From Paenibacillus dendritiformis (GTDB lineage Bacteria > Bacillota > Bacilli > Paenibacillales > Paenibacillaceae): 64,000 nt of DNA. The notes below the pieces were generated by a model that had not been told where the DNA came from, made no database searches, and was given only the letters and a program-made list of their open reading frames with translations. This document shows, one piece after another, positions 1 to 64,000 of the stretch. The stretch is from positions 806,001 through 870,000 of the forward strand of contig NZ_AP025344.1 in the NCBI RefSeq assembly GCF_021654795.1, read 5' to 3'. Made by a program: the position numbers and the translations under genes. Every line of letters starts with the position of its first letter. Position 1 is the first letter of the stretch.

Positions 1-2
1 GG

Positions 3-3000
3 GACGGTGCAGCACTGAATCTCAGCGACCCGAATTGTGAAGTTCAGGTGGAAGCCGAACCGGGCGCGGGCGGCACGACAGTTCTGAAATTCAAAATGAA
101 GGACCCGAATAAGTTTTACCAGTTTGTGTACCAAACAGAGGTTGATCCTTCTAAAGCGAAAGCTGGCGACAAAATGGGCAACGAGGTAAAGCTGACGGGC
201 GATGATAAGCTGAATTCTATCAGCGCCAAAAGTGAGAGCACGCTGGACAGTTCTGACGTAGCCGGCAGTTCGAGCACCAATGCTCTGCTGCCGCTGAAAA
301 AGGTGGACCCTGACGGCAATCCGCTGCAGGGCGTAGAGTTTACGCTGTATAAGAAAGACGGCGGAGCGCAAGCTGCTAGTGGAAAAACCGGCAAGGACGG
401 CAAGCTCAATTTGCTCTTTCCGAATCCAGGCTATTATGAGCTGAAGGAAACCTATATTGACACAACGACATGGTTGCCGACGACACGAATTTATCAGGTG
501 TATGTAGGTAACACACCCGGGAAGCCCATCTGGGTAGACGGGGTAAAAGTAACCTCTGATAATCCGCTAATCGTGCCAACACCTATTGCCGGCAAGCTGA
601 CGATCAGTAATACGGTGGCAGGCAACGGCGGCGATCAGAATAAGGAATTTGTGTTCACCATCACCTTTGAGGGTGAGGGCAAGGGTGACAGTTATCCTTA
701 TATCAAGCCAGATGGCACGAGCGGAATGATCAAAAACGGCGATAATATCCAGTTGAAGCATGGACAAACTGCTGTCATTCCGAAACTGCCCAAGGATCTG
801 GTATACACCGTAACCGAAAATGATTACTCGGCAGTCGGCTATAGCACTGACCCGGCGAAGGGAATTCATACCGGCACGATCGTTGGGAATGGCGACCACA
901 AGGCACCGTTCGTCAACACTCGGATGGTATACGGCCGTCTGCTGATCGGTAATACAGTGACCGGTAACGGCGGCGACAAACATAAGGAGTTTACCTACAA
1001 AGTAAACTTCACAGGTTCATATGGCGCAGGAGATGAGTATACCTATACCAAGTCGAACGGCGGTACAGGAACGATCATATCCGGCGGGACTATCACGCTC
1101 AAGCACGGCGAGACGGTCACTGTGGACAACCTGCCCGAGGGACTTACTTACACCGTCGAGCAGACAGCTTACACTAGCGAGGACTACGAGACCACCCCGG
1201 CGGAGCTGACACTTACCGGCAGCATCGTGCAGGCGACAACGGCCGAAGCCAATTTCGTCAATCATAGAGATTTGCCTGGCGGCCTGCTGATCAGAAATAC
1301 GGTGACAGGCAACGGCGGCGATGTGAACAAGGAATTTGAGTACACCGTCACTTTCACCGGAGCAGGTGCAGACAGAACGTATACCTATACGAAGCCTGAC
1401 GGTACTACAGGAACGATCCGATCGGGAGACAAGCTTCTGCTCAAGCACGGACAGACGGTTACCATTGCGGGCATCCTCAAGGACACCTTGTATATCGTAA
1501 CCGAAGCGGATTATACGTCGGACGGTTATACGACCGACCCGGAGAGCCGGGAGTATACAGGCAATATCAAGGAGGATGAAATCGCCCAGGTTCCTTTTGT
1601 GAATGCCAGATACCTTCCTGGTACGCTTGCCTTAGAACCAAAAACTGCGAAGGTGCCTGGAGACGGCAAGACTCCCTCCGAGTTGACAGCCACTCTCACG
1701 GGAACGGATGGCAACCCGGTAGAGGGCAAGAAGATTGTGTTTAAGCTGGAGGATGGTACGGTAATAGGAACGGCGGTTACCGACGAAGACGGCAAGGCAA
1801 AGATTCACTATACGCCGCCGAAGTTGAGTGATACAACGCCGAAGGAGCACGAGATCACTGCGACCACCACAGCCACCAGTCCATCGGGTGTGCCATACAA
1901 CGAGGATAAGGCAATCGTCATCGCTATGCCGGCGGCGCTTACGGGTGTTCTGCGGGACAATAATACGGGATTGGTCATTCCCAATGCGGTCATTATCGTG
2001 AAGAACGTGAAGACCGGTGAGGAGCAAACGATCACCACCGATTCGGAGGGAAAATACTACCATCCAGTTCAGCGGGATGAAGAGTATACCATTTCTTACA
2101 GTAAGATGGTTGACATTGACGGGATATCAACGCCTGTTCCATTCACACAAAAGGCATACATTGAGGGCACCAATCCCACAACGGAGGGGAACCTCATTCC
2201 GGCAGAAATCACTGCGGTTGGTATCGTGCTCTTCAAGCAGCCCGATGGGAAGACTTCGCTCCTTAACAATGCCTTGGCCGGCAAGCTGCACGTCTACTTG
2301 AAGGATGAGAACGGCAGCTATATTTCGGAGAACGGCGTTCCGAAAGCATTCCCTTTGCAAAACAACGGCACATTCTCTGCGGCAGGGTTATCCACGGGTA
2401 AGTATACGATGGAAGTACGTTATGAATTTGAGCCGGGCAAAGAACTGACGCTTATTCGGGATGCGAAGCTGGACGTGAAAGCGAACGGTGAATTGAATAT
2501 TTCGCAGGAGCTCGTTGACCCGTATGGCATCATTACGGACGCAACCACTGGCGCAACCATCGAAGGCGCTGAAGTGACGCTGTATTATGCGGATACCCCG
2601 AGGAATATAGCGAACGGTATCGTTCCGGGCACGAAAGTAACGTTGCCTGTGATTCCGGGCTTTGCTCCGAACGATAACGCCAGCCCAAGCCAGAAGAGCG
2701 ACGCAACCGGAGCATATGCCTATATGGTGTTCCCGGACACGGATTATTATCTGGTTGTAACCAAATCCGGGTATGTGACATATACGAGCCCAACCATCTC
2801 GGTCGGAAGCGACATCGTACGCTACGATGTACAGTTGACGCCGACTAATGGTTCCGGCAGCGGCAACGCCGGAACCGGCAACGGCAACGCCGGAACCGGC
2901 AACGGCAACACCGGAACCGGCAACGGCAACGCCGGAACCGGCAACGGCAACGCCGGAACCGGCAACGGCAACACCGGAACCGGCAACGGCAACGCCGGAA

Positions 3001-3386
3001 CCGGCAACGGCAACACCGGAACCGGCAACGGCAATACCGGAACCGGCAACGGCAATACCGGAACCGGCAACGGCAACACTGGAGCCGGCAGCGGCAACAC
3101 CGGAACCGGCAGCGGCAACACTGGAGCCGGCAACGGCAACACCGGAACCGGCAACGGCAACACTGGAGCCAGCAACGGCAACACCGGAACCGGCAACGGC
3201 AACGGCAACACCGGAACCGGTAACGGCAACACCGGAGCCGGCCACCGTAACAACGGGCTGGACAATGTTCCGACAACAGGAGATAATAGCCCATCGCCAA
3301 TCTTCTATATGGCTTTGGCACTGATGTCCCTGATGGCGATCGGATTCTGTCTGCTCAGCGGCAAGAAGAAAAAGAACATTCAGTAA
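3..3386 (+). CDS. Cell-wall-anchored repeat-rich surface protein (5' truncated by window)
   Basis: Large sortase-anchored surface protein. The frame is open from base 3, upstream of the first usable GTG at 48, so the signal peptide and first domains lie outside the window. Visible order: an adhesin-like end; a SpaA/Cna-B-like domain at about 290-545; three tandem repeats of about 115 residues beginning near 588, 930 and 1275, each opening with a GxLxIxNTVxGNGGD motif; an Ig-like (Big-1-type) domain at about 1620-1930; carboxypeptidase-regulatory-like beta domains at about 1930-2840; a Gly/Asn/Thr stalk of 7-residue repeats (2862-3242); then VPTTG, a hydrophobic helix and a KKKK tail, the layout of a sortase sorting signal. 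A class B sortase gene starts 20 bases downstream and is probably its dedicated anchoring enzyme. Role in adhesion or surface coating is inferred; the ligand is unknown. Confidence 0.9.
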   Translation, partial: DGAALNLSDPNCEVQVEAEPGAGGTTVLKFKMKDPNKFYQFVYQTEVDPSKAKAGDKMGNEVKLTGDDKLNSISAKSESTLDSSDVAGSSSTNALLPLKKVDPDGNPLQGVEFTLYKKDGGAQAASGKTGKDGKLNLLFPNPGYYELKETYIDTTTWLPTTRIYQVYVGNTPGKPIWVDGVKVTSDNPLIVPTPIAGKLTISNTVAGNGGDQNKEFVFTITFEGEGKGDSYPYIKPDGTSGMIKNGDNIQLKHGQTAVIPKLPKDLVYTVTENDYSAVGYSTDPAKGIHTGTIVGNGDHKAPFVNTRMVYGRLLIGNTVTGNGGDKHKEFTYKVNFTGSYGAGDEYTYTKSNGGTGTIISGGTITLKHGETVTVDNLPEGLTYTVEQTAYTSEDYETTPAELTLTGSIVQATTAEANFVNHRDLPGGLLIRNTVTGNGGDVNKEFEYTVTFTGAGADRTYTYTKPDGTTGTIRSGDKLLLKHGQTVTIAGILKDTLYIVTEADYTSDGYTTDPESREYTGNIKEDEIAQVPFVNARYLPGTLALEPKTAKVPGDGKTPSELTATLTGTDGNPVEGKKIVFKLEDGTVIGTAVTDEDGKAKIHYTPPKLSDTTPKEHEITATTTATSPSGVPYNEDKAIVIAMPAALTGVLRDNNTGLVIPNAVIIVKNVKTGEEQTITTDSEGKYYHPVQRDEEYTISYSKMVDIDGISTPVPFTQKAYIEGTNPTTEGNLIPAEITAVGIVLFKQPDGKTSLLNNALAGKLHVYLKDENGSYISENGVPKAFPLQNNGTFSAAGLSTGKYTMEVRYEFEPGKELTLIRDAKLDVKANGELNISQELVDPYGIITDATTGATIEGAEVTLYYADTPRNIANGIVPGTKVTLPVIPGFAPNDNASPSQKSDATGAYAYMVFPDTDYYLVVTKSGYVTYTSPTISVGSDIVRYDVQLTPTNGSGSGNAGTGNGNAGTGNGNTGTGNGNAGTGNGNAGTGNGNTGTGNGNAGTGNGNTGTGNGNTGTGNGNTGTGNGNTGAGSGNTGTGSGNTGAGNGNTGTGNGNTGASNGNTGTGNGNGNTGTGNGNTGAGHRNNGLDNVPTTGDNSPSPIFYMALALMSLMAIGFCLLSGKKKKNIQ
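2862..3242 (+). repeat. 21-bp tandem repeat, about 18 copies, coding for the GNxGxGN stalk
   Basis: The unit is GGC AAC (G/A)CC GGA (A/G)CC GGC AAC with few variants, encoding Gly-Asn-Ala/Thr-Gly-Thr/Ala-Gly-Asn. One unit near 3190-3210 carries six extra bases. The unit is a multiple of three and contains no stop in any frame, so all six frames stay open through it and produce spurious long ORFs. Such arrays change copy number by slippage or recombination without a frameshift, so stalk length probably varies between strains (inference). Confidence 0.95.
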
Positions 3387-3405
3387 CAGGAAAGGCGGTA
3401 AGAAA

Positions 3406-4185
3406 ATGAGCAAAACGAAAAAAATTCTTACCGCCTTTTTCACTGTTCTGTTGGTTTTTTCTCTCGTCTCGATGGCGAGAACTTACCTGCAGGATTATGA
3501 TGAACAGCAGCAAATTAAAGAGTTGGCAGAAATACGGGAAAAAGAAGCGGAGACAGGCGAGGGTGCAGCAACACCATCACCTTTTATCCCGAAGTCGCAT
3601 GAGCCGGTTATGCTCCCCGAATTTCAAGAGCTTTACAAGAGAAACCCGGACATCGTCGGTTGGCTAAAAATTGACGGCAGCCGAATTGATTACCCGATTA
3701 TGCAGAACCAGCAGGATGCGCAATACTATCTCAATCATGGTTTCGATAAAAAGAAAAACAAAAACGGACTCCCCTTTTTGGATGAACACAGCCGGATAAA
3801 CGGTTCAGACATTTTGCTGATTCACGGACATCACATGAAAAGCGGCGCGTTGTTTGCGGATTTGATGAAGTATAAGAAAGAAAGCTATTATAAGGAACAT
3901 GCTGAAATCGAGTTCAGTTCGCTTTACGAGAAGGAAGAATATGAAATTGTTGCCGTTATTCTCTCAAAAGTTTATCGCAAAACGGACGACGTTTTTAAAT
4001 ACTACCAGATTGAGAAGGCAGGAACATCCGACGAGTTTGAATCATATATCCAGAACATCAAAAAACTCGCTCTATACGACACCGGCGTGACAGCCCGGTA
4101 TGGCGACAAGCTTATTGTTCTGTCTACGTGTGAATACTCGACCGAAGACGGCCGGTTAGCGGTGGTCGCCCGAAAGCGTACATGA
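3406..4185 (+). CDS. srtB: Class B sortase
   Basis: Transpeptidase of 259 residues that cleaves a C-terminal sorting motif and joins the protein to cell-wall peptidoglycan on the outer membrane face. An N-terminal signal-anchor helix (about residues 5-25) is followed by the sortase beta-barrel starting at DIVGWLKIDGSRIDYPIMQ, typical of class B. The catalytic His lies in the IHGHHM segment (residues 139-144), the catalytic Cys is residue 242 in LSTCEYS, and the expected Arg follows in GRLAVVARK. The start at 3406 has an AAAGGCGG ribosome site. The gene directly follows the VPTTG surface protein, probably in the same operon. Class B enzymes often serve one or few substrates, so pairing with the upstream protein is the likely reading. 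Confidence 0.92.
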   Translation: MSKTKKILTAFFTVLLVFSLVSMARTYLQDYDEQQQIKELAEIREKEAETGEGAATPSPFIPKSHEPVMLPEFQELYKRNPDIVGWLKIDGSRIDYPIMQNQQDAQYYLNHGFDKKKNKNGLPFLDEHSRINGSDILLIHGHHMKSGALFADLMKYKKESYYKEHAEIEFSSLYEKEEYEIVAVILSKVYRKTDDVFKYYQIEKAGTSDEFESYIQNIKKLALYDTGVTARYGDKLIVLSTCEYSTEDGRLAVVARKRT

Positions 4186-4768
4186 CGATGATGGGCTTAC
4201 CCCCTCAAGTGAACAATAACGTAGCGGAACTTCTTCGCCAAACTCTGAAGAACGAGAAAGCAAACTTTTCAGCCCTTTCGCTTCCCAATAGGAGGTCGGA
4301 AGGGCATTATTTACATTTTCGAGCCATTTCCCAAGGGCCCGGCGGGAATTAGCCATCATGAGGATTCAGCGCGACTTTCTCAGCCGCGGTTACGAAGATA
4401 CTTTGCGTATTCCGCAGGCCCCCAGATAAGAACGTCATCTTTCCGCCCGCGCATGCCAACCCCCATTCCGGACTTTCATCGTATAGATGACAATTTGCTT
4501 TTTTAAATTTTCTGTTTACTTTTCCAAAAAAATGGTGGTAAAATAAAGACAGTTGGGAAAAAGAGTAATTTATTTACCGAAAATCCCAATTAATTAATGA
4601 CATTAAGAAAGGGGGGAGCCAGGAAATCTCACGGAGGTAGAACCGAAAAAAGGAGGCTTGATAAATCTAAATCTTGAATGCGCTTTCTCAGCATCGTGAC
4701 AAACTCTATTTCATTATGCTGAACACCAGAAAGCAGCACAAATTATTTATTTCCATGGAGGAGGGATA
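4186..4768. other. 583-bp intergenic stretch with protease promoter and long leader
   Basis: No convincing gene. The first 300 bases show only short ORFs without family character. The second half holds the promoter at 4515-4544 and a leader of about 220 bases with two extra Shine-Dalgarno-like runs (near 4633 and 4652) before the real site GGAGGAGGG at 4757-4765. No terminator for the sortase gene was recognised. Confidence 0.6.
4515..4544 (+). promoter_or_regulatory. Putative sigma-A promoter of the subtilase gene
   Basis: TTTACT at 4515-4520 and TAAAAT at 4539-4544 with an 18-base spacer, in an A/T-rich block. It would give a 5' leader of roughly 220 bases before the protease start at 4769. 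Confidence 0.5.
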
Positions 4769-6508
4769 ATGATGAAGAAGTTTCTAAGCTCTGTTTTAGC
4801 CGCCATTTTGTTAATGGTCACTTTATTAACAGGGGTGTCGTTTGGCAGCCCCGCTCAGGGTCACTCGGCTGATTATATTGAAGGTCAACTCGTAGTGTCG
4901 CTCGAGGAACCTTTCATGGATTCGAGCCAAAGCGTGGATGATATATTGATGGAAGCGGATTCGCTCACGGAGAGCGGTTTTGCTATTGCCGATTCACTGT
5001 TCGGGCAGGATGCCGACACTTTCTCGGTGCAAGCGCTGGATAGCGATGTAAGGGCTACGGCGATAGAGCAAATGGGCTTGGTCTATTTGGTCGAGTACTC
5101 TGTAAAGGACTACAAGTCAATCGAGTCCGCAAAAAACACTTTGGAGAAAACATTAGAGAACCTCGGTTTCAATGTTCGGTACATCTCGGAAAACCGCAAA
5201 ATGTACGCGCTTGAAACCGCAACCGCGCAAGATATTTCACCTCAAGATATTCACAACAACCAACGCTGGCATTATGAGATGATTAAGGTTCCGCAAGCCT
5301 GGGGGATTACGACCGGGTCGAGCTCAGTGCGGATCGGCGTGCTTGACACGGGAATTGACAGCAACCATCCTAGCTTGAAAAATCTGGTGAATACTAGCTT
5401 GGGCCGCAGCTTTGTAGGCGGTACCACAAACGATGGTAATGGGCACGGCACTCATGTCGCGGGAACGATCGCCAGTTATGGATCGGTGTCAGGCGTCATG
5501 CAGAACGCGACCTTGATTCCTATTAAAGTGCTTAGCGACAGCGGTTCCGGTTCGATGTATGGCGTTCAACAAGGCATTGTTCACGCCGCTAATATTAGAG
5601 CCGATGTCATCAATATGTCGCTGGGTGGCGGCGGCTACGATCGCGGGATGGAGGAAGCGATTCAAACCGCAGTCAGCTTGGGCACCATCGTGGTGGCGGC
5701 TGCGGGCAATGACGGACGCCCAAGCATCTCTTATCCGGCAGCTTACAGCGGATCAATCGCGGTTGGTTCCGTTACCTCGAGCAGAACGCGTTCAAGCTTC
5801 TCCAATTATGGACCGGGTCTTGATGTGATGGCTCCTGGGTCGAACATATACAGCACATATAAGAACGGCCAATACACAACCTTGTCTGGAACCTCGATGG
5901 CAACCCCTCATGTGACTGGCGTATTCGGGCTGATGAGATCGGTCAATCCGAATCTGAGCCCTGCTGCGGCCGGAGATATTCTCCGGAATACAGCGCAGCC
6001 TGCCGGAAGCTCTGATCAGTATGGGCATGGCATTGTTGATGCGCACGCTGCTGTGCTAGCGGCAGCCGGCGGGGGCGATACGCCAGCCCCGAGCGCACCT
6101 GGCGATTTAATATCCACGGGCCAAACTGGCACAAGCGTATCGCTTAGCTGGAATCCTCCCACGGACAACGAGGGCGTAACCGCTTATGAAGTATATAACG
6201 GAGACTCGTTAGCTGCCACAGTCACGACTACTTCGGCGACGGTTACCGACTTGACGGCCAATACCACATATACGTTCACGGTTAGATCGGTAGACGCCTC
6301 AGGGAACCGTTCCGAAGCAAGCAACGCCGTAACGGTAACGACGGATTCCGATTCGTCACAACCGTCTCCGACTTGGGCTCCAGGGATATCGTATAAAATC
6401 GGAGAGGAAGTAATCTACGACGGAGCAACGTACCAGTGTCTTCAAGAACATCTTTCGATGGCGGGCTGGGAACCGCTTAACGTACCGGCGTTATGGTTAG
6501 TGAAATAG
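4769..6508 (+). CDS. Secreted S8 subtilisin-like serine protease with FnIII and carbohydrate-binding modules
   Basis: Extracellular subtilase of 579 residues. Signal peptide at residues 1-30; propeptide to about residue 150; catalytic domain at about 165-435 with the triad Asp193 (GVLDTGID), His226 (NGHGTHVAGT) and Ser376 (GTSMATPH), and oxyanion Asn in AAAGNDG. A fibronectin type III domain follows (about 445-525), then a C-terminal CBM5/12-like chitin-binding module with the W-x-Y-x-x-G pattern and two aromatic residues (WAPGISYKIGEEVIYDG). The module suggests binding to chitin or a similar polymer, fitting an insect- or fungus-associated lifestyle (inference). Start ATG 4769 (or 4772) lies 3 bases after a GGAGGAGGG run. 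A strong terminator follows at 6545. Confidence 0.93.
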   Translation: MMKKFLSSVLAAILLMVTLLTGVSFGSPAQGHSADYIEGQLVVSLEEPFMDSSQSVDDILMEADSLTESGFAIADSLFGQDADTFSVQALDSDVRATAIEQMGLVYLVEYSVKDYKSIESAKNTLEKTLENLGFNVRYISENRKMYALETATAQDISPQDIHNNQRWHYEMIKVPQAWGITTGSSSVRIGVLDTGIDSNHPSLKNLVNTSLGRSFVGGTTNDGNGHGTHVAGTIASYGSVSGVMQNATLIPIKVLSDSGSGSMYGVQQGIVHAANIRADVINMSLGGGGYDRGMEEAIQTAVSLGTIVVAAAGNDGRPSISYPAAYSGSIAVGSVTSSRTRSSFSNYGPGLDVMAPGSNIYSTYKNGQYTTLSGTSMATPHVTGVFGLMRSVNPNLSPAAAGDILRNTAQPAGSSDQYGHGIVDAHAAVLAAAGGGDTPAPSAPGDLISTGQTGTSVSLSWNPPTDNEGVTAYEVYNGDSLAATVTTTSATVTDLTANTTYTFTVRSVDASGNRSEASNAVTVTTDSDSSQPSPTWAPGISYKIGEEVIYDGATYQCLQEHLSMAGWEPLNVPALWLVK

Positions 6509-6544
6509 CATTGTTCAATTGATCCGGGGAACCGCTCCCCGAAC

Positions 6545-6582
6545 AAAGCGCCTTCGCAGATCCGTCTGCAAGGCGCTTTTAT
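6545..6582 (+). terminator. Rho-independent terminator of the subtilase gene
   Basis: AAAGCGCCTT and AAGGCGCTTT form a long stem, with further pairing CGCAGA/TCTGC inside, followed by T residues. Confidence 0.85.
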
Positions 6583-6641
6583 TCGCGAAATTATAATGGA
6601 AAAAGAATGAGTTGATTCCCCTATCGGGGCGGGGAAAACGC

Positions 6642-7580
6642 TTATAATTTTTGATAGTGATTAAAGAGACTCTCTGCTCGATCCTGGATAAGTTGTCTTA
6701 AGGATTCGGGCTTCACGGATATCACTTGATGGCCATATCTCATAAAATAGTCCGCGATAAACTCCTCTTCTCCTGGATTATAGAATCCCTTAATAACGGT
6801 TTTATGACCAATTTCTATTGTCATCGAAGGATAATGCTCTTTATAAAACAGATCCTTGGCTTGTTCTAAAATCTCTGCTTCAAACGCAATACTCATCTCC
6901 GACTGATACATTTCTAATGAACGACCAAGGAGTTCATCTATCGAGAAGCGTGACTTGTTGTCCTCCTCTTCGATCCCGGTTATTCTATCACATCTGAATA
7001 CGCGATATTTATTCGTGTGTCGCTCGACTCCAGCAGCATACCATTGACCAAACTTGGCGGAAATTTTGAAAAATTGAACCTGGTAGCTTTTTGTCCGCTT
7101 ATTTTTTTCATATTGAATTTTGCAGGTACTCTCATGAAGAATGCTTTTGAGTATCTTATCTAAAAAACGGCTCACATGATGATGCTGATATGTTTCAAAT
7201 TCCAGGATTTTTTTCATTTGATGAATCTGCTTGATTTGATTGTTGGAAAGACAGTTTTCAAACTTTTCATTAAGTTGAGTAACGCTTAAATGAAACGGGG
7301 TTGATTGATAAGATTCCAACGTTAACATAGCAAAGTACAGCGCATACACTTCATCCATCGTAAAAGTAATGGGGGACAGCAATCTATTTTTTAAGATACC
7401 ATATCGGCCATGTCTGCCATGCTGCGCATAAATAGGCATGCCTAATTGTTCCAATGAACTCACATCGCGCAGAGCTGTACTTTTGGAAATATGGTATTTC
7501 TCCATAAGGTCCTGTAAATTAAAGAACTCTCGACCGTTCAAGTATCTTATCATGTCATTTAATCTTTCCGATTTCTTCAT
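6642..7580 (-). CDS. WYL-domain transcriptional regulator (DeoR-type HTH, YafY family)
   Basis: A 312-residue DNA-binding regulator. The N-terminal winged helix (residues 1-60, KYHISKSTALRDVSSLEQLG) is of the DeoR/HTH_11 type; the C-terminal half carries a WYL-type ligand-sensing domain with the QWYAAGVERHTNKYRVFRCDRI segment. Full length for the family. It is transcribed divergently from the PhnB-like gene at 7692, with 111 bases between, so it probably controls that gene and itself. WYL proteins often respond to nucleic acid or small ligands; the signal here is unknown. Confidence 0.88.
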   Translation of the reverse strand: MKKSERLNDMIRYLNGREFFNLQDLMEKYHISKSTALRDVSSLEQLGMPIYAQHGRHGRYGILKNRLLSPITFTMDEVYALYFAMLTLESYQSTPFHLSVTQLNEKFENCLSNNQIKQIHQMKKILEFETYQHHHVSRFLDKILKSILHESTCKIQYEKNKRTKSYQVQFFKISAKFGQWYAAGVERHTNKYRVFRCDRITGIEEEDNKSRFSIDELLGRSLEMYQSEMSIAFEAEILEQAKDLFYKEHYPSMTIEIGHKTVIKGFYNPGEEEFIADYFMRYGHQVISVKPESLRQLIQDRAESLFNHYQKL

Positions 7581-7691
7581 CCATTCAATCCCCTTGTAAA
7601 GGTGTCATGTTTTGCTACCTTTCTATATTATAGTAAGCTCAAGGTATGAATATCAATTCGCCTTCATCATTATATAAAAGGAGACTGAACA

Positions 7692-8141
7692 ATGAGTGCC
7701 ACATTAGAAGCTGCTATTTTCTTATCCATGAACGGAAAAGCAAAAGAAGCTATAGATTTTTACAAGAAGCATTTTAACGCCGCGGAATTGTTGGTTGTTA
7801 CCTACGAAGATATGGCAAAACGCGACAACTCGCTGCAGCTTACCGATGAAAATAAGGATTATATTGCTCACTCTGTCTTATCCATCGGAAAAACCAGAGT
7901 CATGCTCGCAGAAGATACAATTGATGCAACAGAAAAGTATGTCATTGGCAACAACACCTCATTGTGCATTCAAAGTGCGGACTTCGAGGAAATTGAATCT
8001 TTTTATAAGAGCTTGACCGCAGATGAACGTGTGAGAATCATTGTTCCTTTATCGGCTAACGTGTTTAGCAAGGCATACGGTATTATTGAAGATCCGTTCG
8101 GCATTCAAATTCAACTCATGTTCGATGAGAGATTACAATAA
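7692..8141 (+). CDS. PhnB/YjdN-like VOC-fold protein
   Basis: A 149-residue vicinal-oxygen-chelate (glyoxalase/bleomycin-resistance) fold protein of the PhnB subgroup, recognisable from LSMNGKAKEAIDFYKKHFNA at the N-terminus and DPFGIQIQLMF at the C-terminus. Members are small cytosolic proteins of mostly unknown substrate. The start ATG follows AAAAGGAG by 7 bases. The gene is intact, but right after its stop lies a decapitated M20 peptidase gene, so a deletion has probably brought the two together. Likely regulated by the divergent WYL protein. Confidence 0.85.
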   Translation: MSATLEAAIFLSMNGKAKEAIDFYKKHFNAAELLVVTYEDMAKRDNSLQLTDENKDYIAHSVLSIGKTRVMLAEDTIDATEKYVIGNNTSLCIQSADFEEIESFYKSLTADERVRIIVPLSANVFSKAYGIIEDPFGIQIQLMFDERLQ

Positions 8142-8159
8142 GGGCGGCCTCCTTTTATT

Positions 8160-8963
8160 CATTGGTAAGCTATCTTTCCAAGAGGAACAAACCGCGAAAT
8201 ATATTCGCGGCTTCTATCAAGGCAAAGACGTGAAGCTGGATACGGAAGCCGGAAACGGGCACGGCATTATCGTCACGATTCAAGGCGGCAAGCCGGGCAA
8301 GACGATAGCGCTGCGGGCGGATTTCGATGCACTTCCCATTCTGGAGGAGACGGGTCTTCCCTTTGCTTCTGAAAATCCCGGCGTCATGCACGCTTGCGGC
8401 CACGACGGGCATACCGCTTACTTGCTCGTGCTTGCGGACTGCCTGATTCAGCTCAAGGATGAGCTTCCCGGCACGATTAAGATCATTCACCAGCATGCGG
8501 AGGAAACGCCTCCCGGGGGTGCGAAGAGCATCGTAGAATCCGGCCTGCTTGATGACGTGGATCAGATCTTCGGGGTTCACGTCTTCCCTACGGGGGATGT
8601 TGGTGAAGTCATGTACCGCAGCGGATATGCGATGGCAGGCCGCAGCTACTTCAAGCTCGGCATTCAGGGGAAAGGCGGCCACGGCTCCTCGCCGCATATG
8701 GCCAATGACGCGATCGTCGCCGCCGCGGAGTCGGCGATTATTTGACCGCCATCTTTGAAGGCGATATGCTATCCGGCTCTGGGGACTTTGCGTACTATTT
8801 GGATAAAATCCCAGGCTGCTTCTTCTACATTGGCTGCAAGCCGAAGAATGCGAAAGAGGTGTACTTCAACCACCATCCGAAGTTCGATATCGACGAGGAC
8901 GGGCTGCTCGTGGCCGCGAAGTCGGTCGCGGAGGTGGTGTGCGGGTATTATGGGTTGAAGTGA
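8160..8963 (+). pseudogene. M20-family amidohydrolase pseudogene (5' truncated, internal deletion)
   Basis: Remains of a metal-dependent amidohydrolase of about 390 residues. The first piece starts inside the protein at LSFQEEQTAKYIRGFYQG without a start codon, and carries ALRADFDALPI and HACGHDGHT, the metal-site signatures. It runs to AAESAII and stops at TGA 8743-8745. The frame then switches and only the C-terminal part (DFAYYLDKIPG to the end) remains, leaving more than 100 residues missing from the middle, including most of the dimerisation domain. The product cannot be functional. Both ends look like deletion junctions. Confidence 0.85.
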
Positions 8964-9417
8964 TGGGCGCAGTTGATGGATGGAAGGTTATAGGAAGCAT
9001 TTGAGAGTGGATTAGGGCTCTGAACGTTGAAAGCAAGCTTAGTTTTGTAAAATCGAATCGTGTTGAAGGTATCCCCTCGTGGTTGACAGCGTGAGATTGT
9101 TGGTGATGATCTCCGGTGTTGGGCGGAGGGGATATTTGTTTCATTAAAAACGTGTCCTTTGTATCCGGCGTCAAAGTAATGCTTGGATATGTCCATGACA
9201 GCCAAGTCTTTGAAGATGTTCTAGACGAGGTTACTCGCATGCGAAAGTGCATGCGACCTTTTCGAAGAGGCAGCCTGTCCATTTTTCTGAGCTGTTCACT
9301 TTGTAACTTGAATGTATGGGTACTTTGCCACAATTTTTAACAAAAAATGTTGCAAACTGTTGATAGATTTCACACTTGGAGCTTCTATATATTTAAACGT
9401 ATAGGGAGATGAAAAAT
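8964..9417. other. 454-bp non-coding stretch with a transposase relic and the promoter region of the Xre-AbrB gene
   Basis: It holds no intact gene. A short plus-strand transposase fragment sits at about 9135-9245. The last 80 bases are A/T-rich, contain TTGATA and TCTATATAT boxes, and end in the AGGGAG ribosome site for the gene starting at 9418. Confidence 0.55.
9135..9245 (+). mobile_element. Transposase relic (IS1182/IS5-type DDE fragment)
   Basis: Plus-strand translation gives VSGVKVMLGYVHDSQVFE and then DVLDEV, matching the catalytic-core region of DDE transposases where the H-x-x-x-N-V-H-D-S pattern is common. Flanking sequence on both sides is not recognisable and no terminal inverted repeats are seen. 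It is a dead fragment; the exact family is uncertain. Confidence 0.5.
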
Positions 9418-9858
9418 ATGATTGGTATGAATATTCGTGTTTTGCGTAAAAAGCATAAAATGAGTCAGGAACAATTAGCTGAGAAGGTAAACGTATCACG
9501 ACAGACCGTAGCAAAGTGGGAAAACGGGGATGCCTTGCCCGATATTTTTAAATGCAAGATACTCGCTGATATTTTTCAAATAACCCTGGATCAATTATCC
9601 CGTAATATGAGTGAAGAAGAGGCGAATCGGCTCGGTCCCAAGGGGAAGCAGTTCTTTGGTGTTGTGAAGGTAGGAGAGCGGGGACAGATTGTGATTCCCA
9701 AACAGGCACGCGAAATGTATCAGATTCAAGCTGGTGATAAGCTGATTGTCTTGGGAGAAGATGCGACAAAAGGAATTGCTCTCTTAAAAAGTAATGAATT
9801 CATGGAATTTGTGGAGATGATTCAAAAAGCTGAGCGGGAGGTAGATGAATCAGAATGA
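9418..9858 (+). CDS. Xre-type HTH and AbrB/SpoVT fusion regulator
   Basis: A 146-residue regulator joining two DNA-binding folds: an Xre/Cro helix-turn-helix (about residues 4-58, MSQEQLAEKVNVSRQTVAKWENG) and a C-terminal swapped-hairpin AbrB domain (about 75-125, KVGERGQIVIPKQAREMYQ). ATG 9418 is preferred because AGGGAG lies 9 bases upstream; the ATG at 9409 is too close to it. Its last codons overlap the start of the glycosyltransferase gene (ATGA at 9855-9858), so the two are translationally coupled and the regulator probably controls its own operon. The ligand or signal is not evident. Confidence 0.87.
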   Translation: MIGMNIRVLRKKHKMSQEQLAEKVNVSRQTVAKWENGDALPDIFKCKILADIFQITLDQLSRNMSEEEANRLGPKGKQFFGVVKVGERGQIVIPKQAREMYQIQAGDKLIVLGEDATKGIALLKSNEFMEFVEMIQKAEREVDESE

Positions 9859-11036
9859 GCAAAATTGTATTTTTTTCGATACCCGCACATGGTCATACCA
9901 ATCCGACCATTCCGGTGGTAACCGAGTTAGTCAATAGAGGACATCAAGTTTGGTATTATTCCTTTCTAGAATTTCAGGGGAAAATAGAAGGTGCTGGCGC
10001 TGCATTTATTGCTTGTGATGCATTTTTGCCCCAGCTATCCCAAAAAGAATTGAATCGTAAGGTTGGTAAAGATTTTGCAGCATTGATTGAAATGGTCGCC
10101 GATACGACCATTGCTTTGGATGAAAAGGTATGTAAGGAATTACGGGAAATTCAGCCGGATTGTATTGTATCCGACTCTTTATGCTTTTGGGGAAAATTAT
10201 TTGCAAAAAAACTAGGAATTCCATATATTTGTTCGACGACTACCTTTGCTTTTAATCAGCATACAGCGAAACTGATGAAGCGGGGTTTCATAGAATTATG
10301 GAGAATGATCGTGGGTTTGCCCCGAATTAACAAAAAAATTCAGTTGTTAAAGGATCGTGGGTATGAAGTAGAGAATTTTGTCTCGATTATTCAAAATAAT
10401 AATGAAACGGACACCATTGTCTATACCGCGAAAGAATTCCAGCCGATGGCAAGTACCTTTTCCGAGCGATATGCTTTTGTCGGACCATCCATCAGGCAGT
10501 CTCCGCCGGTACTAAATAACAAAAAAGATAGAAAAATAATCTACGTTTCTCTTGGGACTATACTTAATCAAAATCAAGATTTTTACCAAAACCTTATCCA
10601 GGCATTTGCAGATACGGACTATGATGTTGTGATGTCAGTTGGTGAAAAAACGGAGATTTCTTCTCTTGGCAGCATACCCGGAAATTTCACGGTGAAAAAC
10701 TTCGTGGATCAGATATCGGTATTACAGACAGCAGATGTATTTATTACCCATTGCGGCATGAATAGTGCGAATGAAAGCCTGTATTTTGGAGTTCCCATGG
10801 TTTTATTTCCGCAACATAGCGAACAAAGATTAGTGGCTGAGCGGGTTGCTGAACTGGGCGCAGGATTAAAATTGCAAGGAAAGAAGCCCAAATATTTGGC
10901 AGCAGCGGTATCTGAGGTGCTGGCTAACCGGACATATCAGGAAAATGCGCAGAAACTGTCAGAAACTTTTCAGAGTGCTGGCGGTGCAGTAGAAGCAGCC
11001 AATGTGATTATATCTAAAATTCGGGAGAAAACTTAA
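9855..11036 (+). CDS. MGT-family (GT1) UDP-glycosyltransferase, macrolide glycosyltransferase type
   Basis: A 393-residue GT-B fold enzyme transferring a sugar from a UDP-sugar to a small hydrophobic acceptor. The N-terminal acceptor domain opens with FFSIPAHGHTNPTIPVVTEL, containing the conserved catalytic His; the C-terminal donor domain has the GT1 signature FITHCGMNSANESLYFGVPM and FPQHSEQRLVAERV. Length and motifs match bacterial YjiC/MGT enzymes, which inactivate macrolides or decorate flavonoids and other aglycones. It overlaps the upstream Xre-AbrB regulator by four bases and ends before a strong terminator, forming a compact two-gene unit that may act in self-protection or xenobiotic modification (inference). 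Confidence 0.9.
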   Translation: MSKIVFFSIPAHGHTNPTIPVVTELVNRGHQVWYYSFLEFQGKIEGAGAAFIACDAFLPQLSQKELNRKVGKDFAALIEMVADTTIALDEKVCKELREIQPDCIVSDSLCFWGKLFAKKLGIPYICSTTTFAFNQHTAKLMKRGFIELWRMIVGLPRINKKIQLLKDRGYEVENFVSIIQNNNETDTIVYTAKEFQPMASTFSERYAFVGPSIRQSPPVLNNKKDRKIIYVSLGTILNQNQDFYQNLIQAFADTDYDVVMSVGEKTEISSLGSIPGNFTVKNFVDQISVLQTADVFITHCGMNSANESLYFGVPMVLFPQHSEQRLVAERVAELGAGLKLQGKKPKYLAAAVSEVLANRTYQENAQKLSETFQSAGGAVEAANVIISKIREKT

Positions 11037-11045
11037 TGGTAAACG

Positions 11046-11073
11046 AAACCTCACCACACGGTGAGGTTTTTTT
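11046..11073 (+). terminator. Rho-independent terminator of the glycosyltransferase operon
   Basis: AAACCTCACC-ACAC-GGTGAGGTTT stem followed by a run of T. Confidence 0.9.
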
Positions 11074-11391
11074 ATGAAGCATCAATTTGATGATAGGTCA
11101 TTGTTTATCATTTTACATCTATTAGGGTTTTCTCCCCGGACATACGAGATCTGTAGAGGGAAGCGAAATCCTGAAAAGGGAGGCGATGGTCCGCAACAGA
11201 CGGGTGCAACCACAATTTTCAACCAGGATTACGCTCAAACTACAAGTCACATCCATTTGCGACATCAAAACCACAATTTCTTCCCACCAAACAAGGCACC
11301 ATCTTATTCCCTAAATAATATTACGTAACGTAACAGCTTTTTACAATGAGGGATCAATCTATAAGACAGTTATCCCTCTAGTCAAATCGTT
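11074..11391. other. 318-bp stretch without a recognisable gene
   Basis: An 84-codon frame at 11074-11328 has no ribosome site and its ATG lies inside the T-run of the preceding terminator; its predicted protein shows no family character. Nothing else is seen. Confidence 0.5.
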
Positions 11392-11571
11392 TTATTTTTT
11401 TCTTTCTCTGTCCTGCATGGATTGGATAGCTCTGACTAGCTGAAGCAATGAATTATCCAATCTCTCCAGCTTATCACCTATAGTTTGCAGAACATAGCGA
11501 ATTAGAATGAAACAGAGTGTGACCGGGAATCCTACATTTGTCACAAGTGAAATCACATCGGTTACTTCCAT
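11392..11571 (-). CDS. yvrJ: YvrJ-family small membrane protein
   Basis: A 59-residue protein on the minus strand, read by hand. It begins MEVTDVISLVTNVGFPVTL, has one hydrophobic segment (about residues 8-30) and an amphipathic tail rich in Lys, Arg, Glu and Gln, the layout of the YvrJ family. The start ATG at 11571 follows a very strong ribosome site (GGGAGGGAGGAGGGA). In B. subtilis yvrJ belongs to the SigO-RsoA regulon and neighbours those genes. Here it lies divergent to a sigO-like and rsoA-like pair with 143 bases between, which strongly supports the identification. The biochemical role of YvrJ is not established. Confidence 0.82.
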   Translation of the reverse strand: MEVTDVISLVTNVGFPVTLCFILIRYVLQTIGDKLERLDNSLLQLVRAIQSMQDRERKK

Positions 11572-11627
11572 CCCTCCTCCCTCCCTTCAGCTCTTTTTAT
11601 AAGTAGGGAAAAAGTAATTGCTAATTC

Positions 11628-11652
11628 ACAACCAAATATGTTAAATGGTTGT
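11628..11652. promoter_or_regulatory. Inverted repeat between yvrJ and the sigO-like gene
   Basis: ACAACCA at 11628-11634 and TGGTTGT at 11646-11652, exact inverted arms with an 11-base spacer, in the 143-base divergent promoter region. It could be part of a SigO-type promoter read in both directions or a regulator site. No transcript data are available. Confidence 0.45.
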
Positions 11653-11714
11653 AATTTAAAGCTTATAAACTCCCTATATATTAGAGTCATAGGAAAACAA
11701 AAAGGGGGGGCAGT

Positions 11715-12053
11715 GTGGATAAGCAAGTATCTATTATTGAACGCTATAGGAATAAAGTGTACCGGAGTGGTTGGCGATTGCAGTACCATGTCAAAAAAAT
11801 GCGCACGAGTGAATGTGCCCTTTTTGAAAAAAGTCGAGAAAATACTTGTTTTTCCAATGAACTTGAGACTCGCATATTGGTACAGCAGCTTCTTCATTCT
11901 TTGCCGCTACAGGGAAGAAGGGTCCTTTATAAACTTTACATTCTGAATATGACAGAAGCCGAGGTGGCGAAGCAACTTAAAATGAGCCAACAGGCGGTGA
12001 ATAAATGGAAACGAAAAATGCTTCAGCAACTATCTCAGAGCGTGAATTTCTAA
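11715..12053 (+). CDS. sigO: SigO-like sigma factor subunit (region 4)
   Basis: A 112-residue protein with a sigma-70 region 4-type helix-turn-helix at about residues 60-108 (LPLQGRRVLYKLYILNMTEA, then VAKQLKMSQQAVNKWKRKML) and no recognisable region 2. In B. subtilis SigO carries region 4 and needs the small partner RsoA for region 2 and core binding; the next gene here looks like that partner. GTG 11715 is the only start before an in-frame stop and follows a GGGGGGG ribosome site. The gene is shorter than I recall for B. subtilis SigO, so the N-terminal part may be reduced. The unrelated-looking N-terminus is Lys/Arg rich. Confidence 0.72.
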   Translation: MDKQVSIIERYRNKVYRSGWRLQYHVKKMRTSECALFEKSRENTCFSNELETRILVQQLLHSLPLQGRRVLYKLYILNMTEAEVAKQLKMSQQAVNKWKRKMLQQLSQSVNF

Positions 12054-12229
12054 CCCTCTTACAGGCAGCGAAGCAAAAAGATACTGAGGCGATGCTGCAA
12101 ATAATTGAAATTTTCAAAGAAGACATCTTGAAGATCAGCACCTATATTAAATTACCGACCGAAGATGTAGTATCATATATCGTCCTCGAATTACTAGAGG
12201 CGATAGTAGAGGATGAATTCTCTAAATAG
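12005..12229 (+). CDS. rsoA: RsoA-like co-sigma factor (region 2)
   Basis: A 74-residue protein resembling RsoA/HTH_16, the small subunit that supplies sigma region 2 functions. The segment FLTLLQAAKQKDTEAMLQII followed by acidic, aliphatic helices fits the start of region 2 in sigma-70-like proteins. It overlaps the sigO-like gene by 49 bases in another frame; ATG 12005 has GGCGGTG five bases upstream, so translation is probably coupled to the upstream gene, giving balanced subunits. The overlap, size, order and the neighbouring yvrJ all match the SigO-RsoA arrangement. Target genes are not known; no oxalate decarboxylase gene (a B. subtilis target) is in this window. Confidence 0.7.
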   Translation: METKNASATISEREFLTLLQAAKQKDTEAMLQIIEIFKEDILKISTYIKLPTEDVVSYIVLELLEAIVEDEFSK

Positions 12230-12254
12230 AAGGTGTGGTAAATCACAGAATAAA

Positions 12255-12308
12255 CAAAAGGCATGCTCCTTTAATTCCAATTGGCAGAATTAAAGGGCAC
12301 GCCTTTTG
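12255..12308. terminator. Bidirectional terminator between rsoA-like gene and lipoprotein gene
   Basis: AAAAGGC..CCTTTAATTC and GAATTAAAGG..GCCTTTT form a long stem with A and T runs on the two sides, serving both convergent genes. Confidence 0.8.
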
Positions 12309-12356
12309 TTAACTTATTGGGAGCAAAATACATTTCAAAACCATTCATTTTATAGT

Positions 12357-12950
12357 TTAAAATGAGCGGAATACTTTCCATGTACCATCCACTTTTACAA
12401 AAATGTAATTTCCGGTTGATAAAGATTCCTCTAGGTTTGTATTTAAAGTCTTTATTGTAATTTTTACAATAGCTGCGTCACTGGAAAAACTGAGGAGATT
12501 ATGTTCATCAATCATACCATTGAGTTCCGTATTGTCTAGCTGTATTTTGGTGAACTCGAGAATATAGGGTTCTATTATATCGTCGAAGGTAATCCAGTTA
12601 GAATCATAATGGAGTTTTAATTTTCCTTCTTTGTCTTGATTCTTTACAGCTTCCAGCAAAGCCATGACCCCTTCTAATAAGTCTCCCTTTACGCCTATAT
12701 TTACCATATTATCCATTTTTATTTCGCCTTTTCGCTTACGTTTTTCATCCAATTCAGCTTGTGCTCTTTCCAAATCAGAAAGGGATGGCGGTGGAGTTGC
12801 GGTTACGTTGGGTATATCTGCTGGTGTAGGAGTAGCTGTTCCTTCTGTTGGCCCAGTTGAAGGCACAGTTTCTCTTTCCTTGGCTTCTTCCTTTATGCAT
12901 GCACTCAAAAGAATACTCAATGATACAAGGATAACGCATATTTTTTTCAT
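12357..12950 (-). CDS. Hypothetical lipoprotein
   Basis: A 197-residue lipoprotein. A signal peptide ends in the lipobox LLSAC (Cys17); a Thr/Pro-rich linker (TPTPADIPNVTATPPP) precedes a folded C-terminal domain of about 130 residues ending in VDGTWKVFRSF, a pattern seen in small NTF2-like or stress-type lipoproteins. No family was recognised with confidence. It faces the sigO/rsoA pair across a shared terminator, so functional linkage is possible but not shown. Codon use is A/T-richer than the window average, like the neighbouring sigO region. Confidence 0.75.
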   Translation of the reverse strand: MKKICVILVSLSILLSACIKEEAKERETVPSTGPTEGTATPTPADIPNVTATPPPSLSDLERAQAELDEKRKRKGEIKMDNMVNIGVKGDLLEGVMALLEAVKNQDKEGKLKLHYDSNWITFDDIIEPYILEFTKIQLDNTELNGMIDEHNLLSFSSDAAIVKITIKTLNTNLEESLSTGNYIFVKVDGTWKVFRSF

Positions 12951-13178
12951 AGAGCACCTTTCTTTACCATAATAGACGAAAGATACTGTGTATTTGTTTC
13001 TCTAAAATTACATAAATAGTTATATACCAATGAGGGAAAATTAAACCATAAAAGAATCATTTCAAAAATTTATAATCTAAGGTTGTAGTTGCTGCCGCAA
13101 AACTCCCTTATATATGAGAAGCAAAATTGGCCAACTTCTCTGCGCTGATCAGCTAACAAAAATAAGGAGTGATTTTTA

Positions 13179-13949
13179 TGGTGGCAGCATTTCAAAAGAA
13201 CTGTCAATGGTACATCGACAGAGATATACGCAATTACTTGGCATGTGGATGATCTGAAAGTGGGTTCACTGGGCAGCTCTAGTCTCTATAATTCTAGCTT
13301 GCAAGGTGTAAACGGAACCTTTTATAGTGGGAGCCAAATTGTAGGGGATTGCAATTCAAAATGGGCAGGCTGTTCGTACACATCGCGATTATCCAAATAA
13401 CTGCTTGAAAAATGGAACTAGTACCATTAATCGAAATAGGGGGACTATGTATCGAACCACAGGTGGTACAGTGAATGTAAAGCGCACAGTTCTTGCCAAA
13501 GACTTGACTGGACAACTCAGTAACCTAAAGTGGGCAATTGGTGGCATTAGTATGCATCTCGATCAAACATTGACGAAAGCAGCATACGATAAATTGATTG
13601 CTGATGAGGCGGAGGGTGTAGGTGGTGTTTCAGACAAACGGCCACGTACAATGATGGGCTACAATTCAGAAACAAAGAATATAGTTCTGGCTATTGCCGT
13701 AGATGTTCTCGAACACGGAAAAACCGGTAAGGGTATGGACGTACCATTATGTCCGGCTTAGGCTGTACAATGGCCATTCATCTCGATGGAGGAAGCTCAA
13801 CTTCTATTCGTATAGAGGATCAAGAAGATTTCACACGGAATATTGTCCGTCATAAAGTGACCGATAATGCACAGCTTACGGCCGTATATTTCGACACAAA
13901 ATATGGAATGCAAAGATGGCCTAGTGAGTGGATAGATATTTGGCCATAA
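13179..13949 (+). pseudogene. Phosphodiester glycosidase (NAGPA domain) pseudogene
   Basis: Pieces of one protein occur in successive frames: TEIYAITWHVDDLKVGSLGS and GVNGTFYSG at about 13210-13330, then RDYPNNCLKNGTSTINRNRG to GMDV (about 13388-13742), then TIMSGLGCTMAIHLDGGSST to the end. The last motif is the signature of the NAGPA family, which removes a GlcNAc or related cap from phosphodiesters in wall polymers or glycans. At least two frameshifts (about 13385 and 13740) break the reading frame. A start ATG at 13179 with AAGGAG upstream belongs to yet another frame. Not expected to be functional unless the breaks are sequencing errors. Confidence 0.75.
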
Positions 13950-14395
13950 TTTTCTTAAAACTTTCTGCCCTAAAACTTTATTCAATTCTAAAAAGAATGG
14001 GGCTGAGGTGCAGCAGATGGATATGAGCCACACATGACTGTCGCTTACTCTTGGCCTGGAACGAAACTAACAACTGTGAAGCCAATCCCGGCCCGCCCTC
14101 TCCTCCCAGAGAGGGCTTTTTCCTTTTATCTCGAAAGCCGGAGCAGGATGAGCACATCAGCCATCCGGCACATTTTGCATCTATTCGCTCGCCGCCCCCC
14201 ACTTTTTGGATTCTAATATTTTTTCATGAAGTATATATTTTTCAGAGAAATTTTAGTATTATTTTTAATTGGAATCCGAATAATAAATGTTGATCTAATA
14301 TTTTTGTTCGGTTTTACAACGTCTTATACATTGATACAAAACTTACATTTCCTGCAAATGACGTGTTGATGTATGGGGATGGGAATGGAGATAAG
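13950..14395. other. 446-bp intergenic stretch: terminator plus leader of the nucleoside hydrolase genes
   Basis: Contains the hairpin at 14095-14123, then an A/T-rich block (14215-14350) with TTTTACAA and TATACATTGATACAAA boxes that may be the promoter of the nucleoside hydrolase genes. No coding capacity was recognised. Confidence 0.5.
14095..14123 (+). terminator. Rho-independent terminator
   Basis: GCCCTCT-N6-AGAGAGGGC followed by TTTTTCC. It would have ended the former glycosidase transcript. Confidence 0.75.
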
Positions 14396-15346
14396 ATGAA
14401 GAAGAACATTTATTTTAACCATGATGGCGGCGTGGATGATTTAATTTCGTTATTTTTGTTACTGCACATGGACAACGTGAAGCTGACGGGCGTGTCGGTC
14501 ATTCCGGCGGATTGTTACTTGGAACCGGCGATGTTTGCCAGCCGTAAAATCATCGATCGGTTCGGCAGCGGAGGTTTGGATGTAGCCGCCTCGAATTCCC
14601 GCGGGAAGAATCCGTTCCCGAAGGACTGGCGCATGCATGCGTTCTATGTGGACGCCCTGCCGCTTCTTAACGAATCCGGTAAAGTGGTGACTCCTGCAGC
14701 GGACAAGCCGGCACATCTTCATATTATAGACACGCTGCGCGCTACGGAAGGCAAGACGACCCTGCTGTTTACGGGCCCGCTGACCGACCTTGCCCGCGCA
14801 TTAGATATCGATCCGACGATCGAAGAAAAGGTCGAGCGCCTGATATGGATGGGCGGCACCTTCCGTGAAGCAGGCAATGTGCACGAGCCTGAGCATGACG
14901 GAACGGCAGAATGGAACGTATTCTGGGATCCGGATGCGGCCGCGCGCGTATGGGACAGCGGGATCGAGATTGATCTGGTGGCACTGGAAAGCACGAATCA
15001 AGTGCCGCTTACGCTCGATGTTCGTGAGCGCTGGGCTGCGGAACGGAAGCATATCGGCGTGGATTTCCTGGGCCAATGCTACGCGATGGTGCCGCCTCTC
15101 GTTCATTTCTCGACGAACTCGACATACTATCTGTGGGATGTATTAACGACTGCGTTCGTTGGCAAGAGCGATCTGGTGAAGGTGCAGACGATTAACAGCA
15201 TTGTGATTACGGAGGGCGCAAGCCAAGGCCGTACCGTGGAAACGGCGGACGGACGCCCGGTACATGTCGTCTATGACGTGGATCGCGACGCATTCTTTGA
15301 TTACATTACGGAATTGGCGAAAAAAGCAACGGAGAGGGATTTGTAA
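14396..15346 (+). CDS. Nucleoside hydrolase, inosine-uridine preferring family (first copy)
   Basis: A 316-residue enzyme that hydrolyses ribonucleosides to base plus ribose. The family's N-terminal Ca-binding motif reads FNHDGGVDD, with Asp10, Asp14 and Asp15 kept but the usual first Asp replaced by Asn8. Further family marks are LLFTGPLTDLARAL and IWMGGTFREAGN. ATG 14396 is preferred over the in-frame GTG 14363 because GGAG lies 7 bases upstream and the protein then begins at the expected distance from the motif. It overlaps the second hydrolase gene by one base (TAATG) and precedes a CNT transporter, so the three genes form an uptake-and-hydrolysis unit. Confidence 0.9.
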   Translation: MKKNIYFNHDGGVDDLISLFLLLHMDNVKLTGVSVIPADCYLEPAMFASRKIIDRFGSGGLDVAASNSRGKNPFPKDWRMHAFYVDALPLLNESGKVVTPAADKPAHLHIIDTLRATEGKTTLLFTGPLTDLARALDIDPTIEEKVERLIWMGGTFREAGNVHEPEHDGTAEWNVFWDPDAAARVWDSGIEIDLVALESTNQVPLTLDVRERWAAERKHIGVDFLGQCYAMVPPLVHFSTNSTYYLWDVLTTAFVGKSDLVKVQTINSIVITEGASQGRTVETADGRPVHVVYDVDRDAFFDYITELAKKATERDL

Positions 15347-16302
15347 TGTCCGAGAAAAAGCGAGTCATTATTGATACCGACACAGCCGGCGACGATACGA
15401 TTGCCATTTTAACCGCGCTTCACTATTTTCAAGTCGAAGGCATTATGATTACCGGGGGCAACGTCCAGTTCGATCAGCAGGTGGAAAATGCGCTCTACAC
15501 CGTGCAAGTCGCGGGAAAAAGCGGCCAAGTTCCTGTGTACAAAGGGCATGAAGGCCCGATCATGGGTATCGGCCAGACGGAGCATCGTACGGTCGAGGAC
15601 GTGCATGGCAAGGATGGGATGGGGGATTCGTTTTTTGAAAAAGCGATCCAGTCTCCCGAAAAAGGGCATGCCGTCGACTTCCTTATCGAAGCGGTTCATA
15701 ACAATCCAGGCAAAATCCATCTTCTTGCGATTGCGCCGTTAACGAATATTGCGATGGCGATCAAGAAGGATCCGACCATTGTTCCGAAAATTCCGCATCT
15801 CTATATTATGGGCGGAACGAACAATGCGCTCGGAAATATTACGCCGAGTGCGGAGTACAATTTCTACGTCGATCCGGAAGCGGCCAAAATCGTGCTTCAT
15901 TCGGGCATTCCGATCACGATGGTCGGTTGGGAAATGTGCACGCAATATTCCATCATGGACGATAACGACCATGAAGAGATTGAAGCGCTCGGAACGAAGG
16001 GCGCGAAATTTTTCAAAGATGTCAACAAGGTCGTTATGAGATTTAATAAAACGGTTCACAGACTGAACGGCACGACGCATCCGGATACGCTGCTCGCAGC
16101 CGTAGCGGCAGACGAGAAGATCATGACGAAGTCCAATCTCTATCACGTCGATGTCGAAACCGTCGGCGAGCTGACTAGAGGCTACAGCCTTGTCGATATT
16201 AACAATCGTCTGGAACGCACGCGCAATGTCCGCGTCTGCGAAGCGATTGATCGGGAAGCTTTTAAAAACATGCTGTTGGATGTATTGAAGTCTATTAACT
16301 AA
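15346..16302 (+). CDS. Nucleoside hydrolase, inosine-uridine preferring family (second copy)
   Basis: A 318-residue paralogue of the preceding gene, sharing low overall similarity. The Ca-site motif is IIDTDTAGDDTIAI, with all three Asp residues; IAPLTNIAMAI, YIMGGTNNALGN and THPDTLLAAVAA cover the rest of the active site. It begins at the base where the previous stop codon ends, indicating translational coupling. Having two divergent hydrolases side by side suggests different nucleoside preferences (for example purine and pyrimidine), which is inference. The product ribose and free bases would enter salvage. Confidence 0.92.
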   Translation: MSEKKRVIIDTDTAGDDTIAILTALHYFQVEGIMITGGNVQFDQQVENALYTVQVAGKSGQVPVYKGHEGPIMGIGQTEHRTVEDVHGKDGMGDSFFEKAIQSPEKGHAVDFLIEAVHNNPGKIHLLAIAPLTNIAMAIKKDPTIVPKIPHLYIMGGTNNALGNITPSAEYNFYVDPEAAKIVLHSGIPITMVGWEMCTQYSIMDDNDHEEIEALGTKGAKFFKDVNKVVMRFNKTVHRLNGTTHPDTLLAAVAADEKIMTKSNLYHVDVETVGELTRGYSLVDINNRLERTRNVRVCEAIDREAFKNMLLDVLKSIN

Positions 16303-16315
16303 TGCTAATCACTGC

Positions 16316-16366
16316 AAACGGCCGCTTTGGCATAGAAGGCAGCACGAATCTGAAGCGCGGCCGTTT
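16316..16366. repeat. Long inverted repeat between the hydrolase and transporter genes
   Basis: AAACGGCCGC at 16316-16325 and GCGGCCGTTT at 16357-16366, exact 10-base arms around a 31-base loop. It may be an attenuating hairpin that lowers transporter expression or a weak terminator; there is no clear T-run. Confidence 0.55.
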
Positions 16367-16420
16367 GCCCCTTTCGCTTTACATTCTTGGTCATTGACAC
16401 GATGAAGAAAGGACAGGTAT

Positions 16421-17635
16421 ATGCAATACATTTGGGGACTTCTAGGAATCTTGGGCATTTTTTTGATAGCATTTGCGTTTTCGAAAAATCGCAAGGCGAT
16501 TAATCCGAGAACGGTGATTGGCGCGTTTGCGATTCAATTTATTTTTGCATTGATCGTGTTGAAGTGGGAATTCGGCAAGAAGATGCTGAACTACTTGGCT
16601 GCGGGCGTGCAGAGCATCATCGATTCCACGAATGCGGGCATTCAGTTCTTGTTCGGCGGGATATTGGGTGCGGAAAAGGCGGGCTTTACGTTCGCCTTGC
16701 AGGTATTGCCGATTATCATCTTCTTCTGTTCCTTGATCGCGGTTCTGTACTATCTCGGCATTATGCAGTGGGCTACGAAAATCATTGGCGGATTTCTGGC
16801 GAAGGTGCTTAAAACGAGTGAAACGGAATCGATGTCAGCGGCTGCGAATATTTTCCTCGGTCCGACCGAAGCGCCGCTTGTAGTTAAGCCTTATATTGAG
16901 AAAATGACCAAGTCGGAGCTGTTCGCGATTATGGTCGGCGGACTGGCGTGTGTCTCCGGTTCCGTCCTGGGCGGATACGCGATGCTTGGCGTTCCGATTG
17001 AATATTTGCTTGCAGCGGCCTTCATGGGAGCGCCGGGCGGCTTGCTGCTGGCCAAAATTATTATGCCGGAAACCGATCATCATCTCAGAGCGGAACGCGT
17101 CGAGATGGTGAAGGATACAGAGTCCCGAAATGTCATCGATGCCGCGGCTCGCGGAGCTTCGGACGGGCTCAAGATCGCTGCCGGCGTAGGCGCCATGCTG
17201 CTCGCGTTTATATCGCTCATTTTCTTGGTGAACATGATCATTGGCTGGGTTGGCGGCGTGTTCGGAATCGAGGCCTTGACGTTGGAGCAAATTCTAGGCT
17301 ACTTGTTCGCGCCGATTGCTTTCCTGATCGGTGTTCCATGGAGCGAAGCGCTGCAGGCAGGTTCCTTCATCGGTCAAAAGTTCGTCCTGAACGAATTTGT
17401 CGCGTACACTTCGTTTGCGCCTGAGATTGCTCATTTGTCTCCAAAAAGTGTTGTCATCATCAGCTTCGCGCTGTGCGGCTTTGCCAATCTGGCGGCGATT
17501 GCACTCCTCATTGGAGGCTTGGGCGGGATTGCGCCTTCCCGAAGACAAGATCTGGCCGAGATGGGCTTCCGTGCGGTCATTGCCGCCACATTGGCCAACC
17601 TGATGAGCGCGGCGATTGCCGGGATGCTCGTGTAG
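16421..17635 (+). CDS. CNT-family nucleoside transporter (NupC type)
   Basis: A 404-residue inner-membrane carrier that imports nucleosides with protons or sodium. It shows about 8-10 hydrophobic segments and family motifs [20 protein letters not shown] (with sequence FLFGGI), [37 protein letters not shown] and [20 protein letters not shown]. Its position after two nucleoside hydrolases indicates uptake of the ribonucleosides that they cleave. A second CNT carrier in the deo locus (46742) is a distinct paralogue, so the two probably differ in regulation or substrate. A GAAAGGA ribosome site precedes the ATG. A strong terminator follows. Confidence 0.93.
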
Positions 17636-17653
17636 TAAGGCAATAAATCAAGC

Positions 17654-17697
17654 GGCGATCGCTTCCCTCCATTCCACCGGGGAGCGGTCGCCTTTTT
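17654..17697 (+). terminator. Terminator of the nucleoside hydrolase/transporter genes
   Basis: GGCGATCGCTTCCC and GGGGAGCGGTCGCC pair (two G-T pairs) and are followed by TTTTTG. Confidence 0.85.
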
Positions 17698-17713
17698 GCT
17701 GGCGTGTAAAAAA

Positions 17714-17749
17714 ACAAGCGCTTGGACTCTGAGGAGCACAAGCGCTTGT
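17714..17749 (-). terminator. Terminator of the flavoprotein gene
   Basis: ACAAGCGCTTG and CAAGCGCTTGT flank a 14-base loop; read on the minus strand the hairpin is followed by seven T residues. Confidence 0.75.
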
Positions 17750-17774
17750 CGCGTGCTGCCGGAAAATTGGCGGT

Positions 17775-19307
17775 TTATTGTGCTTGTACGAATTCAGCCG
17801 ATTTAATGCCGGCTTGGCGGCCGAAGATGATGATCTCGGCCACGGAGTTGCCGCCGATGCGGTTTTGACCGTGCAAGCCGCCTGTTAGCTCGCCTGCTGC
17901 GAACAAGCCAGGAATCGGCTGGCCGTCTTTATTCAACACTTCAGTGTTTGTATTGATTTTCACGCCGCCCATGGTGTAGTGAATCCCAGGGGCGATCTTG
18001 ATGGCATAGTATGGCCCGCTGGACAGATCGTGGTCCATCGCTGTCGTTCTGCCGAATTCGGCATCCTCTTTGTTCTTCACGGCGCTGTTCCATGTATCCA
18101 GCGTGGCAGTTAACTGATCTGCCGGAACGCCAATTTCTTTGGCTAACGCCTCAATGGTATCGCCTTGAATGACAAAGCCCATTTTGTCGTACTGCTCAAT
18201 GGCTTTCGCCCGGGATTTTACGCCGGAATCAAATACAAGATAAGCTGATTTTTCAGGCAGCTTGTTGATGGCCGCCGTGACATTGTCGCGCGTGTCCAGC
18301 TCGTTTGTGAAACGTTTGCCCTCGCTGGAAACCAGGATTGCGCCTTCACCTCGGACCGCTTCCCCGATAAGATAGGATTTCTCTTGCTGCACCGTCGGGT
18401 GAACCTGGATTTGATCCATATCGACCGTGACGCCGCCGAGTTTTTCGATCATCTTGATGCCGTCGCCGGTGCTGCCTTCTTGGTTTGTCGTCACCAGACC
18501 TTTCAGATCGGAGCGAACCTCGCCAATCATATCCATGTTAGCGCCATAACCGCCGGTGGTCACCACGACAGCATCCGCCGCAATCGTCTTCTCATCGTTA
18601 TTGTTGAAGAGGACCTTCACGCCGTTTACTTTGCCGTCCTTCTCCGTAATTTCCGTTACATTCGCATTTACGAACAGAGGAATTTCTTTCTCTTGAACAT
18701 TTCTCACCAGACCGTTGACGAGGTATTGACCTACCGCCGAGCCGTCTTCCGGGCGGTGCGTGCGCTTCTCGTTCATGCCGCCCGTAATCGTGATATTGTT
18801 CAGACGAATTCCGATCGAATCAAGCCATTCGATGGCGCTTGCGGAATTATCGACGAAGAACCGAAGCATCTCTTTGTCGTTCGTGCCATGGCCGCCTTTT
18901 AACGTCTCTTCGTAAAAGAGGTCATTGTTGTCCTCAATGCCTTGCTCTTTTTGGAACTTGGTCTGGGAAGCATTCATACCGGAGGAGGATTTCATCGTAT
19001 TGCCGCCGGCAATCGGCATTTTTTCGAAAATAACCGGGTTCATGCCTTTTTCTTTGGCTTCAAGCGCGGCAGACATTCCGGCGCCGCCTGCACCGACAAT
19101 GATGATATCATATTTATCTTTTAATTGATCGATAGGTGTATAGTTGGTTTGAGAAGCACCCGACACGGCTTCCGATTCTTGGGATTCCGCCGGTTTTTCA
19201 TTGCCCTGGCTCTCGTTTTGATTCTGGTTCCCGCCGCTGCCGCATCCCGCGATCACGAGCATGAAAGAGAGAACGAGAATCAACATTGCTGCTGCTTTCT
19301 TCTTCAA
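17775..19307 (-). CDS. Lipoprotein flavocytochrome c/fumarate-reductase-type flavoprotein
   Basis: A 510-residue FAD-dependent reductase placed outside the cell. The signal peptide ends in the lipobox VIAGC (Cys22), followed by a Gln/Asn/Glu/Ser linker to about residue 60. The flavoprotein domain starts with DIIIVGAGGAGMSAALEAKE (dinucleotide fold) and keeps the HRPEDGSAVGQYL, QVHPTV, GEAVRGEGAIL and GGLHGQNRIGGNSV segments of the fumarate reductase/flavocytochrome c group. There is no CxxCH heme motif and no separate FMN-binding domain. The likely job is reduction of fumarate or a related enoate at the cell surface, fed by membrane electron carriers (inference). An Fnr-like site lies upstream at a class II spacing. 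Confidence 0.88.
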   Translation of the reverse strand: MKKKAAAMLILVLSFMLVIAGCGSGGNQNQNESQGNEKPAESQESEAVSGASQTNYTPIDQLKDKYDIIIVGAGGAGMSAALEAKEKGMNPVIFEKMPIAGGNTMKSSSGMNASQTKFQKEQGIEDNNDLFYEETLKGGHGTNDKEMLRFFVDNSASAIEWLDSIGIRLNNITITGGMNEKRTHRPEDGSAVGQYLVNGLVRNVQEKEIPLFVNANVTEITEKDGKVNGVKVLFNNNDEKTIAADAVVVTTGGYGANMDMIGEVRSDLKGLVTTNQEGSTGDGIKMIEKLGGVTVDMDQIQVHPTVQQEKSYLIGEAVRGEGAILVSSEGKRFTNELDTRDNVTAAINKLPEKSAYLVFDSGVKSRAKAIEQYDKMGFVIQGDTIEALAKEIGVPADQLTATLDTWNSAVKNKEDAEFGRTTAMDHDLSSGPYYAIKIAPGIHYTMGGVKINTNTEVLNKDGQPIPGLFAAGELTGGLHGQNRIGGNSVAEIIIFGRQAGIKSAEFVQAQ

Positions 19308-19620
19308 GTTAACAACCCCCGTTTTTCTATGATGTTAGGTACACTTCATTTTAATATAATGTCGCCCTCATTAATAGTGATTTTTTTCACAATGTTTTGA
19401 ATTTCTTGTGACCGTGCATCGGGTTTCTAGGATGAGGCGCGCAAGATGATCAAGAACATTTCATGACACCTCATAGCTTCCAAGTTCAGGAACTCTATGT
19501 TATCATAATCATTTGCAAAGAATTGGCGGGGCCACACGCCTGCCATTCAACATGGATTTCCCGAGCCGGAAGCTGCCAAGGCCTGAACTCCCACATTGTC
19601 TTATCAGGAGGATATTGGTC
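19308..19620. other. 313-bp divergent intergenic region
   Basis: Holds the flavoprotein promoter with Fnr-like site, and on the other side the presumed promoter and AGGAGG ribosome site (19608) of the histidine phosphatase relic. No gene recognised. Confidence 0.5.
19376..19391. promoter_or_regulatory. Candidate Fnr/Crp-type operator upstream of the flavoprotein gene
   Basis: AGTGA-N6-TCACA matches nine of ten positions of the Bacillus Fnr consensus TGTGA-N6-TCACA. On the minus strand a TAAAAT -10 box sits at 19353-19348, placing the site centre about 42 bases upstream of the expected start point, the position used by Fnr activators. Confidence 0.55.
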
Positions 19621-19977
19621 ATGAAAAATGTATACATTGTGCGGCATTCCCTAGCGGAAGGGCAAGCTCCGGACGCGCCGTTAACCGCAGCCGGTGTGCG
19701 GCAAGCGCACAAGCTTGCGGAATTTTTGGCGGACAAACCTATCGAACATATCATTTCTAGTCCTTATGAGAGAGCCTATCGCACCATAGCGCCCTTCGCC
19801 GATCAACATGGCATGGCCATCGCTCTGGATGACAGATTGACGGAGAGGGTGCTGTCAGGCAGCAATCATCCCGATTGGCGTGACATGCTTCGGAAGACCT
19901 ACGATGATTTAGATTTATGTTATGAGGGCGGGGAATCGAGCAATACGGCGATGAAGCGTGCCAGCAGCGTGACCTGT
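19621..19977 (+). pseudogene. Histidine phosphatase (phosphoglycerate mutase-like) gene, 3' truncated
   Basis: Starts as a normal gene with AGGAGG seven bases before ATG 19621. It encodes NVYIVRHSLAEGQAPDAPLT (the RH motif with the catalytic His) and ISSPYERAYRTIAPFAD, then DDLDLCYEGGESSNTAMKRA at about 19910-19970. Homology ends there, about 120 residues in, where the family needs another 50-70 residues including the second catalytic His. The remaining frame to 20019 is read out of the dispersed repeat that begins at this point. The gene was broken by insertion of, or deletion next to, that repeat. Confidence 0.75.
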
Positions 19978-20235
19978 GGAGGAAATTGCTGCTATTTTAC
20001 AGGATTTTTGGCTCAATGAGTCCACATCCCGAGGAATTGCTGCAAATCTACATCATTTTAGGCCCTTTTGCTTCAAGCCAAGGCGAAACGGATGAAAATC
20101 CTGTAATTTTGCAGGATTCCCTTTCTGGTAAAGCCGCCCATATCGAAATGCTGTATTTACGCAGGATTTCGCTTACCGAATCGGCGTATATGGAGAATCA
20201 AGCAGTTTTGCGGAGTTCGCCCGGCTTCGGAGATG
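19978..20235 (+). repeat. Dispersed intergenic repeat, copy A
   Basis: A non-coding block rich in TGCA/TTTTGCAG-like words: CTGCTATTTTACAGGATTTT, then ATTGCTGCAAATCTACATCA, CCTGTAATTTTGCAGGATTC and GCTGTATTTACGCAGGATTT. The reverse complement of 42925-43135 follows the same order of words with matching spacing, so the two are copies of one family in opposite orientation. There is no coding frame shared by both. Confidence 0.7.
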
Positions 20236-20465
20236 GAGGCTGCGCGGCTATTATGCTGCCAACGAACAGAATCCAATTATTGGTGCCAAGATTATTTTAT
20301 TAAAGATGCGGATCGGAGAATGCCCAAGCATAATGATGTCCTGAAGGCGAAGGGACGTTATTATGCTTTTTTTGTCATGTCTCAAGTTTAGTTTATAAGT
20401 CTCCATCGCTGATCATAGAATCAAAGGTGTACCCTAAGTCGTACATTACATGGGAGGAAAGGAAC

Positions 20466-21069
20466 ATGACGAATGTGATGAAAGCCCGTCCTAAGCTGTA
20501 TGTGATGGATAACGGCCGCATGAGCATGGACAAAAACTGGTTGATCGGCATGCATAATCCGGCTACGATTCTAAATCCGAATGCGGCCACGGAGTTCGTG
20601 GAGTTTCCGGTCTATACCGTATTGAGCGATCATCCGGAAGGCAAGATTTTGTTCGATACGGCCTGCAATCCGAACGGGATGGGCAAGGAAGGGCGGTGGC
20701 CCGAAATGATGCAGCTCGCGTTCCCTTGGGCGGCAAGTGAGGAATGTTCGCACCGAGGATGGGGTGGAGCTGGCCGAAGGCATCACCCTGCTGAACTTCG
20801 GAAGCGGCCATGCTTGGGGCATGCTGGGCTTGCATATCGAAATGCCGGAATCGGGCGGGATCATCCTCGCTTCCGATACCATCTATACGGCGGAGAGCTA
20901 CGGCCCGCCGGTCAGGCCTCCGGGCATTATGTATGATTCGATCGGGTACCGGAATACGGTCGAAAGGATCCGCGCTCTTGCCGCCCGAACGAAATCCCAA
21001 GTGTGGTTCGGACACGATGCCAATCAATTCAAGGAGCTCCGCAAATCAACGGAAGGGTACTACGAGTAA
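20466..21069 (+). pseudogene. MBL-fold N-acyl homoserine lactonase-family gene with internal deletion
   Basis: The N-terminal part (MTNVMKARPKLYVMDNGRMS to FPWAASEEC) and the C-terminal part (VRTEDGVELAEGITLLNFGS to KSTEGYYE) belong to one AHL-lactonase-type metallo-hydrolase. The intact family is about 270-280 residues. Here roughly 90 central residues are missing, including the HxHxDH zinc motif, and the two parts lie in different frames joined near 20737. Activity is therefore impossible. In life the intact relative would hydrolyse lactone signals or related esters. AGGAAAGG precedes the ATG. Confidence 0.85.
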
Positions 21070-21338
21070 GAAGGCACCTCCCCCACACGGTATATAGTGA
21101 AAAGGAGTTCACTTGTGTCATTGTACGTAGGTGAATAACGAATTGACTAAGCGGGGGCCTAGGGTTGGAAAGATGACTACAGTACGGACATCCTGCTACT
21201 TTACAAAATTTGCGCAACTTGGTTCATAGGTCGGATGTTCTTACAAATGTTGCATATTATATAATCCCTTTGTGCGGCATCCATCCAAGCTTGCAGAGAA
21301 AAAATCCGAACCGATCGGAGAAACTGAGGTAGTATCCT

Positions 21339-22580
21339 ATGAGTTGTACCAGAAAATTGTTTTTTGGCATGGTCGCTGTTGCTTTAGGTTTAGGACTCTG
21401 TCTCCCCCATGTGAGTGCTTCCCCCATCCGAGTCACCGTGGACGGGCGTGAGGTGGCGTTCCCGGACGAACCTCCGTATGTGGATCGAACATCCAACCGC
21501 ACGATGGTTCCCGCCAAATTCGTATCCGAAAAGCTGGGCGCAAACGTAAAGCGGAACGAGTCATTGAAGCAAATCGTTTTTACGCATAACCATGACACCA
21601 TTACGTTGAAGGTGGGCGAGAATCACGCGCAAGTGAATGGCAAGACGGTAACCTTTGACGGGCCGGCGGCGGTCCGCCATGGCCGCACGATGGTTCCGCT
21701 TCGCTTCATCAGCGAAGTATTTCATGCCGATGTAGCTTGGAAGCCGGAGCACAATCAGGTCCTTATCACTACTTCTGTACATAACGTTCCCAGGGGCACG
21801 TGGATTTGGGATAGCCGCCTTATCGAGAGGGACCCGGATAAGATAATCGGCTTTGCCAGCGACAATAACGTAACCTCCGTATACCTTCAGATCGATCCCG
21901 ATATCGCTCCGGCGATATATCAAGATTTTATTCGCAGCGCCACAGAGAAGCGGATAAACGTGGAAGCCCTGGCGGGCCGCCCCGATTGGGCATCCAAGTC
22001 GAAGCAGGACCAGATAAAAAAATTTATTGCATGGGTCCAAAACTATAATGCCTCCGTTACACCCGAAGAGAGGTTTGCCGGTCTGCACTTTGATATTGAA
22101 CCTTATCTGCTGCCCGAATGGAAGACCGGCAATAAGGCGATGCTGGCAAGCTGGATGGACAATATGAGGCTGATTGAGCAGGAAACTAAAGGAAGCGGCT
22201 TAAAAATTACGCTGGATGTTCCTTTTTGGCTGAATACCGTAAAGGTTCCCGGCACGGAATACAGCTTCAGCGCCTGGTTATTGGAGAAGTTCGATTGCCT
22301 GGTGATTATGGATTACCGCAATTTTGCCTTAGGCAGGAATGGGATTGTGGAAAACGGCAACGCGATAATGAGAGAGGCCTCGACGCTGAACAAGCAAGTC
22401 ATCGTTGCCGTGGAGACCGCTAAAAATGTGGAGAGCGATCGGACATCTTTCTATGCCAAGGGCATCGAAGCGATGGAAAAAGAGCTGCAAGCCGCTCATC
22501 AAAAGCTGACTCGGCATTCGAGCTATGCCGGCTTTGCGATTCATGAATACAAGAGCTGGGCCGCCATGAAATATGAATAA
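21339..22580 (+). CDS. Secreted stalk-domain (copper amine oxidase N-terminal-like) protein with TIM-barrel-like C-terminus
   Basis: A 413-residue secreted protein. Signal peptide at residues 1-27 (ending near SASP). Residues about 30-145 form a copper-amine-oxidase N-terminal-like stalk domain with the paired NRTMVPAKFVSEKLGANVKR and GRTMVPLRFISEVFHADVAW repeats, common in Paenibacillus envelope proteins and thought to bind cell wall. The rest (about 150-413) alternates strands and helices with FAGLHFDIEPYLLPEW and ITLDVPFW, resembling a glycoside-hydrolase-type barrel with a DIE acidic motif. Activity on wall or exopolysaccharide is an inference; no named family was recognised. It stands alone between two relics. 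Confidence 0.82.
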   Translation: MSCTRKLFFGMVAVALGLGLCLPHVSASPIRVTVDGREVAFPDEPPYVDRTSNRTMVPAKFVSEKLGANVKRNESLKQIVFTHNHDTITLKVGENHAQVNGKTVTFDGPAAVRHGRTMVPLRFISEVFHADVAWKPEHNQVLITTSVHNVPRGTWIWDSRLIERDPDKIIGFASDNNVTSVYLQIDPDIAPAIYQDFIRSATEKRINVEALAGRPDWASKSKQDQIKKFIAWVQNYNASVTPEERFAGLHFDIEPYLLPEWKTGNKAMLASWMDNMRLIEQETKGSGLKITLDVPFWLNTVKVPGTEYSFSAWLLEKFDCLVIMDYRNFALGRNGIVENGNAIMREASTLNKQVIVAVETAKNVESDRTSFYAKGIEAMEKELQAAHQKLTRHSSYAGFAIHEYKSWAAMKYE

Positions 22581-22634
22581 GATGAATCATATGTTAGTTG
22601 AATGGTAAAATTTTGATGTGGAGGAGGGGGATTT

Positions 22635-22801
22635 ATGCCGCATATTAGACCTGTTTCCGATGGCGATATGGTTGTAATGAGCATCGAGCAGTATGAAAAT
22701 TTACAGCAAGACAATATGATCTTCCCAAATTAAGAGAAGCTGAGTTCGAAGCGGCTCATTCCAATGTACGATATAGCCACACAGAAGGGATGAATGACTA
22801 A
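22635..22801 (+). pseudogene. Phd/YefM-type antitoxin relic
   Basis: A strong ribosome site (GAGGAGGGGG) precedes ATG 22635, which reads MPHIRPVSD and then jumps to GDMVVMSIEQYENLQ, the C-terminal end of the Phd/YefM DNA-binding fold; about 25 residues in between are missing. The frame stops at 22733, while a shifted frame continues YDLPKLREAEFEAAHSNVRY and ends at TAA 22799. No RelE/ParE/Doc-type toxin gene follows. This is a decayed toxin-antitoxin locus. Confidence 0.7.
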
Positions 22802-22839
22802 GAAAGAATATAAGTAAATAACATATAGAGTGAGAGAAA

Positions 22840-22902
22840 AACACCTCTCCACTACCTAGAGCGGAAGCGTCAAGCAACAGCCGCCTGGCAGGAAGAGGTG
22901 TT
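22840..22902 (-). terminator. Hairpin downstream of the response regulator gene
   Basis: AACACCTCT and AGAGGTGTT pair over a 45-base loop; on the minus strand the stem runs into TTTCTCTC. Probably the terminator of the two-component/ABC gene set ending at 22922. Confidence 0.5.
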
Positions 22903-22921
22903 CTCTGTACGAGCTACGATG

Positions 22922-23713
22922 TTACGCGTTCTTATCTCTGAAATATTCTTGATACTGGCTTGGCGTAACGTGGGCGTATTTTTTGAAAATGCTTATAAAG
23001 TACTTGTAGTCGCTAAATCCGATATCCTGCGCGATCGCATACACTTTGTTGTCGCCGGACTTCAATAACTCCATCGACTTGTGGATGCGGTAGCGGTTAA
23101 GAAACTCATTGAATGTATAGCTCGTCTCCGCCTTGAACTTCTGATTCAAGTAATAGGCGCTTAAGTCAAGCTGCTCCACGAGGTCATGGATGCTGATTTT
23201 TTTCGCGTAATTCTCCTGCACATAGGCGATCATTTGGGACACGTATTTTGAGGTCTTTGTCTCCTTCTCCAGAAATTTGCTCTGCAGAACCTCTTCGGAT
23301 GCTTGCGGATGCTTGGAGATGATTTCGTACTTGCGCAGGAGATCGACTTTTGTCTTGGCAGATTCCAGCGCCGCAATCAATTGGTCGTCCTCCAATGGCT
23401 TCACGAGGAACTCGGTTACGCCTAATTGTAAGGCTTGCTTGGCGAGATGGAATTCATTATAGCCCGAAATGATAATGCTGCTAAAGGTATGCTTCTTAAG
23501 CCCTTCCCGAATCATGGCGATGCCGTCCATAATCGGCATATTGATATCCGTAATGACGATATCGGGCTCCAGCTCGCAGATTTTCTCATAACCGTCCTGT
23601 CCGTCAAGCGCTTCCTCTATCACGATACAATCGTATTCCAGCCAGTCTATGCTGAAGCGCACGCCCCTGCGAATCATATCTTCGTCTTCAACCAGCAGAA
23701 CTTTAAACATCAT
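22922..23713 (-). CDS. YesN-type AraC-family response regulator
   Basis: A 263-residue response regulator: receiver domain at about residues 3-120 with phosphoacceptor Asp in DIVITDINMPIMDG and the conserved Lys in EFLVKPL, then a C-terminal AraC double helix-turn-helix (about 160-260, YFISIFKKYAHVTPSQYQEY). ATG 23713 is preferred to GTG 23719 because GGAG lies five bases upstream. It overlaps the end of the sensor kinase gene, so the pair is co-translated. YesMN-type systems usually sense extracellular solutes and switch on nearby transporter genes; the ABC importer upstream in this minus-strand set is the likely target. Confidence 0.92.
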   Translation of the reverse strand: MMFKVLLVEDEDMIRRGVRFSIDWLEYDCIVIEEALDGQDGYEKICELEPDIVITDINMPIMDGIAMIREGLKKHTFSSIIISGYNEFHLAKQALQLGVTEFLVKPLEDDQLIAALESAKTKVDLLRKYEIISKHPQASEEVLQSKFLEKETKTSKYVSQMIAYVQENYAKKISIHDLVEQLDLSAYYLNQKFKAETSYTFNEFLNRYRIHKSMELLKSGDNKVYAIAQDIGFSDYKYFISIFKKYAHVTPSQYQEYFRDKNA

Positions 23714-25403
23714 TTCCACTCCAATCGTAAGGAATTGTCAGTGTCACACAGGTGCCTTTTCCTTGCGTGCTGTCGATATGGATGCCGGACTCCTGGCCAT
23801 AGAGAAGCACCAGACGGCGATGAACATTGTACAGCCCGATATGCTGCGTCGTGTTATTTTGGCTTTCCAAGAGCTGGTTTACCTTCTGCAGCGTCTCTTC
23901 ATCCATGCCCGGACCGTTGTCGCAGACCTCCAGCATCAGCCTTCCGCCAGAAGGGTAGATCCGAATGTCAATAAGCACTTTGCTTTGGTTTCGATAGCCA
24001 TATTTGATAGCGTTTTCAATAATGGGCTGCAGCACAAGCTTGGGGACGTAGACATCATGGGTTTCCTCCGCTATGGAGATCCGGTACTCCAGCCGTTCAT
24101 TGAACCGAATGTGCTGAAGCTTCAAATAATCCCGCACATAATTCATATCGTCCTTCAACTGGACGCTGCGATCAGGCCCGATGCTGTAGCGGAGCAGTCT
24201 GGACAGCAGCATGACGATTTCCTGCGCTTGTTTGGCGTCAATCTTAATCGCATAACGCAATGTCTCCAGCACGTTGAATATAAAATGCGGATGGAATTGG
24301 GATTGCAGCTGCTTCACTTCAATAATGGTGCGGAGCTCGGACAGCTCTTTATTTTTCTCCATCAAATCCTTCAACCGATCAAGCATCGCATTATACTCGC
24401 CGCCGAGAATTTCGAACTCGTCATTCGTCTGGATGTCGACATAGCCATTGAAATTTCCTTCGCGGAGCTGGGCCAATGCAAGAATTAATTTCTCGATCGA
24501 CTCGGAATTGCGGGCAGACATTTTGTTCGACAGAAAATGAATGATAACCCATAACAGCAGGCTGGAGGCAAGGACAAAGATAGACACCGTATAGTAGGTG
24601 TACTGCTCCGATTTGTAGGAGTTGAGCGCGATCACTTGGATGGGCGTGTCCGGTATCCGTTTGGAATACATATAGTACTTGCCGCCGTTCAACAGAACAT
24701 GCCCTTGATTGTCGAGCTTGGGGCTGAATTTGTTCAGGACGCCTTTGGTTACATTGCTGGTCGTGGCAATGATCGTGTTATGTTCGTCGGTAATCATCGC
24801 AATCTCATTATTTTGTTCAAAAATAAGCTTCTGCATGTCGGATTCATACAGTTGATAGACGACATAGCCTATTGTTTGCCGGTCTTTGACAATCGCTTTG
24901 CCGAACGTATAGCTTGTATCGCGATCATGCGAGTAACGAAAGCTGTTCATCTCGGTCAATGTGCCGTCCGGTCTCTGAGCAATCCGGTTAATGAGATTGC
25001 TGAAGGCAAAGCTGGCATACAACGCATCCGGCGACTCGGTGCTAGCACGGAAGATGCCGTCCGTATCGACGATGTGGAAGATGCTCTTGACCTTCTGATG
25101 GTTATTGAACTCATAAAATTCGGAATATACATGTTCACTGCCCAAATGCGTGGTCAAATAGTTCATTACCTCAGGCGAAGCGGCCATCCGGTTGATTTCT
25201 TCGTAGTACCGTTCAAATACTTCTGCCATGGAGTGACTGATGGATTGGGCGGCCTCCGTTGTTTTTTGCGTCAAGTTCATTCTTCCGTTAATGATGGTGA
25301 AAATGAAAAACAAGACGATTAAAATGGAAAACGGAATAATCGTATAGAGTCGGAATAAGTGACGGGTTGACTCCTTGAAGTTGCGAATCTTTTTCTGTTC
25401 CAT
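23703..25403 (-). CDS. YesM-type membrane sensor histidine kinase
   Basis: A 566-residue kinase. Two membrane helices (about residues 20-42 and 270-292) flank a large extracellular dCache-like sensor; a HAMP region follows, then a His_kinase (LytS/YesM) domain with phospho-His in QLQSQFHPHFIFNVLETLRY and a HATPase_c domain (IIENAIKYGY, DNGPGMDEETL). ATG 25403 has GGAGGG seven bases upstream; the in-frame GTG at 25418 lacks a site. It pairs with the overlapping response regulator and lies 184 bases after the ABC permease gene. The ligand is unknown. Confidence 0.92.
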   Translation of the reverse strand: MEQKKIRNFKESTRHLFRLYTIIPFSILIVLFFIFTIINGRMNLTQKTTEAAQSISHSMAEVFERYYEEINRMAASPEVMNYLTTHLGSEHVYSEFYEFNNHQKVKSIFHIVDTDGIFRASTESPDALYASFAFSNLINRIAQRPDGTLTEMNSFRYSHDRDTSYTFGKAIVKDRQTIGYVVYQLYESDMQKLIFEQNNEIAMITDEHNTIIATTSNVTKGVLNKFSPKLDNQGHVLLNGGKYYMYSKRIPDTPIQVIALNSYKSEQYTYYTVSIFVLASSLLLWVIIHFLSNKMSARNSESIEKLILALAQLREGNFNGYVDIQTNDEFEILGGEYNAMLDRLKDLMEKNKELSELRTIIEVKQLQSQFHPHFIFNVLETLRYAIKIDAKQAQEIVMLLSRLLRYSIGPDRSVQLKDDMNYVRDYLKLQHIRFNERLEYRISIAEETHDVYVPKLVLQPIIENAIKYGYRNQSKVLIDIRIYPSGGRLMLEVCDNGPGMDEETLQKVNQLLESQNNTTQHIGLYNVHRRLVLLYGQESGIHIDSTQGKGTCVTLTIPYDWSGNDV

Positions 25404-25586
25404 GTCGTCGCCCTCCACCTATGATAAGCCCTTCACTTCTTATTATAAGGAATCGCCGTTGACGGCTGATCATCCAAATACAACCAAGCCGGCCCTTCAT
25501 GCAGGTACCGACTTGGATGTGTAAAAACATATTTAGCTTCGATGCCGGGTTTCTTCCGGTATCCCTTCGCGATCAACAGCGGCCTC

Positions 25587-27242
25587 TTAGAGCGAGAGTT
25601 CTTTTTGTCCCGAGAGCCTCAGGAAGACAAGCAGCGAGACGACCGTGATGACGGTAAGGATCGTGGACAGCGCGGCGGCCACGCCATAGTTCCCGCGTAT
25701 AACCTCGGTATAGATAGCCACCGTAACGGTCTTCGTCTTGCCTGTATACAAAATGATAGAGGTGCTTAATTCGGTAATTATCGTAATCCAGCTTAGAATC
25801 GCTCCGGACACGACGCCTGCCAGCATCATCGGCAGGGTAATCTTGAAGAACGTTTTCATCTTGGAGGCTCCCAAGCTGATCGCGGCTTCCTCAATCCCGT
25901 CGCTAATCTGATGCAGAATGGCCGCGCTTGATCGAATCGTATAAGGCAGACGCCGAATGACGAACGAGATGATCATGATAAGCGCCGTTCCGCTTAATAC
26001 AAGCGGCTTATTGTTGAAGGTAATCAACAAGGCAATCCCTAGAATCGAGCCGGGCACGATATAAGGGAACATCGTGAAAATATCAAGCGTGTTCGTCAAC
26101 GCGTTTTTCCGGCGAACGGTTACATAAGCGATGAGAATCGCCAGGAGGATAATGACGACCAGCGCTACGATGGCCAGGAAGAACGTGTTCGTAATGACGC
26201 TGCCGATATTATTGAAGGCATCCCGATAGCTTTGCAGCGAGTATCCGTCTACGAAGATTCGGCCATTCGACTTCTGGAACGAAGTATAGATAACATACAG
26301 CTGCGGCAGCAGCGCAATCAACGTATACAGATAGATGACGGCATGCGCCGCAATATTGCCGATTCCTTTTTTCTTCTTGGCTTCAATCGGATGCAGCGCG
26401 CTCATCGTGAACGAGTTGCGATGAGAGACGTATTTTTGGAGCAGGAAGATCGCCGTTGCGAACAAGACGACAATGACGCTGATTGCGGCTGCAAAGCCGT
26501 CATCCCCGCCGACCTCGCTGATGAATTCATTAAAGATCAGGACGGGCACGGTCTTGTATCCTTCCCCAATCAGCATCGGGGTACCAAAATCGGCGAGCGC
26601 GCGCATGAATACGAGCAGACCGCCTGCAAGCAAGGTTGGCGTAATGAGCGGAAGCAGCACCTTGCGCATTTTGCTCAACCCTTTGTAGCCCATGCTCTCG
26701 GCCGCTTCCATCAGCGATTGGTCGACATTTTTCAGCGCCCCCGATACATACATGAAGATGAGAGGCACCATTTGCAAGGTCAGTACGACGAGAATCCCCG
26801 TAAATCCATATATGTCAGGCATCGTAATCCCAAAGGTGTTGCTGACGAAGCGGGTAATGACGCCGTTTCTCCCTAGCAGCAGGATCCAGGAGTAAGCTCC
26901 AATGAATGGGGCCGACATCGACGAGATCAGAATTAATATCCGTATCGTTGAATTCCCTTTAATCTTGACGGTAGCCATGATATAGGCCAGCGGTGTGGCA
27001 ATGAGAGCCGCCAAGGCGGTTACACAGACGGTTACTTTGATACTGTTGAATAGCGCATTTAAATAGTAAGGCTTGCTGAAAAACTTCACAAAATAAGCGA
27101 AGGAAAACTCGCCTGTCGTGCCGTTATACACGCTCTTGAACAGCATTGTAAATAAAGGCAGGGCAAGAAAAAGAATGTAGAATAGAAAGATCAGGAACGA
27201 AATGTTAGTCCAGACGTCAAATCGTTTGTGCGTCCCTTTCAT
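25587..27242 (-). CDS. Double-domain permease of a ferric-type ABC importer
   Basis: A 551-residue inner-membrane protein with about 12 helices and two BPD_transp_1 domains fused in one chain, each with its EAA loop (EAAESMGYKGLSKMRKVLLP and EAAISLGASKMKTFFKITLP). This fused form is typical of FbpB/AfuB-type permeases for Fe(III), 2-aminoethylphosphonate or sugar phosphates. ATG 27242 overlaps the stop of the ATPase gene (ATGA), so the two are coupled. Together with the ATPase and binding protein it forms a complete importer. Confidence 0.92.
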   Translation of the reverse strand: MKGTHKRFDVWTNISFLIFLFYILFLALPLFTMLFKSVYNGTTGEFSFAYFVKFFSKPYYLNALFNSIKVTVCVTALAALIATPLAYIMATVKIKGNSTIRILILISSMSAPFIGAYSWILLLGRNGVITRFVSNTFGITMPDIYGFTGILVVLTLQMVPLIFMYVSGALKNVDQSLMEAAESMGYKGLSKMRKVLLPLITPTLLAGGLLVFMRALADFGTPMLIGEGYKTVPVLIFNEFISEVGGDDGFAAAISVIVVLFATAIFLLQKYVSHRNSFTMSALHPIEAKKKKGIGNIAAHAVIYLYTLIALLPQLYVIYTSFQKSNGRIFVDGYSLQSYRDAFNNIGSVITNTFFLAIVALVVIILLAILIAYVTVRRKNALTNTLDIFTMFPYIVPGSILGIALLITFNNKPLVLSGTALIMIISFVIRRLPYTIRSSAAILHQISDGIEEAAISLGASKMKTFFKITLPMMLAGVVSGAILSWITIITELSTSIILYTGKTKTVTVAIYTEVIRGNYGVAAALSTILTVITVVSLLVFLRLSGQKELSL

Positions 27243-28345
27243 AGCTGACCGCCCCTTGTATAATTCAATTCCCCCGCAGCGTCGTACACATTGATTTTAT
27301 CCGTCTTCACTTTCAGATGAATGGTTTGGCCAGGCTCCAGGATGTGGGCCGTTTTCGATTCCTGCGTAATCTCCACGCGCTGACCGGATTCCAGGTCGGC
27401 GAAGTAATGCGTGTTCTGTCCCAAAAAGACGCTATGCACAATGGTCGCCTTCAGGCCGGTCTGATCCTCGGTCATGATGAATTCCTCGGGCCGAACTGAA
27501 ATTTTGACGTTCAGCTTGGCTTGCTGATTCGAGGCTGGCACTTGAATGTTGGCGAGCTCTTCGGAATAGGTGGAACCGATCTGCAGGCGATAGCTGCCTG
27601 CTTCGCGCGACAAGCTGCCCTCGATAATGTTCGTGCGGCCGATAAAGGTAGCAACGAAGACGTTCGCGGGACGTTGATAGATTTCTTGAGGCGTGCCCAG
27701 ATGCTGAATGACGCCTGATTTCATCACCGCAATGCGATCGGATACGGCCATCGCTTCTTCCTGATCATGCGTGACGTAGACGGTGGTAATCCCGACTTCC
27801 CGTTGAATGTCTTTGATCGCGTTCCGCATATCGATCCGCAGCTTCGCATCCAGATTGGACAGCGGCTCATCCATCAGCAGCACATCCGGCCGGATCACAA
27901 TCGCTCTGGCTAGCGCAACGCGCTGCTGCTGGCCGCCGGACAGGTTCTTCGGCATGCGGTCCTTGTATTGTTCGATTTGAACGACCTTCAAGATTTCATC
28001 CACTTTGGAGCTGATCTCCGCCTTGGATAATTTTCGATTCTCCAGCCCGAAGGCGATATTGCCTTTGACGGTGAGGTGAGGGAAGATGGCATAGTTCTGG
28101 AAGACCATTCCGATATTCCGCTTCCCCGGTTCGACCTGATTAATGACACGCTCGTTAAAGTTAATCGTTCCGCCTTCAATGCTGTTGAAGCCGGCAATCA
28201 TGCGCAGCAGTGTCGTCTTGCCGCACCCCGAAGGACCAAGAAGGGTGAAAAATTCACCCTTCTTAATCTCCAGGGACAACTCAGGAATGACGGTGGTATC
28301 GCCGTATTTTTTCACCAGGTCTTTGATTGTTATTGTCACGCTCAT
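27239..28345 (-). CDS. ABC importer ATPase (FbpC/PotA type)
   Basis: A 368-residue ATPase with Walker A GPSGCGKTT, Q-loop VFQNYAIFPHLT, signature LSGGQQQRVALARA, Walker B VLLMDEPLSNLDAKLR and the H-loop VTHDQEEA. The C-terminal third is a TOBE/regulatory domain (SVRPEEFIM). ATG 28345 has AGGTGA seven bases upstream; the earlier GTG 28354 does not. It sits between the binding-protein and permease genes, so subunit composition is clear. Substrate as for the binding protein. Confidence 0.93.
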   Translation of the reverse strand: MSVTITIKDLVKKYGDTTVIPELSLEIKKGEFFTLLGPSGCGKTTLLRMIAGFNSIEGGTINFNERVINQVEPGKRNIGMVFQNYAIFPHLTVKGNIAFGLENRKLSKAEISSKVDEILKVVQIEQYKDRMPKNLSGGQQQRVALARAIVIRPDVLLMDEPLSNLDAKLRIDMRNAIKDIQREVGITTVYVTHDQEEAMAVSDRIAVMKSGVIQHLGTPQEIYQRPANVFVATFIGRTNIIEGSLSREAGSYRLQIGSTYSEELANIQVPASNQQAKLNVKISVRPEEFIMTEDQTGLKATIVHSVFLGQNTHYFADLESGQRVEITQESKTAHILEPGQTIHLKVKTDKINVYDAAGELNYTRGGQL

Positions 28346-28371
28346 TGTTGTCACCTAAATTCTCGTATTAT

Positions 28372-29394
28372 TTACTTGATGCTTGTGAACAGATTGATAT
28401 ATTGCTCGATGATTTCGGATTTGTGCTCACTTACATAGTCCGTATCTTCATCGATCATGTGGATGTCGGATAGCGGCGTCATGTAGTCTCCAAGCTGCGT
28501 ATCCATACGCAGCGGACGGTTCGTGAGCTGCGTGCCGAATGCGTCCTGGGCTTCTTTGGACAGAATGAAATCAATGAACTTCTTGGCATTCTCCATGTGC
28601 GGGGCGTCTTTAATAATAGCGGAGGCCGCATCCAGGAATACGGCGCCTTCCTTTGGATACACGACCTCTACGGGCGCGCCATTGCGGACATAGGTGCTGG
28701 CCGGATCTTCATAAGTCAAGCCGACTACGTATTCACCGTCGGCCACGCTCTTATGAACGGCCCCGGAACCGCTTGCAATTTTGCCGTCCAGGTTCATGAT
28801 CAATTTGGCAACATAGTCCCAGCCTTCCTGACTTTCATAATCGCCGCCCATCGCTTTCAGCATATTGGTGAGCTGGGCGAAGGCGGAGCTGGAGCTTGCC
28901 GGGTCGGCAGAAGCGATTTTCCCTTTCAGCTTCGGATTCAGCAAATCTGCATAGCCTTCGATTTTGATATCTCCAATCAGGTTCTTATTTACGAGCAGCA
29001 CGCTTCCGTCTGAAATGTAAGGCGTGGCGAAGCCCGTCGTATTGCGGTGGCCTTCAATCAAGTATTGGTCTTCCGGTGAGACGTATGGTTCGTAGAGGTC
29101 GGCATTTTCGCGATAACCCGCCATGGAGCCGCCGAACATCACGTCCGCGTACGGATTTTGCTTTTCCGATTGCAAGCGCTTAATGATTTCGCCTGTTCCC
29201 GCCGTTACAAGCTCAACCGTAATCCCCGTTTTCTTCTCGAACATCGGAATGATGGTCTTGATGATTTCTTCGCTATTCGGACTGTAGACGACGAGCTTAT
29301 TGGACGATCCGGCATCCGACTCGCTATTTCCGCAACCGCTGAGCGCCCCGACAACCAGGATGCAAGCTAACAGCAACATAGAAAACCTTTTCAT
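28372..29394 (-). CDS. Substrate-binding lipoprotein of the ferric-type ABC importer
   Basis: A 340-residue lipoprotein with signal peptide and lipobox ALSGC (Cys21), then a type II periplasmic-binding fold (NKLVVYSPNSEEIIKTIIPM, YADVMFGGSMAG, KGKIASADPASSSSAFAQL). This matches the SBP_bac_6/AfuA-FbpA group, whose members bind Fe(III), 2-aminoethylphosphonate or hexose phosphates; the sequence alone does not decide among them. The start at 29394 follows a GGGGGG run. It is the first gene of the minus-strand importer set and lies divergent from the BlaI-type gene. Confidence 0.88.
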   Translation of the reverse strand: MKRFSMLLLACILVVGALSGCGNSESDAGSSNKLVVYSPNSEEIIKTIIPMFEKKTGITVELVTAGTGEIIKRLQSEKQNPYADVMFGGSMAGYRENADLYEPYVSPEDQYLIEGHRNTTGFATPYISDGSVLLVNKNLIGDIKIEGYADLLNPKLKGKIASADPASSSSAFAQLTNMLKAMGGDYESQEGWDYVAKLIMNLDGKIASGSGAVHKSVADGEYVVGLTYEDPASTYVRNGAPVEVVYPKEGAVFLDAASAIIKDAPHMENAKKFIDFILSKEAQDAFGTQLTNRPLRMDTQLGDYMTPLSDIHMIDEDTDYVSEHKSEIIEQYINLFTSIK

Positions 29395-29544
29395 ATTTAT
29401 TCCCCCCGAACGAAAATCATTTAGTTGCAAGTTCATTGTAGCAATCTTGACACCGCTTACAAAATCCCACGATCCGAAAACATTGTCTAAAATCCGCAAG
29501 TGATTTAGGGATGACGGAAAAGAATTGAACTCGCTTATGAACCA

Positions 29545-29561
29545 TACTACAATGTGTAGTG
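29545..29561. promoter_or_regulatory. BlaI/MecI-type operator
   Basis: TACTACA-ATG-TGTAGTG is an inverted repeat with the TACA/TGTA core recognised by BlaI and MecI repressors. It lies 16 bases before the start of the BlaI-type gene, fitting autorepression. Confidence 0.75.
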
Positions 29562-29577
29562 TTAGGATGTGAGTCTG

Positions 29578-30009
29578 ATGCAGATCAAAAAAATGAACCT
29601 GGACGGGCAAGGCTTGAACCGTTTTTTCGGCCCGCTCGAATCCAAAATCATGGATATTCTATGGTCATCGGGTCCCTTGAGCATTAGGGAAGTACAGTCA
29701 ATCTTGACGCAAGATACCTCCATTACCATCAATGCCGTGATGACCGTGATGAATCGGTTAGTGGACAAAGGCCATCTAACGAAAGAGACCGTGGGGACGG
29801 GAAGGGCACGCGCGGCAAAATTCAGACCCCTGCAATCGAAAGAACAGTTTCTGGCGGAACAAATGAAAGTCGTGTCGCAAGGACTCGTTCAGGAATACGG
29901 CAGCTTGGTCGTAACGCATATGATCGATGCGCTGGATGAGGTGGATCCAGAGGTGATTGCCAGACTGGAACAGAAATTAAGCCAAATGAAAAGTGGGAAA
30001 AAACAATGA
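29578..30009 (+). CDS. BlaI/MecI-family transcriptional repressor
   Basis: A 143-residue winged-helix repressor. The N-terminal domain (about residues 10-80) contains LESKIMDILWSSGPLSIREV and VMTVMNRLVDKGHLTKETVG, the family hallmarks; the C-terminal helices mediate dimerisation and contain the region where BlaR1-dependent cleavage occurs in relatives. ATG 29578 is preferred to GTG 29569, which abuts the AGGA box. A BlaI-type operator lies directly upstream. The partner sensor-protease gene, which overlaps the 3' end at 30006, is truncated, so induction by the usual proteolytic route is probably lost. Confidence 0.9.
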   Translation: MQIKKMNLDGQGLNRFFGPLESKIMDILWSSGPLSIREVQSILTQDTSITINAVMTVMNRLVDKGHLTKETVGTGRARAAKFRPLQSKEQFLAEQMKVVSQGLVQEYGSLVVTHMIDALDEVDPEVIARLEQKLSQMKSGKKQ

Positions 30010-30300
30010 GCTCCGTCGTAAAAATGCGGCTCGTTTACGCTCTGATGGTTTTTTTCGGGTTGAGCGTAACGATGCAGATGGGATTGTTCCTGACTCATCA
30101 ACTCAGGGATTTCAACTTGCAGGGTATCGTTATCTTCGCCATTTTGTTCGATCTCGTCATTGTATACACATTTCCCGCATCATGCGGCGGATGGCAACCC
30201 AGTGGTATTTATCGAGAAAATGGGCGGGTCAGAAGATACCTGGACAGGCTGCGCCTTATGTCGGGGAGGCCATTTTTGAATATGATAGACCGGCTTTCAG
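30006..30300 (+). pseudogene. M56 (BlaR1/MecR1-type) sensor peptidase fragment
   Basis: Starts at ATG 30006, overlapping the blaI-type stop by four bases, and encodes two membrane helices (MSSVVKMRLVYALMVFFGLS, then FAILFDLVIVYTFP). A frameshift near 30178 moves the continuation RIMRRMATQWYLSRKWAGQK to another frame, which then runs without a stop into metalloprotease sequence. Intact M56 sensors have four helices and an HExxH zinc site, plus in BlaR1 a penicillin-binding sensor; all of that is gone. Confidence 0.7.
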
Positions 30301-30301
30301 A

Positions 30302-30841
30302 ATGGCGAACATTACCGTCAATGTCACCTCTCCTCTCGATCAGAAATGGCGCTCTACGTACCAAAACTATGCCTATGAAGCAAATCGAGTGGTTGCCCGT
30401 GCCGGCACGGCCTTGAAGGAGCAATTCGGCATCAACTTCTTGTCCGTGGCCCAACCTCTATGGCAATCGTCTTCAACCACCAGTTCCGGATTATTGAACG
30501 ATGCGCGGAACAAACACGGTTCGACTTACAACGGCAATCAAAAGGCCGATATCATGATTGCGTTCTCGGGCCTCAAACCTAGCGATAATTCCAATATTGC
30601 GGGGATCGCAACGCTTGGCAATCCTTATTCTACTATTTTTGACAACGGGTATAGTACAAATGCGGAGACGACCCAGCATGAAGCGGGGCATATGTATGGT
30701 CTGCGCCACGATGAAGAAGAGAGCGGCTCGAATTATGTCGGGAAAACTTGCGTGATGACGGCCGTTGGCTTTGGGTTTATCGATCGGTTCTGCAAAGGGC
30801 ATCATGCCGATTGGTATGCTGCCAGGAACGAGTATGAATAG
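30302..30841 (+). pseudogene. Zinc metalloprotease fragment (HExxHxxGxxH), probably 5' truncated
   Basis: The frame is continuous with the shifted M56 fragment; ATG 30302 could serve as a start but has no ribosome site. From MANITVNVTSPLDQKWRS it reads like an M12-type secreted protease, with DIMIAFSGLK, the zinc motif HEAGHMYGLRH, and a Met-containing turn CVMTAVGFGF, ending with a Cys pair. A signal peptide and propeptide are missing, and the upstream sequence is the M56 relic, so a deletion has joined two different genes. Catalytic residues are intact, so expression of a cytoplasmic fragment cannot be excluded. Confidence 0.6.
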
Positions 30842-30910
30842 GAGTCGGTAACGATTCTTCCTTCTCAATTCATAGAATTGGGAAGGAAGTTCTTATCATA
30901 AGGGGGTGTG

Positions 30911-31456
30911 ATGATTCAGGTGAATGGCGAGATCATTTCCCATGAGGAAATGGAAAGTGTGTTAGAGCGCTATGAGAATAAAGGGGAATTCGTCAAGGTC
31001 TCCGAAGAAGACGTCGTAAGAAGCGCGATCGAAGAGGTGCTTGTGCTCCAAGAAGCCGGGAGGCTGGGGATTGCGGTGGATGAAGAAGAGTTGGATCATC
31101 GAATGGAAGCATTACAAAACATGAATCAAAACTGATTCTACGATCTGGCCATCAAGCAATAGGGGGATATCGGCAATTATAGAGAGGCATTAAAGCTGCG
31201 AATGCTGTATCAAGGGGCGAGAGACAAAATCATGTCTGATTATGTAAAGGATAATCCCATTGATGTTGAACTTGTTAAAGCGGAAATGGTAGCCGAAGGA
31301 TTAATTCAAGAAAAAAGCGAGTATGATAAAGAGGAAAATCGCGCTTTAGTCAGTCAGTTTACTCATAGCTATGTCCAGAAGAAAGGGAAAGAGCATTTCG
31401 ACAACTGGGTTCATTCCCTAGTTGAAAATGCGAATATTGAATATGTATATCGGTGA
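30911..31456 (+). pseudogene. SurA/PrsA N-terminal-like chaperone gene interrupted by two stops
   Basis: AGGGGG precedes the start (GTG 30908 or ATG 30911). The product begins IQVNGEIISHEEMESVLERY and looks like the helical chaperone domain of SurA/PrsA-type foldases, with AIEEVLVLQEAGRLGIAVDE. TGA at 31133-31135 and TAG near 31160 interrupt the frame within twelve codons, after which the same frame goes on (REALKLRMLYQGARDKIMSD) to 31456. There is no signal peptide and no PPIase domain. Either a nonsense-mutated gene or, less likely, two short genes. Confidence 0.65.
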
Positions 31457-31482
31457 TCCCCGTTTAATGCGGGGTATTTTTA
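31456..31482 (+). terminator. Rho-independent terminator
   Basis: CCCCG-TTTAATG-CGGGG followed by TATTTTTA directly after the chaperone-like frame. Confidence 0.8.
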
Positions 31483-31501
31483 CGATGACAGGGGGATGTG
31501 A

Positions 31502-31996
31502 ATGGGGAACTTATGGGGCGCTCTCATGACAGGCATCGTCATTCTCAACGGATGCTCCGATTCGCCATCGAATCATGATCTGCCAGGTCAGACGGGCATC
31601 GCTTCACGTCATAACACCGTTGGCGGGACAACACAAGCGTCGAGCGGTTCGGAAGCTCACGAGGATGAGATTTTCTGGAGCCATAGAGAAATCCGCAACC
31701 TGCAACGGTTGGATCAGTTTGTGGTGAACGTGAAGCATAAAGTAAAGGACGAAATAAAGGTTCTGGCGAGCACCAAAGAAGGCGGAGTCATTCAAACGAA
31801 GCTGGCATTCGATGGAAATGCGATTCAAGTCACCGTGAACGGGGCACAAGAAGCATATGATCGGATATCGGTTGAGGAACGGCTCAGTGCGCACTATAAC
31901 GGTACTTTCATTGAATACCGGGTGAGCCGGAAAGATGATGAGAGCAAGAAAAAGCTCATTCTCCAAATTCCTCCCGGCCTTCAGCGCCGCCCATAA
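31502..31996 (+). CDS. Small lipoprotein, DUF4362-like
   Basis: A 164-residue lipoprotein. A short hydrophobic signal ends in the lipobox ILNGC (Cys18). After a Ser/Gly linker the segment REIRNLQRLDQFVVNVKHKV and KEGGVIQTKLAFDGNAIQVT resembles DUF4362, a small extracellular domain of unknown function frequent in Bacilli. ATG 31502 lies within a GGGGGATGTGAATG context whose ribosome site is close. The C-terminus is Lys/Arg-rich. No partner is evident; it stands between the chaperone relic and ferritin. Confidence 0.65.
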   Translation: MGNLWGALMTGIVILNGCSDSPSNHDLPGQTGIASRHNTVGGTTQASSGSEAHEDEIFWSHREIRNLQRLDQFVVNVKHKVKDEIKVLASTKEGGVIQTKLAFDGNAIQVTVNGAQEAYDRISVEERLSAHYNGTFIEYRVSRKDDESKKKLILQIPPGLQRRP

Positions 31997-32095
31997 TTCC
32001 CTTTACATCGCCGGCATTTTCCAACATACTGAGAATAGAAGGAAGCGGGATGTGCTTGCTTCTCATCCAGACAAGCTAATTAGGGGAGTGATCCG

Positions 32096-32608
32096 ATGTT
32101 AAGCGACAAGCTGCTTGCGAAGTTGAACGATCAAATGAATTATGAATTTTATTCTTCCCAGGTGTACCTGGCGATGGCGGCTTATTGTTCGTCGGAGAGC
32201 TTTGACGGGTTCGCGAACTTTTTCATCGTGCAGTCGGAGGAAGAGAAATTCCACGGGATGAAAATTTACCACTTTATCAATGCGCTGGGCAAACGGGCCA
32301 TTGTCAGCGGCATGGACCATCCGCAGAATGAGTACGCCTCCTTGCTGGACGCCTTCGAGCATTCCTATGAGCATGAACAGACGGTGACCAAGCGAATCTA
32401 TGAATTGTCGGATATCGCGTGGGATGAGCGGGAGCATGCGACGATCAACTTCCTCAAGTGGTTCATTGACGAGCAGGTAGAGGAAGAAGCGACCTTCGAC
32501 AGCATCATCCAGAAGCTGCGCCGCATTGATAATGATAGCAATGCCTTCTATATGCTCGATGCCGAGCTCGCCAAGCGCACTTTCACGCCGCCGGCCGGCG
32601 AAGCGTAA
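32096..32608 (+). CDS. Bacterial ferritin (iron storage)
   Basis: A 170-residue four-helix-bundle ferritin that oxidises Fe(II) and stores it as ferric mineral in a 24-mer. All ferroxidase residues are at the same numbers as in E. coli FtnA: Glu17, Glu50, His53, Glu94 and Gln127, with Glu129/Glu130 also present. The start ATG follows AGGGGAG by 7 bases. It stands alone, followed by a strong hairpin. No Fur box was seen directly upstream. Confidence 0.95.
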   Translation: MLSDKLLAKLNDQMNYEFYSSQVYLAMAAYCSSESFDGFANFFIVQSEEEKFHGMKIYHFINALGKRAIVSGMDHPQNEYASLLDAFEHSYEHEQTVTKRIYELSDIAWDEREHATINFLKWFIDEQVEEEATFDSIIQKLRRIDNDSNAFYMLDAELAKRTFTPPAGEA

Positions 32609-32624
32609 GCTGCATCCGCCAACA

Positions 32625-32670
32625 AGAAGCTGTTTTCCCTGAACAAGCTCATGGGAAAGCAGCTTTTGGC
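32625..32670. terminator. Hairpin between ferritin and the convergent kinase gene
   Basis: AAGCTGTTTTCCC and GGGAAAGCAGCTT pair and are followed by TTTGG. It probably serves ferritin and perhaps the opposing gene ending at 32683. Confidence 0.7.
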
Positions 32671-32682
32671 TGTTCCCGCCTA

Positions 32683-34113
32683 TTATCTTCTTGGCAGCAC
32701 GATTCGGAATATCGTGCCATGCCCGCCGGTGGTGCTCTCCCGTCCGCCATTTAACACATCCAAGCGAATCCGGCCCCGGTGCTTCTCGACGATATGCTTG
32801 GCAATCGTCAAGCCGAGCCCGGTCCCTCCGTCGCTTCGCCGGGACGAATCGCCGCGGACGAAGGCATCGAAAATCCTGTCCCGCAGCTCCTCTGCGATAC
32901 CGATGCCGTTATCGGCGATCAAAATCTCGATTTCATCGTTTCGTTCCGTCAATTCAAGGGTTACGCGGGTTCCCTCCGGATTGTATTTGAGCGCGTTGGC
33001 GAGCAGGTTGGAGATGGCGCGGTAGAACAATTTCGCGTTGAACGGGATGTTCACTTCGTGCGCGGGAAGAGCATATTCGAAGATGAACTGCTTGTCCTCG
33101 AACGGGCCATACCATTCGGCGGCGATCTCGCGCAGACATTCCGCGATATCGGCCACCTCGGTCGTCAGCGGATAGTCCGGGAGCTCCAGCTTGGACAGCT
33201 CGAACACGTCCTCGATCAAGGCCGCCACGAGCTGTGTTTTCTCTTGAATCAGGTTCAATGTTTTTTGTTTCTTGTCTTCCTCATGAATGAGTCCCAACTG
33301 CAGAGCCTCCACGTAACCTTGAATCGTGGTGATCGGCGTTTTCAGATCGTGGGAAATATCGACCAGCATCCGCTGCTTGTTCGCCTCCAATCTGTTCTTC
33401 TCCTGCTCCGCCTTCTCCAGCCGCTCAGCCATGATGTTAAAGTGATCCTGAATTTGCGCGATTTCGTGATTCGCTTTCACATTCAGTCTTTTATAGTAAT
33501 GGCCGTTCGCGACGTTTTTGATGGCTTCCGCGACAGCGCTTAGCGGATTCGTAATTTTGCGCGCGGTCCATCGGCTGTAGAAATATGTATTAAGGCTGAA
33601 CAACACGATGAATAAAGCCAATATTTGCATCATGATTTTGGTGAATATCTTATGTTCGTCGCGGTTCATTTCCTTAAGCTCAATATTTTGGGCCGCATAT
33701 TGGGCAGGAATTTTGACAAGAACATAGCGGTTCTGTCCGTCATGCGCCGTAAACGGAGCGAGCGAGACCGTGTACGTCTTCCCTTTTTGATCGTATAACA
33801 GGGCGTTAAGATCTTTTTCCGTATAGGCAGTCGCCTGATCCAGCTTCTTGCCCTCGACATGCACGATCTCCAACTGTTCATTCAGGATCTCGACCCAACC
33901 GCCGAAGGATTGGATCGCCTCCGATGGAATCTCCTCCACGTGCGGCCGGACAATCTCGCTGGCCGTCAGATCCGCGGGCCGCGGCCCGTTCAACTCGCGA
34001 TCCAACTGGTAAGCGAGCAAGCTCAGCAGCCCGAACATAATCAGCCCCAGCGTAAAAGAGAAGAAAATATAATTCTTGATCAGAAGACGAAACAGCTTGT
34101 TTCGGTTACTCAC
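32683..34113 (-). CDS. Sensor histidine kinase (OmpR-partner type)
   Basis: A 476-residue kinase. Membrane helices at about residues 10-32 and 165-187 enclose an extracellular sensor; HAMP follows (RWTARKITNPLSAVAEAIKN), then HisKA with phospho-His in DISHDLKTPITTIQGYVEAL and HATPase_c (NLLANALKYNPEG, ADNGIGIAEEL, DGGTGLGLTIAK). GTG 34113 is chosen because it overlaps the regulator stop by eight bases (GTGAGTAA), the usual coupling; the longer frame to 34239 only reads the regulator gene in another frame. Length and layout resemble VanS/PhoR-type envelope sensors. Signal unknown. Confidence 0.92.
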   Translation of the reverse strand: MSNRNKLFRLLIKNYIFFSFTLGLIMFGLLSLLAYQLDRELNGPRPADLTASEIVRPHVEEIPSEAIQSFGGWVEILNEQLEIVHVEGKKLDQATAYTEKDLNALLYDQKGKTYTVSLAPFTAHDGQNRYVLVKIPAQYAAQNIELKEMNRDEHKIFTKIMMQILALFIVLFSLNTYFYSRWTARKITNPLSAVAEAIKNVANGHYYKRLNVKANHEIAQIQDHFNIMAERLEKAEQEKNRLEANKQRMLVDISHDLKTPITTIQGYVEALQLGLIHEEDKKQKTLNLIQEKTQLVAALIEDVFELSKLELPDYPLTTEVADIAECLREIAAEWYGPFEDKQFIFEYALPAHEVNIPFNAKLFYRAISNLLANALKYNPEGTRVTLELTERNDEIEILIADNGIGIAEELRDRIFDAFVRGDSSRRSDGGTGLGLTIAKHIVEKHRGRIRLDVLNGGRESTTGGHGTIFRIVLPRR

Positions 34114-34819
34114 GGCACTCTTCCTCTTTGGCAAACCGGTACCCGAGTCCCCGGATCGTTTTGAGATAGACCGGATTTCTCGGTTGGTCCTCGATCTTTT
34201 CCCGCAGCCGGCTGATTTGCACCATGACGGTGTTGTCATCGGCGATATAGGGCTCGGACCATACCTTCTCGAAAATTTGTTTTTTCGTGAATATGCGTCC
34301 TGGCGAACCCATCAGCAGCTTCAGCAGCTTATATTCATTCGCGCTCAGCGCGATATGCTCGCCGCGTTTATAGAGGGCGCAAGCGTGGTGATCCAGCGCG
34401 AAGGCGCCGACACGCGTGTGCGGGCTGTCCTGAAAAGAGGGATAATCGTTGAATTCATATGTTCGGCGCAGTTGCGCCTGAACGCGCGCCACCACCTCCA
34501 GGGGACTGAACGGCTTTGTAATGAAATCATCCGCCCCCAGGCCCAGTCCGATAATTTTGTCGGCGTCCCGGTTTTTGGCGGAAATAATGATGATCGGCAG
34601 CTTATATTCCTTCCGTACGCTCTTGATCAACTGATAGCCGTCCAATTCCGGCATCATAATATCGACGATCGCGAGATCGATGGCCTCTTGGCGCAGCATA
34701 TCCATGGCCGCCGCTCCATTCCCCGCTTCCATCACGGTTAACCCTTCCGCTTCCAGATAGAGCTTGAGCAGACTTGCGATATCCGGCTCGTCATCGGCGA
34801 TTAACACCGTTTTGTGCAT
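34106..34819 (-). CDS. OmpR-family response regulator
   Basis: A 237-residue regulator with receiver domain (KTVLIADDEPDIASLLKLYL; phospho-Asp in LAIVDIMMPELDG; Lys in FITKPFSP) and C-terminal winged helix (VMVQISRLREKIEDQP, TIRGLGYRFA). It resembles VanR/ResD-like members. It is first in a two-gene unit with the kinase, and the genes overlap. The start ATG 34819 follows AGGAGG. Targets unknown; no transporter gene adjoins. Confidence 0.93.
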   Translation of the reverse strand: MHKTVLIADDEPDIASLLKLYLEAEGLTVMEAGNGAAAMDMLRQEAIDLAIVDIMMPELDGYQLIKSVRKEYKLPIIIISAKNRDADKIIGLGLGADDFITKPFSPLEVVARVQAQLRRTYEFNDYPSFQDSPHTRVGAFALDHHACALYKRGEHIALSANEYKLLKLLMGSPGRIFTKKQIFEKVWSEPYIADDNTVMVQISRLREKIEDQPRNPVYLKTIRGLGYRFAKEEECRE

Positions 34820-34989
34820 CCATCATTCCTCCTGTTGGACTGATTTTAGGAATCATTCGCTCTCTGCCGGCGAACTCCTTCTCCCTGGCTTCGGCGTAAG
34901 GTTATTGTAAGATTCGCGGCCGTTGCGGTTGACTGGAGGCCTTCCCGCGTTTTACGCGCGTCTTCTTGAGCGCGCACAGCGGCTTGAAG

Positions 34990-35263
34990 TACCAGGAACA
35001 GGAAGGGCCGGCGCAAAGCCCTGGGAACCAGGAAATGTTCCAGCATGTAGGCTTCAAAGGCGGATCCGCCAACTATATTTTAAATACAGCGATGCATGCC
35101 ATGAATAGGGATTACAACTTTACCAAAATTTTGTGGTTTTTAAAAAATATCGCGAAGCAGGCCTATCGAACATCCAAGAGAAGCTGAATGCCTTTTTAAA
35201 TGGGGTTCTTGCCAATCCGGAAGTACGTCAAAAGGTTCGTGAACAAATCGGGATGGCACATTG
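34990..35263 (+). pseudogene. Serine hydrolase (beta-lactamase-like) C-terminal relic
   Basis: A frame at about 35035-35135 reads MFQHVGFKGGSANYILNTAM, matching the KTG-type (here KGG) box region of class A-like serine hydrolases. A frameshift near 35130 continues as KYREAGLSNIQEKLNAFLNG and VLANPEVRQKVREQ to a stop at 35263. Only the last 80 or so residues survive; the upstream 900 bases belong to other genes. Assignment rests on a short stretch and is tentative. Confidence 0.45.
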
Positions 35264-35271
35264 ATCGTCCA

Positions 35272-35299
35272 GCCTCCCTCAGTATGCGAGGGAGGCTTT
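35272..35299. terminator. Hairpin between the relic and the convergent hypothetical gene
   Basis: GCCTCCCTC-AGTATGC-GAGGGAGGC, exact nine-base stem followed by TTTGG. Confidence 0.65.
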
Positions 35300-35305
35300 G
35301 GCACC

Positions 35306-36586
35306 TCAGTGCAAGCGATTCAGCTCCACCACGTCCCCGCTGGCGCCTACCACGCCGTAGCGGCAATCCAGCTTGCCGCAGAGCAGATACTTTTTCCGCT
35401 CCGGATCATATACGTAGACAGGCGTTAATTCGAGCCGTCCCTTGAGCTTGTCATAAGCCTCGTCATGGCTGACCGCAACCTTCTCTTCGCGTTGGAAGTC
35501 ATCGAACATGGAGAGCAGCGGCGCGTTATCCATATAATTGATGACTGTGTATTGACGGGAATCGAGGAACAGGAGCAGCTTGCGCTGGAACACGCGATTG
35601 CTGGGCGTGCCCGGTCTTAATACCGCTTGAATGTATCCCCTGTCCCGCTGCAAGCTTTTGAGCACCCACTGTCCCGAATCCTGCGGATAGATCTGGCGCA
35701 AGGCGGCTTCGGCGGCGCCAATGCACATGGCTTGTTCCTCTTCCGTAATCGGAGAGGAATCGGGATGCGGCTCACGGGATGCCGCTTGTTCCAGCGTAAC
35801 GGTCTCGTGCAGCTCGAGCTCGATTCTCTCAAAAGGCTTCTGCTCCGTCGCCGGCTGCTCCCAAGCCATAAGCTTATCGAGACTTACGCTCATTCCCGTA
35901 TTCCTGTGGATATCGAACGGGATGACGGATAAGCCGTCATTGACAATATAGATTTCCTCCAGACCATACACCGGAATGATCCGCTGCTCCTCCAGCAAGG
36001 GAAGCTCCAGCAGCTTCAATTGCTTCTTCGCCAGCGGCTCCGCCGCTTCCAGCGTAAGAATAAACGAATCGTCCGCTTCTTCCAGAAGGGAACGGTCCGG
36101 GAATGTCCCGTACACGCTGTAAAAGGTGAGCTTGCCCTCCGCATCGAAGCGAAGCTCGGCCCGCCCGCCGGGAGAGAGGGGAACGCCGTCGATGCATGCG
36201 GTAAAGTGATATTCTCCCTCCTGTTCCATGTCCAAGCGGAACTGCTTGCCATACTCGATCCCGGCTTCCGCCTCCATCCACCGGATGACTTCATTCCGGC
36301 CGGCATCCTGGAACGGCGTCTCCGAAGCACATGATTTCCCGCCCACAAAAATGACGCTTTTATATTGGCCGGTATGCAAATTTACGGTAATGACCGCTGT
36401 CCCTTCCGGGTTGCTGTCTTCCTCCCAGTCCGCGATATGGGAAGGGAACCATTCCATGCTGAGAAAATAGCCGGTCTCGTTCAGGAGCATGACTTCACGA
36501 TACAATTCATAGGAATGCAAGTAATAGCTGCCCAGTCCGAATTTCTGCTGGGCGGCGTCCATCCATTCTTTCATTCGCTTATCCAT
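35306..36586 (-). CDS. Hypothetical protein with YcdB/PepSY-like repeats
   Basis: A 426-residue cytosolic-looking protein without signal peptide. The central and C-terminal parts show repeated beta-alpha units (LRFDAEGKLTFYSVYGTF, LLLFLDSRQYTVINYMDN) and a segment SHDEAYDKLKGRLELTPVYV that resembles YcdB/YcdC/PepSY-like domains of Bacilli. Such proteins are common in Paenibacillus but of unknown role. It is monocistronic and lies between two two-component systems. No catalytic motif was seen. Confidence 0.7.
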   Translation of the reverse strand: MDKRMKEWMDAAQQKFGLGSYYLHSYELYREVMLLNETGYFLSMEWFPSHIADWEEDSNPEGTAVITVNLHTGQYKSVIFVGGKSCASETPFQDAGRNEVIRWMEAEAGIEYGKQFRLDMEQEGEYHFTACIDGVPLSPGGRAELRFDAEGKLTFYSVYGTFPDRSLLEEADDSFILTLEAAEPLAKKQLKLLELPLLEEQRIIPVYGLEEIYIVNDGLSVIPFDIHRNTGMSVSLDKLMAWEQPATEQKPFERIELELHETVTLEQAASREPHPDSSPITEEEQAMCIGAAEAALRQIYPQDSGQWVLKSLQRDRGYIQAVLRPGTPSNRVFQRKLLLFLDSRQYTVINYMDNAPLLSMFDDFQREEKVAVSHDEAYDKLKGRLELTPVYVYDPERKKYLLCGKLDCRYGVVGASGDVVELNRLH

Positions 36587-36796
36587 GGCGGGGCCCTCCG
36601 ATAATCCTTGATGCTTTCATCTTACCATTCTCAATCGGTGAATATGAAGCAACGGGGAGCTATGGGGGTGTATTTATTTCCCAGGGAATGAGGGTTCGGT
36701 GTTAGACGGAATGAAGGGCTCCGTTTATACTAAATTCTGAAGTATGGGAAGAGTTTAGAAAGCAAAGATCATTGGCGGAGGAGAACGAGGCCGATT

Positions 36797-37495
36797 ATGG
36801 ATAAGCCCAAAATATTGATCGTCGAAGATGAAGAAAAAATTGCCCGCGTGCTGGAGCTGGAGCTGACATATGAAGGGTATGAGGTAGGCAAGGCGCTGGA
36901 CGGCCTGGATGGGTTCAGGCTGTTCCAGGAGCAGTCCTGGGACTTGATATTGCTGGATGTGATGCTGCCCGGCATTAGCGGAATCGAGCTGCTGCGCCGC
37001 ATCCGCGCGCATGATCCGCATACGATGGTCGTGATGCTGACCGCGAAGGACTCCGTGGAGGATAAAGTATCGGGCCTTGATCTGGGGGCCAACGATTATG
37101 TGACGAAGCCGTTCCAGATGGAAGAGCTCCTCGCCCGTATTCGCGCCTCGCTGCGAATGAGAAGGCTCCCCCCGGCCGCCGACATTCAGCCCGAGTGGAT
37201 CACGGTCGCCGATCTGAGCTTGAGCGAGCTGACCCATGAAGTGAAGCGCGGGGAGGACCGCATTGAACTGACGCCCCGCGAATTCGGCTTGCTCGCGTAT
37301 CTGATGAAGCATGCACGGCAGGTGCTGAGCAGGGAGCAGCTTTTGGATGGAGTGTGGGGGTACGACTATTACGGGGATACGAATATTGTGGAAGTGTATA
37401 TTCGCTATCTGCGCCATAAGGTCGACAAGCCCTATGAGACGCCGCTGATTCATACCGTGCGCGGAGTAGGGTATGTGCTGAGGGATCCGAGATGA
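36797..37495 (+). CDS. OmpR-family response regulator (ArlR-like)
   Basis: A 232-residue regulator: receiver domain (PKILIVEDEEKIARVLELEL; phospho-Asp in LILLDVMLPGISG; Lys in YVTKPFQM) and a winged-helix effector (ELTPREFGLLAYLMKHARQV, VEVYIRYLRHKVDKPYE). The layout resembles ArlR/CsrR members of the OmpR family. Its stop overlaps the kinase start (ATGA). The downstream PepSY genes and the ATTCTCAT-like repeats before them are candidate targets. ATG 36797 has GGCGGAGG 15 bases upstream. Confidence 0.92.
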   Translation: MDKPKILIVEDEEKIARVLELELTYEGYEVGKALDGLDGFRLFQEQSWDLILLDVMLPGISGIELLRRIRAHDPHTMVVMLTAKDSVEDKVSGLDLGANDYVTKPFQMEELLARIRASLRMRRLPPAADIQPEWITVADLSLSELTHEVKRGEDRIELTPREFGLLAYLMKHARQVLSREQLLDGVWGYDYYGDTNIVEVYIRYLRHKVDKPYETPLIHTVRGVGYVLRDPR

Positions 37496-38865
37496 AGCTT
37501 AGAAATAAAATCAATCTCTACACTTCGGTATTGTTCATCGCGCTCATCCTGGTTGTCAGCGCGGCCATTTACTATATCTTCAGCAGCATGATATTGGACA
37601 GGGAAGCGGACAGAGTGGCCGCCGAAGCCCGGCAGGCGCTGGCGGGAATGAATGAGGCCGGCACATCCATTCCGCCCGACGACCTCCTGCGGGCCTATGC
37701 GCCGCTCCGCGGCATTCTCCAGATCGTCAATGCGGACGGAAGCCGGGGCGCGGCGGTTGCGCCGCCGGAGCTGAAGGAGCTTCGCGATCTCCCCGTTGCC
37801 TATTATCGGCAGGAAGAGCGCAGCATTGTCGCCTACCAGGGGATTCCGCATGTTTTCGTGTCGCTTCCGATCGTATGGCATGGCGGCGAGGTCGCCAATC
37901 TGCAAGTGACGGAAAGCTTGAAGCCCACCGCCGATATGCTTGCTATTTTGCGGGTGGTCCTGATTCTGGTGTCGGGGCTTGCCATTCTTCCCGTCCTGAT
38001 CTCGTCCAAGCTGCTGAGCAACCTCATTACCCGGCCGATCTCATCGATGATTGCGACGATGCGAGATATTCAGCGAAGCGGGCAGTTCAAGCGGATTCCG
38101 CTGCCGAAGAAATCCAAGGACGAGCTCTATCAGATGGGCGATACATTCAATCATATGATGGATCTCCTCGAGGTCAACTACGAGAAGCAGGGCCAGTTCA
38201 TTTCCAATGCATCCCATGAGCTGAAGACGCCGCTGACGATTATCGAATCCTATGCATCCCTGTTGAAAAGAAGGGGGAAGGAGCAGCCCGAGCTGTTCGA
38301 CGAATCGGTCGAGGCGATACATTCGGAAGCCATTCGGATGAAGGATCTGACCCAGCAACTGCTGCTGCTGGCGAAGCATGACGAGATGTGGAAGGTCACG
38401 ATGGAGCCCGTTGATCTGGGGCATATGGTGGAAGGCTGGGTCCGCGCTTTTGAAAAAGCGTATCACCGCGGTATCGCGCTGCAGAGGGAAGCGGAGGTGA
38501 TTATCGACACCGACGTTCAAAAATGCAAACAATTGTTTTACATCGTGATGGATAATGCGCGGAAGTATAGCGAGGAAGCGATCGGGGTCTGCATTAAAAA
38601 GGAAGGCCGGACAGCGGTGGTCGAGGTTAGCGACAGGGGCATCGGCATCCCGGCGGAGTCGTTGGACAAAATTTTCGACCGGTTCTACCGGGTCGATAAG
38701 GCGAGAACAAGAGCGAAGGGCGGCTTCGGCCTGGGTCTGGCGCTCGCCAAGGAGCTTGCGGACGCGCTGGAAGCCGATATTCGCATCGAGAGCATGGAAG
38801 GCCAGGGCACCATCGTTCGACTTACATTTAAGAAGGCGCGTTCAGAGCCAGCTTCTCGATATTGA
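37492..38865 (+). CDS. Sensor histidine kinase (ArlS-like)
   Basis: A 457-residue kinase with two membrane helices (about residues 8-30 and 150-172), an extracellular sensor of about 115 residues, HAMP (LITRPISSMIATMRDIQRSG), HisKA (NASHELKTPLTIIESYASLL) and HATPase_c (MDNARKYSEEA, DRGIGIPAESL, GGFGLGLALAKEL). It is translated right after the regulator. ArlS-type sensors respond to envelope or metabolic stress; here they are followed by two PepSY proteins, which often modulate membrane or wall activities. Confidence 0.92.
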   Translation: MKLRNKINLYTSVLFIALILVVSAAIYYIFSSMILDREADRVAAEARQALAGMNEAGTSIPPDDLLRAYAPLRGILQIVNADGSRGAAVAPPELKELRDLPVAYYRQEERSIVAYQGIPHVFVSLPIVWHGGEVANLQVTESLKPTADMLAILRVVLILVSGLAILPVLISSKLLSNLITRPISSMIATMRDIQRSGQFKRIPLPKKSKDELYQMGDTFNHMMDLLEVNYEKQGQFISNASHELKTPLTIIESYASLLKRRGKEQPELFDESVEAIHSEAIRMKDLTQQLLLLAKHDEMWKVTMEPVDLGHMVEGWVRAFEKAYHRGIALQREAEVIIDTDVQKCKQLFYIVMDNARKYSEEAIGVCIKKEGRTAVVEVSDRGIGIPAESLDKIFDRFYRVDKARTRAKGGFGLGLALAKELADALEADIRIESMEGQGTIVRLTFKKARSEPASRY

Positions 38866-38914
38866 ACGCCGTCCTCTCTGCCCGATCGAGCGCCGCAAGC
38901 TCAAGCTCAGCGAT

Positions 38915-38937
38915 TTCTCATGTTGCTCATGTATACT
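38915..38937 (+). promoter_or_regulatory. Putative regulated promoter of the first PepSY gene
   Basis: Two CTCATGT words nine bases apart (38917-38932) are followed at once by TATACT (38932-38937), a good -10 box. Similar CTCATTTT words, 22 bases apart, lie upstream of the second PepSY gene, suggesting a shared activator site. Confidence 0.4.
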
Positions 38938-38981
38938 GGAGAAAAACAGGTGAGGGAGTCTGGAAATAGGGAGGCGCAAAC

Positions 38982-39539
38982 ATGAAAAAAGCATGGCTGG
39001 GCGCAGCCGTCATTGCGTTCTTTGCCATTGTGGTCTGGCAGCTTGTTCGCCTGCTTACCTTGGCCGAGCCTCTGTCCGCGGCCGAAGCGGCCAGCAAAGT
39101 GAAGGAGATGTACAAGGGCGAAGTGGTGGAAGTCAGCGAGCTTCCGCATGGATACCGGGTGACGATGGAACTGGATACGGGAACGTATGAAGTCCGCATT
39201 GACAGGAATAAAGGCAAAATCGCCGGGATGACAAGGACAAAGGCCGCGCCAGATCCGGAAGCCAAGCCGCCCGCCGTGGAGCCGGATCAGCAGAAGCCGC
39301 CCGCGTCACAGAAGCCGGAGCCGAAGCCGAAGCGGAAGCCCCAAAAACGGCTTACGGAGGACGAAGCGGCGGCTATCGCGCTCAAGACGGTGGACGGGAA
39401 AGTCGATGACATTGACCTGATCCATTCGGACGGGGTCGCCTATTACCTGGTCGAAATCGATCGGGAAGACGGCGAGGATGGAACGGTACAGATCAACGCG
39501 ATAACGGGGGAGGTCAAATCGGTCACCTGGGATGACTGA
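38982..39539 (+). CDS. Membrane-anchored PepSY-domain protein
   Basis: A 185-residue protein with an N-terminal signal anchor (residues 4-26), one PepSY-like unit (about 32-85, SAAEAASKVKEMYKGEVVEV), a Pro/Lys/Glu-rich linker (about 87-120) and a second PepSY unit (about 122-183, LTEDEAAAIALKTVDGKVDD). PepSY domains are thought to inhibit proteases or tune envelope enzymes. It lies 116 bases after the ArlRS-like pair and is probably part of its regulon; its own -10 box is at 38932. GGGAGG precedes the ATG. Confidence 0.85.
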   Translation: MKKAWLGAAVIAFFAIVVWQLVRLLTLAEPLSAAEAASKVKEMYKGEVVEVSELPHGYRVTMELDTGTYEVRIDRNKGKIAGMTRTKAAPDPEAKPPAVEPDQQKPPASQKPEPKPKRKPQKRLTEDEAAAIALKTVDGKVDDIDLIHSDGVAYYLVEIDREDGEDGTVQINAITGEVKSVTWDD

Positions 39540-39573
39540 GGCCGATCGGAAAGACCGGCTGCTTCTCAGCAAA

Positions 39574-39603
39574 TTCTCATTTTTCTATCCCCGTATCCTC
39601 ATT
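39574..39603 (+). promoter_or_regulatory. Direct repeats upstream of the second PepSY gene
   Basis: CTCATTTT occurs twice with a 22-base period, about two helical turns, the arrangement typical of OmpR-family binding sites. It lies about 50-75 bases before ATG 39652. Confidence 0.4.
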
Positions 39604-39651
39604 TTCGTTGTCTATCGTAAGGGTAACACCTTATGAAGGAGGCAATAGAAT

Positions 39652-40227
39652 ATGAAACGCACATTTATCGCCAGCATGGCAGGCTTATTATTGCTTGGAG
39701 GGGCCGTAGGTGCCGCGGCCGTAGGCACGGCGAACGGATCCGTGAAGAGCTTGACGCAGGGGGGCCAAATCCTGACCTCGAAGCAGGCCGAGGAGATTGC
39801 TCTCCGGGAAATCAATGGCGACATCCGAAGCGTCGAGTTGAAAAAAGAGCACGGCCGCACGGTATTTGAGGTCGAAATCGCGACGGCAGACGGACGTGAC
39901 GACAATGAAGTGACATTGGACGCCCTGTCCGGCAAGGTGCTCAAGGTCGAACGGGATGATGACGATGACGCGGACGAGCGTCAGCGTGACCGCCGCCCAA
40001 GCCAAGCGAAGGAGCGCACAGCGACCATTTCGAAGAAGCAAGCGGTCGCCATCGCGCTTCAAGATACGCCGGGCCAGGTGATTGAGACCGATTCCGGCAA
40101 ACACGTCTACGAAATCGAAATTCGAAGCGGAAATCGCGACCTCGAATACAAAATCGACAAGTATACTGGCAAAATTGTGGACAAAGAGGTAAATGACGCC
40201 GACGAGGATGATGAGTGGGACGATTAA
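39652..40227 (+). CDS. Secreted PepSY-domain protein
   Basis: A 191-residue exported protein with signal peptide (residues 1-27, ending near ASMAGLLLLGGAVGAAAVG) and two PepSY units (about 40-105, LTSKQAEEIALREINGDIRS; about 120-183, ISKKQAVAIALQDTPGQVIE) separated by an Asp/Arg-rich linker. The C-terminus is strongly acidic. It is a diverged paralogue of the preceding gene without the membrane anchor. GAAGGAGG precedes the ATG by 10 bases. A strong terminator follows. Confidence 0.87.
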   Translation: MKRTFIASMAGLLLLGGAVGAAAVGTANGSVKSLTQGGQILTSKQAEEIALREINGDIRSVELKKEHGRTVFEVEIATADGRDDNEVTLDALSGKVLKVERDDDDDADERQRDRRPSQAKERTATISKKQAVAIALQDTPGQVIETDSGKHVYEIEIRSGNRDLEYKIDKYTGKIVDKEVNDADEDDEWDD

Positions 40228-40253
40228 TGCGGCCTAAGGCGGCATAAGGCGGC

Positions 40254-40280
40254 AGAGGGGACGGGCTCCCCTCTTTTTTA
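40254..40280 (+). terminator. Rho-independent terminator of the PepSY gene
   Basis: AGAGGGG-N7-CCCCTCT followed by TTTTTT. Confidence 0.85.
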
Positions 40281-40292
40281 TGGCCGCCTGTA

Positions 40293-41321
40293 TCAATCCA
40301 ACTGCCGTGAAGTCCGGGTCATCGGTACGCTTGACTCCCTCACGATAAGGCGCGGCTCGAATTGAACCCGCTCGTACACGCCCCGCTTCTGCTCGATTAT
40401 CCGGTTCAGCAGCAGTTCCGCGGCCACTCGCGCCGCTTCGGCGCCCATAATCGAGACGGAGCTCAGCTTCGGCGTCGTAATCGTCCCCCAAAAGATATTG
40501 TCGATCCCGACGACGGCGACATCTTCAGGCACGCGGACGCCTAACTCCTTGAACCGGTTGAGCAGCCCGATCGCGATCATGTCGTTGCCCGCATACACGG
40601 CGTCGGGCATATGCGCCAGTCCGGCGAAGTAATCCGCGGCCCTCATCCCGGTCTGCAGCGAGAAATCGTCGCCGAAATAGACGAGCGAGATATCGACTTG
40701 ATGCAAGGCGTCCTCATAAGCGAAAAACCGCTCCTCGATAATGTCCTTGGGCGCGCCCGCATACGCGATGCGCGTGCGGCCGATGCCGATGAGATGCTCC
40801 ATCGCAAGCCGGCCCTCCTGAGCGGACATGCTCACGATATCGGCTTTGATGTCCGCGTCCAATTTTTTGCCGTAGTTAATAATCGCAATCGGGAGACCGG
40901 ATTTATTGATCCAGTCTTTCAATGTTTTCGGATAGGCGAGCGGCAGCAGAATCAGGCCGTCGACATGCAGCTTTTTGGCCTCCTTCAAGATCTCAAGCTC
41001 TGCGCGCGCGTTGCCCAGCGTATTGATTTGAACGACGCGGTAATCGTAATGCTTGGCCGCCTGCTCGACCGCATAGGCGATTTCCGGGATGAACGCATTC
41101 CGGATATCCGGCACGGCGAGAGCGATTTGCTTCGTCTGGCGAACCTTCAAGCTCTGGGCAGAAGTGTTGGGAATGAATCCAAGCTCCTCGACGGCCGCCA
41201 TCACCTTTGCTTTCGTCTTCGCGCTGATGCCTTCCGCATCGTTGATCGCTCGCGATACGGTCGCGATCCCGACACCCGCTTTTGCGGCTACGTCCTCTAT
41301 CGTTACTTTGTTGCGGCCCAT
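40293..41321 (-). CDS. LacI-family transcriptional regulator
   Basis: A 342-residue repressor. The N-terminal HTH (residues 4-50, VTIEDVAAKAGVGIATVSRA) with hinge helix (NTSAQSLKVRQT) precedes a periplasmic-binding-protein-like effector domain. ATG 41321 has AGGAGG nine bases upstream; a longer frame to 41390 lacks a site. It is divergent from the butanediol dehydrogenase gene, with a perfect operator palindrome between them, so it probably controls that gene and itself. The inducer is likely a sugar or related metabolite. Confidence 0.92.
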   Translation of the reverse strand: MGRNKVTIEDVAAKAGVGIATVSRAINDAEGISAKTKAKVMAAVEELGFIPNTSAQSLKVRQTKQIALAVPDIRNAFIPEIAYAVEQAAKHYDYRVVQINTLGNARAELEILKEAKKLHVDGLILLPLAYPKTLKDWINKSGLPIAIINYGKKLDADIKADIVSMSAQEGRLAMEHLIGIGRTRIAYAGAPKDIIEERFFAYEDALHQVDISLVYFGDDFSLQTGMRAADYFAGLAHMPDAVYAGNDMIAIGLLNRFKELGVRVPEDVAVVGIDNIFWGTITTPKLSSVSIMGAEAARVAAELLLNRIIEQKRGVYERVQFEPRLIVRESSVPMTRTSRQLD

Positions 41322-41475
41322 TCTTCCATCCTCCTGCCTTTTCCGGAAATCCTTCCATCTTTCATCATGTGAACAAATCAAGAACATCATACCATAGAAT
41401 CCGGATTCTTCATTGTTTTTTCACAAAACAAGGAGCAGATTTGACATTAGCGTGACAATGTGACATATTTAATAT

Positions 41476-41489
41476 CGGAAACGTTTCCG
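41476..41489. promoter_or_regulatory. LacI-type operator palindrome
   Basis: CGGAAACGTTTCCG is a perfect 14-base palindrome with the central CG typical of LacI/CcpA-family operators, 75 bases before the dehydrogenase start and 155 bases before the repressor start. Confidence 0.7.
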
Positions 41490-41563
41490 GAATGATTCTT
41501 GATTTTCCACATTAGCAACCTATTGAACCACTCATTATCTACACGTCCAGGGAGATGATCGCA

Positions 41564-42613
41564 GTGAAAGCTTTGAGATGGCATGGCGTGAAGGATTTGC
41601 GCCTGGAAAACATCGAGGAACCGAAGGCTCTCAAAGGCAAAGTGAAAATTAAAGTCGAATGGTGCGGCATTTGCGGCAGCGACTTGCATGAATATACAGC
41701 AGGACCAATCTTCATTCCGGAAGGCGCTCCTCATCCCATTACGGGAGAGAAAGCGCCTATCGTTATGGGCCATGAATTCTCGGGACAGGTCGTCGAAGTC
41801 GGGGAAGGCGTGACCAAGGTGAAGGCGGGGGACCGCGTCGTCGTCGAGCCAATCTACGCATGCGGCGAATGCGATGCCTGCAGACAAGGGAAATATAATC
41901 TGTGCAGCACGATGGGCTTCCTTGGCCTGGCCGGAGGAGGCGGAGGCTTCTCCGAGTACGTGGCGGCGGAAGAATATATGGTGCACAAGATTCCGGACAG
42001 CGTGTCCTATGAGCAAGGCGCGCTGGTGGAGCCGTCGGCGGTGGCCCTGCATGCCGTCCGCCAGAGCAAGCTGAAGGTCGGCGATCGGGCCGCCGTGTTC
42101 GGAACCGGGCCAATCGGCTTGCTTGTCATTGAGGCGTTGAAAGCATCCGGAGCGGCGGAAATCTATGCCGTGGAGCTGTCCGAGCAGCGCCGCAAAAAAG
42201 CCGAGGAATTGGGCGCCATCGGGCTCGATCCATCCAAGGTCGATGTCGTCAAAGAGCTTCACGCACGGACCAATGGCGGCGTAGACGTCGCTTATGAGGT
42301 GACCGGCGTTCCCGCTGTGTTGACGAATGCGATTCATTCCACTTGTCTCGGCGGCGAAGTGATGATCGTGAGCATCTTCGAGCGCGAGGCTCCAATCATG
42401 CCGAATGATATCGTCATGAAGGAGCGGACGATGAAGGGAATTATCGGTTACCGCGATGTATTCCCGGCCGTCATCAGCTTGATGGAAAAAGGCTATTTCC
42501 CTGCCGGCAAGCTCGTGACGAAGCGCATCAAGCTTGACGAAGTCGTGACTGAGGGCTTCGATACCCTCCTGGCCGAGAAGAACCAGGTCAAAATTTTGGT
42601 CAAAGCGGAATAG
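41564..42613 (+). CDS. bdhA: Zinc-dependent (R,R)-2,3-butanediol dehydrogenase type
   Basis: A 349-residue medium-chain dehydrogenase interconverting acetoin and 2,3-butanediol with NAD(H). Catalytic zinc ligands Cys37, His70 and Glu71 (CGICGSDLHE, GHEFSG), a structural zinc site in CGECDACRQGKYNLC and a Rossmann motif FGTGPIGLLVIEALKAS are all present. GTG 41564 is preferred because GGGAGA lies 9 bases upstream and family members begin MKALRWHG; ATG 41555 touches that site. Regulated by the divergent LacI protein via the palindrome at 41476. Other polyol dehydrogenases of the family remain possible. Confidence 0.88.
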   Translation: MKALRWHGVKDLRLENIEEPKALKGKVKIKVEWCGICGSDLHEYTAGPIFIPEGAPHPITGEKAPIVMGHEFSGQVVEVGEGVTKVKAGDRVVVEPIYACGECDACRQGKYNLCSTMGFLGLAGGGGGFSEYVAAEEYMVHKIPDSVSYEQGALVEPSAVALHAVRQSKLKVGDRAAVFGTGPIGLLVIEALKASGAAEIYAVELSEQRRKKAEELGAIGLDPSKVDVVKELHARTNGGVDVAYEVTGVPAVLTNAIHSTCLGGEVMIVSIFEREAPIMPNDIVMKERTMKGIIGYRDVFPAVISLMEKGYFPAGKLVTKRIKLDEVVTEGFDTLLAEKNQVKILVKAE

Positions 42614-43230
42614 TAAAGATAGGCTGGATAGATAGGCCGGATCTCTGCGTGAGCGGGGATCTGGTTTTTTCTTTTTGCTAGGGATCAGCTTGATTTATAC
42701 ATCGGAACTATGTTTGGTCCTTTAGGTAGAAAGGGATAGCGGGAATAGCATACTCGCAATCGTTGGCGTGCCGTATTTTGTGCTAGTGGTCGTGACGGCC
42801 GATAACCTCGAGGTGAGAGCGTTTGAGGAAGAGGGCCGGCTGTTCGATGCGATGCGCATTAGAAAAGGAGACGACGGCAGACGGATCTTCCTTAAGCAGA
42901 TAAGTAACGTGGCGGAAGATGGATCAGGCAGTGTAAATCCTGCGTTAATACAGGAATTTGCGCTATTTCAGCTGCGATCGGAAGCCAATCCTGCAAAAGT
43001 ACATCATTTTCGGCGATTTTGGCCTTCCACCTGCTGGAAAGGCTGAAATTGATGCAGTTTTGCAGCAATCCCTGTAAGGAAGTAAACGCTGTAAGGAAAA
43101 ACTGCATTTTTACAGCTTCTCGGCCCGTCGAGTTATGGGAAGAAGGGGGTGTCTCACTGCAGCAGCCCAAAACTGCTTATGAGACAGCCCCTTCATAAGG
43201 TTGGACGGCTTCGTTCGGAGGCAGACAGGC
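42614..43230. other. 617-bp region: terminator, degenerate ORF and dispersed repeat copy B
   Basis: Contains a weak hairpin with TTTTTT (about 42640-42676), a reading frame at about 42750-42920 (LAIVGVPYFVLVVVTADNLE) whose first residues recall the C-terminus of FecCD-type permeases but then lose similarity, and the repeat at 42925-43135. No intact gene. Confidence 0.5.
42925..43135 (-). repeat. Dispersed intergenic repeat, copy B (inverted relative to copy A)
   Basis: Reverse complement reads AGCTGTAAAAATGCAGTTTT, ATTGCTGCAAAACTGCATCA, GATGTACTTTTGCAGGATTG and TTCCTGTATTAACGCAGGAT in the same order as the words of copy A at 19978-20235. Non-coding in both places. Confidence 0.7.
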
Positions 43231-43959
43231 CTACTGCGGATTCGTCGTCCAGATGCCGGCGGTCTTGACGAAGACGCGCTGCGGCAGCTTCAGGGCGGCG
43301 AGCGCGAGCTCGGCGACATCCTCCGGCTGCATCATCCGGTCCTCGTCGCCGATTTTGAGCCCGGCATTCACGGCCAGTTCGGTATTGACGGTGCTTGGCG
43401 TGAGCGCCGTGACGCGAATGTTATGCTTGCGCACCTCTTGCATCAACGCCTCGGTCAAGCCCATGACCGCGAACTTCGACGCGTTGTAGGCCGAGCCGGT
43501 CGCGAAGCCGCGTTCGCCCGCCGTCGAAGAAATATTGATGATGCTGCCTTCGTTCTGGGCGATGAGGCCCGGCAGCACGGCGCGCGTCACATAATAGGTG
43601 CCCATCAGGTTCACCCGAATGATGCGCTCCCATTCCTCCACCGGCATGTCGGCCAGCGTGCCGAAGGAGGCGATGCCGGCGTTGTTGATGACGATATGAA
43701 TCGCGCCGAGCTGCTCCTGGATGGAAGCTACCGCTTGCTCCGCTTCGGCTTGCACGCCGACATCTGCCGCCGCGATCGCAACCTTGACATCATATTGCCC
43801 GGCCAGCTCGGCCTTAAGCGCCTCCAGATCAGACTGCGTGCGGGCGATTAGCCCGAGATGCGCGCCTTCCTTGGCAAGCGCGACGGCTAATGCTTTGCCG
43901 ATTCCTTTTCCTGCCCCGGTAATCAGGGCCGTCTTGTTCGCGAGATTGTTCAGTTCCAT
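43231..43959 (-). CDS. SDR-family oxidoreductase (3-ketoacyl reductase-like)
   Basis: A 242-residue short-chain dehydrogenase with TGAGKGIG cofactor loop, NNAG, and the catalytic Ser-Tyr-Lys set in ISSTAGERGFATGSAYNASK. It belongs to the FabG-like group of classical SDRs, NADP(H)-type by the following Arg; substrate not predictable. ATG 43959 has AGGAGAG seven bases upstream, and the longer frame to 44139 has none. It is monocistronic and divergent from deoR, with no functional link to the deo genes evident. Confidence 0.9.
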   Translation of the reverse strand: MELNNLANKTALITGAGKGIGKALAVALAKEGAHLGLIARTQSDLEALKAELAGQYDVKVAIAAADVGVQAEAEQAVASIQEQLGAIHIVINNAGIASFGTLADMPVEEWERIIRVNLMGTYYVTRAVLPGLIAQNEGSIINISSTAGERGFATGSAYNASKFAVMGLTEALMQEVRKHNIRVTALTPSTVNTELAVNAGLKIGDEDRMMQPEDVAELALAALKLPQRVFVKTAGIWTTNPQ

Positions 43960-44338
43960 CGTACAACTCTCCTTTTTGGGTTCATCAAGCGCGTTAGCGC
44001 AGGGTACATGCCAAATAACTCCGATCCCGCAGATCCCCGCGGAGCGCCGCGTATGCAGGGTCCGCCGTCTTTGGACGAGCAGGTTCACAGAGCGTGCTCT
44101 CTTTATTATAGGTGAACCAGCGGACAAGATCATATCCATCGTTCATCCTAAAGCATCTTAGCAGCGGCACGGCATCACACGGCGCGTCAGGGGGCAATGG
44201 CCGGTTCCGGCCACTGAAGGCAAGGGTTCGTTTAAATGTTCGAGTTTGTATGGTAGTATATTGCTAACTGCACTACCGTGTATTTTTGCAGGCAAGAAGC
44301 CAGGATGATGAGACTAATACCACGAGAAGCGGGTTGTC
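43960..44338. other. 379-bp divergent intergenic region before deoR
   Basis: No gene. Contains the perfect palindrome TGGCCGGTTCCGGCCA at 44198-44213 and an A/T-rich block (44225-44280) with TTTAAATG and TAGTATATTG that may hold the deoR promoter. Confidence 0.5.
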
Positions 44339-45277
44339 ATGATGGATCAGGATAAACGCCGGCTTAGTATCGAAGCCGCAAGAATGTACTACATGTCAGA
44401 TTATAGTCAGGTCGAGATCGCTTCCATGCTCGGCGTCTCCCGTCCGACGGTATCGAGGCTACTGCAGTATGCCAAAGATCAGGGCTATGTTCGCATCAAC
44501 ATCGTCGATCCCCTCGAGGATCTGGATGAATTGGGAGAGCGCGTCAAGCAGAAGTATGAACTGGATACGGCGCTCGTATGCTATTCCCCCGTGAATGAAT
44601 ACCACGAAATTCAGAAAAATATTAGCCAAAAAGCGGCCGACTATTTAGTGGAGACGGTTCAGGATACGGACATTATCGGGGTAACCTGGGGGAGAACGAT
44701 GCACGCCGTGGCGGTTCGGCTGCAGGAGAAGCAGGTGCGCGGCGTCGAAGTTGTTCAGTTAAAAGGCGGCATCAGCTATTCCCATGTCAATACGTATGCG
44801 GCGGAGACGGTCAATTTATTCGCGGCGGCGTTCCAGACGATTGCCAGATATTTGCCGCTGCCCGTTATATTCGACAGCGTTGCCCTGAAGCAGATGGTGG
44901 AGGAAGATCGGCATATCCACCGGATTATTCAATTGGGGAAGCAAGCGAATATCGCGGTCTTTACCGTGGGCACCGTGAATGATGACGCCCTGCTGTTCCA
45001 ACTGGGATATTTGAACAAGGAAGAGAAGAAGCTGCTGCAGCGCACCGGTGTCGGCGACATCTGCTCGCGCTTCTTCGACAAGGACGGGAATATATGCAGC
45101 GAAGATATTAATAACCGGACCGTCGGAATCGATTTGCCGGATCTCCGGAAAAAGGAGAAATCGATTCTCATCGCCGGAGGCCGGCATAAGGTCGAAGCGA
45201 TTCGGGCCGCGCTTGTCGGCAAGTACGCCAATATTATCGTGACGGATCAATTCACGGCGCAAGCGCTGCTGCAATAA
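44339..45277 (+). CDS. deoR: Deoxyribonucleoside regulator DeoR (SorC family)
   Basis: A 312-residue repressor: N-terminal HTH (YMSDYSQVEIASMLGVSRPT, VSRLLQYAKDQGYVRI) and a sugar-phosphate-binding C-terminal domain (VTWGRTMHAVAVRL, FTVGTVNDDALLFQLGYL). Length and domain order match B. subtilis DeoR, which is released by deoxyribose-5-phosphate. It stands directly before deoC-cdd-nupC-deoD-pdp, as in Bacillus, and a DeoR-like operator lies before deoC. A strong terminator separates it from deoC, so it is transcribed on its own. Confidence 0.92.
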   Translation: MMDQDKRRLSIEAARMYYMSDYSQVEIASMLGVSRPTVSRLLQYAKDQGYVRINIVDPLEDLDELGERVKQKYELDTALVCYSPVNEYHEIQKNISQKAADYLVETVQDTDIIGVTWGRTMHAVAVRLQEKQVRGVEVVQLKGGISYSHVNTYAAETVNLFAAAFQTIARYLPLPVIFDSVALKQMVEEDRHIHRIIQLGKQANIAVFTVGTVNDDALLFQLGYLNKEEKKLLQRTGVGDICSRFFDKDGNICSEDINNRTVGIDLPDLRKKEKSILIAGGRHKVEAIRAALVGKYANIIVTDQFTAQALLQ

Positions 45278-45300
45278 TGCATAATATGACAAGAGCTATC

Positions 45301-45354
45301 CCCCTTGGAATTAGTGGAGGACAAGTCCCTCCGCCTTTTCCAAGGGGCTTTTTT
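45301..45354 (+). terminator. Rho-independent terminator after deoR
   Basis: CCCCTTGGAA and TTCCAAGGGG arms with inner GGAGG/CCTCC pairing, followed by CTTTTTTG. Confidence 0.9.
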
Positions 45355-45416
45355 GTATGCTTAAGGCAAAAATATGACAAAATATAACTTGCCGGCATGC
45401 AAGTTCACGAATTTGC

Positions 45417-45434
45417 AATGAACATAATTTCTAT
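45417..45434 (+). promoter_or_regulatory. DeoR operator candidate
   Basis: AATGAACATAATTTCTAT agrees at 15 of 18 positions with the B. subtilis DeoR palindrome as I remember it (ATTGAACAAAATTTCAAT). It lies at about -59 to -42 from the expected start point, the place reported for the Bacillus operator. Confidence 0.65.
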
Positions 45435-45440
45435 GAAATG

Positions 45441-45469
45441 TTTACATCGGTTCAGGCGCATGTTATGAT
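45441..45469 (+). promoter_or_regulatory. Sigma-A promoter of the deoC operon
   Basis: TTTACA at 45441-45446 and TATGAT at 45464-45469 with a 17-base spacer, about 70 bases before deoC. Confidence 0.7.
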
Positions 45470-45536
45470 ACCTGTGAAATCAATATGGTTAATCTATAAA
45501 TAATATGATGACTAATTTGTTTAAGGGGTGTACAGC

Positions 45537-46202
45537 ATGAGCATTGCGCAAATGATCGACCACACGCTGCTGCGGGCAGACGCAGTGAAGGACGAGATTA
45601 CGAAGCTGACAGAAGAAGCGAAACGATACCAGTTTGCCTCGGTATGCGTCAATCCCGCATGGGTATCGTATTGCGCCGAGCAGCTTGCCGGCACCCCGGT
45701 CAAGGTGTGCACGGTCATCGGTTTCCCGCTTGGCGCTTCGACGACGGCCGTCAAAGCCTACGAGACGGCGGACGCGATTGCGAACGGGGCGACTGAGATC
45801 GATATGGTCATCAACGTCGGCCAACTGAAGGCAGGGAACGATGACGAGGTGGAGCGCGACATCGCGGCGGTCGTCGAAGCCGCTGCGGGGAAAGCGCTTG
45901 TCAAGGTCATTATCGAGACATGCCTGCTTACGGAAGAGGAGAAGGTTCGCGCTTGCGAGATGGCGGTGAAGGCCGGCGCGGACTTCGTGAAGACATCGAC
46001 GGGCTTCTCTACAGGCGGAGCTACGCGGGAAGACGTGGCGCTCATGCGCCGTACGGTCGGAGAGCGAGCTGGCGTGAAAGCCTCCGGCGGAGTACGCAGC
46101 CTGGAAGATGTGAACACTATGATTGAAGCGGGAGCTACGCGAATCGGAGCGAGTTCCGGAGTAAGCATTATGAATGGCCTGGAGTCGTCATCTTCATACT
46201 GA
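45537..46202 (+). CDS. deoC: Deoxyribose-phosphate aldolase
   Basis: A 221-residue class I aldolase splitting 2-deoxyribose-5-phosphate into acetaldehyde and glyceraldehyde-3-phosphate. The Schiff-base Lys is in [10 protein letters not shown], the second catalytic Lys in [10 protein letters not shown], and [11 protein letters not shown] and [11 protein letters not shown] line the barrel. ATG 45537 has AAGGGG eight bases upstream. First structural gene of the deo operon, under the DeoR site. It takes the deoxyribose phosphate made by the downstream phosphorylases after mutase action; no deoB gene is in the window. Confidence 0.96.
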
Positions 46203-46259
46203 ATTGCTGTGGAAGAAAGCAAACGTTGGCGGAGAAGCGCCGATAAGGAGGAGCAGATC

Positions 46260-46658
46260 ATGAAGGAGCAATTGATTCAAGAGGCACTGGAAGCGCGCAA
46301 GCAGGCTTATGCGCCGTATTCCCGGTTTCAGGTCGGGGCCGCCGTGCTCGCCGGCGGGAAAATCTTTCGCGGTTGCAACGTGGAGAATGCCTCCTATGGC
46401 TTAACGAACTGCGCAGAGCGAACCGCCGTGTTCAAGGCGGTGTCCGAGGGCGAGAAGAAGATCGAGGCCATCGCCGTCGTCGCGGATACCGAAGGTCCGG
46501 TCGCCCCATGCGGCGCGTGCCGTCAGGTGCTGGCTGAATTTTGCGACGGCGGCACGAGAATCTTTTTGTCGAATCTTCATGGCCATACCGAGGAGTGGAC
46601 GATATCCCGTTTGCTTCCGGGCGCTTTTTCCGCAGAAGACATGGATCAGGACAGCTAA
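46260..46658 (+). CDS. cdd: Cytidine deaminase
   Basis: A 132-residue zinc hydrolase converting (deoxy)cytidine to (deoxy)uridine. Active-site residues: Cys51 and Glu53 (NCAERTA), Cys84 and Cys87 (PCGACRQVL), substrate motif NVENASYG. ATG 46260 follows AAGGAGG. It lies between deoC and nupC, so imported cytidines are first deaminated and then phosphorolysed by Pdp. Tetrameric type by length. Confidence 0.95.
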   Translation: MKEQLIQEALEARKQAYAPYSRFQVGAAVLAGGKIFRGCNVENASYGLTNCAERTAVFKAVSEGEKKIEAIAVVADTEGPVAPCGACRQVLAEFCDGGTRIFLSNLHGHTEEWTISRLLPGAFSAEDMDQDS

Positions 46659-46741
46659 TCGCTTTCCTGTCCTGGGCCTTTTGTAAGCGGTAACAGGAAT
46701 CCGGGTTTGTTTTGCATGCTTGAGCTTGGGAGGAACTTGAG

Positions 46742-47932
46742 ATGAAATATGTGATTGCTATCGTCGGATTGCTGGCCGTATTCGGACTGACTTACCTGGC
46801 GAGCAAGGACCGGGGCCGCATCCGCTATCGGCCGCTGGCGCAAATGATTGTGCTGCAGATTGTCCTCGCTTTCGTATTGTTGAACACGACGGTGGGCGAG
46901 ACGCTGATTCGGGGATTTGCCTCCGTGTTCGAAGCGCTGCTGGCCTACGCGGCGGAAGGCGTTAACTTTGTGTTCGGCGGAATCGTGAACGAAGGGCAGG
47001 GCACGCAATTTTTCCTGATGGTTCTGCTGCCGATTGTGTTTATTTCCGCACTGATTGGCATTTTGCAATATACGAAAATCTTACCGTTCATTATCAAATA
47101 TATCGGCCTGCTGCTCAGCAAGGTGAACGGCATGGGCAAGCTGGAATCGTATAATGCGGTTGCTTCCGCCATATTGGGGCAGTCGGAAGTGTTTATTTCG
47201 GTCAAGAAGCAAATCGGGATGCTGCCGGAGCGCCGTCTGTATACGCTGTGCGCTTCCGCCATGTCGACGGTCTCCATGTCCATCGTGGGGGCATACATGA
47301 CGATGATCGAGCCGAAATATGTGGTCACGGCACTCGTGCTGAATCTGTTCGGGGGGTTCATTATCGCATCGATACTGAATCCGTACACCGTGTCGAAGGA
47401 AGAGGATATTCTCGAAGTTCAGGACGAGCATAAGCAATCCTTCTTCGAGATGCTGGGCGAATACATTATGGACGGATTCAGGGTAGCGATTACCGTCGCC
47501 GCGATGCTGATCGGGTTCGTCGCTCTGATTGCGTTGATTAACGGCCTGTTCGGGACATTGTTCGGGATTACCTTCCAGCAGATTTTGGGATATATTTTCG
47601 CGCCGATCGCGTTCCTTATGGGCGTGCCTTGGAAGGAAGCGGTCGATGCGGGCAGCATCATGGCGACGAAAATGGTGGCGAATGAATTCGTGGCGATGCT
47701 TGATTTGTCCGCCATGACGAAGGATGGAGCAATGTCTGCGCGGACCATTGGCATCGTATCCGTCTTCCTGGTCTCGTTCGCGAACTTTTCGTCCATCGGC
47801 ATTATTTCCGGGGCCGTGAAGGGATTGCATGAGAAGCAGGGCAATACGGTCGCCCGCTTCGGCCTGCGCCTGCTGTACGGTGCCACGCTGGTCAGCGTGC
47901 TGTCGGCCACGATTGCCGGGCTGTTCCTGTAA
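46742..47932 (+). CDS. nupC: CNT-family pyrimidine/deoxyribonucleoside transporter NupC
   Basis: A 396-residue carrier with about ten membrane segments and CNT motifs [36 protein letters not shown]-like [18 protein letters not shown] and [21 protein letters not shown]. subtilis nupC occupies the same place between dra/deoC and pdp. Imports nucleosides for the operon's phosphorylases. GGGAGG precedes the ATG by 9 bases. Distinct in sequence from the carrier at 16421. Confidence 0.95.
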
Positions 47933-48012
47933 GGATTGGCAGAAAAAAATAGAACCGCGTTCCCGTAGTTCCGATGCGGAACGGGCTCGCAGGCTAACGG
48001 AGGAGGAACGGG

Positions 48013-48720
48013 ATGAGCGTTCACATTGGAGCGAAGCAAGGCGAGATTGCCGAGACGATACTGCTTCCGGGCGATCCGCTTAGAGCGAAGCATATTGCGG
48101 AGACGTATATGGAGGACATCGTATGCTATAACGAGGTGCGGGGCATGCTGGGCTTCACCGGCACCTACCGCGGGAAGCGGGTGTCGGTTCAAGGCACGGG
48201 CATGGGCATTCCGACGACGAGCATCTATGTCAATGAGCTGATTGCGGATTACGGCGTCAAACATTTAATCCGGGTCGGCACCTGCGGCGCGATGCAGGAG
48301 CATGTGCAAGTTCGCGACGTTATTCTTGCCCAGGCATCCTGCACCGATTCGAGCATGAACCGCCACGAATTCAGCGGGTACGATTATTCGCCGATTGCCA
48401 GCTTCCCCTTGCTGCAAGCGGCCTATGAACGAGGCATGGCCAAGGGATTGAAGCTGCATGTCGGCAATGTATTCAGCTCGGATATGTTCTACCGCAGCGA
48501 CAAATCCGTCGTGAAGAAGCTGATGGATTACGGCGTGCTCGGAGTCGAAATGGAAACGACGGCGCTGTACACGCTTGCCGCGAAATACGGCGTCAAGGCG
48601 TTAACGATATTGACGGTAAGCGATCATTTGCTGACCGGGGAAGAGACGACCGCCGCCGAGCGCCAGACGACTTTCCATGACATGATGGAGGTCGCGCTGG
48701 AGACGGCAATCTCGATCTAG
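48013..48720 (+). CDS. deoD: Purine-nucleoside phosphorylase
   Basis: A 235-residue hexameric-type phosphorylase cleaving purine (deoxy)nucleosides to base and (deoxy)ribose-1-phosphate. Motifs [36 protein letters not shown] and the catalytic SDH in [10 protein letters not shown] are intact. GGAGGAGG precedes the ATG. Fourth gene of the deo operon, so purine and pyrimidine deoxynucleosides are handled by one transcript, which in B. subtilis is split between loci. Confidence 0.96.
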
Positions 48721-48799
48721 CGGTTCGGGTTCTTGGCATACAGCCCGCCTCAGACGGGGCAGCGCATCAATCAACGGGAGACAGGGAGGAGCATTAACG

Positions 48800-50101
48800 A
48801 TGAGAATGGTGGATTTGATTGCGAAGAAGCGGGATGGCAAGGAGCTGACGACGGAGGAGATCAACTTCGTCATCGAAGGATATACGAAGGGAGACATTCC
48901 CGATTATCAGGTGAGCGCCTGGGCGATGGCCATTTATTTTCAGGATATGTCGGAGCGGGAACGGGCCGATCTGACGATGGCGATGGTGAACTCCGGGGAC
49001 ACGATCGATCTGTCGGCCATTGAAGGCATCAAGGTGGATAAGCATTCGACCGGTGGAGTCGGGGATACGACGACGCTCGTGCTGGCGCCGCTCGTCGCGG
49101 CATTGGGGATTCCGGTGGCGAAGATGTCGGGGCGCGGGCTCGGCCATACGGGCGGCACGATCGACAAGCTGGAATCGATCGAAGGGTTCCATGTCGAGAT
49201 CGGCACGGACGAGTTCGTGAACCTTGTCAATACGCATAAGATTGCCGTCATCGGACAGACGGGCAATCTGACGCCGGCGGACAAGAAGCTGTATGCGCTC
49301 CGCGATGTCACCGGCACGGTGAACTCGATTCCGCTCATCGCGAGCTCGATTATGAGCAAGAAGATCGCGGCAGGCTCCGATGCGATCGTCCTTGACGTGA
49401 AGACAGGGGCGGGCGCCTTCATGAAGACGGCCGAGGATGCGAAGAAGCTGGCACACGCGATGGTCAGCATCGGCAACAACGTCGGCCGCAAGACGATGGC
49501 CGTCATTTCGGATATGAGCCAGCCGCTTGGGCGCGCGATCGGCAACTCCCTGGAAGTGCAGGAAGCGATCGATACGCTGCGCGGACGCGGGCCGGCCGAT
49601 CTGGAGGAGCTGTGCCTGGCGCTTGGCCGGCAGATGGTCTATCTTGCGGGCAAGGCCGCATCGTTGGAAGAAGCGGAGGAGCAATTGAAGGAAGTTATCC
49701 GCAACGGCAAGGCCTTGGAGAAGTTCAAGGAATTCCTCGCGAATCAGGGCGGCAATCCAGCCGTGGCGGACGATCCGAGTCTGCTTCCGCAAGCGTCCTT
49801 CCTGATCGAGGTCCCGGCACGTCAGGACGGCGTCGTCGCCGAGATCGTCGCGGACGAGATTGGAACGGCGGCCATGCTGCTCGGCGCGGGACGCGCGACG
49901 AAGGATTCCGAGATCGATCTGGCGGTCGGCCTGATGCTGAACAAGAAGATCGGCGACCGGGTGCAGGCAGGCGAGTCCCTGGTCACGATACATGCCAACC
50001 GCGAGAACGTTGACGATGTGATTGAGAAGATTTACGCGAACATCCGCATTGGCGACCATGCCGAAGCGCCGGTGCTCGTGCATGATATTGTAACCGAATA
50101 A
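48800..50101 (+). CDS. pdp: Pyrimidine-nucleoside phosphorylase
   Basis: A 433-residue enzyme cleaving uridine, deoxyuridine and thymidine. The family signature [16 protein letters not shown], the phosphate loop [17 protein letters not shown] and the C-terminal lipoyl-like fold ([17 protein letters not shown]) are present; length is that of pyrimidine-nucleoside rather than of long thymidine phosphorylases. GGGAGGAG precedes the ATG. Last gene of the deo operon. Confidence 0.96.
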
Positions 50102-50115
50102 GCCAATCCATCGTG

Positions 50116-50146
50116 CAGCCCTCGTCTTGCTCTAAGACGGGGGCTG
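50116..50146 (+). terminator. Hairpin after pdp
   Basis: CAGCCCTCGTCTT-GCTCT-AAGACGGGGGCTG, near-perfect 13-base stem, but followed by GTCGG instead of a T-run, so termination may be factor-aided. Confidence 0.6.
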
Positions 50147-50241
50147 TCGGGCGTATAGGCGCTTGAAAAAAACTTGCGCGGCGGCGGGATTATCGGTCAT
50201 ACTACAGAAATGAAGATCGCGCGACAGGAGGCAGACCGAAG

Positions 50242-50955
50242 TTGACTATCAAAGTGCTGATCGCAGACGATAATTCGTTCATACGGGAAGGCATGAAAAT
50301 CATATTATCCAGCTTTGAGGAATTTGAAGTGGCCGGCACGGTCGAGGACGGGGCGGAGGCGGTCGCCTTTTGCAAGAGGCACGACGTGGACGTCGCGCTG
50401 CTGGATGTGCGGATGCCGAATATGAACGGGGTCGAGGCGGCCCGCCTGTTGACGGAGCAGACCAAGGTCAAGCCGCTCATTCTGACGACGTTCGACGACG
50501 ATGAGTTCGTCCTGGAGGCCATCCGGGCGGGAGCGCGCGGATATCTGCTCAAGAACAATGATCCCGAACGGATTCGCGACGCCATCAAAAGTGTCTGCAA
50601 CGACCATCACGTCTTGCAGGATGTCGTGCTGGACAAGATCAAAGCCAACCTTGCCGCAGATCATTCTTCTTCCCCGGACGCGGCCATTCCCGATTCGGGA
50701 GGGACAACATCGCCGCCAGCGGCCGATTCGAACGGATGCAAAATCGACCGCAGCCCGTTCACCGAACGGGAGCTGGGCGTGATGGACCATATCGCCCGCG
50801 GCTTATCCAACAAAGAAATCGCCAAGAAGCTGTTCATCTCCGAAGGAACCGTCGCCAACTACATCACCTCGATCTTGAATAAAACGGGACTCGAGCATCG
50901 CACGCAGATTGCGATCTATTATTTGACGGGTGAAGCGAGAACATCGGATGAATAG
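50242..50955 (+). CDS. NarL/FixJ-family response regulator (LnrK-like)
   Basis: A 237-residue regulator starting with TTG 50242, ten bases after AGGAGG. Receiver domain (VLIADDNSFIREGMKIILSS; phospho-Asp in LLDVRMPNMNG; GYLLKNNDPE) and LuxR-type HTH (FTERELGVMDHIARGLSNKE, LFISEGTVANYITSILNK). It opens a five-gene set with a membrane kinase and a three-part ABC exporter, the order of the B. subtilis linearmycin system lnrJKLMN (kinase and regulator swapped). Hence a role in sensing a membrane-active antibiotic or lipid is likely (inference). Confidence 0.9.
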   Translation: MTIKVLIADDNSFIREGMKIILSSFEEFEVAGTVEDGAEAVAFCKRHDVDVALLDVRMPNMNGVEAARLLTEQTKVKPLILTTFDDDEFVLEAIRAGARGYLLKNNDPERIRDAIKSVCNDHHVLQDVVLDKIKANLAADHSSSPDAAIPDSGGTTSPPAADSNGCKIDRSPFTERELGVMDHIARGLSNKEIAKKLFISEGTVANYITSILNKTGLEHRTQIAIYYLTGEARTSDE

Positions 50956-50975
50956 AGTTAGGAGATCTATCGCCT

Positions 50976-52091
50976 ATGGAATTATGGACGATCGGCAATA
51001 AAGCGGTGGTGCTGGGCTATCTGGTGATGGCCTCGTTTCTGATGAATTTCGCTTCCGCGGCAAGCTCGTGGCATATTCTCTCCTATTTGCTGTATCTCGC
51101 CGTAAATATCACAGTGCCCATTTTCAAAAACATCCGGCTCAAACAGACCCTGATCGCCTGCTCCGCCGCATTCGTCATCGTGTGCGCGATCCGGCTGGAC
51201 CCGTTGTTCCTGCTGCTGCTTCCGATCAATGTGTACGAATTCGTCTCTTCCTGCTCGGATCGGAGGCTGCTCGCCTTCGTATGCATGCTGCCGCCGCTGC
51301 TCTTCATTCCTTCCGATCTGATTCCGCTATACTTGCTGAGCGCCCTGCTCAGCTACTTGCTGTACGCCTGCGGCAGCGGGCTCAGCGGCAGGCTGGCCAG
51401 GCTGGAGAACGAGCGGGAGAAGATGCGGGGAGAGCTGCAGCGGCTGGCCCGCACCTTGAGCGAGAACAATGAATATATTCGCCAGTCTGAATATACGATC
51501 AAGCTGGAGGAGCGGAACCGTCTCTCCCAGCAGATTCATGACGACGTCGGCCATGCCATGGCGGGGGCGCTCATCCAGATGGAGGCGGCGCGGCGGCTGC
51601 TGGCCGCCGACCGGGACAAGGCGTCCGAACTGCTGGGCAATGCCGTCGCGATCTCCAAGGACGGACTGGAGCGCATCCGCTTGACGCTCAAGGACATGAA
51701 GCCGCGGCCGGAGGAGATGGGGATCAACCGGCTCCGCTTATTCGTCGACGAGCTGGCGGCCCGGGAAGGCGTGGCCGCGACACTGGCCTACGACGGGGAT
51801 ATCGACGCTATCACGCCGCTGCAATGGAAGATCATTCAGCAGAATGCGACCGAGGCGGTCACGAATACGCTCAAGTATGCGCAGGCCACCGCCATCCATG
51901 TTGAGGTTCGGGTGTTGAACAAATTGATCAAGGCGGTCGTCTCGGACAACGGCGTCGGGGCGGAGAAGGTCGTAAAAGGACTTGGGATGGTAGGCATGGA
52001 GGAACGGGCCGCTTCCGCGGGAGGCACAGTTATCGTCGATGGGACGAATGGCTTTACCGTGACGACCCTTCTGCCTTGCGGAGGCCGATGA
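50976..52091 (+). CDS. Membrane sensor histidine kinase (LnrJ-like, HisKA_3)
   Basis: A 371-residue kinase with five or six short membrane helices (about residues 8-140) and almost no extracellular loops, the layout of intramembrane sensors. A coiled segment (about 143-180) precedes the HisKA_3 domain with phospho-His in NRLSQQIHDDVGHAMAGALI and the ATPase domain (EAVTNTLKYAQATAIHVEVR, VVSDNGVGAEKVVKGLGMVG). It partners with the NarL-type regulator just upstream. Sensors of this build detect lipophilic antibiotics in the membrane. Confidence 0.9.
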   Translation: MELWTIGNKAVVLGYLVMASFLMNFASAASSWHILSYLLYLAVNITVPIFKNIRLKQTLIACSAAFVIVCAIRLDPLFLLLLPINVYEFVSSCSDRRLLAFVCMLPPLLFIPSDLIPLYLLSALLSYLLYACGSGLSGRLARLENEREKMRGELQRLARTLSENNEYIRQSEYTIKLEERNRLSQQIHDDVGHAMAGALIQMEAARRLLAADRDKASELLGNAVAISKDGLERIRLTLKDMKPRPEEMGINRLRLFVDELAAREGVAATLAYDGDIDAITPLQWKIIQQNATEAVTNTLKYAQATAIHVEVRVLNKLIKAVVSDNGVGAEKVVKGLGMVGMEERAASAGGTVIVDGTNGFTVTTLLPCGGR

Positions 52092-52102
52092 GGCCCGTGA
52101 AC

Positions 52103-52134
52103 ATTCTCATGCCGAACAAATGAAGATTCTCATG
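52103..52134 (+). promoter_or_regulatory. ATTCTCATG direct repeats before the ABC exporter genes
   Basis: Exact ATTCTCATG words at 52103-52111 and 52126-52134, period 23 bases, just after the kinase stop and before the hairpin. A plausible binding site of the linked response regulator. Confidence 0.4.
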
Positions 52135-52137
52135 GAG

Positions 52138-52178
52138 AAAGGATGAACTTATGCACTGACATAAGCGCATCCTTTTTT
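52138..52178 (+). terminator. Terminator or attenuator between kinase and ABC genes
   Basis: AAAGGATG and CATCCTTT, with inner TTATG/CATAA, form a stem followed by TTTTTTA. A TACAAT -10-like box follows at 52182. The ABC genes may thus have their own regulated start. Confidence 0.7.
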
Positions 52179-52216
52179 ATTACAATACGGACAGAACCAT
52201 GGAGGGAGCGATCCGG

Positions 52217-53158
52217 ATGAGCAACGTATTGGAAATTCGCCATTTAACCAAAAAATTCGGTGATTTCATCGCCGTCGACAATATATCGCTGAACGTGCGC
52301 GAAGGGGAAATCTTTGGCTTTCTGGGCGCCAACGGCGCGGGCAAGAGCACGACGATCAATATGATCGCGTCCCTGCTGCGGAGCACCAAGGGGGAGATCA
52401 GCCTGCTCGGCAAAAACATCGCGAAGCATAACCGTTTCGCCAAAATGAACATCGGCATCGTGCCCCAGGACCTCGCGATTTACGAGGATATGACGGCCTA
52501 TGAGAATGTTCATTTTTTTGCCGGCCTGTATGGCCTGAGAGGGGAATTGCTGAAGAAGCGCACCGAAGAAGCGCTGGACTTCGTAGGCTTGGGAGACAAG
52601 TCTGCCAGCTTCCCCAAAAACTTCTCGGGCGGCATGAAGCGCCGATTGAACATTGCCTGCGCCATCGCTCATCGGCCGAAGCTGATCATTATGGATGAAC
52701 CGACGGTCGGGATCGACCCGCATTCCCGCAATTATATATTGGGCTCGGTGCGCAAGCTGAACGAGATGGGCTGCACCATCATCTACACAAGCCATTACAT
52801 GGAAGAAGTCGAAGAAATCTGCACCCGCATCGCCATCGTCGATCACGGCAAAATTATCGCGGAAGGCACGAAGGAGCAATTGACCGCGACGATTACCGAA
52901 TCGAAGGAGATCTGGATCGGCATCAAGTCATCGGACCCCGCGCTTGAAGTGGATGCGATCCGGCAGATCCAGGGCGTCACCTCGGTTCGGCTTGAGGAGC
53001 AGATGCTCAAAATTATATCCAAAGCGGAAATCAACAATCTGAACCGGATTATCCAGCAGCTGATCAAGGATCAGGTGGAAATCCGATCGGTCGAAGAGCA
53101 AGCGCCGAATCTGGAGACGGTGTTCCTGACCTTAACCGGCCGGAATTTGCGGGACTAA
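52217..53158 (+). CDS. ABC exporter ATPase (LnrL-like)
   Basis: A 313-residue ATPase with Walker A GANGAGKST, Q-loop IGIVPQDLAIYEDMT, signature NFSGGMKRRLNIA, Walker B LIIMDEPTVGIDPHSR and H-loop TSHYMEE. The C-terminal domain of about 90 residues is typical of antibiotic/bacitracin-type exporters. ATG 52217 has GGAGGGAG eight bases upstream, not the first in-frame ATG 52199. Energises the two permeases that follow. Confidence 0.93.
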   Translation: MSNVLEIRHLTKKFGDFIAVDNISLNVREGEIFGFLGANGAGKSTTINMIASLLRSTKGEISLLGKNIAKHNRFAKMNIGIVPQDLAIYEDMTAYENVHFFAGLYGLRGELLKKRTEEALDFVGLGDKSASFPKNFSGGMKRRLNIACAIAHRPKLIIMDEPTVGIDPHSRNYILGSVRKLNEMGCTIIYTSHYMEEVEEICTRIAIVDHGKIIAEGTKEQLTATITESKEIWIGIKSSDPALEVDAIRQIQGVTSVRLEEQMLKIISKAEINNLNRIIQQLIKDQVEIRSVEEQAPNLETVFLTLTGRNLRD

Positions 53159-53172
53159 GGGGGAACGGCGCC

Positions 53173-54297
53173 ATGAATATTTGGAATATCGCGCTCAAAG
53201 AAATCAAATCCAATCTCCGCAATACCCGAACCTTTGTGTTTATGCTCGCTCTGCCGATCGCATTGATGCTGATTCTTGGGGCCGCGCTCACGAACGCGTT
53301 CACGGACGGCGTAGAGATTGACGGTCTGCGGCTGCTCGTCCGCAATGAATGGACCGATTCGCAAGGAACGGCAGCCTGGAGCCAGTTCGTGCAGGCGATT
53401 GAGCAGGAAGGCGTTGAAGTGGTGCAGGCCGCCGCCGGCATGAACGGACAGGAGGAGGTCCGCACGAACCGTTTTACCGCTTATGCGGAGCTTGACGGCG
53501 ACGGGATCAAGTTCTATGGAAGCAGTAAGAATACGATTGAGAGCAACCTTATTCAGGGGATGCTGAGCACGTTCGCCGACCGCTACTCGCTGATGGCCGC
53601 GGCTTTCCATTCGGATCCGGCGGCAGCCCGGTCCATCGTCAGCGGGGTCGGGGAGAGCGGCGATTTCATCCGCGAGACTGCGCTGAATCCGGATAAGCGT
53701 CCGGACTCCTTCGGGTACTACGCGATTGCGATGACGACGATGATCGCGCTCTACTCGGTCTTCTCATCCGGTTATCTGTTCCGCGGGGAGCGCATCCGCC
53801 ATACGTCGATTCGCTTAATAGCGGCTCCTATCGGCAAAGGAGAGATATTCATCGGAAAAGTCATCGGGAGCACGTTCATCAATCTGCTGTGCGTCCTGCT
53901 GGTCGTCTTGTTCAGCAAATTCGCCTTTCAAGCCGATTGGGGGACGCATTACGGCATGATCTTTCTCTTGCTGTTGACCGAGGTGCTGCTCGCAGTCAGC
54001 TTGGGACTCGCGGTCAGCTTCCTGTTTCAGGGCGAGGGCTTTCAAGGCATCGCCATGATGTTTACGCAGGTGGCTTCGTTTCTCGGCGGGGCGTATTTTC
54101 CGATTGGCGAGACGGAGGGCTTTATGACCTGGCTCACCAATCTGTCGCCCCTGCGTTGGGCCAATACGGCCTTGACGGAGATCATCTATGCCGGCAATGC
54201 GGCCGCAGGGTGGCCGGCTATCGGTTTGAATACCGGCATTGCGGCTATTTTTCTCTTGATCGCGGTCATCTCTATGCGAAGACGGGAGGCGTTATAA
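53173..54297 (+). CDS. ABC-2-type permease (LnrM-like)
   Basis: A 374-residue permease: one N-terminal helix (about residues 15-38), a large extracellular domain (about 40-185) and five more helices (about 190-370) with FQGEGFQGIAMMFTQVASFL and SPLRWANTALTEIIYAGN, the ABC2_membrane_3 layout. Fits a half-transporter pairing with the next gene. GGGGGAA precedes the ATG. Together they should expel membrane-active compounds; direct evidence for linearmycin is not available. Confidence 0.9.
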   Translation: MNIWNIALKEIKSNLRNTRTFVFMLALPIALMLILGAALTNAFTDGVEIDGLRLLVRNEWTDSQGTAAWSQFVQAIEQEGVEVVQAAAGMNGQEEVRTNRFTAYAELDGDGIKFYGSSKNTIESNLIQGMLSTFADRYSLMAAAFHSDPAAARSIVSGVGESGDFIRETALNPDKRPDSFGYYAIAMTTMIALYSVFSSGYLFRGERIRHTSIRLIAAPIGKGEIFIGKVIGSTFINLLCVLLVVLFSKFAFQADWGTHYGMIFLLLLTEVLLAVSLGLAVSFLFQGEGFQGIAMMFTQVASFLGGAYFPIGETEGFMTWLTNLSPLRWANTALTEIIYAGNAAAGWPAIGLNTGIAAIFLLIAVISMRRREAL

Positions 54298-54298
54298 T

Positions 54299-55447
54299 AT
54301 GAGCGAAGTGATATGGCTTATCCGCAAAACAATGACCGAGACATTCCGCAACAAAAAGAACTGGCTCGTCTACTTCGGCCTGCCCGTCGTGGGCGTGCTG
54401 GTGACGATGATGCTGTACGCGAACAATAGCAGCGGGACGCTCCGCGTCGGCCTGACGAATCTGGACGGCAATCAGGCGATTACGCAGGATGCCATCCGCT
54501 TCCTGGAAGGCTTGAGTCAGATTAAGGTCACGGCTATGGATGAAGCGGCGATGAAGCGCGATATCGCGGCAGGCAGGCTGGACAGCGGCATCGTGTTCGG
54601 CGAAGGGTTCGCCGCAAGCGTGCGGGCCGGCCAGCCGGAACATCTGGACATCATCTCCGTAAAAGGGACGCAGGTCACCGCTTACGTCAAAGCGATGCTT
54701 CACAGCCATGTCGGCAACGCGGCCGCGATCGGCCGCAGTGCGGGAGGCGATGACGCCCGGTTCGACACCATCTATGCCGCATACAGCCAGCAGCCGTTCA
54801 AGGTGACGTCCGAGACGCTGGAGGATACGTCGAACCTGAAGTCCATGACGTATCAATCGATTGGCTTCCTCGTCGCGTTCATGATGTACTCCGCGGTCAG
54901 CATGTCGGAGATGATTCTGAAGGAGAAAGAGAACCGCACATTCCTGCGGCTGCTGTCCGCACCCGTCTCTGCACGGACGTACGTGCTCTCGAACGTGGCC
55001 GTCAATGTCGTCATTATGCTGCTGCAGATTACGGTCACGCTGATCGTGATGAAGAATATTCTCCATATTGACTCGGGCATCCCGTACGGCACGATGATCG
55101 CGGCACTGTTCCTGTTCGCCTTGACGGCCATCAGTCTCTCGCTCCTGATCGTCGCGTTCTCGAAGACCAGCGCGGGCGCTGGCGCCCTGCAAAATCTGAT
55201 CATTACGCCGTCATGCCTGCTCGCCGGCTGCTTCTTCCCGATGGACATCATGCCGGACACGATGCGCAAAATCTCGCACTTCATGCCGCAGCATTGGCTG
55301 TTGGATATGATCAATCAACTGCAGCAAGGCGTTGCGTTCGGCAGCTTGGCTCTCAATATGGCGATTCTGATTGCTTTCGCCGCGGTCTTTGCGCTCATCG
55401 CAATCTTTCGCTTCGGCCGCAACAACGACATCCGGCAGTTCGTGTAA
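54299..55447 (+). CDS. ABC-2-type permease (LnrN-like)
   Basis: A 382-residue paralogue of the preceding permease with the same layout: an N-terminal helix (KNWLVYFGLPVVGVLVTMML), an extracellular domain to about residue 180, five further helices and the motifs ENRTFLRLLSAPVSARTYVL and PSCLLAGCFFPMDIMPDTMR. It starts one base after the previous stop region (GTTATAATATG) with GGAGG upstream, so all three exporter genes are coupled. Ends the five-gene unit before a terminator. Confidence 0.9.
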   Translation: MSEVIWLIRKTMTETFRNKKNWLVYFGLPVVGVLVTMMLYANNSSGTLRVGLTNLDGNQAITQDAIRFLEGLSQIKVTAMDEAAMKRDIAAGRLDSGIVFGEGFAASVRAGQPEHLDIISVKGTQVTAYVKAMLHSHVGNAAAIGRSAGGDDARFDTIYAAYSQQPFKVTSETLEDTSNLKSMTYQSIGFLVAFMMYSAVSMSEMILKEKENRTFLRLLSAPVSARTYVLSNVAVNVVIMLLQITVTLIVMKNILHIDSGIPYGTMIAALFLFALTAISLSLLIVAFSKTSAGAGALQNLIITPSCLLAGCFFPMDIMPDTMRKISHFMPQHWLLDMINQLQQGVAFGSLALNMAILIAFAAVFALIAIFRFGRNNDIRQFV

Positions 55448-55500
55448 GCCGGAAGCGGGGCGGCAGCGAGAACCGTCGCCGTGCATAGATAACATCGCAA

Positions 55501-55525
55501 GTGGGGAGATAAGCCCCTCTTTTTC
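55501..55525 (+). terminator. Terminator of the ABC exporter genes
   Basis: GGGGAGATAAGCCCC hairpin (extended GTGGGGA/CCCCTC) followed by TTTTTC. Confidence 0.7.
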
Positions 55526-55670
55526 TTCCGGGAATGTCCGCGAATTTCTCCGTGTGGAGATTGCATGGTGTGGACGTTGACATAGGCATTGCCTCCTTTG
55601 AGATTTCGGAGTCAACCATGATAGAATAGTCGACAGGCATGCTTTTCGCATCGTAAAGGGGGATACAGCC

Positions 55671-56345
55671 ATGAACAACTCCGAGAAGACCATTATTGAG
55701 AAATTAAACCTCCGCAAATATCCGGCGAAGCTGATTTTGGGCAAGCCGGACGATATCGCCGACTTCGACGGACTGGAGTACGACACGTCGGCGGTCAAAG
55801 AGAAGTACAGTCTCATTTTTACGTTTATCTTCCACTTGGAGGAGTTCGTAAACCAGTTGAATCAGGTGATTGAACGGCAGCTGCTCGAAGAGGGCGGATA
55901 TCTGTTCTTCGCCTATCCGAAAAAAAATAATCCGAAGTACGCCGAATATATTGAGCGGGACAGCTTCTTCGCCGAAGTTCCAATGGATGAGGATGGATAT
56001 GTAGGAGGCAGCCCGATTAAGTTCGCCCGCATGGTGAGCCTGAACGACGTGTTTACCGTCATCGGATTGAAATCCCAGGCGAAGAAGGCGGCGAGCTCAA
56101 CGAAACCGAGCCAATGCGTGGATGATTATGTCGACCGGGTGAAAGATATCAAGGCCTATTTACAGCACGACGAGGAAATCGGGGAAAGGTACAATCAATT
56201 GACTCCCGGCTACCAGAAAGATTGGGCCCGGTATGTATACAGCGCGAAGAAGAAGGAAACGCAGGACAAAAGGCTGGCCGAAATGAAAACCGTGCTGGCC
56301 GAGGGCTATAAGACGATGGATCTGTACAGAAGAAACAAAAAATAA
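55671..56345 (+). CDS. YdeI/OmpD-associated-family protein
   Basis: A 224-residue cytosolic protein. The C-terminal part, LTPGYQKDWARYVYSAKKKE with TQDKRLAEMKTVLAEGYK, is the bacteriocin-protection (OmdA/YdeI) helix-rich domain; the N-terminal part (LRKYPAKLILGKPDDIADFD, PKKNNPKYAEYIERDSFF) is the DUF-like half commonly fused to it. Members help resist antimicrobial peptides in some bacteria, which would fit the neighbouring exporter, but the mechanism is unknown. AGGGGG precedes the ATG by 9 bases. Confidence 0.75.
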   Translation: MNNSEKTIIEKLNLRKYPAKLILGKPDDIADFDGLEYDTSAVKEKYSLIFTFIFHLEEFVNQLNQVIERQLLEEGGYLFFAYPKKNNPKYAEYIERDSFFAEVPMDEDGYVGGSPIKFARMVSLNDVFTVIGLKSQAKKAASSTKPSQCVDDYVDRVKDIKAYLQHDEEIGERYNQLTPGYQKDWARYVYSAKKKETQDKRLAEMKTVLAEGYKTMDLYRRNKK

Positions 56346-56672
56346 GAGCGCGGAGGCGGCAAACCAGCCGCCTTCGGTTCATTTTGCAGGGATGACAGCT
56401 CCAGCCTGAGGATGGACGCCATCCGCGACTGCAGAGACGGATAGGAAATGATATTTTTCTCCACCTTCGCAGGGGGAGCATGACTCCCGCTGGCGTTTTC
56501 TCCCTGTCCGGACTGGATGCCGTCAAATCTATGTCGGCGGGGACGGCGGACCCGTAGAATGTAATCGAAATCCAGGCTGCTTGTCATCGACCATGGCGAA
56601 CAGCCGCTCTCCATCCGGCCGTTGGCGAGACAGTCCGGGCGGGATGAGGGCTGCCGGCAACCTGCTTAACGC
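56346..56672. other. 327-bp intergenic stretch
   Basis: A GGCGGC-AAACCA-GCCGCC hairpin at about 56355-56375 lacks a T-run and may end the upstream gene. The remaining 250 bases show no gene of either strand that I can support. Confidence 0.45.
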
Positions 56673-57578
56673 TTATGTGCTCTCCACCTGTTCGTCCGTT
56701 TCAGGCTTGCACATCCTATTTTCCTTCAACCGTTCAATTTGGCTAGCCTCAAGCCCTGTAATGCGAGAGATAAGGGCGGTATCCAGTCCTTCTTTCAACA
56801 TATTTAATGCTGTGTTGTTAATCCCTTCTTCAATCCCGGCTGTACGCGCATCTTTCAGCAGGCTGGCGCGATCATGCAGCGCCTTTTCCCGCAGGGCATA
56901 ACGCCGTCTTGTCTCCTCGTCGCTCGCCAAATACGAGAGACGGGCCTCGGCTTCCTTAAACAGATCATCCACCATCATCAACTCCTCCAATTGTTCGGTT
57001 GTTGTCTGTTGATCCAAAAACCGCAGCCAGCGATGCAAGGGATCGCGAATATCAAAGGGCAGGCGCCGGAATTTCGGGCATTCGATAAAATGGAGTTCCA
57101 ATATGTCGGTCAGCATGTAGCTGCGCTCTTCATCCTCATATAAATGAAAGGTGCTATGATACTTCTTCAGGGGAAGATAGTGATGGTCGAGAATATTTAC
57201 GCCTATGGAACGCTGCAAACGGTCATAAGGATCCCCGTGATGAAGCGATTCGGTCAGCAGCTTGCCGACATAGAATAAACTTCGATAGTCCATTCGGACA
57301 AAGCGGCGCACTTGCATTTCGACATTTACTTTTTCACGGCCATCGACTTCACATAAAATATCCAGCACCGCTTCCTTATCTTCCACTAACTCACGGGCGA
57401 GCTTTGTATCTTCTAGAATAGACACATCGGTGATCATCTGTGCGCCCTCGCGCCGGAGGATGGCATTTAGCAAGCCAATTAGCAAGCGTTTGCCTTCCTT
57501 TTCGCCAAACAGGCGCTTAAACAGAAAATCGTTTTTCGGGTTAAGTCTGTGTAACTGCTGCACATCTGCCGTTTTCAC
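56673..57578 (-). CDS. Rpn/PDDEXK-family nuclease (recombination-promoting, putative transposase)
   Basis: A 301-residue protein of the PD-(D/E)XK nuclease family that includes E. coli Rpn proteins. N-terminal landmarks are RLNPKNDFLFKRLFGEKEGK and, for the nuclease core, ESxxxxDILCEVDGREKVNVEMQ-like VLDILCEVDG then VNVEMQ, with Asp and Glu-x-Gln of the active site. The C-terminal third is helical (ALREKALHDRASLLKDARTA). GTG 57578 follows GGAGGAG. Rpn proteins promote RecA-independent recombination in E. coli; many Firmicutes carry scattered copies. Whether it is mobile here is unknown; no terminal repeats were found. Confidence 0.85.
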   Translation of the reverse strand: MKTADVQQLHRLNPKNDFLFKRLFGEKEGKRLLIGLLNAILRREGAQMITDVSILEDTKLARELVEDKEAVLDILCEVDGREKVNVEMQVRRFVRMDYRSLFYVGKLLTESLHHGDPYDRLQRSIGVNILDHHYLPLKKYHSTFHLYEDEERSYMLTDILELHFIECPKFRRLPFDIRDPLHRWLRFLDQQTTTEQLEELMMVDDLFKEAEARLSYLASDEETRRRYALREKALHDRASLLKDARTAGIEEGINNTALNMLKEGLDTALISRITGLEASQIERLKENRMCKPETDEQVEST

Positions 57579-58040
57579 CTTGTCTCCTCCTCATTGTATC
57601 ATATTTGACTGCCATCCCATTAGGGATATATGTAAAAAGCACGCCCCCTCCGCTTCTCCTGATGATCAAGGAGACTCGGAAAGCGCGTGCTTCGCGGCTT
57701 GGCTATTGTGTTCCTCATATTCCATACGTTGGCAGCTAAAATTGGTTTGCTTCCATAATATCACATATTAGGCATTGGGGCGATGTAATGGGATTCAAGA
57801 TTCCTTCACCATCGATTTATCACTTCTAAACAAACATCGCTAAACAGATATCAAGCGGAGGATAAATTTTGTACAGCAATTTGCCGCCTATTGCAACCAT
57901 TTCGCAAAAAGACCGCTTTCCATCGGAAAAAAGCCGGCTGTTATTCTGGTACGGCAGGTCTATTGTGCTGCGGATGGCGGGTGTCATATACTTTTTCAGT
58001 ATATACGGTCGGCAACAGAGCGGAAGGAGGAAGGCCGGCA
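57579..58040. other. 462-bp intergenic stretch before the zinc-ribbon gene
   Basis: Besides the hairpin at 57637-57692 it contains a 63-codon TTG frame (57869-58060) with AGCGGAGG upstream but no protein character, and an inverted repeat TATACT/AGTATA near 57986-58004. No supported gene. Confidence 0.45.
57637..57692 (-). terminator. Long hairpin upstream of the Rpn-type gene
   Basis: AAGCACGC and GCGTGCTT outer arms with inner TCTCCT/AGGAGA; read on the minus strand it ends in TTTTTAC, like a terminator, yet no gene precedes it. It may be an orphan terminator of a lost gene or an RNA structure. Confidence 0.5.
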
Positions 58041-58411
58041 ATGGAACGTTTCCGGGATGAACCGGGATACAAATATGCCTTCGGCGCCGTGCTCTATCGC
58101 GGTGAGCAAGTGGCGGTGAAATGTCCGCAATGCGGCGGGCTCGCTTTCATCTGCCAGGGAGAGCAGCGGAGAGAGGCAAAGTGTACGGCATGCTTCTACC
58201 ATGAGAAGGAGCCTCAAGCATACCGGTATGGGCGCTGAACCGGGACCACCTCCGCTATCTAATCGACTACCTATCGGCCGACCTGCGGGAGAAGCCGGGC
58301 GCCGGCATGAAGAGGACGGCTTCCCATACGCTGCCTGCCTATATGAAAGAGGCCAAAAACAGAGCGGCCATGGTCAAGACGCTGCGCGGACTGCTGCATA
58401 AGGAGGTTTGA
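58041..58411 (+). pseudogene. Zinc-ribbon protein gene with frameshift (or two short genes)
   Basis: ATG 58041 with GGAAGGAGG upstream gives a 65-residue protein with a four-Cys ribbon (CPQCGG and CTACF) that stops at 58238. A shifted frame without its own start then reads SIPVWALNRDHLRYLIDYLS, then LPAYMKEAKNRAAMVKTLRG, to a stop at 58411. The second part looks like the natural continuation of the first (ribbon followed by a DNA- or protein-binding helix), so a single base change near 58205 probably split one gene of about 123 residues. Function not recognised. Confidence 0.5.
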
Positions 58412-58443
58412 AAGACTTAAAAGAGAGCAATGGAGGAATCGAG

Positions 58444-59099
58444 ATGAAACTAGGCGCCAAACTGGGGATTGTGCTGGGCATCATCGCGGTGCTGCTTATT
58501 CCCGCTTATTTCATCGGACGCACCTTCGGCCTGTTCCAGGGGGAGGTTGTGTTGACGCGGTACGCGCTTGCGATCGAGGCCGATGGGCGGAAATACGATG
58601 TCTGGCCGCTCATCGCCAGCTTCGCCGCCATGGATAAGCGGGGGGATGATCGGCAGCTCTATTATCGGGCGGAGAGAAGCGACATCAACTATTTGTTCCA
58701 GCTAGCCTATAAAGAGTTCGAGCCGGAGCCCTCCGATGACAACCCGTATCTTGCCGGAAAGATTCACTACGGAGGGGAGCGGGACAAGTATGTAACTGAG
58801 GTTCGCCAGTACGAGAATGCGCGGGATTCGAAGCAGGTCTACACTTCCATGACGGCAAGGGCCGTCTTATCTATACCTACGATCCGGAAGCCCCCGTCGA
58901 TCGCGAGTATATGAAGGAGATAATTGCCGCAGGCATGACCCGGCACACTGGAGGCAGCCAAAGCGAGGTCATTGATCCGTATATCAATATTACGAAGCTG
59001 TTCAAGGATAAGCTGGGCATCCGCGTGAAGCTGGATGTGGATGCGGAAGCCAAGCTGGTCACCATATCCATGGAACAAGGAAAGGATGTGCACCCATGA
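58444..59099 (+). pseudogene. Membrane-anchored hypothetical protein gene with frameshift
   Basis: ATG 58444 begins a protein with a single N-terminal helix (MKLGAKLGIVLGIIAVLLIP) and an extracellular domain (TRYALAIEADGRKYDVWPLI). The frame goes off-track after SKQVYT at about 58842; the next frame reads FHDGKGRLIYTYDPEAPVDR and EYMKEIIAAGMTRHTGGSQS to 59099. The two halves fit one protein of about 217 residues. No family recognised. It overlaps the next gene start (ATGA at 59096), so the genes belong together. Confidence 0.6.
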
Positions 59100-59656
59100 C
59101 GGTTCAGCATCAATACAGACCGGGACCGGCCTATCTCGAAGGAATTACCGTGCCAGTGAATCCGGAAGCTTGGAGAGAGGAGAAATGGACGGGCAAGCTC
59201 CAGACTCCGGAGGGCCATACCCAATTTTATTTATTTTACTATGGGGAATTGATGGACGAGTTGATTACGGCAACCGAGTTCGCGCCTCAGCTGATCGTCG
59301 CCGAGGATGTCGTTACCGGTCAACGGTACGTTCTGTTCGACGGCTGCAAGCACGGATATGACGCGATGCTGTGCGACACGTATTCCGCCGGGCAGCGGAA
59401 CGGCCGGACGCAGCTCCTTCCCTATATCGATCCCGATGGGGAGGATACGTTCGAGATTCGCATCACCGTTTTTTATAATGTCGATTGGGACGAGGAATTT
59501 GCGGAAGATGTGGATAAGGAGGGGCGGTTGGAGCTGATTAGCGGGGAACGCTGCAGCTTCGAGGAAGCGAAGCGCAACGGATTCGATGCGCTGGGCATCA
59601 CCGTCGTGAATACCTCGGGACAGGAGACGGAGGTCGCTCAGGAAGAGCTGGCCTGA
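59096..59656 (+). CDS. Hypothetical protein, 186 residues
   Basis: Cytosolic, acidic protein of 186 residues, beginning MTVQHQYRPGPAYLEGITVP. Beta-rich, with VYVLFDGCKHGYDAMLCDTY-like motif LFDGCKHGYDAMLCDTY and FEIRITVFYNVDWDEEFAED. Four-base overlap with the upstream frameshifted gene indicates an operon. No family was recognised; size and neighbourhood would suit an immunity-type or accessory protein, but this is only a guess from context. Confidence 0.7.
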   Translation: MTVQHQYRPGPAYLEGITVPVNPEAWREEKWTGKLQTPEGHTQFYLFYYGELMDELITATEFAPQLIVAEDVVTGQRYVLFDGCKHGYDAMLCDTYSAGQRNGRTQLLPYIDPDGEDTFEIRITVFYNVDWDEEFAEDVDKEGRLELISGERCSFEEAKRNGFDALGITVVNTSGQETEVAQEELA

Positions 59657-59765
59657 CGGGGGCGCCGCGAACGCCGGCGCGGCAGGAGACGTCCGCCTGA
59701 CGCCTGCGCCCGTGAGCGGCGGCAACAGGCGTGCGCCGTTTGATGCTTCCGGCATGACAGGCAAC

Positions 59766-59807
59766 GCCCCATCGAGCACAGGCAACTTGCGTTCGATGGG
59801 GCTTTTT
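59766..59807. terminator. Bidirectional terminator between two convergent genes
   Basis: GCCCCATCGA and TCGATGGGGC, exact ten-base stem, followed by TTTTTC on the plus strand; the minus-strand gene ends at 59811. Confidence 0.8.
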
Positions 59808-59810
59808 CGA

Positions 59811-60896
59811 TTATAACGAGAATTTGGCTTCCCCGTTGAATATCCATTCCTCCGGGGCGGACGCGCGCTCGAATAAGCGCTCCGTACCCTGCTCCTCGGC
59901 ATAGTGCCGCTCTTCCTCCGTAATCGGAATCATCCAGAGCAGATTGACCGGATCGCCGCCGATCTGCGGAAGGGCTACAGCCGGCGCATGCGGCGGCTGC
60001 GCAAGCGCAACCGCAGTGAAGCGTTCGTGACTGAGGCCGATCTCGCCGCATGGAATTGTGTGTCCATTGGCGACGAACGTAAGATAGGTCCAGGGCAGAT
60101 TGGCCTGCCCGCTAATGTACTGCAGCATCGGCTTCCCATGCTCGGCCAGCCAGCGCGAGTCGCAGGCGAAGGCGAACTCGAACCTCCGCAGCAGCTCTGG
60201 TGTCTCCGTATATTGCTCCACCTTCGGCTGCGGCAGAATCGATGTCCCCAATGTCATGACATAGGTGACGTTCCCCCGCTCGACGGTAACCATAGCTCGC
60301 GGGGGCCAGCTGCCGCCGTCGATGGCATAGTATTTCGTGACGGGACCGAGTCCGGATTCGATAGCCTCCAGATACTGCTGCTGCAAGCCTGTCCATGTCT
60401 GCTCGTCCCAGCTCTGCCAGAACTGCTTGGCGAGCTCGATGCGCCGGAACAACGCGTTCGAATCCGGCGTCCCCAGCGGGAAGCACAGGTTCGACTCCCC
60501 GATGCAGTCCCTCGCATAGCCGGGATAACTGTGTTCGTCTGCGGACGAACCGGTCCATCCCGGGATGACGCTCACAATCTCGTCCCGATAGAGCAGGGCG
60601 GCGGCATCGCCTTCCTCGAACCAGACGACAGCGAGCTGTTCGGGATCAAGCCGGTTGGCTCCATCGGGATGGGCGCAGCAGTCTCTCGGCAGCATCGGAG
60701 CCCGGCCATGGCCCATCGCTTCCACGTCGAGGGACTCCGGCGCCGGCCCGTAGTTCCTGACCCAGCAGGCGCGAACGCTCGCATATTCCTCGCCCGGGTA
60801 GTTCCATAAATAAAAATAAACGCAGTCCTCATATTCCTCCACAAACGCTTGAATGGGGCAGACGGGCGAGAACTCTTCCAAAATGATATTTTTCAT
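59811..60896 (-). CDS. SUFU (suppressor of fused)-domain protein
   Basis: A 361-residue cytosolic protein. The C-terminal half (YVMTLGTSILPQPKVEQYTE, FEFAFACDSRWLAEHGKPML, LPWTYLTFVANGHTIPCGEI, ending VNLLWMIPITEEERHYAEEQ) matches the SUFU-like domain, which in bacteria often serves as an immunity protein against polymorphic toxins. The N-terminal 150 residues are a separate beta domain (IQAFVEEYEDCVYFYLWNYP). ATG 60896 follows GAGGTGAAG; a longer frame to 60983 lacks a site. No toxin gene adjoins it in the window. Confidence 0.75.
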   Translation of the reverse strand: MKNIILEEFSPVCPIQAFVEEYEDCVYFYLWNYPGEEYASVRACWVRNYGPAPESLDVEAMGHGRAPMLPRDCCAHPDGANRLDPEQLAVVWFEEGDAAALLYRDEIVSVIPGWTGSSADEHSYPGYARDCIGESNLCFPLGTPDSNALFRRIELAKQFWQSWDEQTWTGLQQQYLEAIESGLGPVTKYYAIDGGSWPPRAMVTVERGNVTYVMTLGTSILPQPKVEQYTETPELLRRFEFAFACDSRWLAEHGKPMLQYISGQANLPWTYLTFVANGHTIPCGEIGLSHERFTAVALAQPPHAPAVALPQIGGDPVNLLWMIPITEEERHYAEEQGTERLFERASAPEEWIFNGEAKFSL

Positions 60897-61204
60897 GTCT
60901 TCACCTCGCAACGGGTATGCAATCCATTTGTTGCCATCAAGTGGATATGGAGATAGGATAGCATCCGGCCCTTGAAGATACAATCATGTCCGCCATGAAT
61001 TGAAAATGGCTTTTGGCCGACTCCTTTTCTTTCGAACTCATTCGATTTTCATGGCCACGATCCTTCCATAAATTGATTGACTGGGGTGGATGCTTATGGT
61101 AATTTAGTTATCGATAATGATAATCATTATCAATATAATGCCGGATGTCCATTTCATCATCCCATGCTTCATGCTCATTAAATATCGCCAAAAGGAGGTT
61201 CCCC
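60897..61204. other. 308-bp divergent region with Fur box
   Basis: Contains the promoter of the SUFU gene on one side and, on the other, the Fur box at 61113-61131 and a leader of about 70 bases with AAAGGAGG (61191-61198) for the regulator gene. Confidence 0.6.
61113..61131 (+). promoter_or_regulatory. Fur box before the AraC-SBP regulator gene
   Basis: GATAATGATAATCATTATC equals the 19-base Fur consensus; TGATAATCATTATCA (61118-61132) is a perfect 7-1-7 site. Iron-dependent repression of the regulator is expected. Confidence 0.9.
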
Positions 61205-62422
61205 GTGGTTGCAAAAAAAGAGCTGCCGGCAGACAGAAGCTTCCGGACGCCCGACCGAAGCCGAAAAACCAATTTGAATGAGATCAAAGAATTTATGGAT
61301 CAGCATTACGACGAATCTCTGTCGATCGGTCAACTGGCGCGGATGGCCAATATCAGCCCCAAATATTTTGTCGATCTCTTCAAGAAAACCTATGGCCTAA
61401 GCGCGATGGATTACTTAACGGCCGTGCGCATGAACCGCGCGAAGCGATATTTGACGGAATCCGGAGAGCGTCTGCGGGATATCGCTGTGAAGGTAGGGTA
61501 TAAGGACGAATTCTACTTTAGCCGAAAATTCAAGAAAGAAGTCGGCGTGTCTCCGTCCGACTTCGCGAAGAATGCGAGGCGGCATATCGCCGCCTGCTCC
61601 TCTTCGTTGATCGGTCAATTGCTTGCGCTGGATGTCATGCCGGTGGCGGCGCCGCTTGATCCGAAGTGGACGCCCTATTATTACCACGCCTTGCGAACGA
61701 AAATCCGATTCCATCTTCATCTTACCGCTCCGTATGCCCATCGTCCGTTCGAAGGGAACCTGAACAAGCTCGTGCAGGCTCGTCCCGATGCGATCATTGC
61801 AACCGATCATCTCACTTCCCTCGAGAAGATGAAAGTGAAGGAGATTGCTCCCTCTCTCATGGTGCCGGCACAAGACGGTTGGCGGGACCAACTGCAGAAG
61901 ATTGGCTGTTTTTTAAATAGAGAAGACAAGGCGGCGCAATGGATAGGCCGCTACGAGCAGAGGGTTCAGTCCGCCCGGACACAAATAGGCGAAGTGTTGG
62001 GACAGGACCGGATACTCGCGCTGCGCATCTATGGGCACCTCATCCATATCTACGGGAACCGCGGACTGGAGGAGGTGCTCTATCACGACCTCAAGCTGGA
62101 ATCCGCGTGCCGGCGCGGCGCGTCCAGCGGTCCGCCGTTGACGTTGGAGCAATTGGCGGAGCTTGCCCCCGACCGGATTCTGGTCCTGATATGTCCCGAA
62201 GCGGCCTCCCGCGCTTTTTGGCTGGCACTCCAGCATTCAGCCGAATGGCGGAAGCTGTCAGCGGTAAAGAACCGGTATGTCTATCCCATTGCCTCCGACC
62301 CGTGGTGCGAATATTCGGCCGTCGCCATCACGCGGATGCTTGATGAAGCCTTGCTGCTGTTTACCGGAAATTGTCCAAATGGTTTTCTGGATAACGGCTA
62401 TGGTGAATCCTTCGCCACCTGA
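61205..62422 (+). CDS. AraC-type regulator fused to a siderophore-binding-protein domain (Btr-like)
   Basis: A 405-residue regulator: N-terminal AraC double HTH (about residues 25-125, LARMANISPKYFVDLFKKTY, VGYKDEFYFSRKFKKEVGVS) and a C-terminal type III substrate-binding fold (about 140-395, RPDAIIATDHLTSLEKMKVK, ELAPDRILVLICPEAASRAF). B. subtilis Btr has the same two parts and activates siderophore uptake when it binds ferri-bacillibactin. GTG 61205 is chosen because AAAGGAGG lies six bases upstream. A Fur box precedes it, and the siderophore-binding lipoprotein follows, so it should activate that gene when its siderophore is present. Confidence 0.88.
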   Translation: MVAKKELPADRSFRTPDRSRKTNLNEIKEFMDQHYDESLSIGQLARMANISPKYFVDLFKKTYGLSAMDYLTAVRMNRAKRYLTESGERLRDIAVKVGYKDEFYFSRKFKKEVGVSPSDFAKNARRHIAACSSSLIGQLLALDVMPVAAPLDPKWTPYYYHALRTKIRFHLHLTAPYAHRPFEGNLNKLVQARPDAIIATDHLTSLEKMKVKEIAPSLMVPAQDGWRDQLQKIGCFLNREDKAAQWIGRYEQRVQSARTQIGEVLGQDRILALRIYGHLIHIYGNRGLEEVLYHDLKLESACRRGASSGPPLTLEQLAELAPDRILVLICPEAASRAFWLALQHSAEWRKLSAVKNRYVYPIASDPWCEYSAVAITRMLDEALLLFTGNCPNGFLDNGYGESFAT

Positions 62423-62436
62423 TCTATACTCAGGTC

Positions 62437-62455
62437 GAATGAGAATCATTATCAC
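62437..62455 (+). promoter_or_regulatory. Fur box before the siderophore-binding protein gene
   Basis: GAATGAGAATCATTATCAC; the core TGAGAATCATTATCA (62440-62454) differs from the 7-1-7 consensus at one position. Lies 18 bases before the GTG start, overlapping the expected promoter. Confidence 0.8.
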
Positions 62456-62472
62456 TTAGGGGGAGATATACC

Positions 62473-63501
62473 GTGTCAACATCTTTAGTTCATGCCAAGT
62501 CCCGTTTCATGGCCCGCATGTCGGGATTGCTGTGCTGCTTGCTTCTGGGAAGCGTGCTGACGGCCTGCTCTGCGTCGGAGAGCAAAGCCGCGCCGACCGG
62601 CCAGCCAAGTTCCACAACCGTCACGGAAGTGTCTGCGGCAGCAGGGGACAGCGGCGCGAAGCCTTCTGGCGGAGAGCGGACGGTAACGGACGAGCTTGGC
62701 CATGAGATCAACATTCCCGCCGAGCCCAAGAACATTTTTGCTCCCAATATGGAAGACTCCCTGCTTAAGCTGGGCGTCAAGCCGGTAGCGCAATGGTCCA
62801 ACGGCAGCATGGGACACGATTACCTGCAAGAGGAATTGAAGGACGTGCCGAAGCTTGATTTCTCGGCAGGGCTGCCATCGCCGGAGACGTTAATGGCTTA
62901 CAATCCCGAGCTGATTATTTTGCATACGGAAACCTATGCCCAGAACGGGAACTATGAAGCCTACTCCAAGATTGCGCCAACCTATGTATTCAAAAATGCT
63001 TCCGGAAATATTGAGAAATCCCTCGCTGTCATAGGAGAGCTGCTCGGCAAAACCGAGGAAGTCAATAAGGCGCTGGGGGCTTATCAGCAAAAAGTGAAGG
63101 AAGCTCGGGAAAAGCTGAAGGAAGCGGTCGGAGACAAAAAGGTGGCGATTGTCCGCTTTGCCCACAAAGGCGTCAGCCTGATGGGCGGGCAATACTTGTG
63201 CGGTTATGTCGTGCACCGCGATCTGGGGCTTGGCATATCCGATCTCGTGGGGAATGAGAATAGCGCCAACATTTCCATGGAGATTCTTCCGGAATTGGAC
63301 GCGGACTATATTTTTGTCATCAATGCCTATAACCAAGGGACGGAACGCATGGCGGAAATGATGGAAAGCCCGATCTGGAAGAGCATTCCTGCCGTCAAGC
63401 AGGGCCATGTGTACGAAGTCAGCAATAAATACTGGCTTGGCAGCGGGCTTATCGCTTACGAGAAAATCGTTGACGACACGGTTCGGCTGCTGACGCAATG
63501 A
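62473..63501 (+). CDS. Ferri-siderophore-binding lipoprotein
   Basis: A 342-residue lipoprotein of the FhuD/FeuA cluster. Signal peptide with lipobox LLTAC-type VLTAC (Cys32), then linker and TroA/FepB-like fold (TVTDELGHEINIPAEPKNIF, LPSPETLMAYNPELIILHTE). GTG 62473 follows GGGGGAG. It is controlled by its own Fur box and probably by the upstream Btr-like activator. No permease or ATPase gene lies within the window, so the importer partners are elsewhere or downstream. Confidence 0.9.
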   Translation: MSTSLVHAKSRFMARMSGLLCCLLLGSVLTACSASESKAAPTGQPSSTTVTEVSAAAGDSGAKPSGGERTVTDELGHEINIPAEPKNIFAPNMEDSLLKLGVKPVAQWSNGSMGHDYLQEELKDVPKLDFSAGLPSPETLMAYNPELIILHTETYAQNGNYEAYSKIAPTYVFKNASGNIEKSLAVIGELLGKTEEVNKALGAYQQKVKEAREKLKEAVGDKKVAIVRFAHKGVSLMGGQYLCGYVVHRDLGLGISDLVGNENSANISMEILPELDADYIFVINAYNQGTERMAEMMESPIWKSIPAVKQGHVYEVSNKYWLGSGLIAYEKIVDDTVRLLTQ

Positions 63502-63515
63502 GCGGGGGGGAGGAC

Positions 63516-64000
63516 ATGACACGGAACATGATTACGGTTGATCATCTTGCGCGCCGCCAGGTCGGCATTCCCCGCGCGGAGCAATGGACGCTGCGTTCGC
63601 GGGCCGAGAACCGCACCTACCGGATTATCGTGGCACAGCCGGAGGGGGAACCCCCTCCTTCGGGCTACCCGGTTATCTATTTGCTGGACGGCAACTCGGT
63701 ATTCGGAACGATGGCCGAGGCGGTGCGCCTGCAGAGCCGCCGTCCTGACAAGACGGGAGTTACTCCGGCGATCATTGTAGGAATTGGCTATGAGACGGAG
63801 GCTTCTTATGCGCCGAATCGGTTTTACGATTACACGCCGGTTCCCAATACGGAGTACAGACGCAGATCCGATGGAGCAGAGCTGCCTGAACAAGGCGGGG
63901 CAGCGGCGTTCCTTCAATTTATCGAAGAAGAGCTGAAGCCCCGGATCGCTAGCGAGTTCCGGATTGACCGGAACCGGCAGACGATTTTCGGGCACTCTCT
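63516..64000 (+). CDS. Alpha/beta hydrolase, siderophore-esterase type (3' cut by window)
   Basis: The frame runs open to the window end (161 codons visible). MTRNMITVDHLARRQVGIPR, then RIIVAQP, YPVIYLLDGNSVFG, IIVGIGYETE and TIFGHS (the nucleophile-elbow start) match the esterase D-like group that includes BesA/IroE, enzymes that split catecholate siderophores such as bacillibactin after uptake. ATG 63516 sits behind a GGGGGGGAGG run; ATG 63498 would overlap the previous stop (ATGA) but lacks its own site. Position next to a Fur-controlled siderophore-binding protein supports iron release as its role. Confidence 0.85.
   Translation, partial: MTRNMITVDHLARRQVGIPRAEQWTLRSRAENRTYRIIVAQPEGEPPPSGYPVIYLLDGNSVFGTMAEAVRLQSRRPDKTGVTPAIIVGIGYETEASYAPNRFYDYTPVPNTEYRRRSDGAELPEQGGAAAFLQFIEEELKPRIASEFRIDRNRQTIFGHS

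What the first reader, a model, noticed from the sequence alone, without database searches (positions are those of the whole stretch)
11392..12229. A SigO/RsoA-type split sigma factor with divergent yvrJ
Seen: two overlapping small genes, one with region 4 only (112 codons), one region-2-like (74 codons, 49-base overlap), divergent from a 59-codon YvrJ-family gene with a very strong ribosome site, across a 143-base region holding an exact ACAACCA/TGGTTGT inverted repeat. Known: in B. subtilis SigO needs RsoA, and yvrJ is in their regulon. Inference: this is a functional two-subunit sigma system in a Paenibacillus-type genome, with an unknown regulon and a region-4 subunit shorter than the Bacillus one. 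No oxalate decarboxylase is nearby, so the regulon may be quite different.
Basis: partly seen in the sequence, partly recalled or inferred. Interest (0 to 1): 0.78.

Follow-up and report, generated by a model that had tools for sequence, protein, structure and literature searches.

The report
Split sigma factor with holin-linked regulon
Two small overlapping genes in a Paenibacillus genome encode the two halves of one transcription-initiation (sigma) factor, and the promoter they appear to share marks a small set of genes for holin-like membrane peptides and for enzyme- or toxin-like proteins without export signals, which suggests that this rare type of split sigma factor may control an unusual protein-release system.

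Summary
The 112-codon gene carries sigma region 4 only. The 74-codon gene overlaps it by 49 nt, scores above cut-off for Pfam HTH_16, and its model matches only sigma region 2 among solved folds. The divergent 59-codon gene is a YvrJ homologue with a 4-residue insertion. In named relatives, 77 of 80 loci keep two separate genes, 44 with the same 49-nt overlap, and one species has both halves fused in one frame.

The inverted repeat is best read as two back-to-back -35 elements: GGTTGT-N18-(T/A/C)CCNTA occurs on both strands. A matrix trained on the window's genus finds the site upstream of 60 of 72 independent loci, against 16 of 2434 background windows. The same site precedes a small regulon: YvrJ-like peptides, a Phage_holin_4_1 holin, and leaderless DUF4127, DUF3238, phosphodiester-glycosidase, YkuD and new 153-residue proteins, usually paired with a convergent membrane-protein gene. 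The genome has three such sigma pairs: YvrJ-linked, holin-linked, and in a contractile-tail cluster.

Best reading: a SigO-RsoA-type two-subunit sigma factor with a different regulon. Its coupling to holin-type release, as in TcdR/TcdE, is a new, untested inference. YvrJ could instead be a membrane regulator.

The parts
11715..12053 (+). SigO-like subunit: sigma region 4 only, 112 aa, GTG start behind AAAAGGGGGGG
   Evidence: PF08281 E 7.4e-7, above cut-off; 44-46% identical to best relatives; profile match to Bacillus SigO region 4, E 4.9e-7
12005..12229 (+). RsoA-like subunit: sigma region 2 only, 74 aa, 49-nt overlap with the previous gene
   Evidence: PF12645 27 bits, above cut-off; AlphaFold2 model pLDDT 86; all VIA-align hits with Z of 4 or more are sigma region 2; profile match to Bacillus RsoA E 2.5e-4, probability 43%
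11392..11571 (-). YvrJ-family small membrane peptide, 59 aa, with a 4-residue insertion relative to canonical YvrJ
   Evidence: PF12841 partial, below cut-off; family profile hits canonical YvrJ at up to 9e-11; alignment; phrog_4898 'holin' E 0.004
11646..11679 (+). predicted promoter of the sigma operon: (T)GGTTGT at 11646-11652, 18-nt spacer, TCCCTATAT at 11671-11679
   Evidence: 31.6 bits
11601..11634 (-). predicted divergent promoter of the yvrJ-like gene: (T)GGTTGT at 11634-11628, 18-nt spacer, TCCCTACTT at 11609-11601
   Evidence: 26.5 bits
13081..13113 (+). third predicted promoter of the same type: GGTTGT, 18 nt, CCCTTATAT
   Evidence: 28.1 bits
13178..13949 (+). predicted target gene, broken by several frameshifts: phosphodiester-glycosidase (NAGPA) type, resembling the 240-aa protein behind the same promoter in Paenibacillus sp. 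Root52
   Evidence: three-frame reading; intact relative L148 matches PF09992; assignment of the broken copy is by eye

Best explanation
The locus encodes a two-subunit sigma factor of the SigO-RsoA type. The 74-aa subunit supplies sigma region 2 (binding to core polymerase and contact near -10) and the 112-aa subunit supplies region 4 (recognition of -35); only together do they start transcription. The holoenzyme would read GGTTGT-N18-(T/A/C)CCNTA promoters, which stand back to back in front of the sigma operon (autoregulation) and the yvrJ-like gene, and in front of a few other loci. The regulon combines a small holin-like membrane peptide (YvrJ-like, or a true Phage_holin_4_1 in a paralogous locus) with proteins lacking export signals that look like wall or polysaccharide enzymes and bacteriocin-like toxins with convergent membrane 'immunity' genes. 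Most likely role: switch on production and holin-aided release of these proteins, in the manner of TcdR/TcdE or UviA/UviB. Shown by computation: subunit anatomy, conservation, promoter, regulon membership. Inferred: assembly of the subunits, promoter activity, YvrJ as a release peptide, toxin and immunity functions. The confidence given is for the two-subunit sigma factor with this promoter; the export role alone is put at about 0.35.
For: Region 4 and region 2 assignments; conserved overlap; natural in-frame fusion of both halves in one genome; promoter matrix trained on the own genus finds 60/72 independent upstream regions against 16/2434 background windows, Fisher p 3e-93, loci not phylogenetically independent; target families behind the same motif; own-genome sites at the sigma/YvrJ pair, 891,950 (holin), 891,982 (second sigma pair), 5,936,618 (153-aa-type protein) and 1,075,730 (365-aa protein); Phage_holin_4_1 E 1.5e-34 at the position YvrJ takes in the window; canonical YvrJ matches phrog_4898 'holin' at 2e-6; nearly all targets lack a hydrophobic N-terminus; in Bacillus the sigO, yvrJ and oxdC genes share a promoter of the same layout, and OxdC is reported to accumulate in the cell wall and to be the main sigO target (PMC3542257).
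Against: No expression data. In 37 of 80 loci no YvrJ or holin gene was found within the fetched flanks, so the coupling is not universal. In three other Bacilli YvrJ sits inside the sigma operon between the two subunit genes, which also suits a regulator. 'Holin' for YvrJ is annotation-level evidence. The third sigma copy has no convincing copy of the motif nearby. One predicted window target is broken. The absence of export signals was judged by hydropathy only, and DUF3238 N-termini are borderline (about 2.1).
Confidence: 0.85

Rival explanations
1. The split sigma factor is real, but YvrJ is a membrane-bound regulator (sensor or anti-sigma-like partner) of the sigma subunits rather than a release peptide; the targets are secreted by other means or act inside the cell.
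For: In L216, L240 and L232 the order is sigma - yvrJ - rsoA with overlapping ends, as expected for proteins made in fixed ratio; YvrJ is a short membrane segment followed by a charged helix; 37/80 loci lack a YvrJ or holin nearby.
Against: A true holin replaces YvrJ at the divergent position in other loci of the genus; canonical YvrJ matches a phage holin family; literature held here describes yvrJ as a SigO target (PMC8103513).
Confidence: 0.3
2. The locus is a phage- or element-derived late-gene regulator pair (comparable to Xpf of PBSX or to small sigma-like genes of conjugative elements) left in the chromosome.
For: A paralogous pair lies between holin and amidase in a contractile-tail cluster; other copies lie on plasmids.
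Against: No match of either subunit in 50,697 phage records; the window copy has no phage or conjugation genes around it in the ORFs read; the gene pair and its promoters are conserved in dozens of chromosomal loci.
Confidence: 0.1
3. The inverted repeat is an operator for a separate repressor, and the shared GGTTGT sequence is its binding site rather than the -35 element of the split sigma factor.
For: An exact 7-bp inverted repeat is a typical repressor site (for the sequence; general knowledge for the inference); promoter function was not tested.
Against: At most sites, including sigma operons without a divergent motif and distant targets, the motif occurs once, oriented, and at a fixed 18-nt distance from a conserved TCCYTA box; Bacillus sigO, yvrJ and oxdC show the same layout with GTTKAC.
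Confidence: 0.06
4. The genes are decaying and the system is not functional in this genome.
For: One predicted target (13178-13949) carries several frameshifts.
Against: Both subunits, the yvrJ-like gene and its promoters are intact, and other predicted targets are intact.
Confidence: 0.06

Closest known systems
SigO-RsoA of Bacillus subtilis (YvrI-YvrHa), with yvrJ and oxdC-yvrL
   Same: Region 4 and region 2 on separate, overlapping genes; divergent yvrJ; sigma operon and yvrJ share one promoter type; small regulon
   Different: Region-4 subunit is about 80 residues shorter; overlap 49 nt instead of about 17 nt; promoter GGTTGT-N18-TCCYTATA instead of GTTKAC-N15/16-TTCAYTTA; no oxdC seen; several copies per genome; other targets
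TcdR/TcdE and UviA/UviB (group V sigma factor with holin, clostridia)
   Same: Autoregulated special sigma factor next to a holin-type gene and leaderless toxin-type targets; the holin here is of the Phage_holin_4_1 family
   Different: Two-subunit rather than single-chain sigma factor; different promoter; in the window a YvrJ peptide in place of the holin; targets are unrelated, putative proteins
Xpf of PBSX
   Same: One paralogue lies in a contractile-tail cluster beside holin and amidase
   Different: Split into two genes; window copy not phage-linked; no phage match
Pfam HTH_16 (PF12645) proteins
   Same: The 74-aa protein scores above the family cut-off
   Different: The model also rings on a SigW-like ECF sigma factor in Bacilli and the predicted fold is sigma region 2, so the name 'helix-turn-helix' misleads

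Membership tests
SigO-RsoA-type two-subunit sigma factor | one subunit with sigma region 4 and no region 2 | tested here: met
   PF08281 above cut-off, no region-2 match; profile match to Bacillus SigO region 4, E 4.9e-7
SigO-RsoA-type two-subunit sigma factor | second small subunit with sigma region 2, encoded next to and overlapping the first | tested here: met
   PF12645 above cut-off; model matches sigma region 2, Z up to 7.0 over up to 74 residues; overlap conserved
SigO-RsoA-type two-subunit sigma factor | sequence homology of the small subunit to Bacillus RsoA | tested here: inconclusive
   profile-profile E 2.5e-4 but probability 43%
SigO-RsoA-type two-subunit sigma factor | divergent yvrJ sharing the promoter type | tested here: met
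SigO-RsoA-type two-subunit sigma factor | oxdC in the regulon | tested here: inconclusive
   no oxdC among the ORFs read beside the locus or behind the motif sites inspected; the genome was not searched for oxdC itself
SigO-RsoA-type two-subunit sigma factor | both subunits required for transcription | not testable with these tools
   needs in vitro transcription or gene deletion
YvrJ family (PF12841) | score above the family cut-off | tested here: not met
   16.5 bits against 29.5; so it is called a YvrJ homologue, not a curated member of the Pfam family
YvrJ family (PF12841) | N-[VL]-G-F-P motif, one membrane segment, charged amphipathic tail | tested here: met
   alignment with canonical members; 4-residue insertion; family profile hits canonical YvrJ at up to 9e-11
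holin-coupled export module (TcdE-like) | holin-family protein in the same regulon | tested here: met
   Phage_holin_4_1 E 1.5e-34 behind the same promoter type at the second locus of the genome; for the window's own YvrJ only phrog_4898 E 0.004
holin-coupled export module (TcdE-like) | release of leaderless cargo depends on the holin | not testable with these tools
   needs deletion and fractionation

The most novel reading that the evidence does not exclude
Across Bacilli, SigO-RsoA-type split sigma factors are the switch of a holin-like (YvrJ or Phage_holin_4_1) export system for leaderless wall-active enzymes and bacteriocin-like toxins; the cell-wall location of B. subtilis OxdC would be one instance.
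Probability: 0.35. Interest if true: 0.82.

Novelty: new variant of a known kind. Interest (0 to 1): 0.64.

Why it matters
SigO-RsoA has been studied essentially in one organism, with oxdC as its main target and yvrJ of unknown function. Here the same kind of factor is found in dozens of Paenibacillus species, with a readable promoter, a predicted regulon and a link to holins. This makes two open questions directly testable: what the split sigma factor is for, and how leaderless proteins such as OxdC reach the wall. It also offers a set of divergent two-subunit sigma factors with different promoters, useful as AND gates, as was already done with the B. subtilis pair (PMC10028694).

Tried and rejected
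Colicin-immunity protein as the nature of the 74-aa gene: the profile's best PDB sequence hits were Im9/Im7 at E 0.14 or weaker, but the model's TM-score to Im9 is 0.27 while all leading structural hits are sigma region 2; rejected. Calmodulin hits are chance. Phage origin: no matches of either subunit in phage records. A YvrJ-like peptide in the 37 loci without one: a scan for short membrane ORFs with a G-F/V/L/I-P-type motif gave only unconvincing ORFs. Genome-wide enrichment of the short motif by count alone: not above the reversed control, so only sites with high matrix score and gene context were used. Fold of the 153-aa protein: model pLDDT 84 in the best of five models but about 65-68 in the others, and no PDB match by Foldseek. 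The primary SigO-RsoA papers and the published SigO promoter were not held; the Bacillus promoter was read from the sequences here.

Full report
What is there. The 112-aa protein matches sigma region 4 (PF08281, 29.2 bits, cut-off 25.7) and nothing of region 2; the 74-aa protein matches PF12645/HTH_16 (27 bits, cut-off 22); the divergent 59-aa protein gives only a partial YvrJ match (16.5 bits, cut-off 29.5). The low YvrJ score has a plain cause: the Paenibacillus proteins carry four extra residues inside the membrane segment. A profile of the window-type family finds canonical YvrJ proteins at up to 9e-11.

The second subunit is sigma region 2. An AlphaFold2 model on 66 relatives (pLDDT 86) has 24 PDB entries at Z 4-7, all sigma factors, covering region 2; the next rows drop to Z 2.5. 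Z of 7 is modest for a small helical domain, but the list is uniform and agrees with the Pfam hit; that Pfam model also rings on a SigW-like ECF sigma factor in Bacilli. The profile match to Bacillus RsoA is weak (E 2.5e-4, probability 43%), and that to Bacillus SigO is limited to region 4 (E 4.9e-7).

Conservation. In the window's genus 12 of 19 genomes have each subunit, and the window's genome has three pairs. A scan of named genomes gave 80 loci, mostly Paenibacillus, with Cohnella, Fontibacillus, Alkalihalobacillus and Ruminiclostridium. A separate region-2 gene follows in 77, and one more has both halves fused. The overlap is 49 nt in 44 and longer by multiples of three in 30 more.

Promoter. 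The two arms of the inverted repeat are GGTTGT on either strand, and each is followed after exactly 18 nt by TCCCTA. The same oriented arrangement lies upstream of the relatives' sigma genes: 48 of 80 by a strict pattern, against 6 hits of the reversed pattern in 639 kb on both strands. A matrix built from 21 sites of the genus and applied to other species scores 12 bits or more upstream of 60 of 72 sigma genes and in 16 of 2434 background windows (Fisher p 3e-93; loci share ancestry, so this is not a count of independent events). In Bacillus, the sigO and yvrJ promoters read GTTTAC-N15/16-TTCAYTTA and the oxdC promoter GTTGAC-N16-TTCACTTA: same layout, diverged sequence. The repeat is therefore better read as two divergent -35 elements than as a repressor site.

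Regulon. Genes directly behind the motif in relatives fall into few families: DUF4127, DUF3238, NAGPA phosphodiester glycosidase, YkuD transpeptidase, YvrJ-like peptides, a 365-375-aa family without Pfam match, and a 146-163-aa family without Pfam match. The last has a glycine-rich hydrophobic centre and a conserved C-terminal domain, is usually followed by a convergent gene for a membrane protein, and occurs in arrays with extra copies of that partner (L048), a pattern typical of bacteriocin and immunity genes. Nearly all targets start without a signal-like hydrophobic stretch; DUF3238 proteins are borderline. In the window's genome the predicted sites are: window 11647+, 11633-, 13081+; 891,950- (Phage_holin_4_1); 891,982+ (second sigma pair); about 892,689+ (153-aa-type protein); 5,936,618+ (same family, distant locus); 1,075,730- (365-aa protein); weaker, about 884,210+ (363-aa protein). 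The target at 13178-13949 in the window is frameshifted.

The three copies. Copy A (window) faces a YvrJ-like peptide; copy B (892 kb) faces a true Phage_holin_4_1 holin across the same double promoter and is followed by a 153-aa-type gene and its convergent partner; copy C (5,325 kb) lies between holin and amidase at the end of a contractile-tail cluster with baseplate, hub and tail-fibre genes and has no convincing motif nearby. Other copies lie on plasmids.

Mechanism. Shown by computation: anatomy, conservation, shared promoter and its genes. Inferred: that the subunits assemble, that they read this promoter, and that YvrJ acts in release. For release speak the replacement of YvrJ by a real holin at the same position, the PHROG holin match of canonical YvrJ, the leaderless targets, and the published statement that B. 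subtilis OxdC, the main SigO target, accumulates in the cell wall (PMC3542257). Against it, three Bacilli have yvrJ between the sigma subunit genes in one operon, which fits a regulator, and 37 of 80 loci show neither YvrJ nor holin in the fetched flanks. I put the two-subunit sigma reading at about 0.85 and the export reading at about 0.35.

Comparison. It works like, and is best filed with, SigO-RsoA, as a variant with a shorter region-4 subunit, another promoter and another regulon. By logic it resembles TcdR/TcdE and UviA/UviB, but membership there is not claimed. Papers held here mention SigO-RsoA only in reviews, in B. subtilis expression studies and as a synthetic AND gate; none was found that describes this regulon or a function of YvrJ, but most subscription papers are not held.

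Noticed in passing
L216:1235-2456, L240:578-1892, L232:1208-1877: In other Bacilli the order is sigma region-4 gene, yvrJ, rsoA-like gene in one operon with overlapping ends; L232 also has two ORFs resembling the C-terminal domain of the 153-aa family and an amidase-like gene nearby.
   Followed up: partly
L040:9866-10387 (same as L213:3995-4516): Natural in-frame fusion, region 4 first and region 2 second, the reverse of a normal sigma factor.
   Followed up: partly
L048:10768-14946: Array of 153-aa-type genes, one truncated, with three convergent membrane-protein partners, like a bacteriocin locus with extra immunity genes.
   Followed up: partly
L039:8000-19900: Contractile-tail cluster with Phage_holin_4_1, a split sigma pair and an amidase carrying an S-layer-homology domain; similar holin/sigma arrangements in four more genomes of the genus.
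   Followed up: partly
window:9409-9858: Gene with an XRE-type helix-turn-helix start and an AbrB-like end about 1.5 kb from the locus (read by eye); an AbrB/SpoVT gene also precedes the split sigma pair on P. peoriae plasmid pPlas2 (L251).
   Followed up: no
window:12357-12950: Lipoprotein gene (197 aa) just downstream of the sigma operon on the other strand; weak DUF3804 match, not related to the putative immunity family.
   Followed up: no
L287:281-1378; L038:2274-3365; L192 gene behind 4646: A 363-375-aa family (SDNPE motif) without Pfam match, found behind the same promoter type in Paenibacillus and Alkalihalobacillus.
   Followed up: no
L098:2477 and L099:2356: Conserved motif-like site between an mgtC-type gene and an ABC transporter in two species; not clearly placed before a gene.
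   Followed up: no
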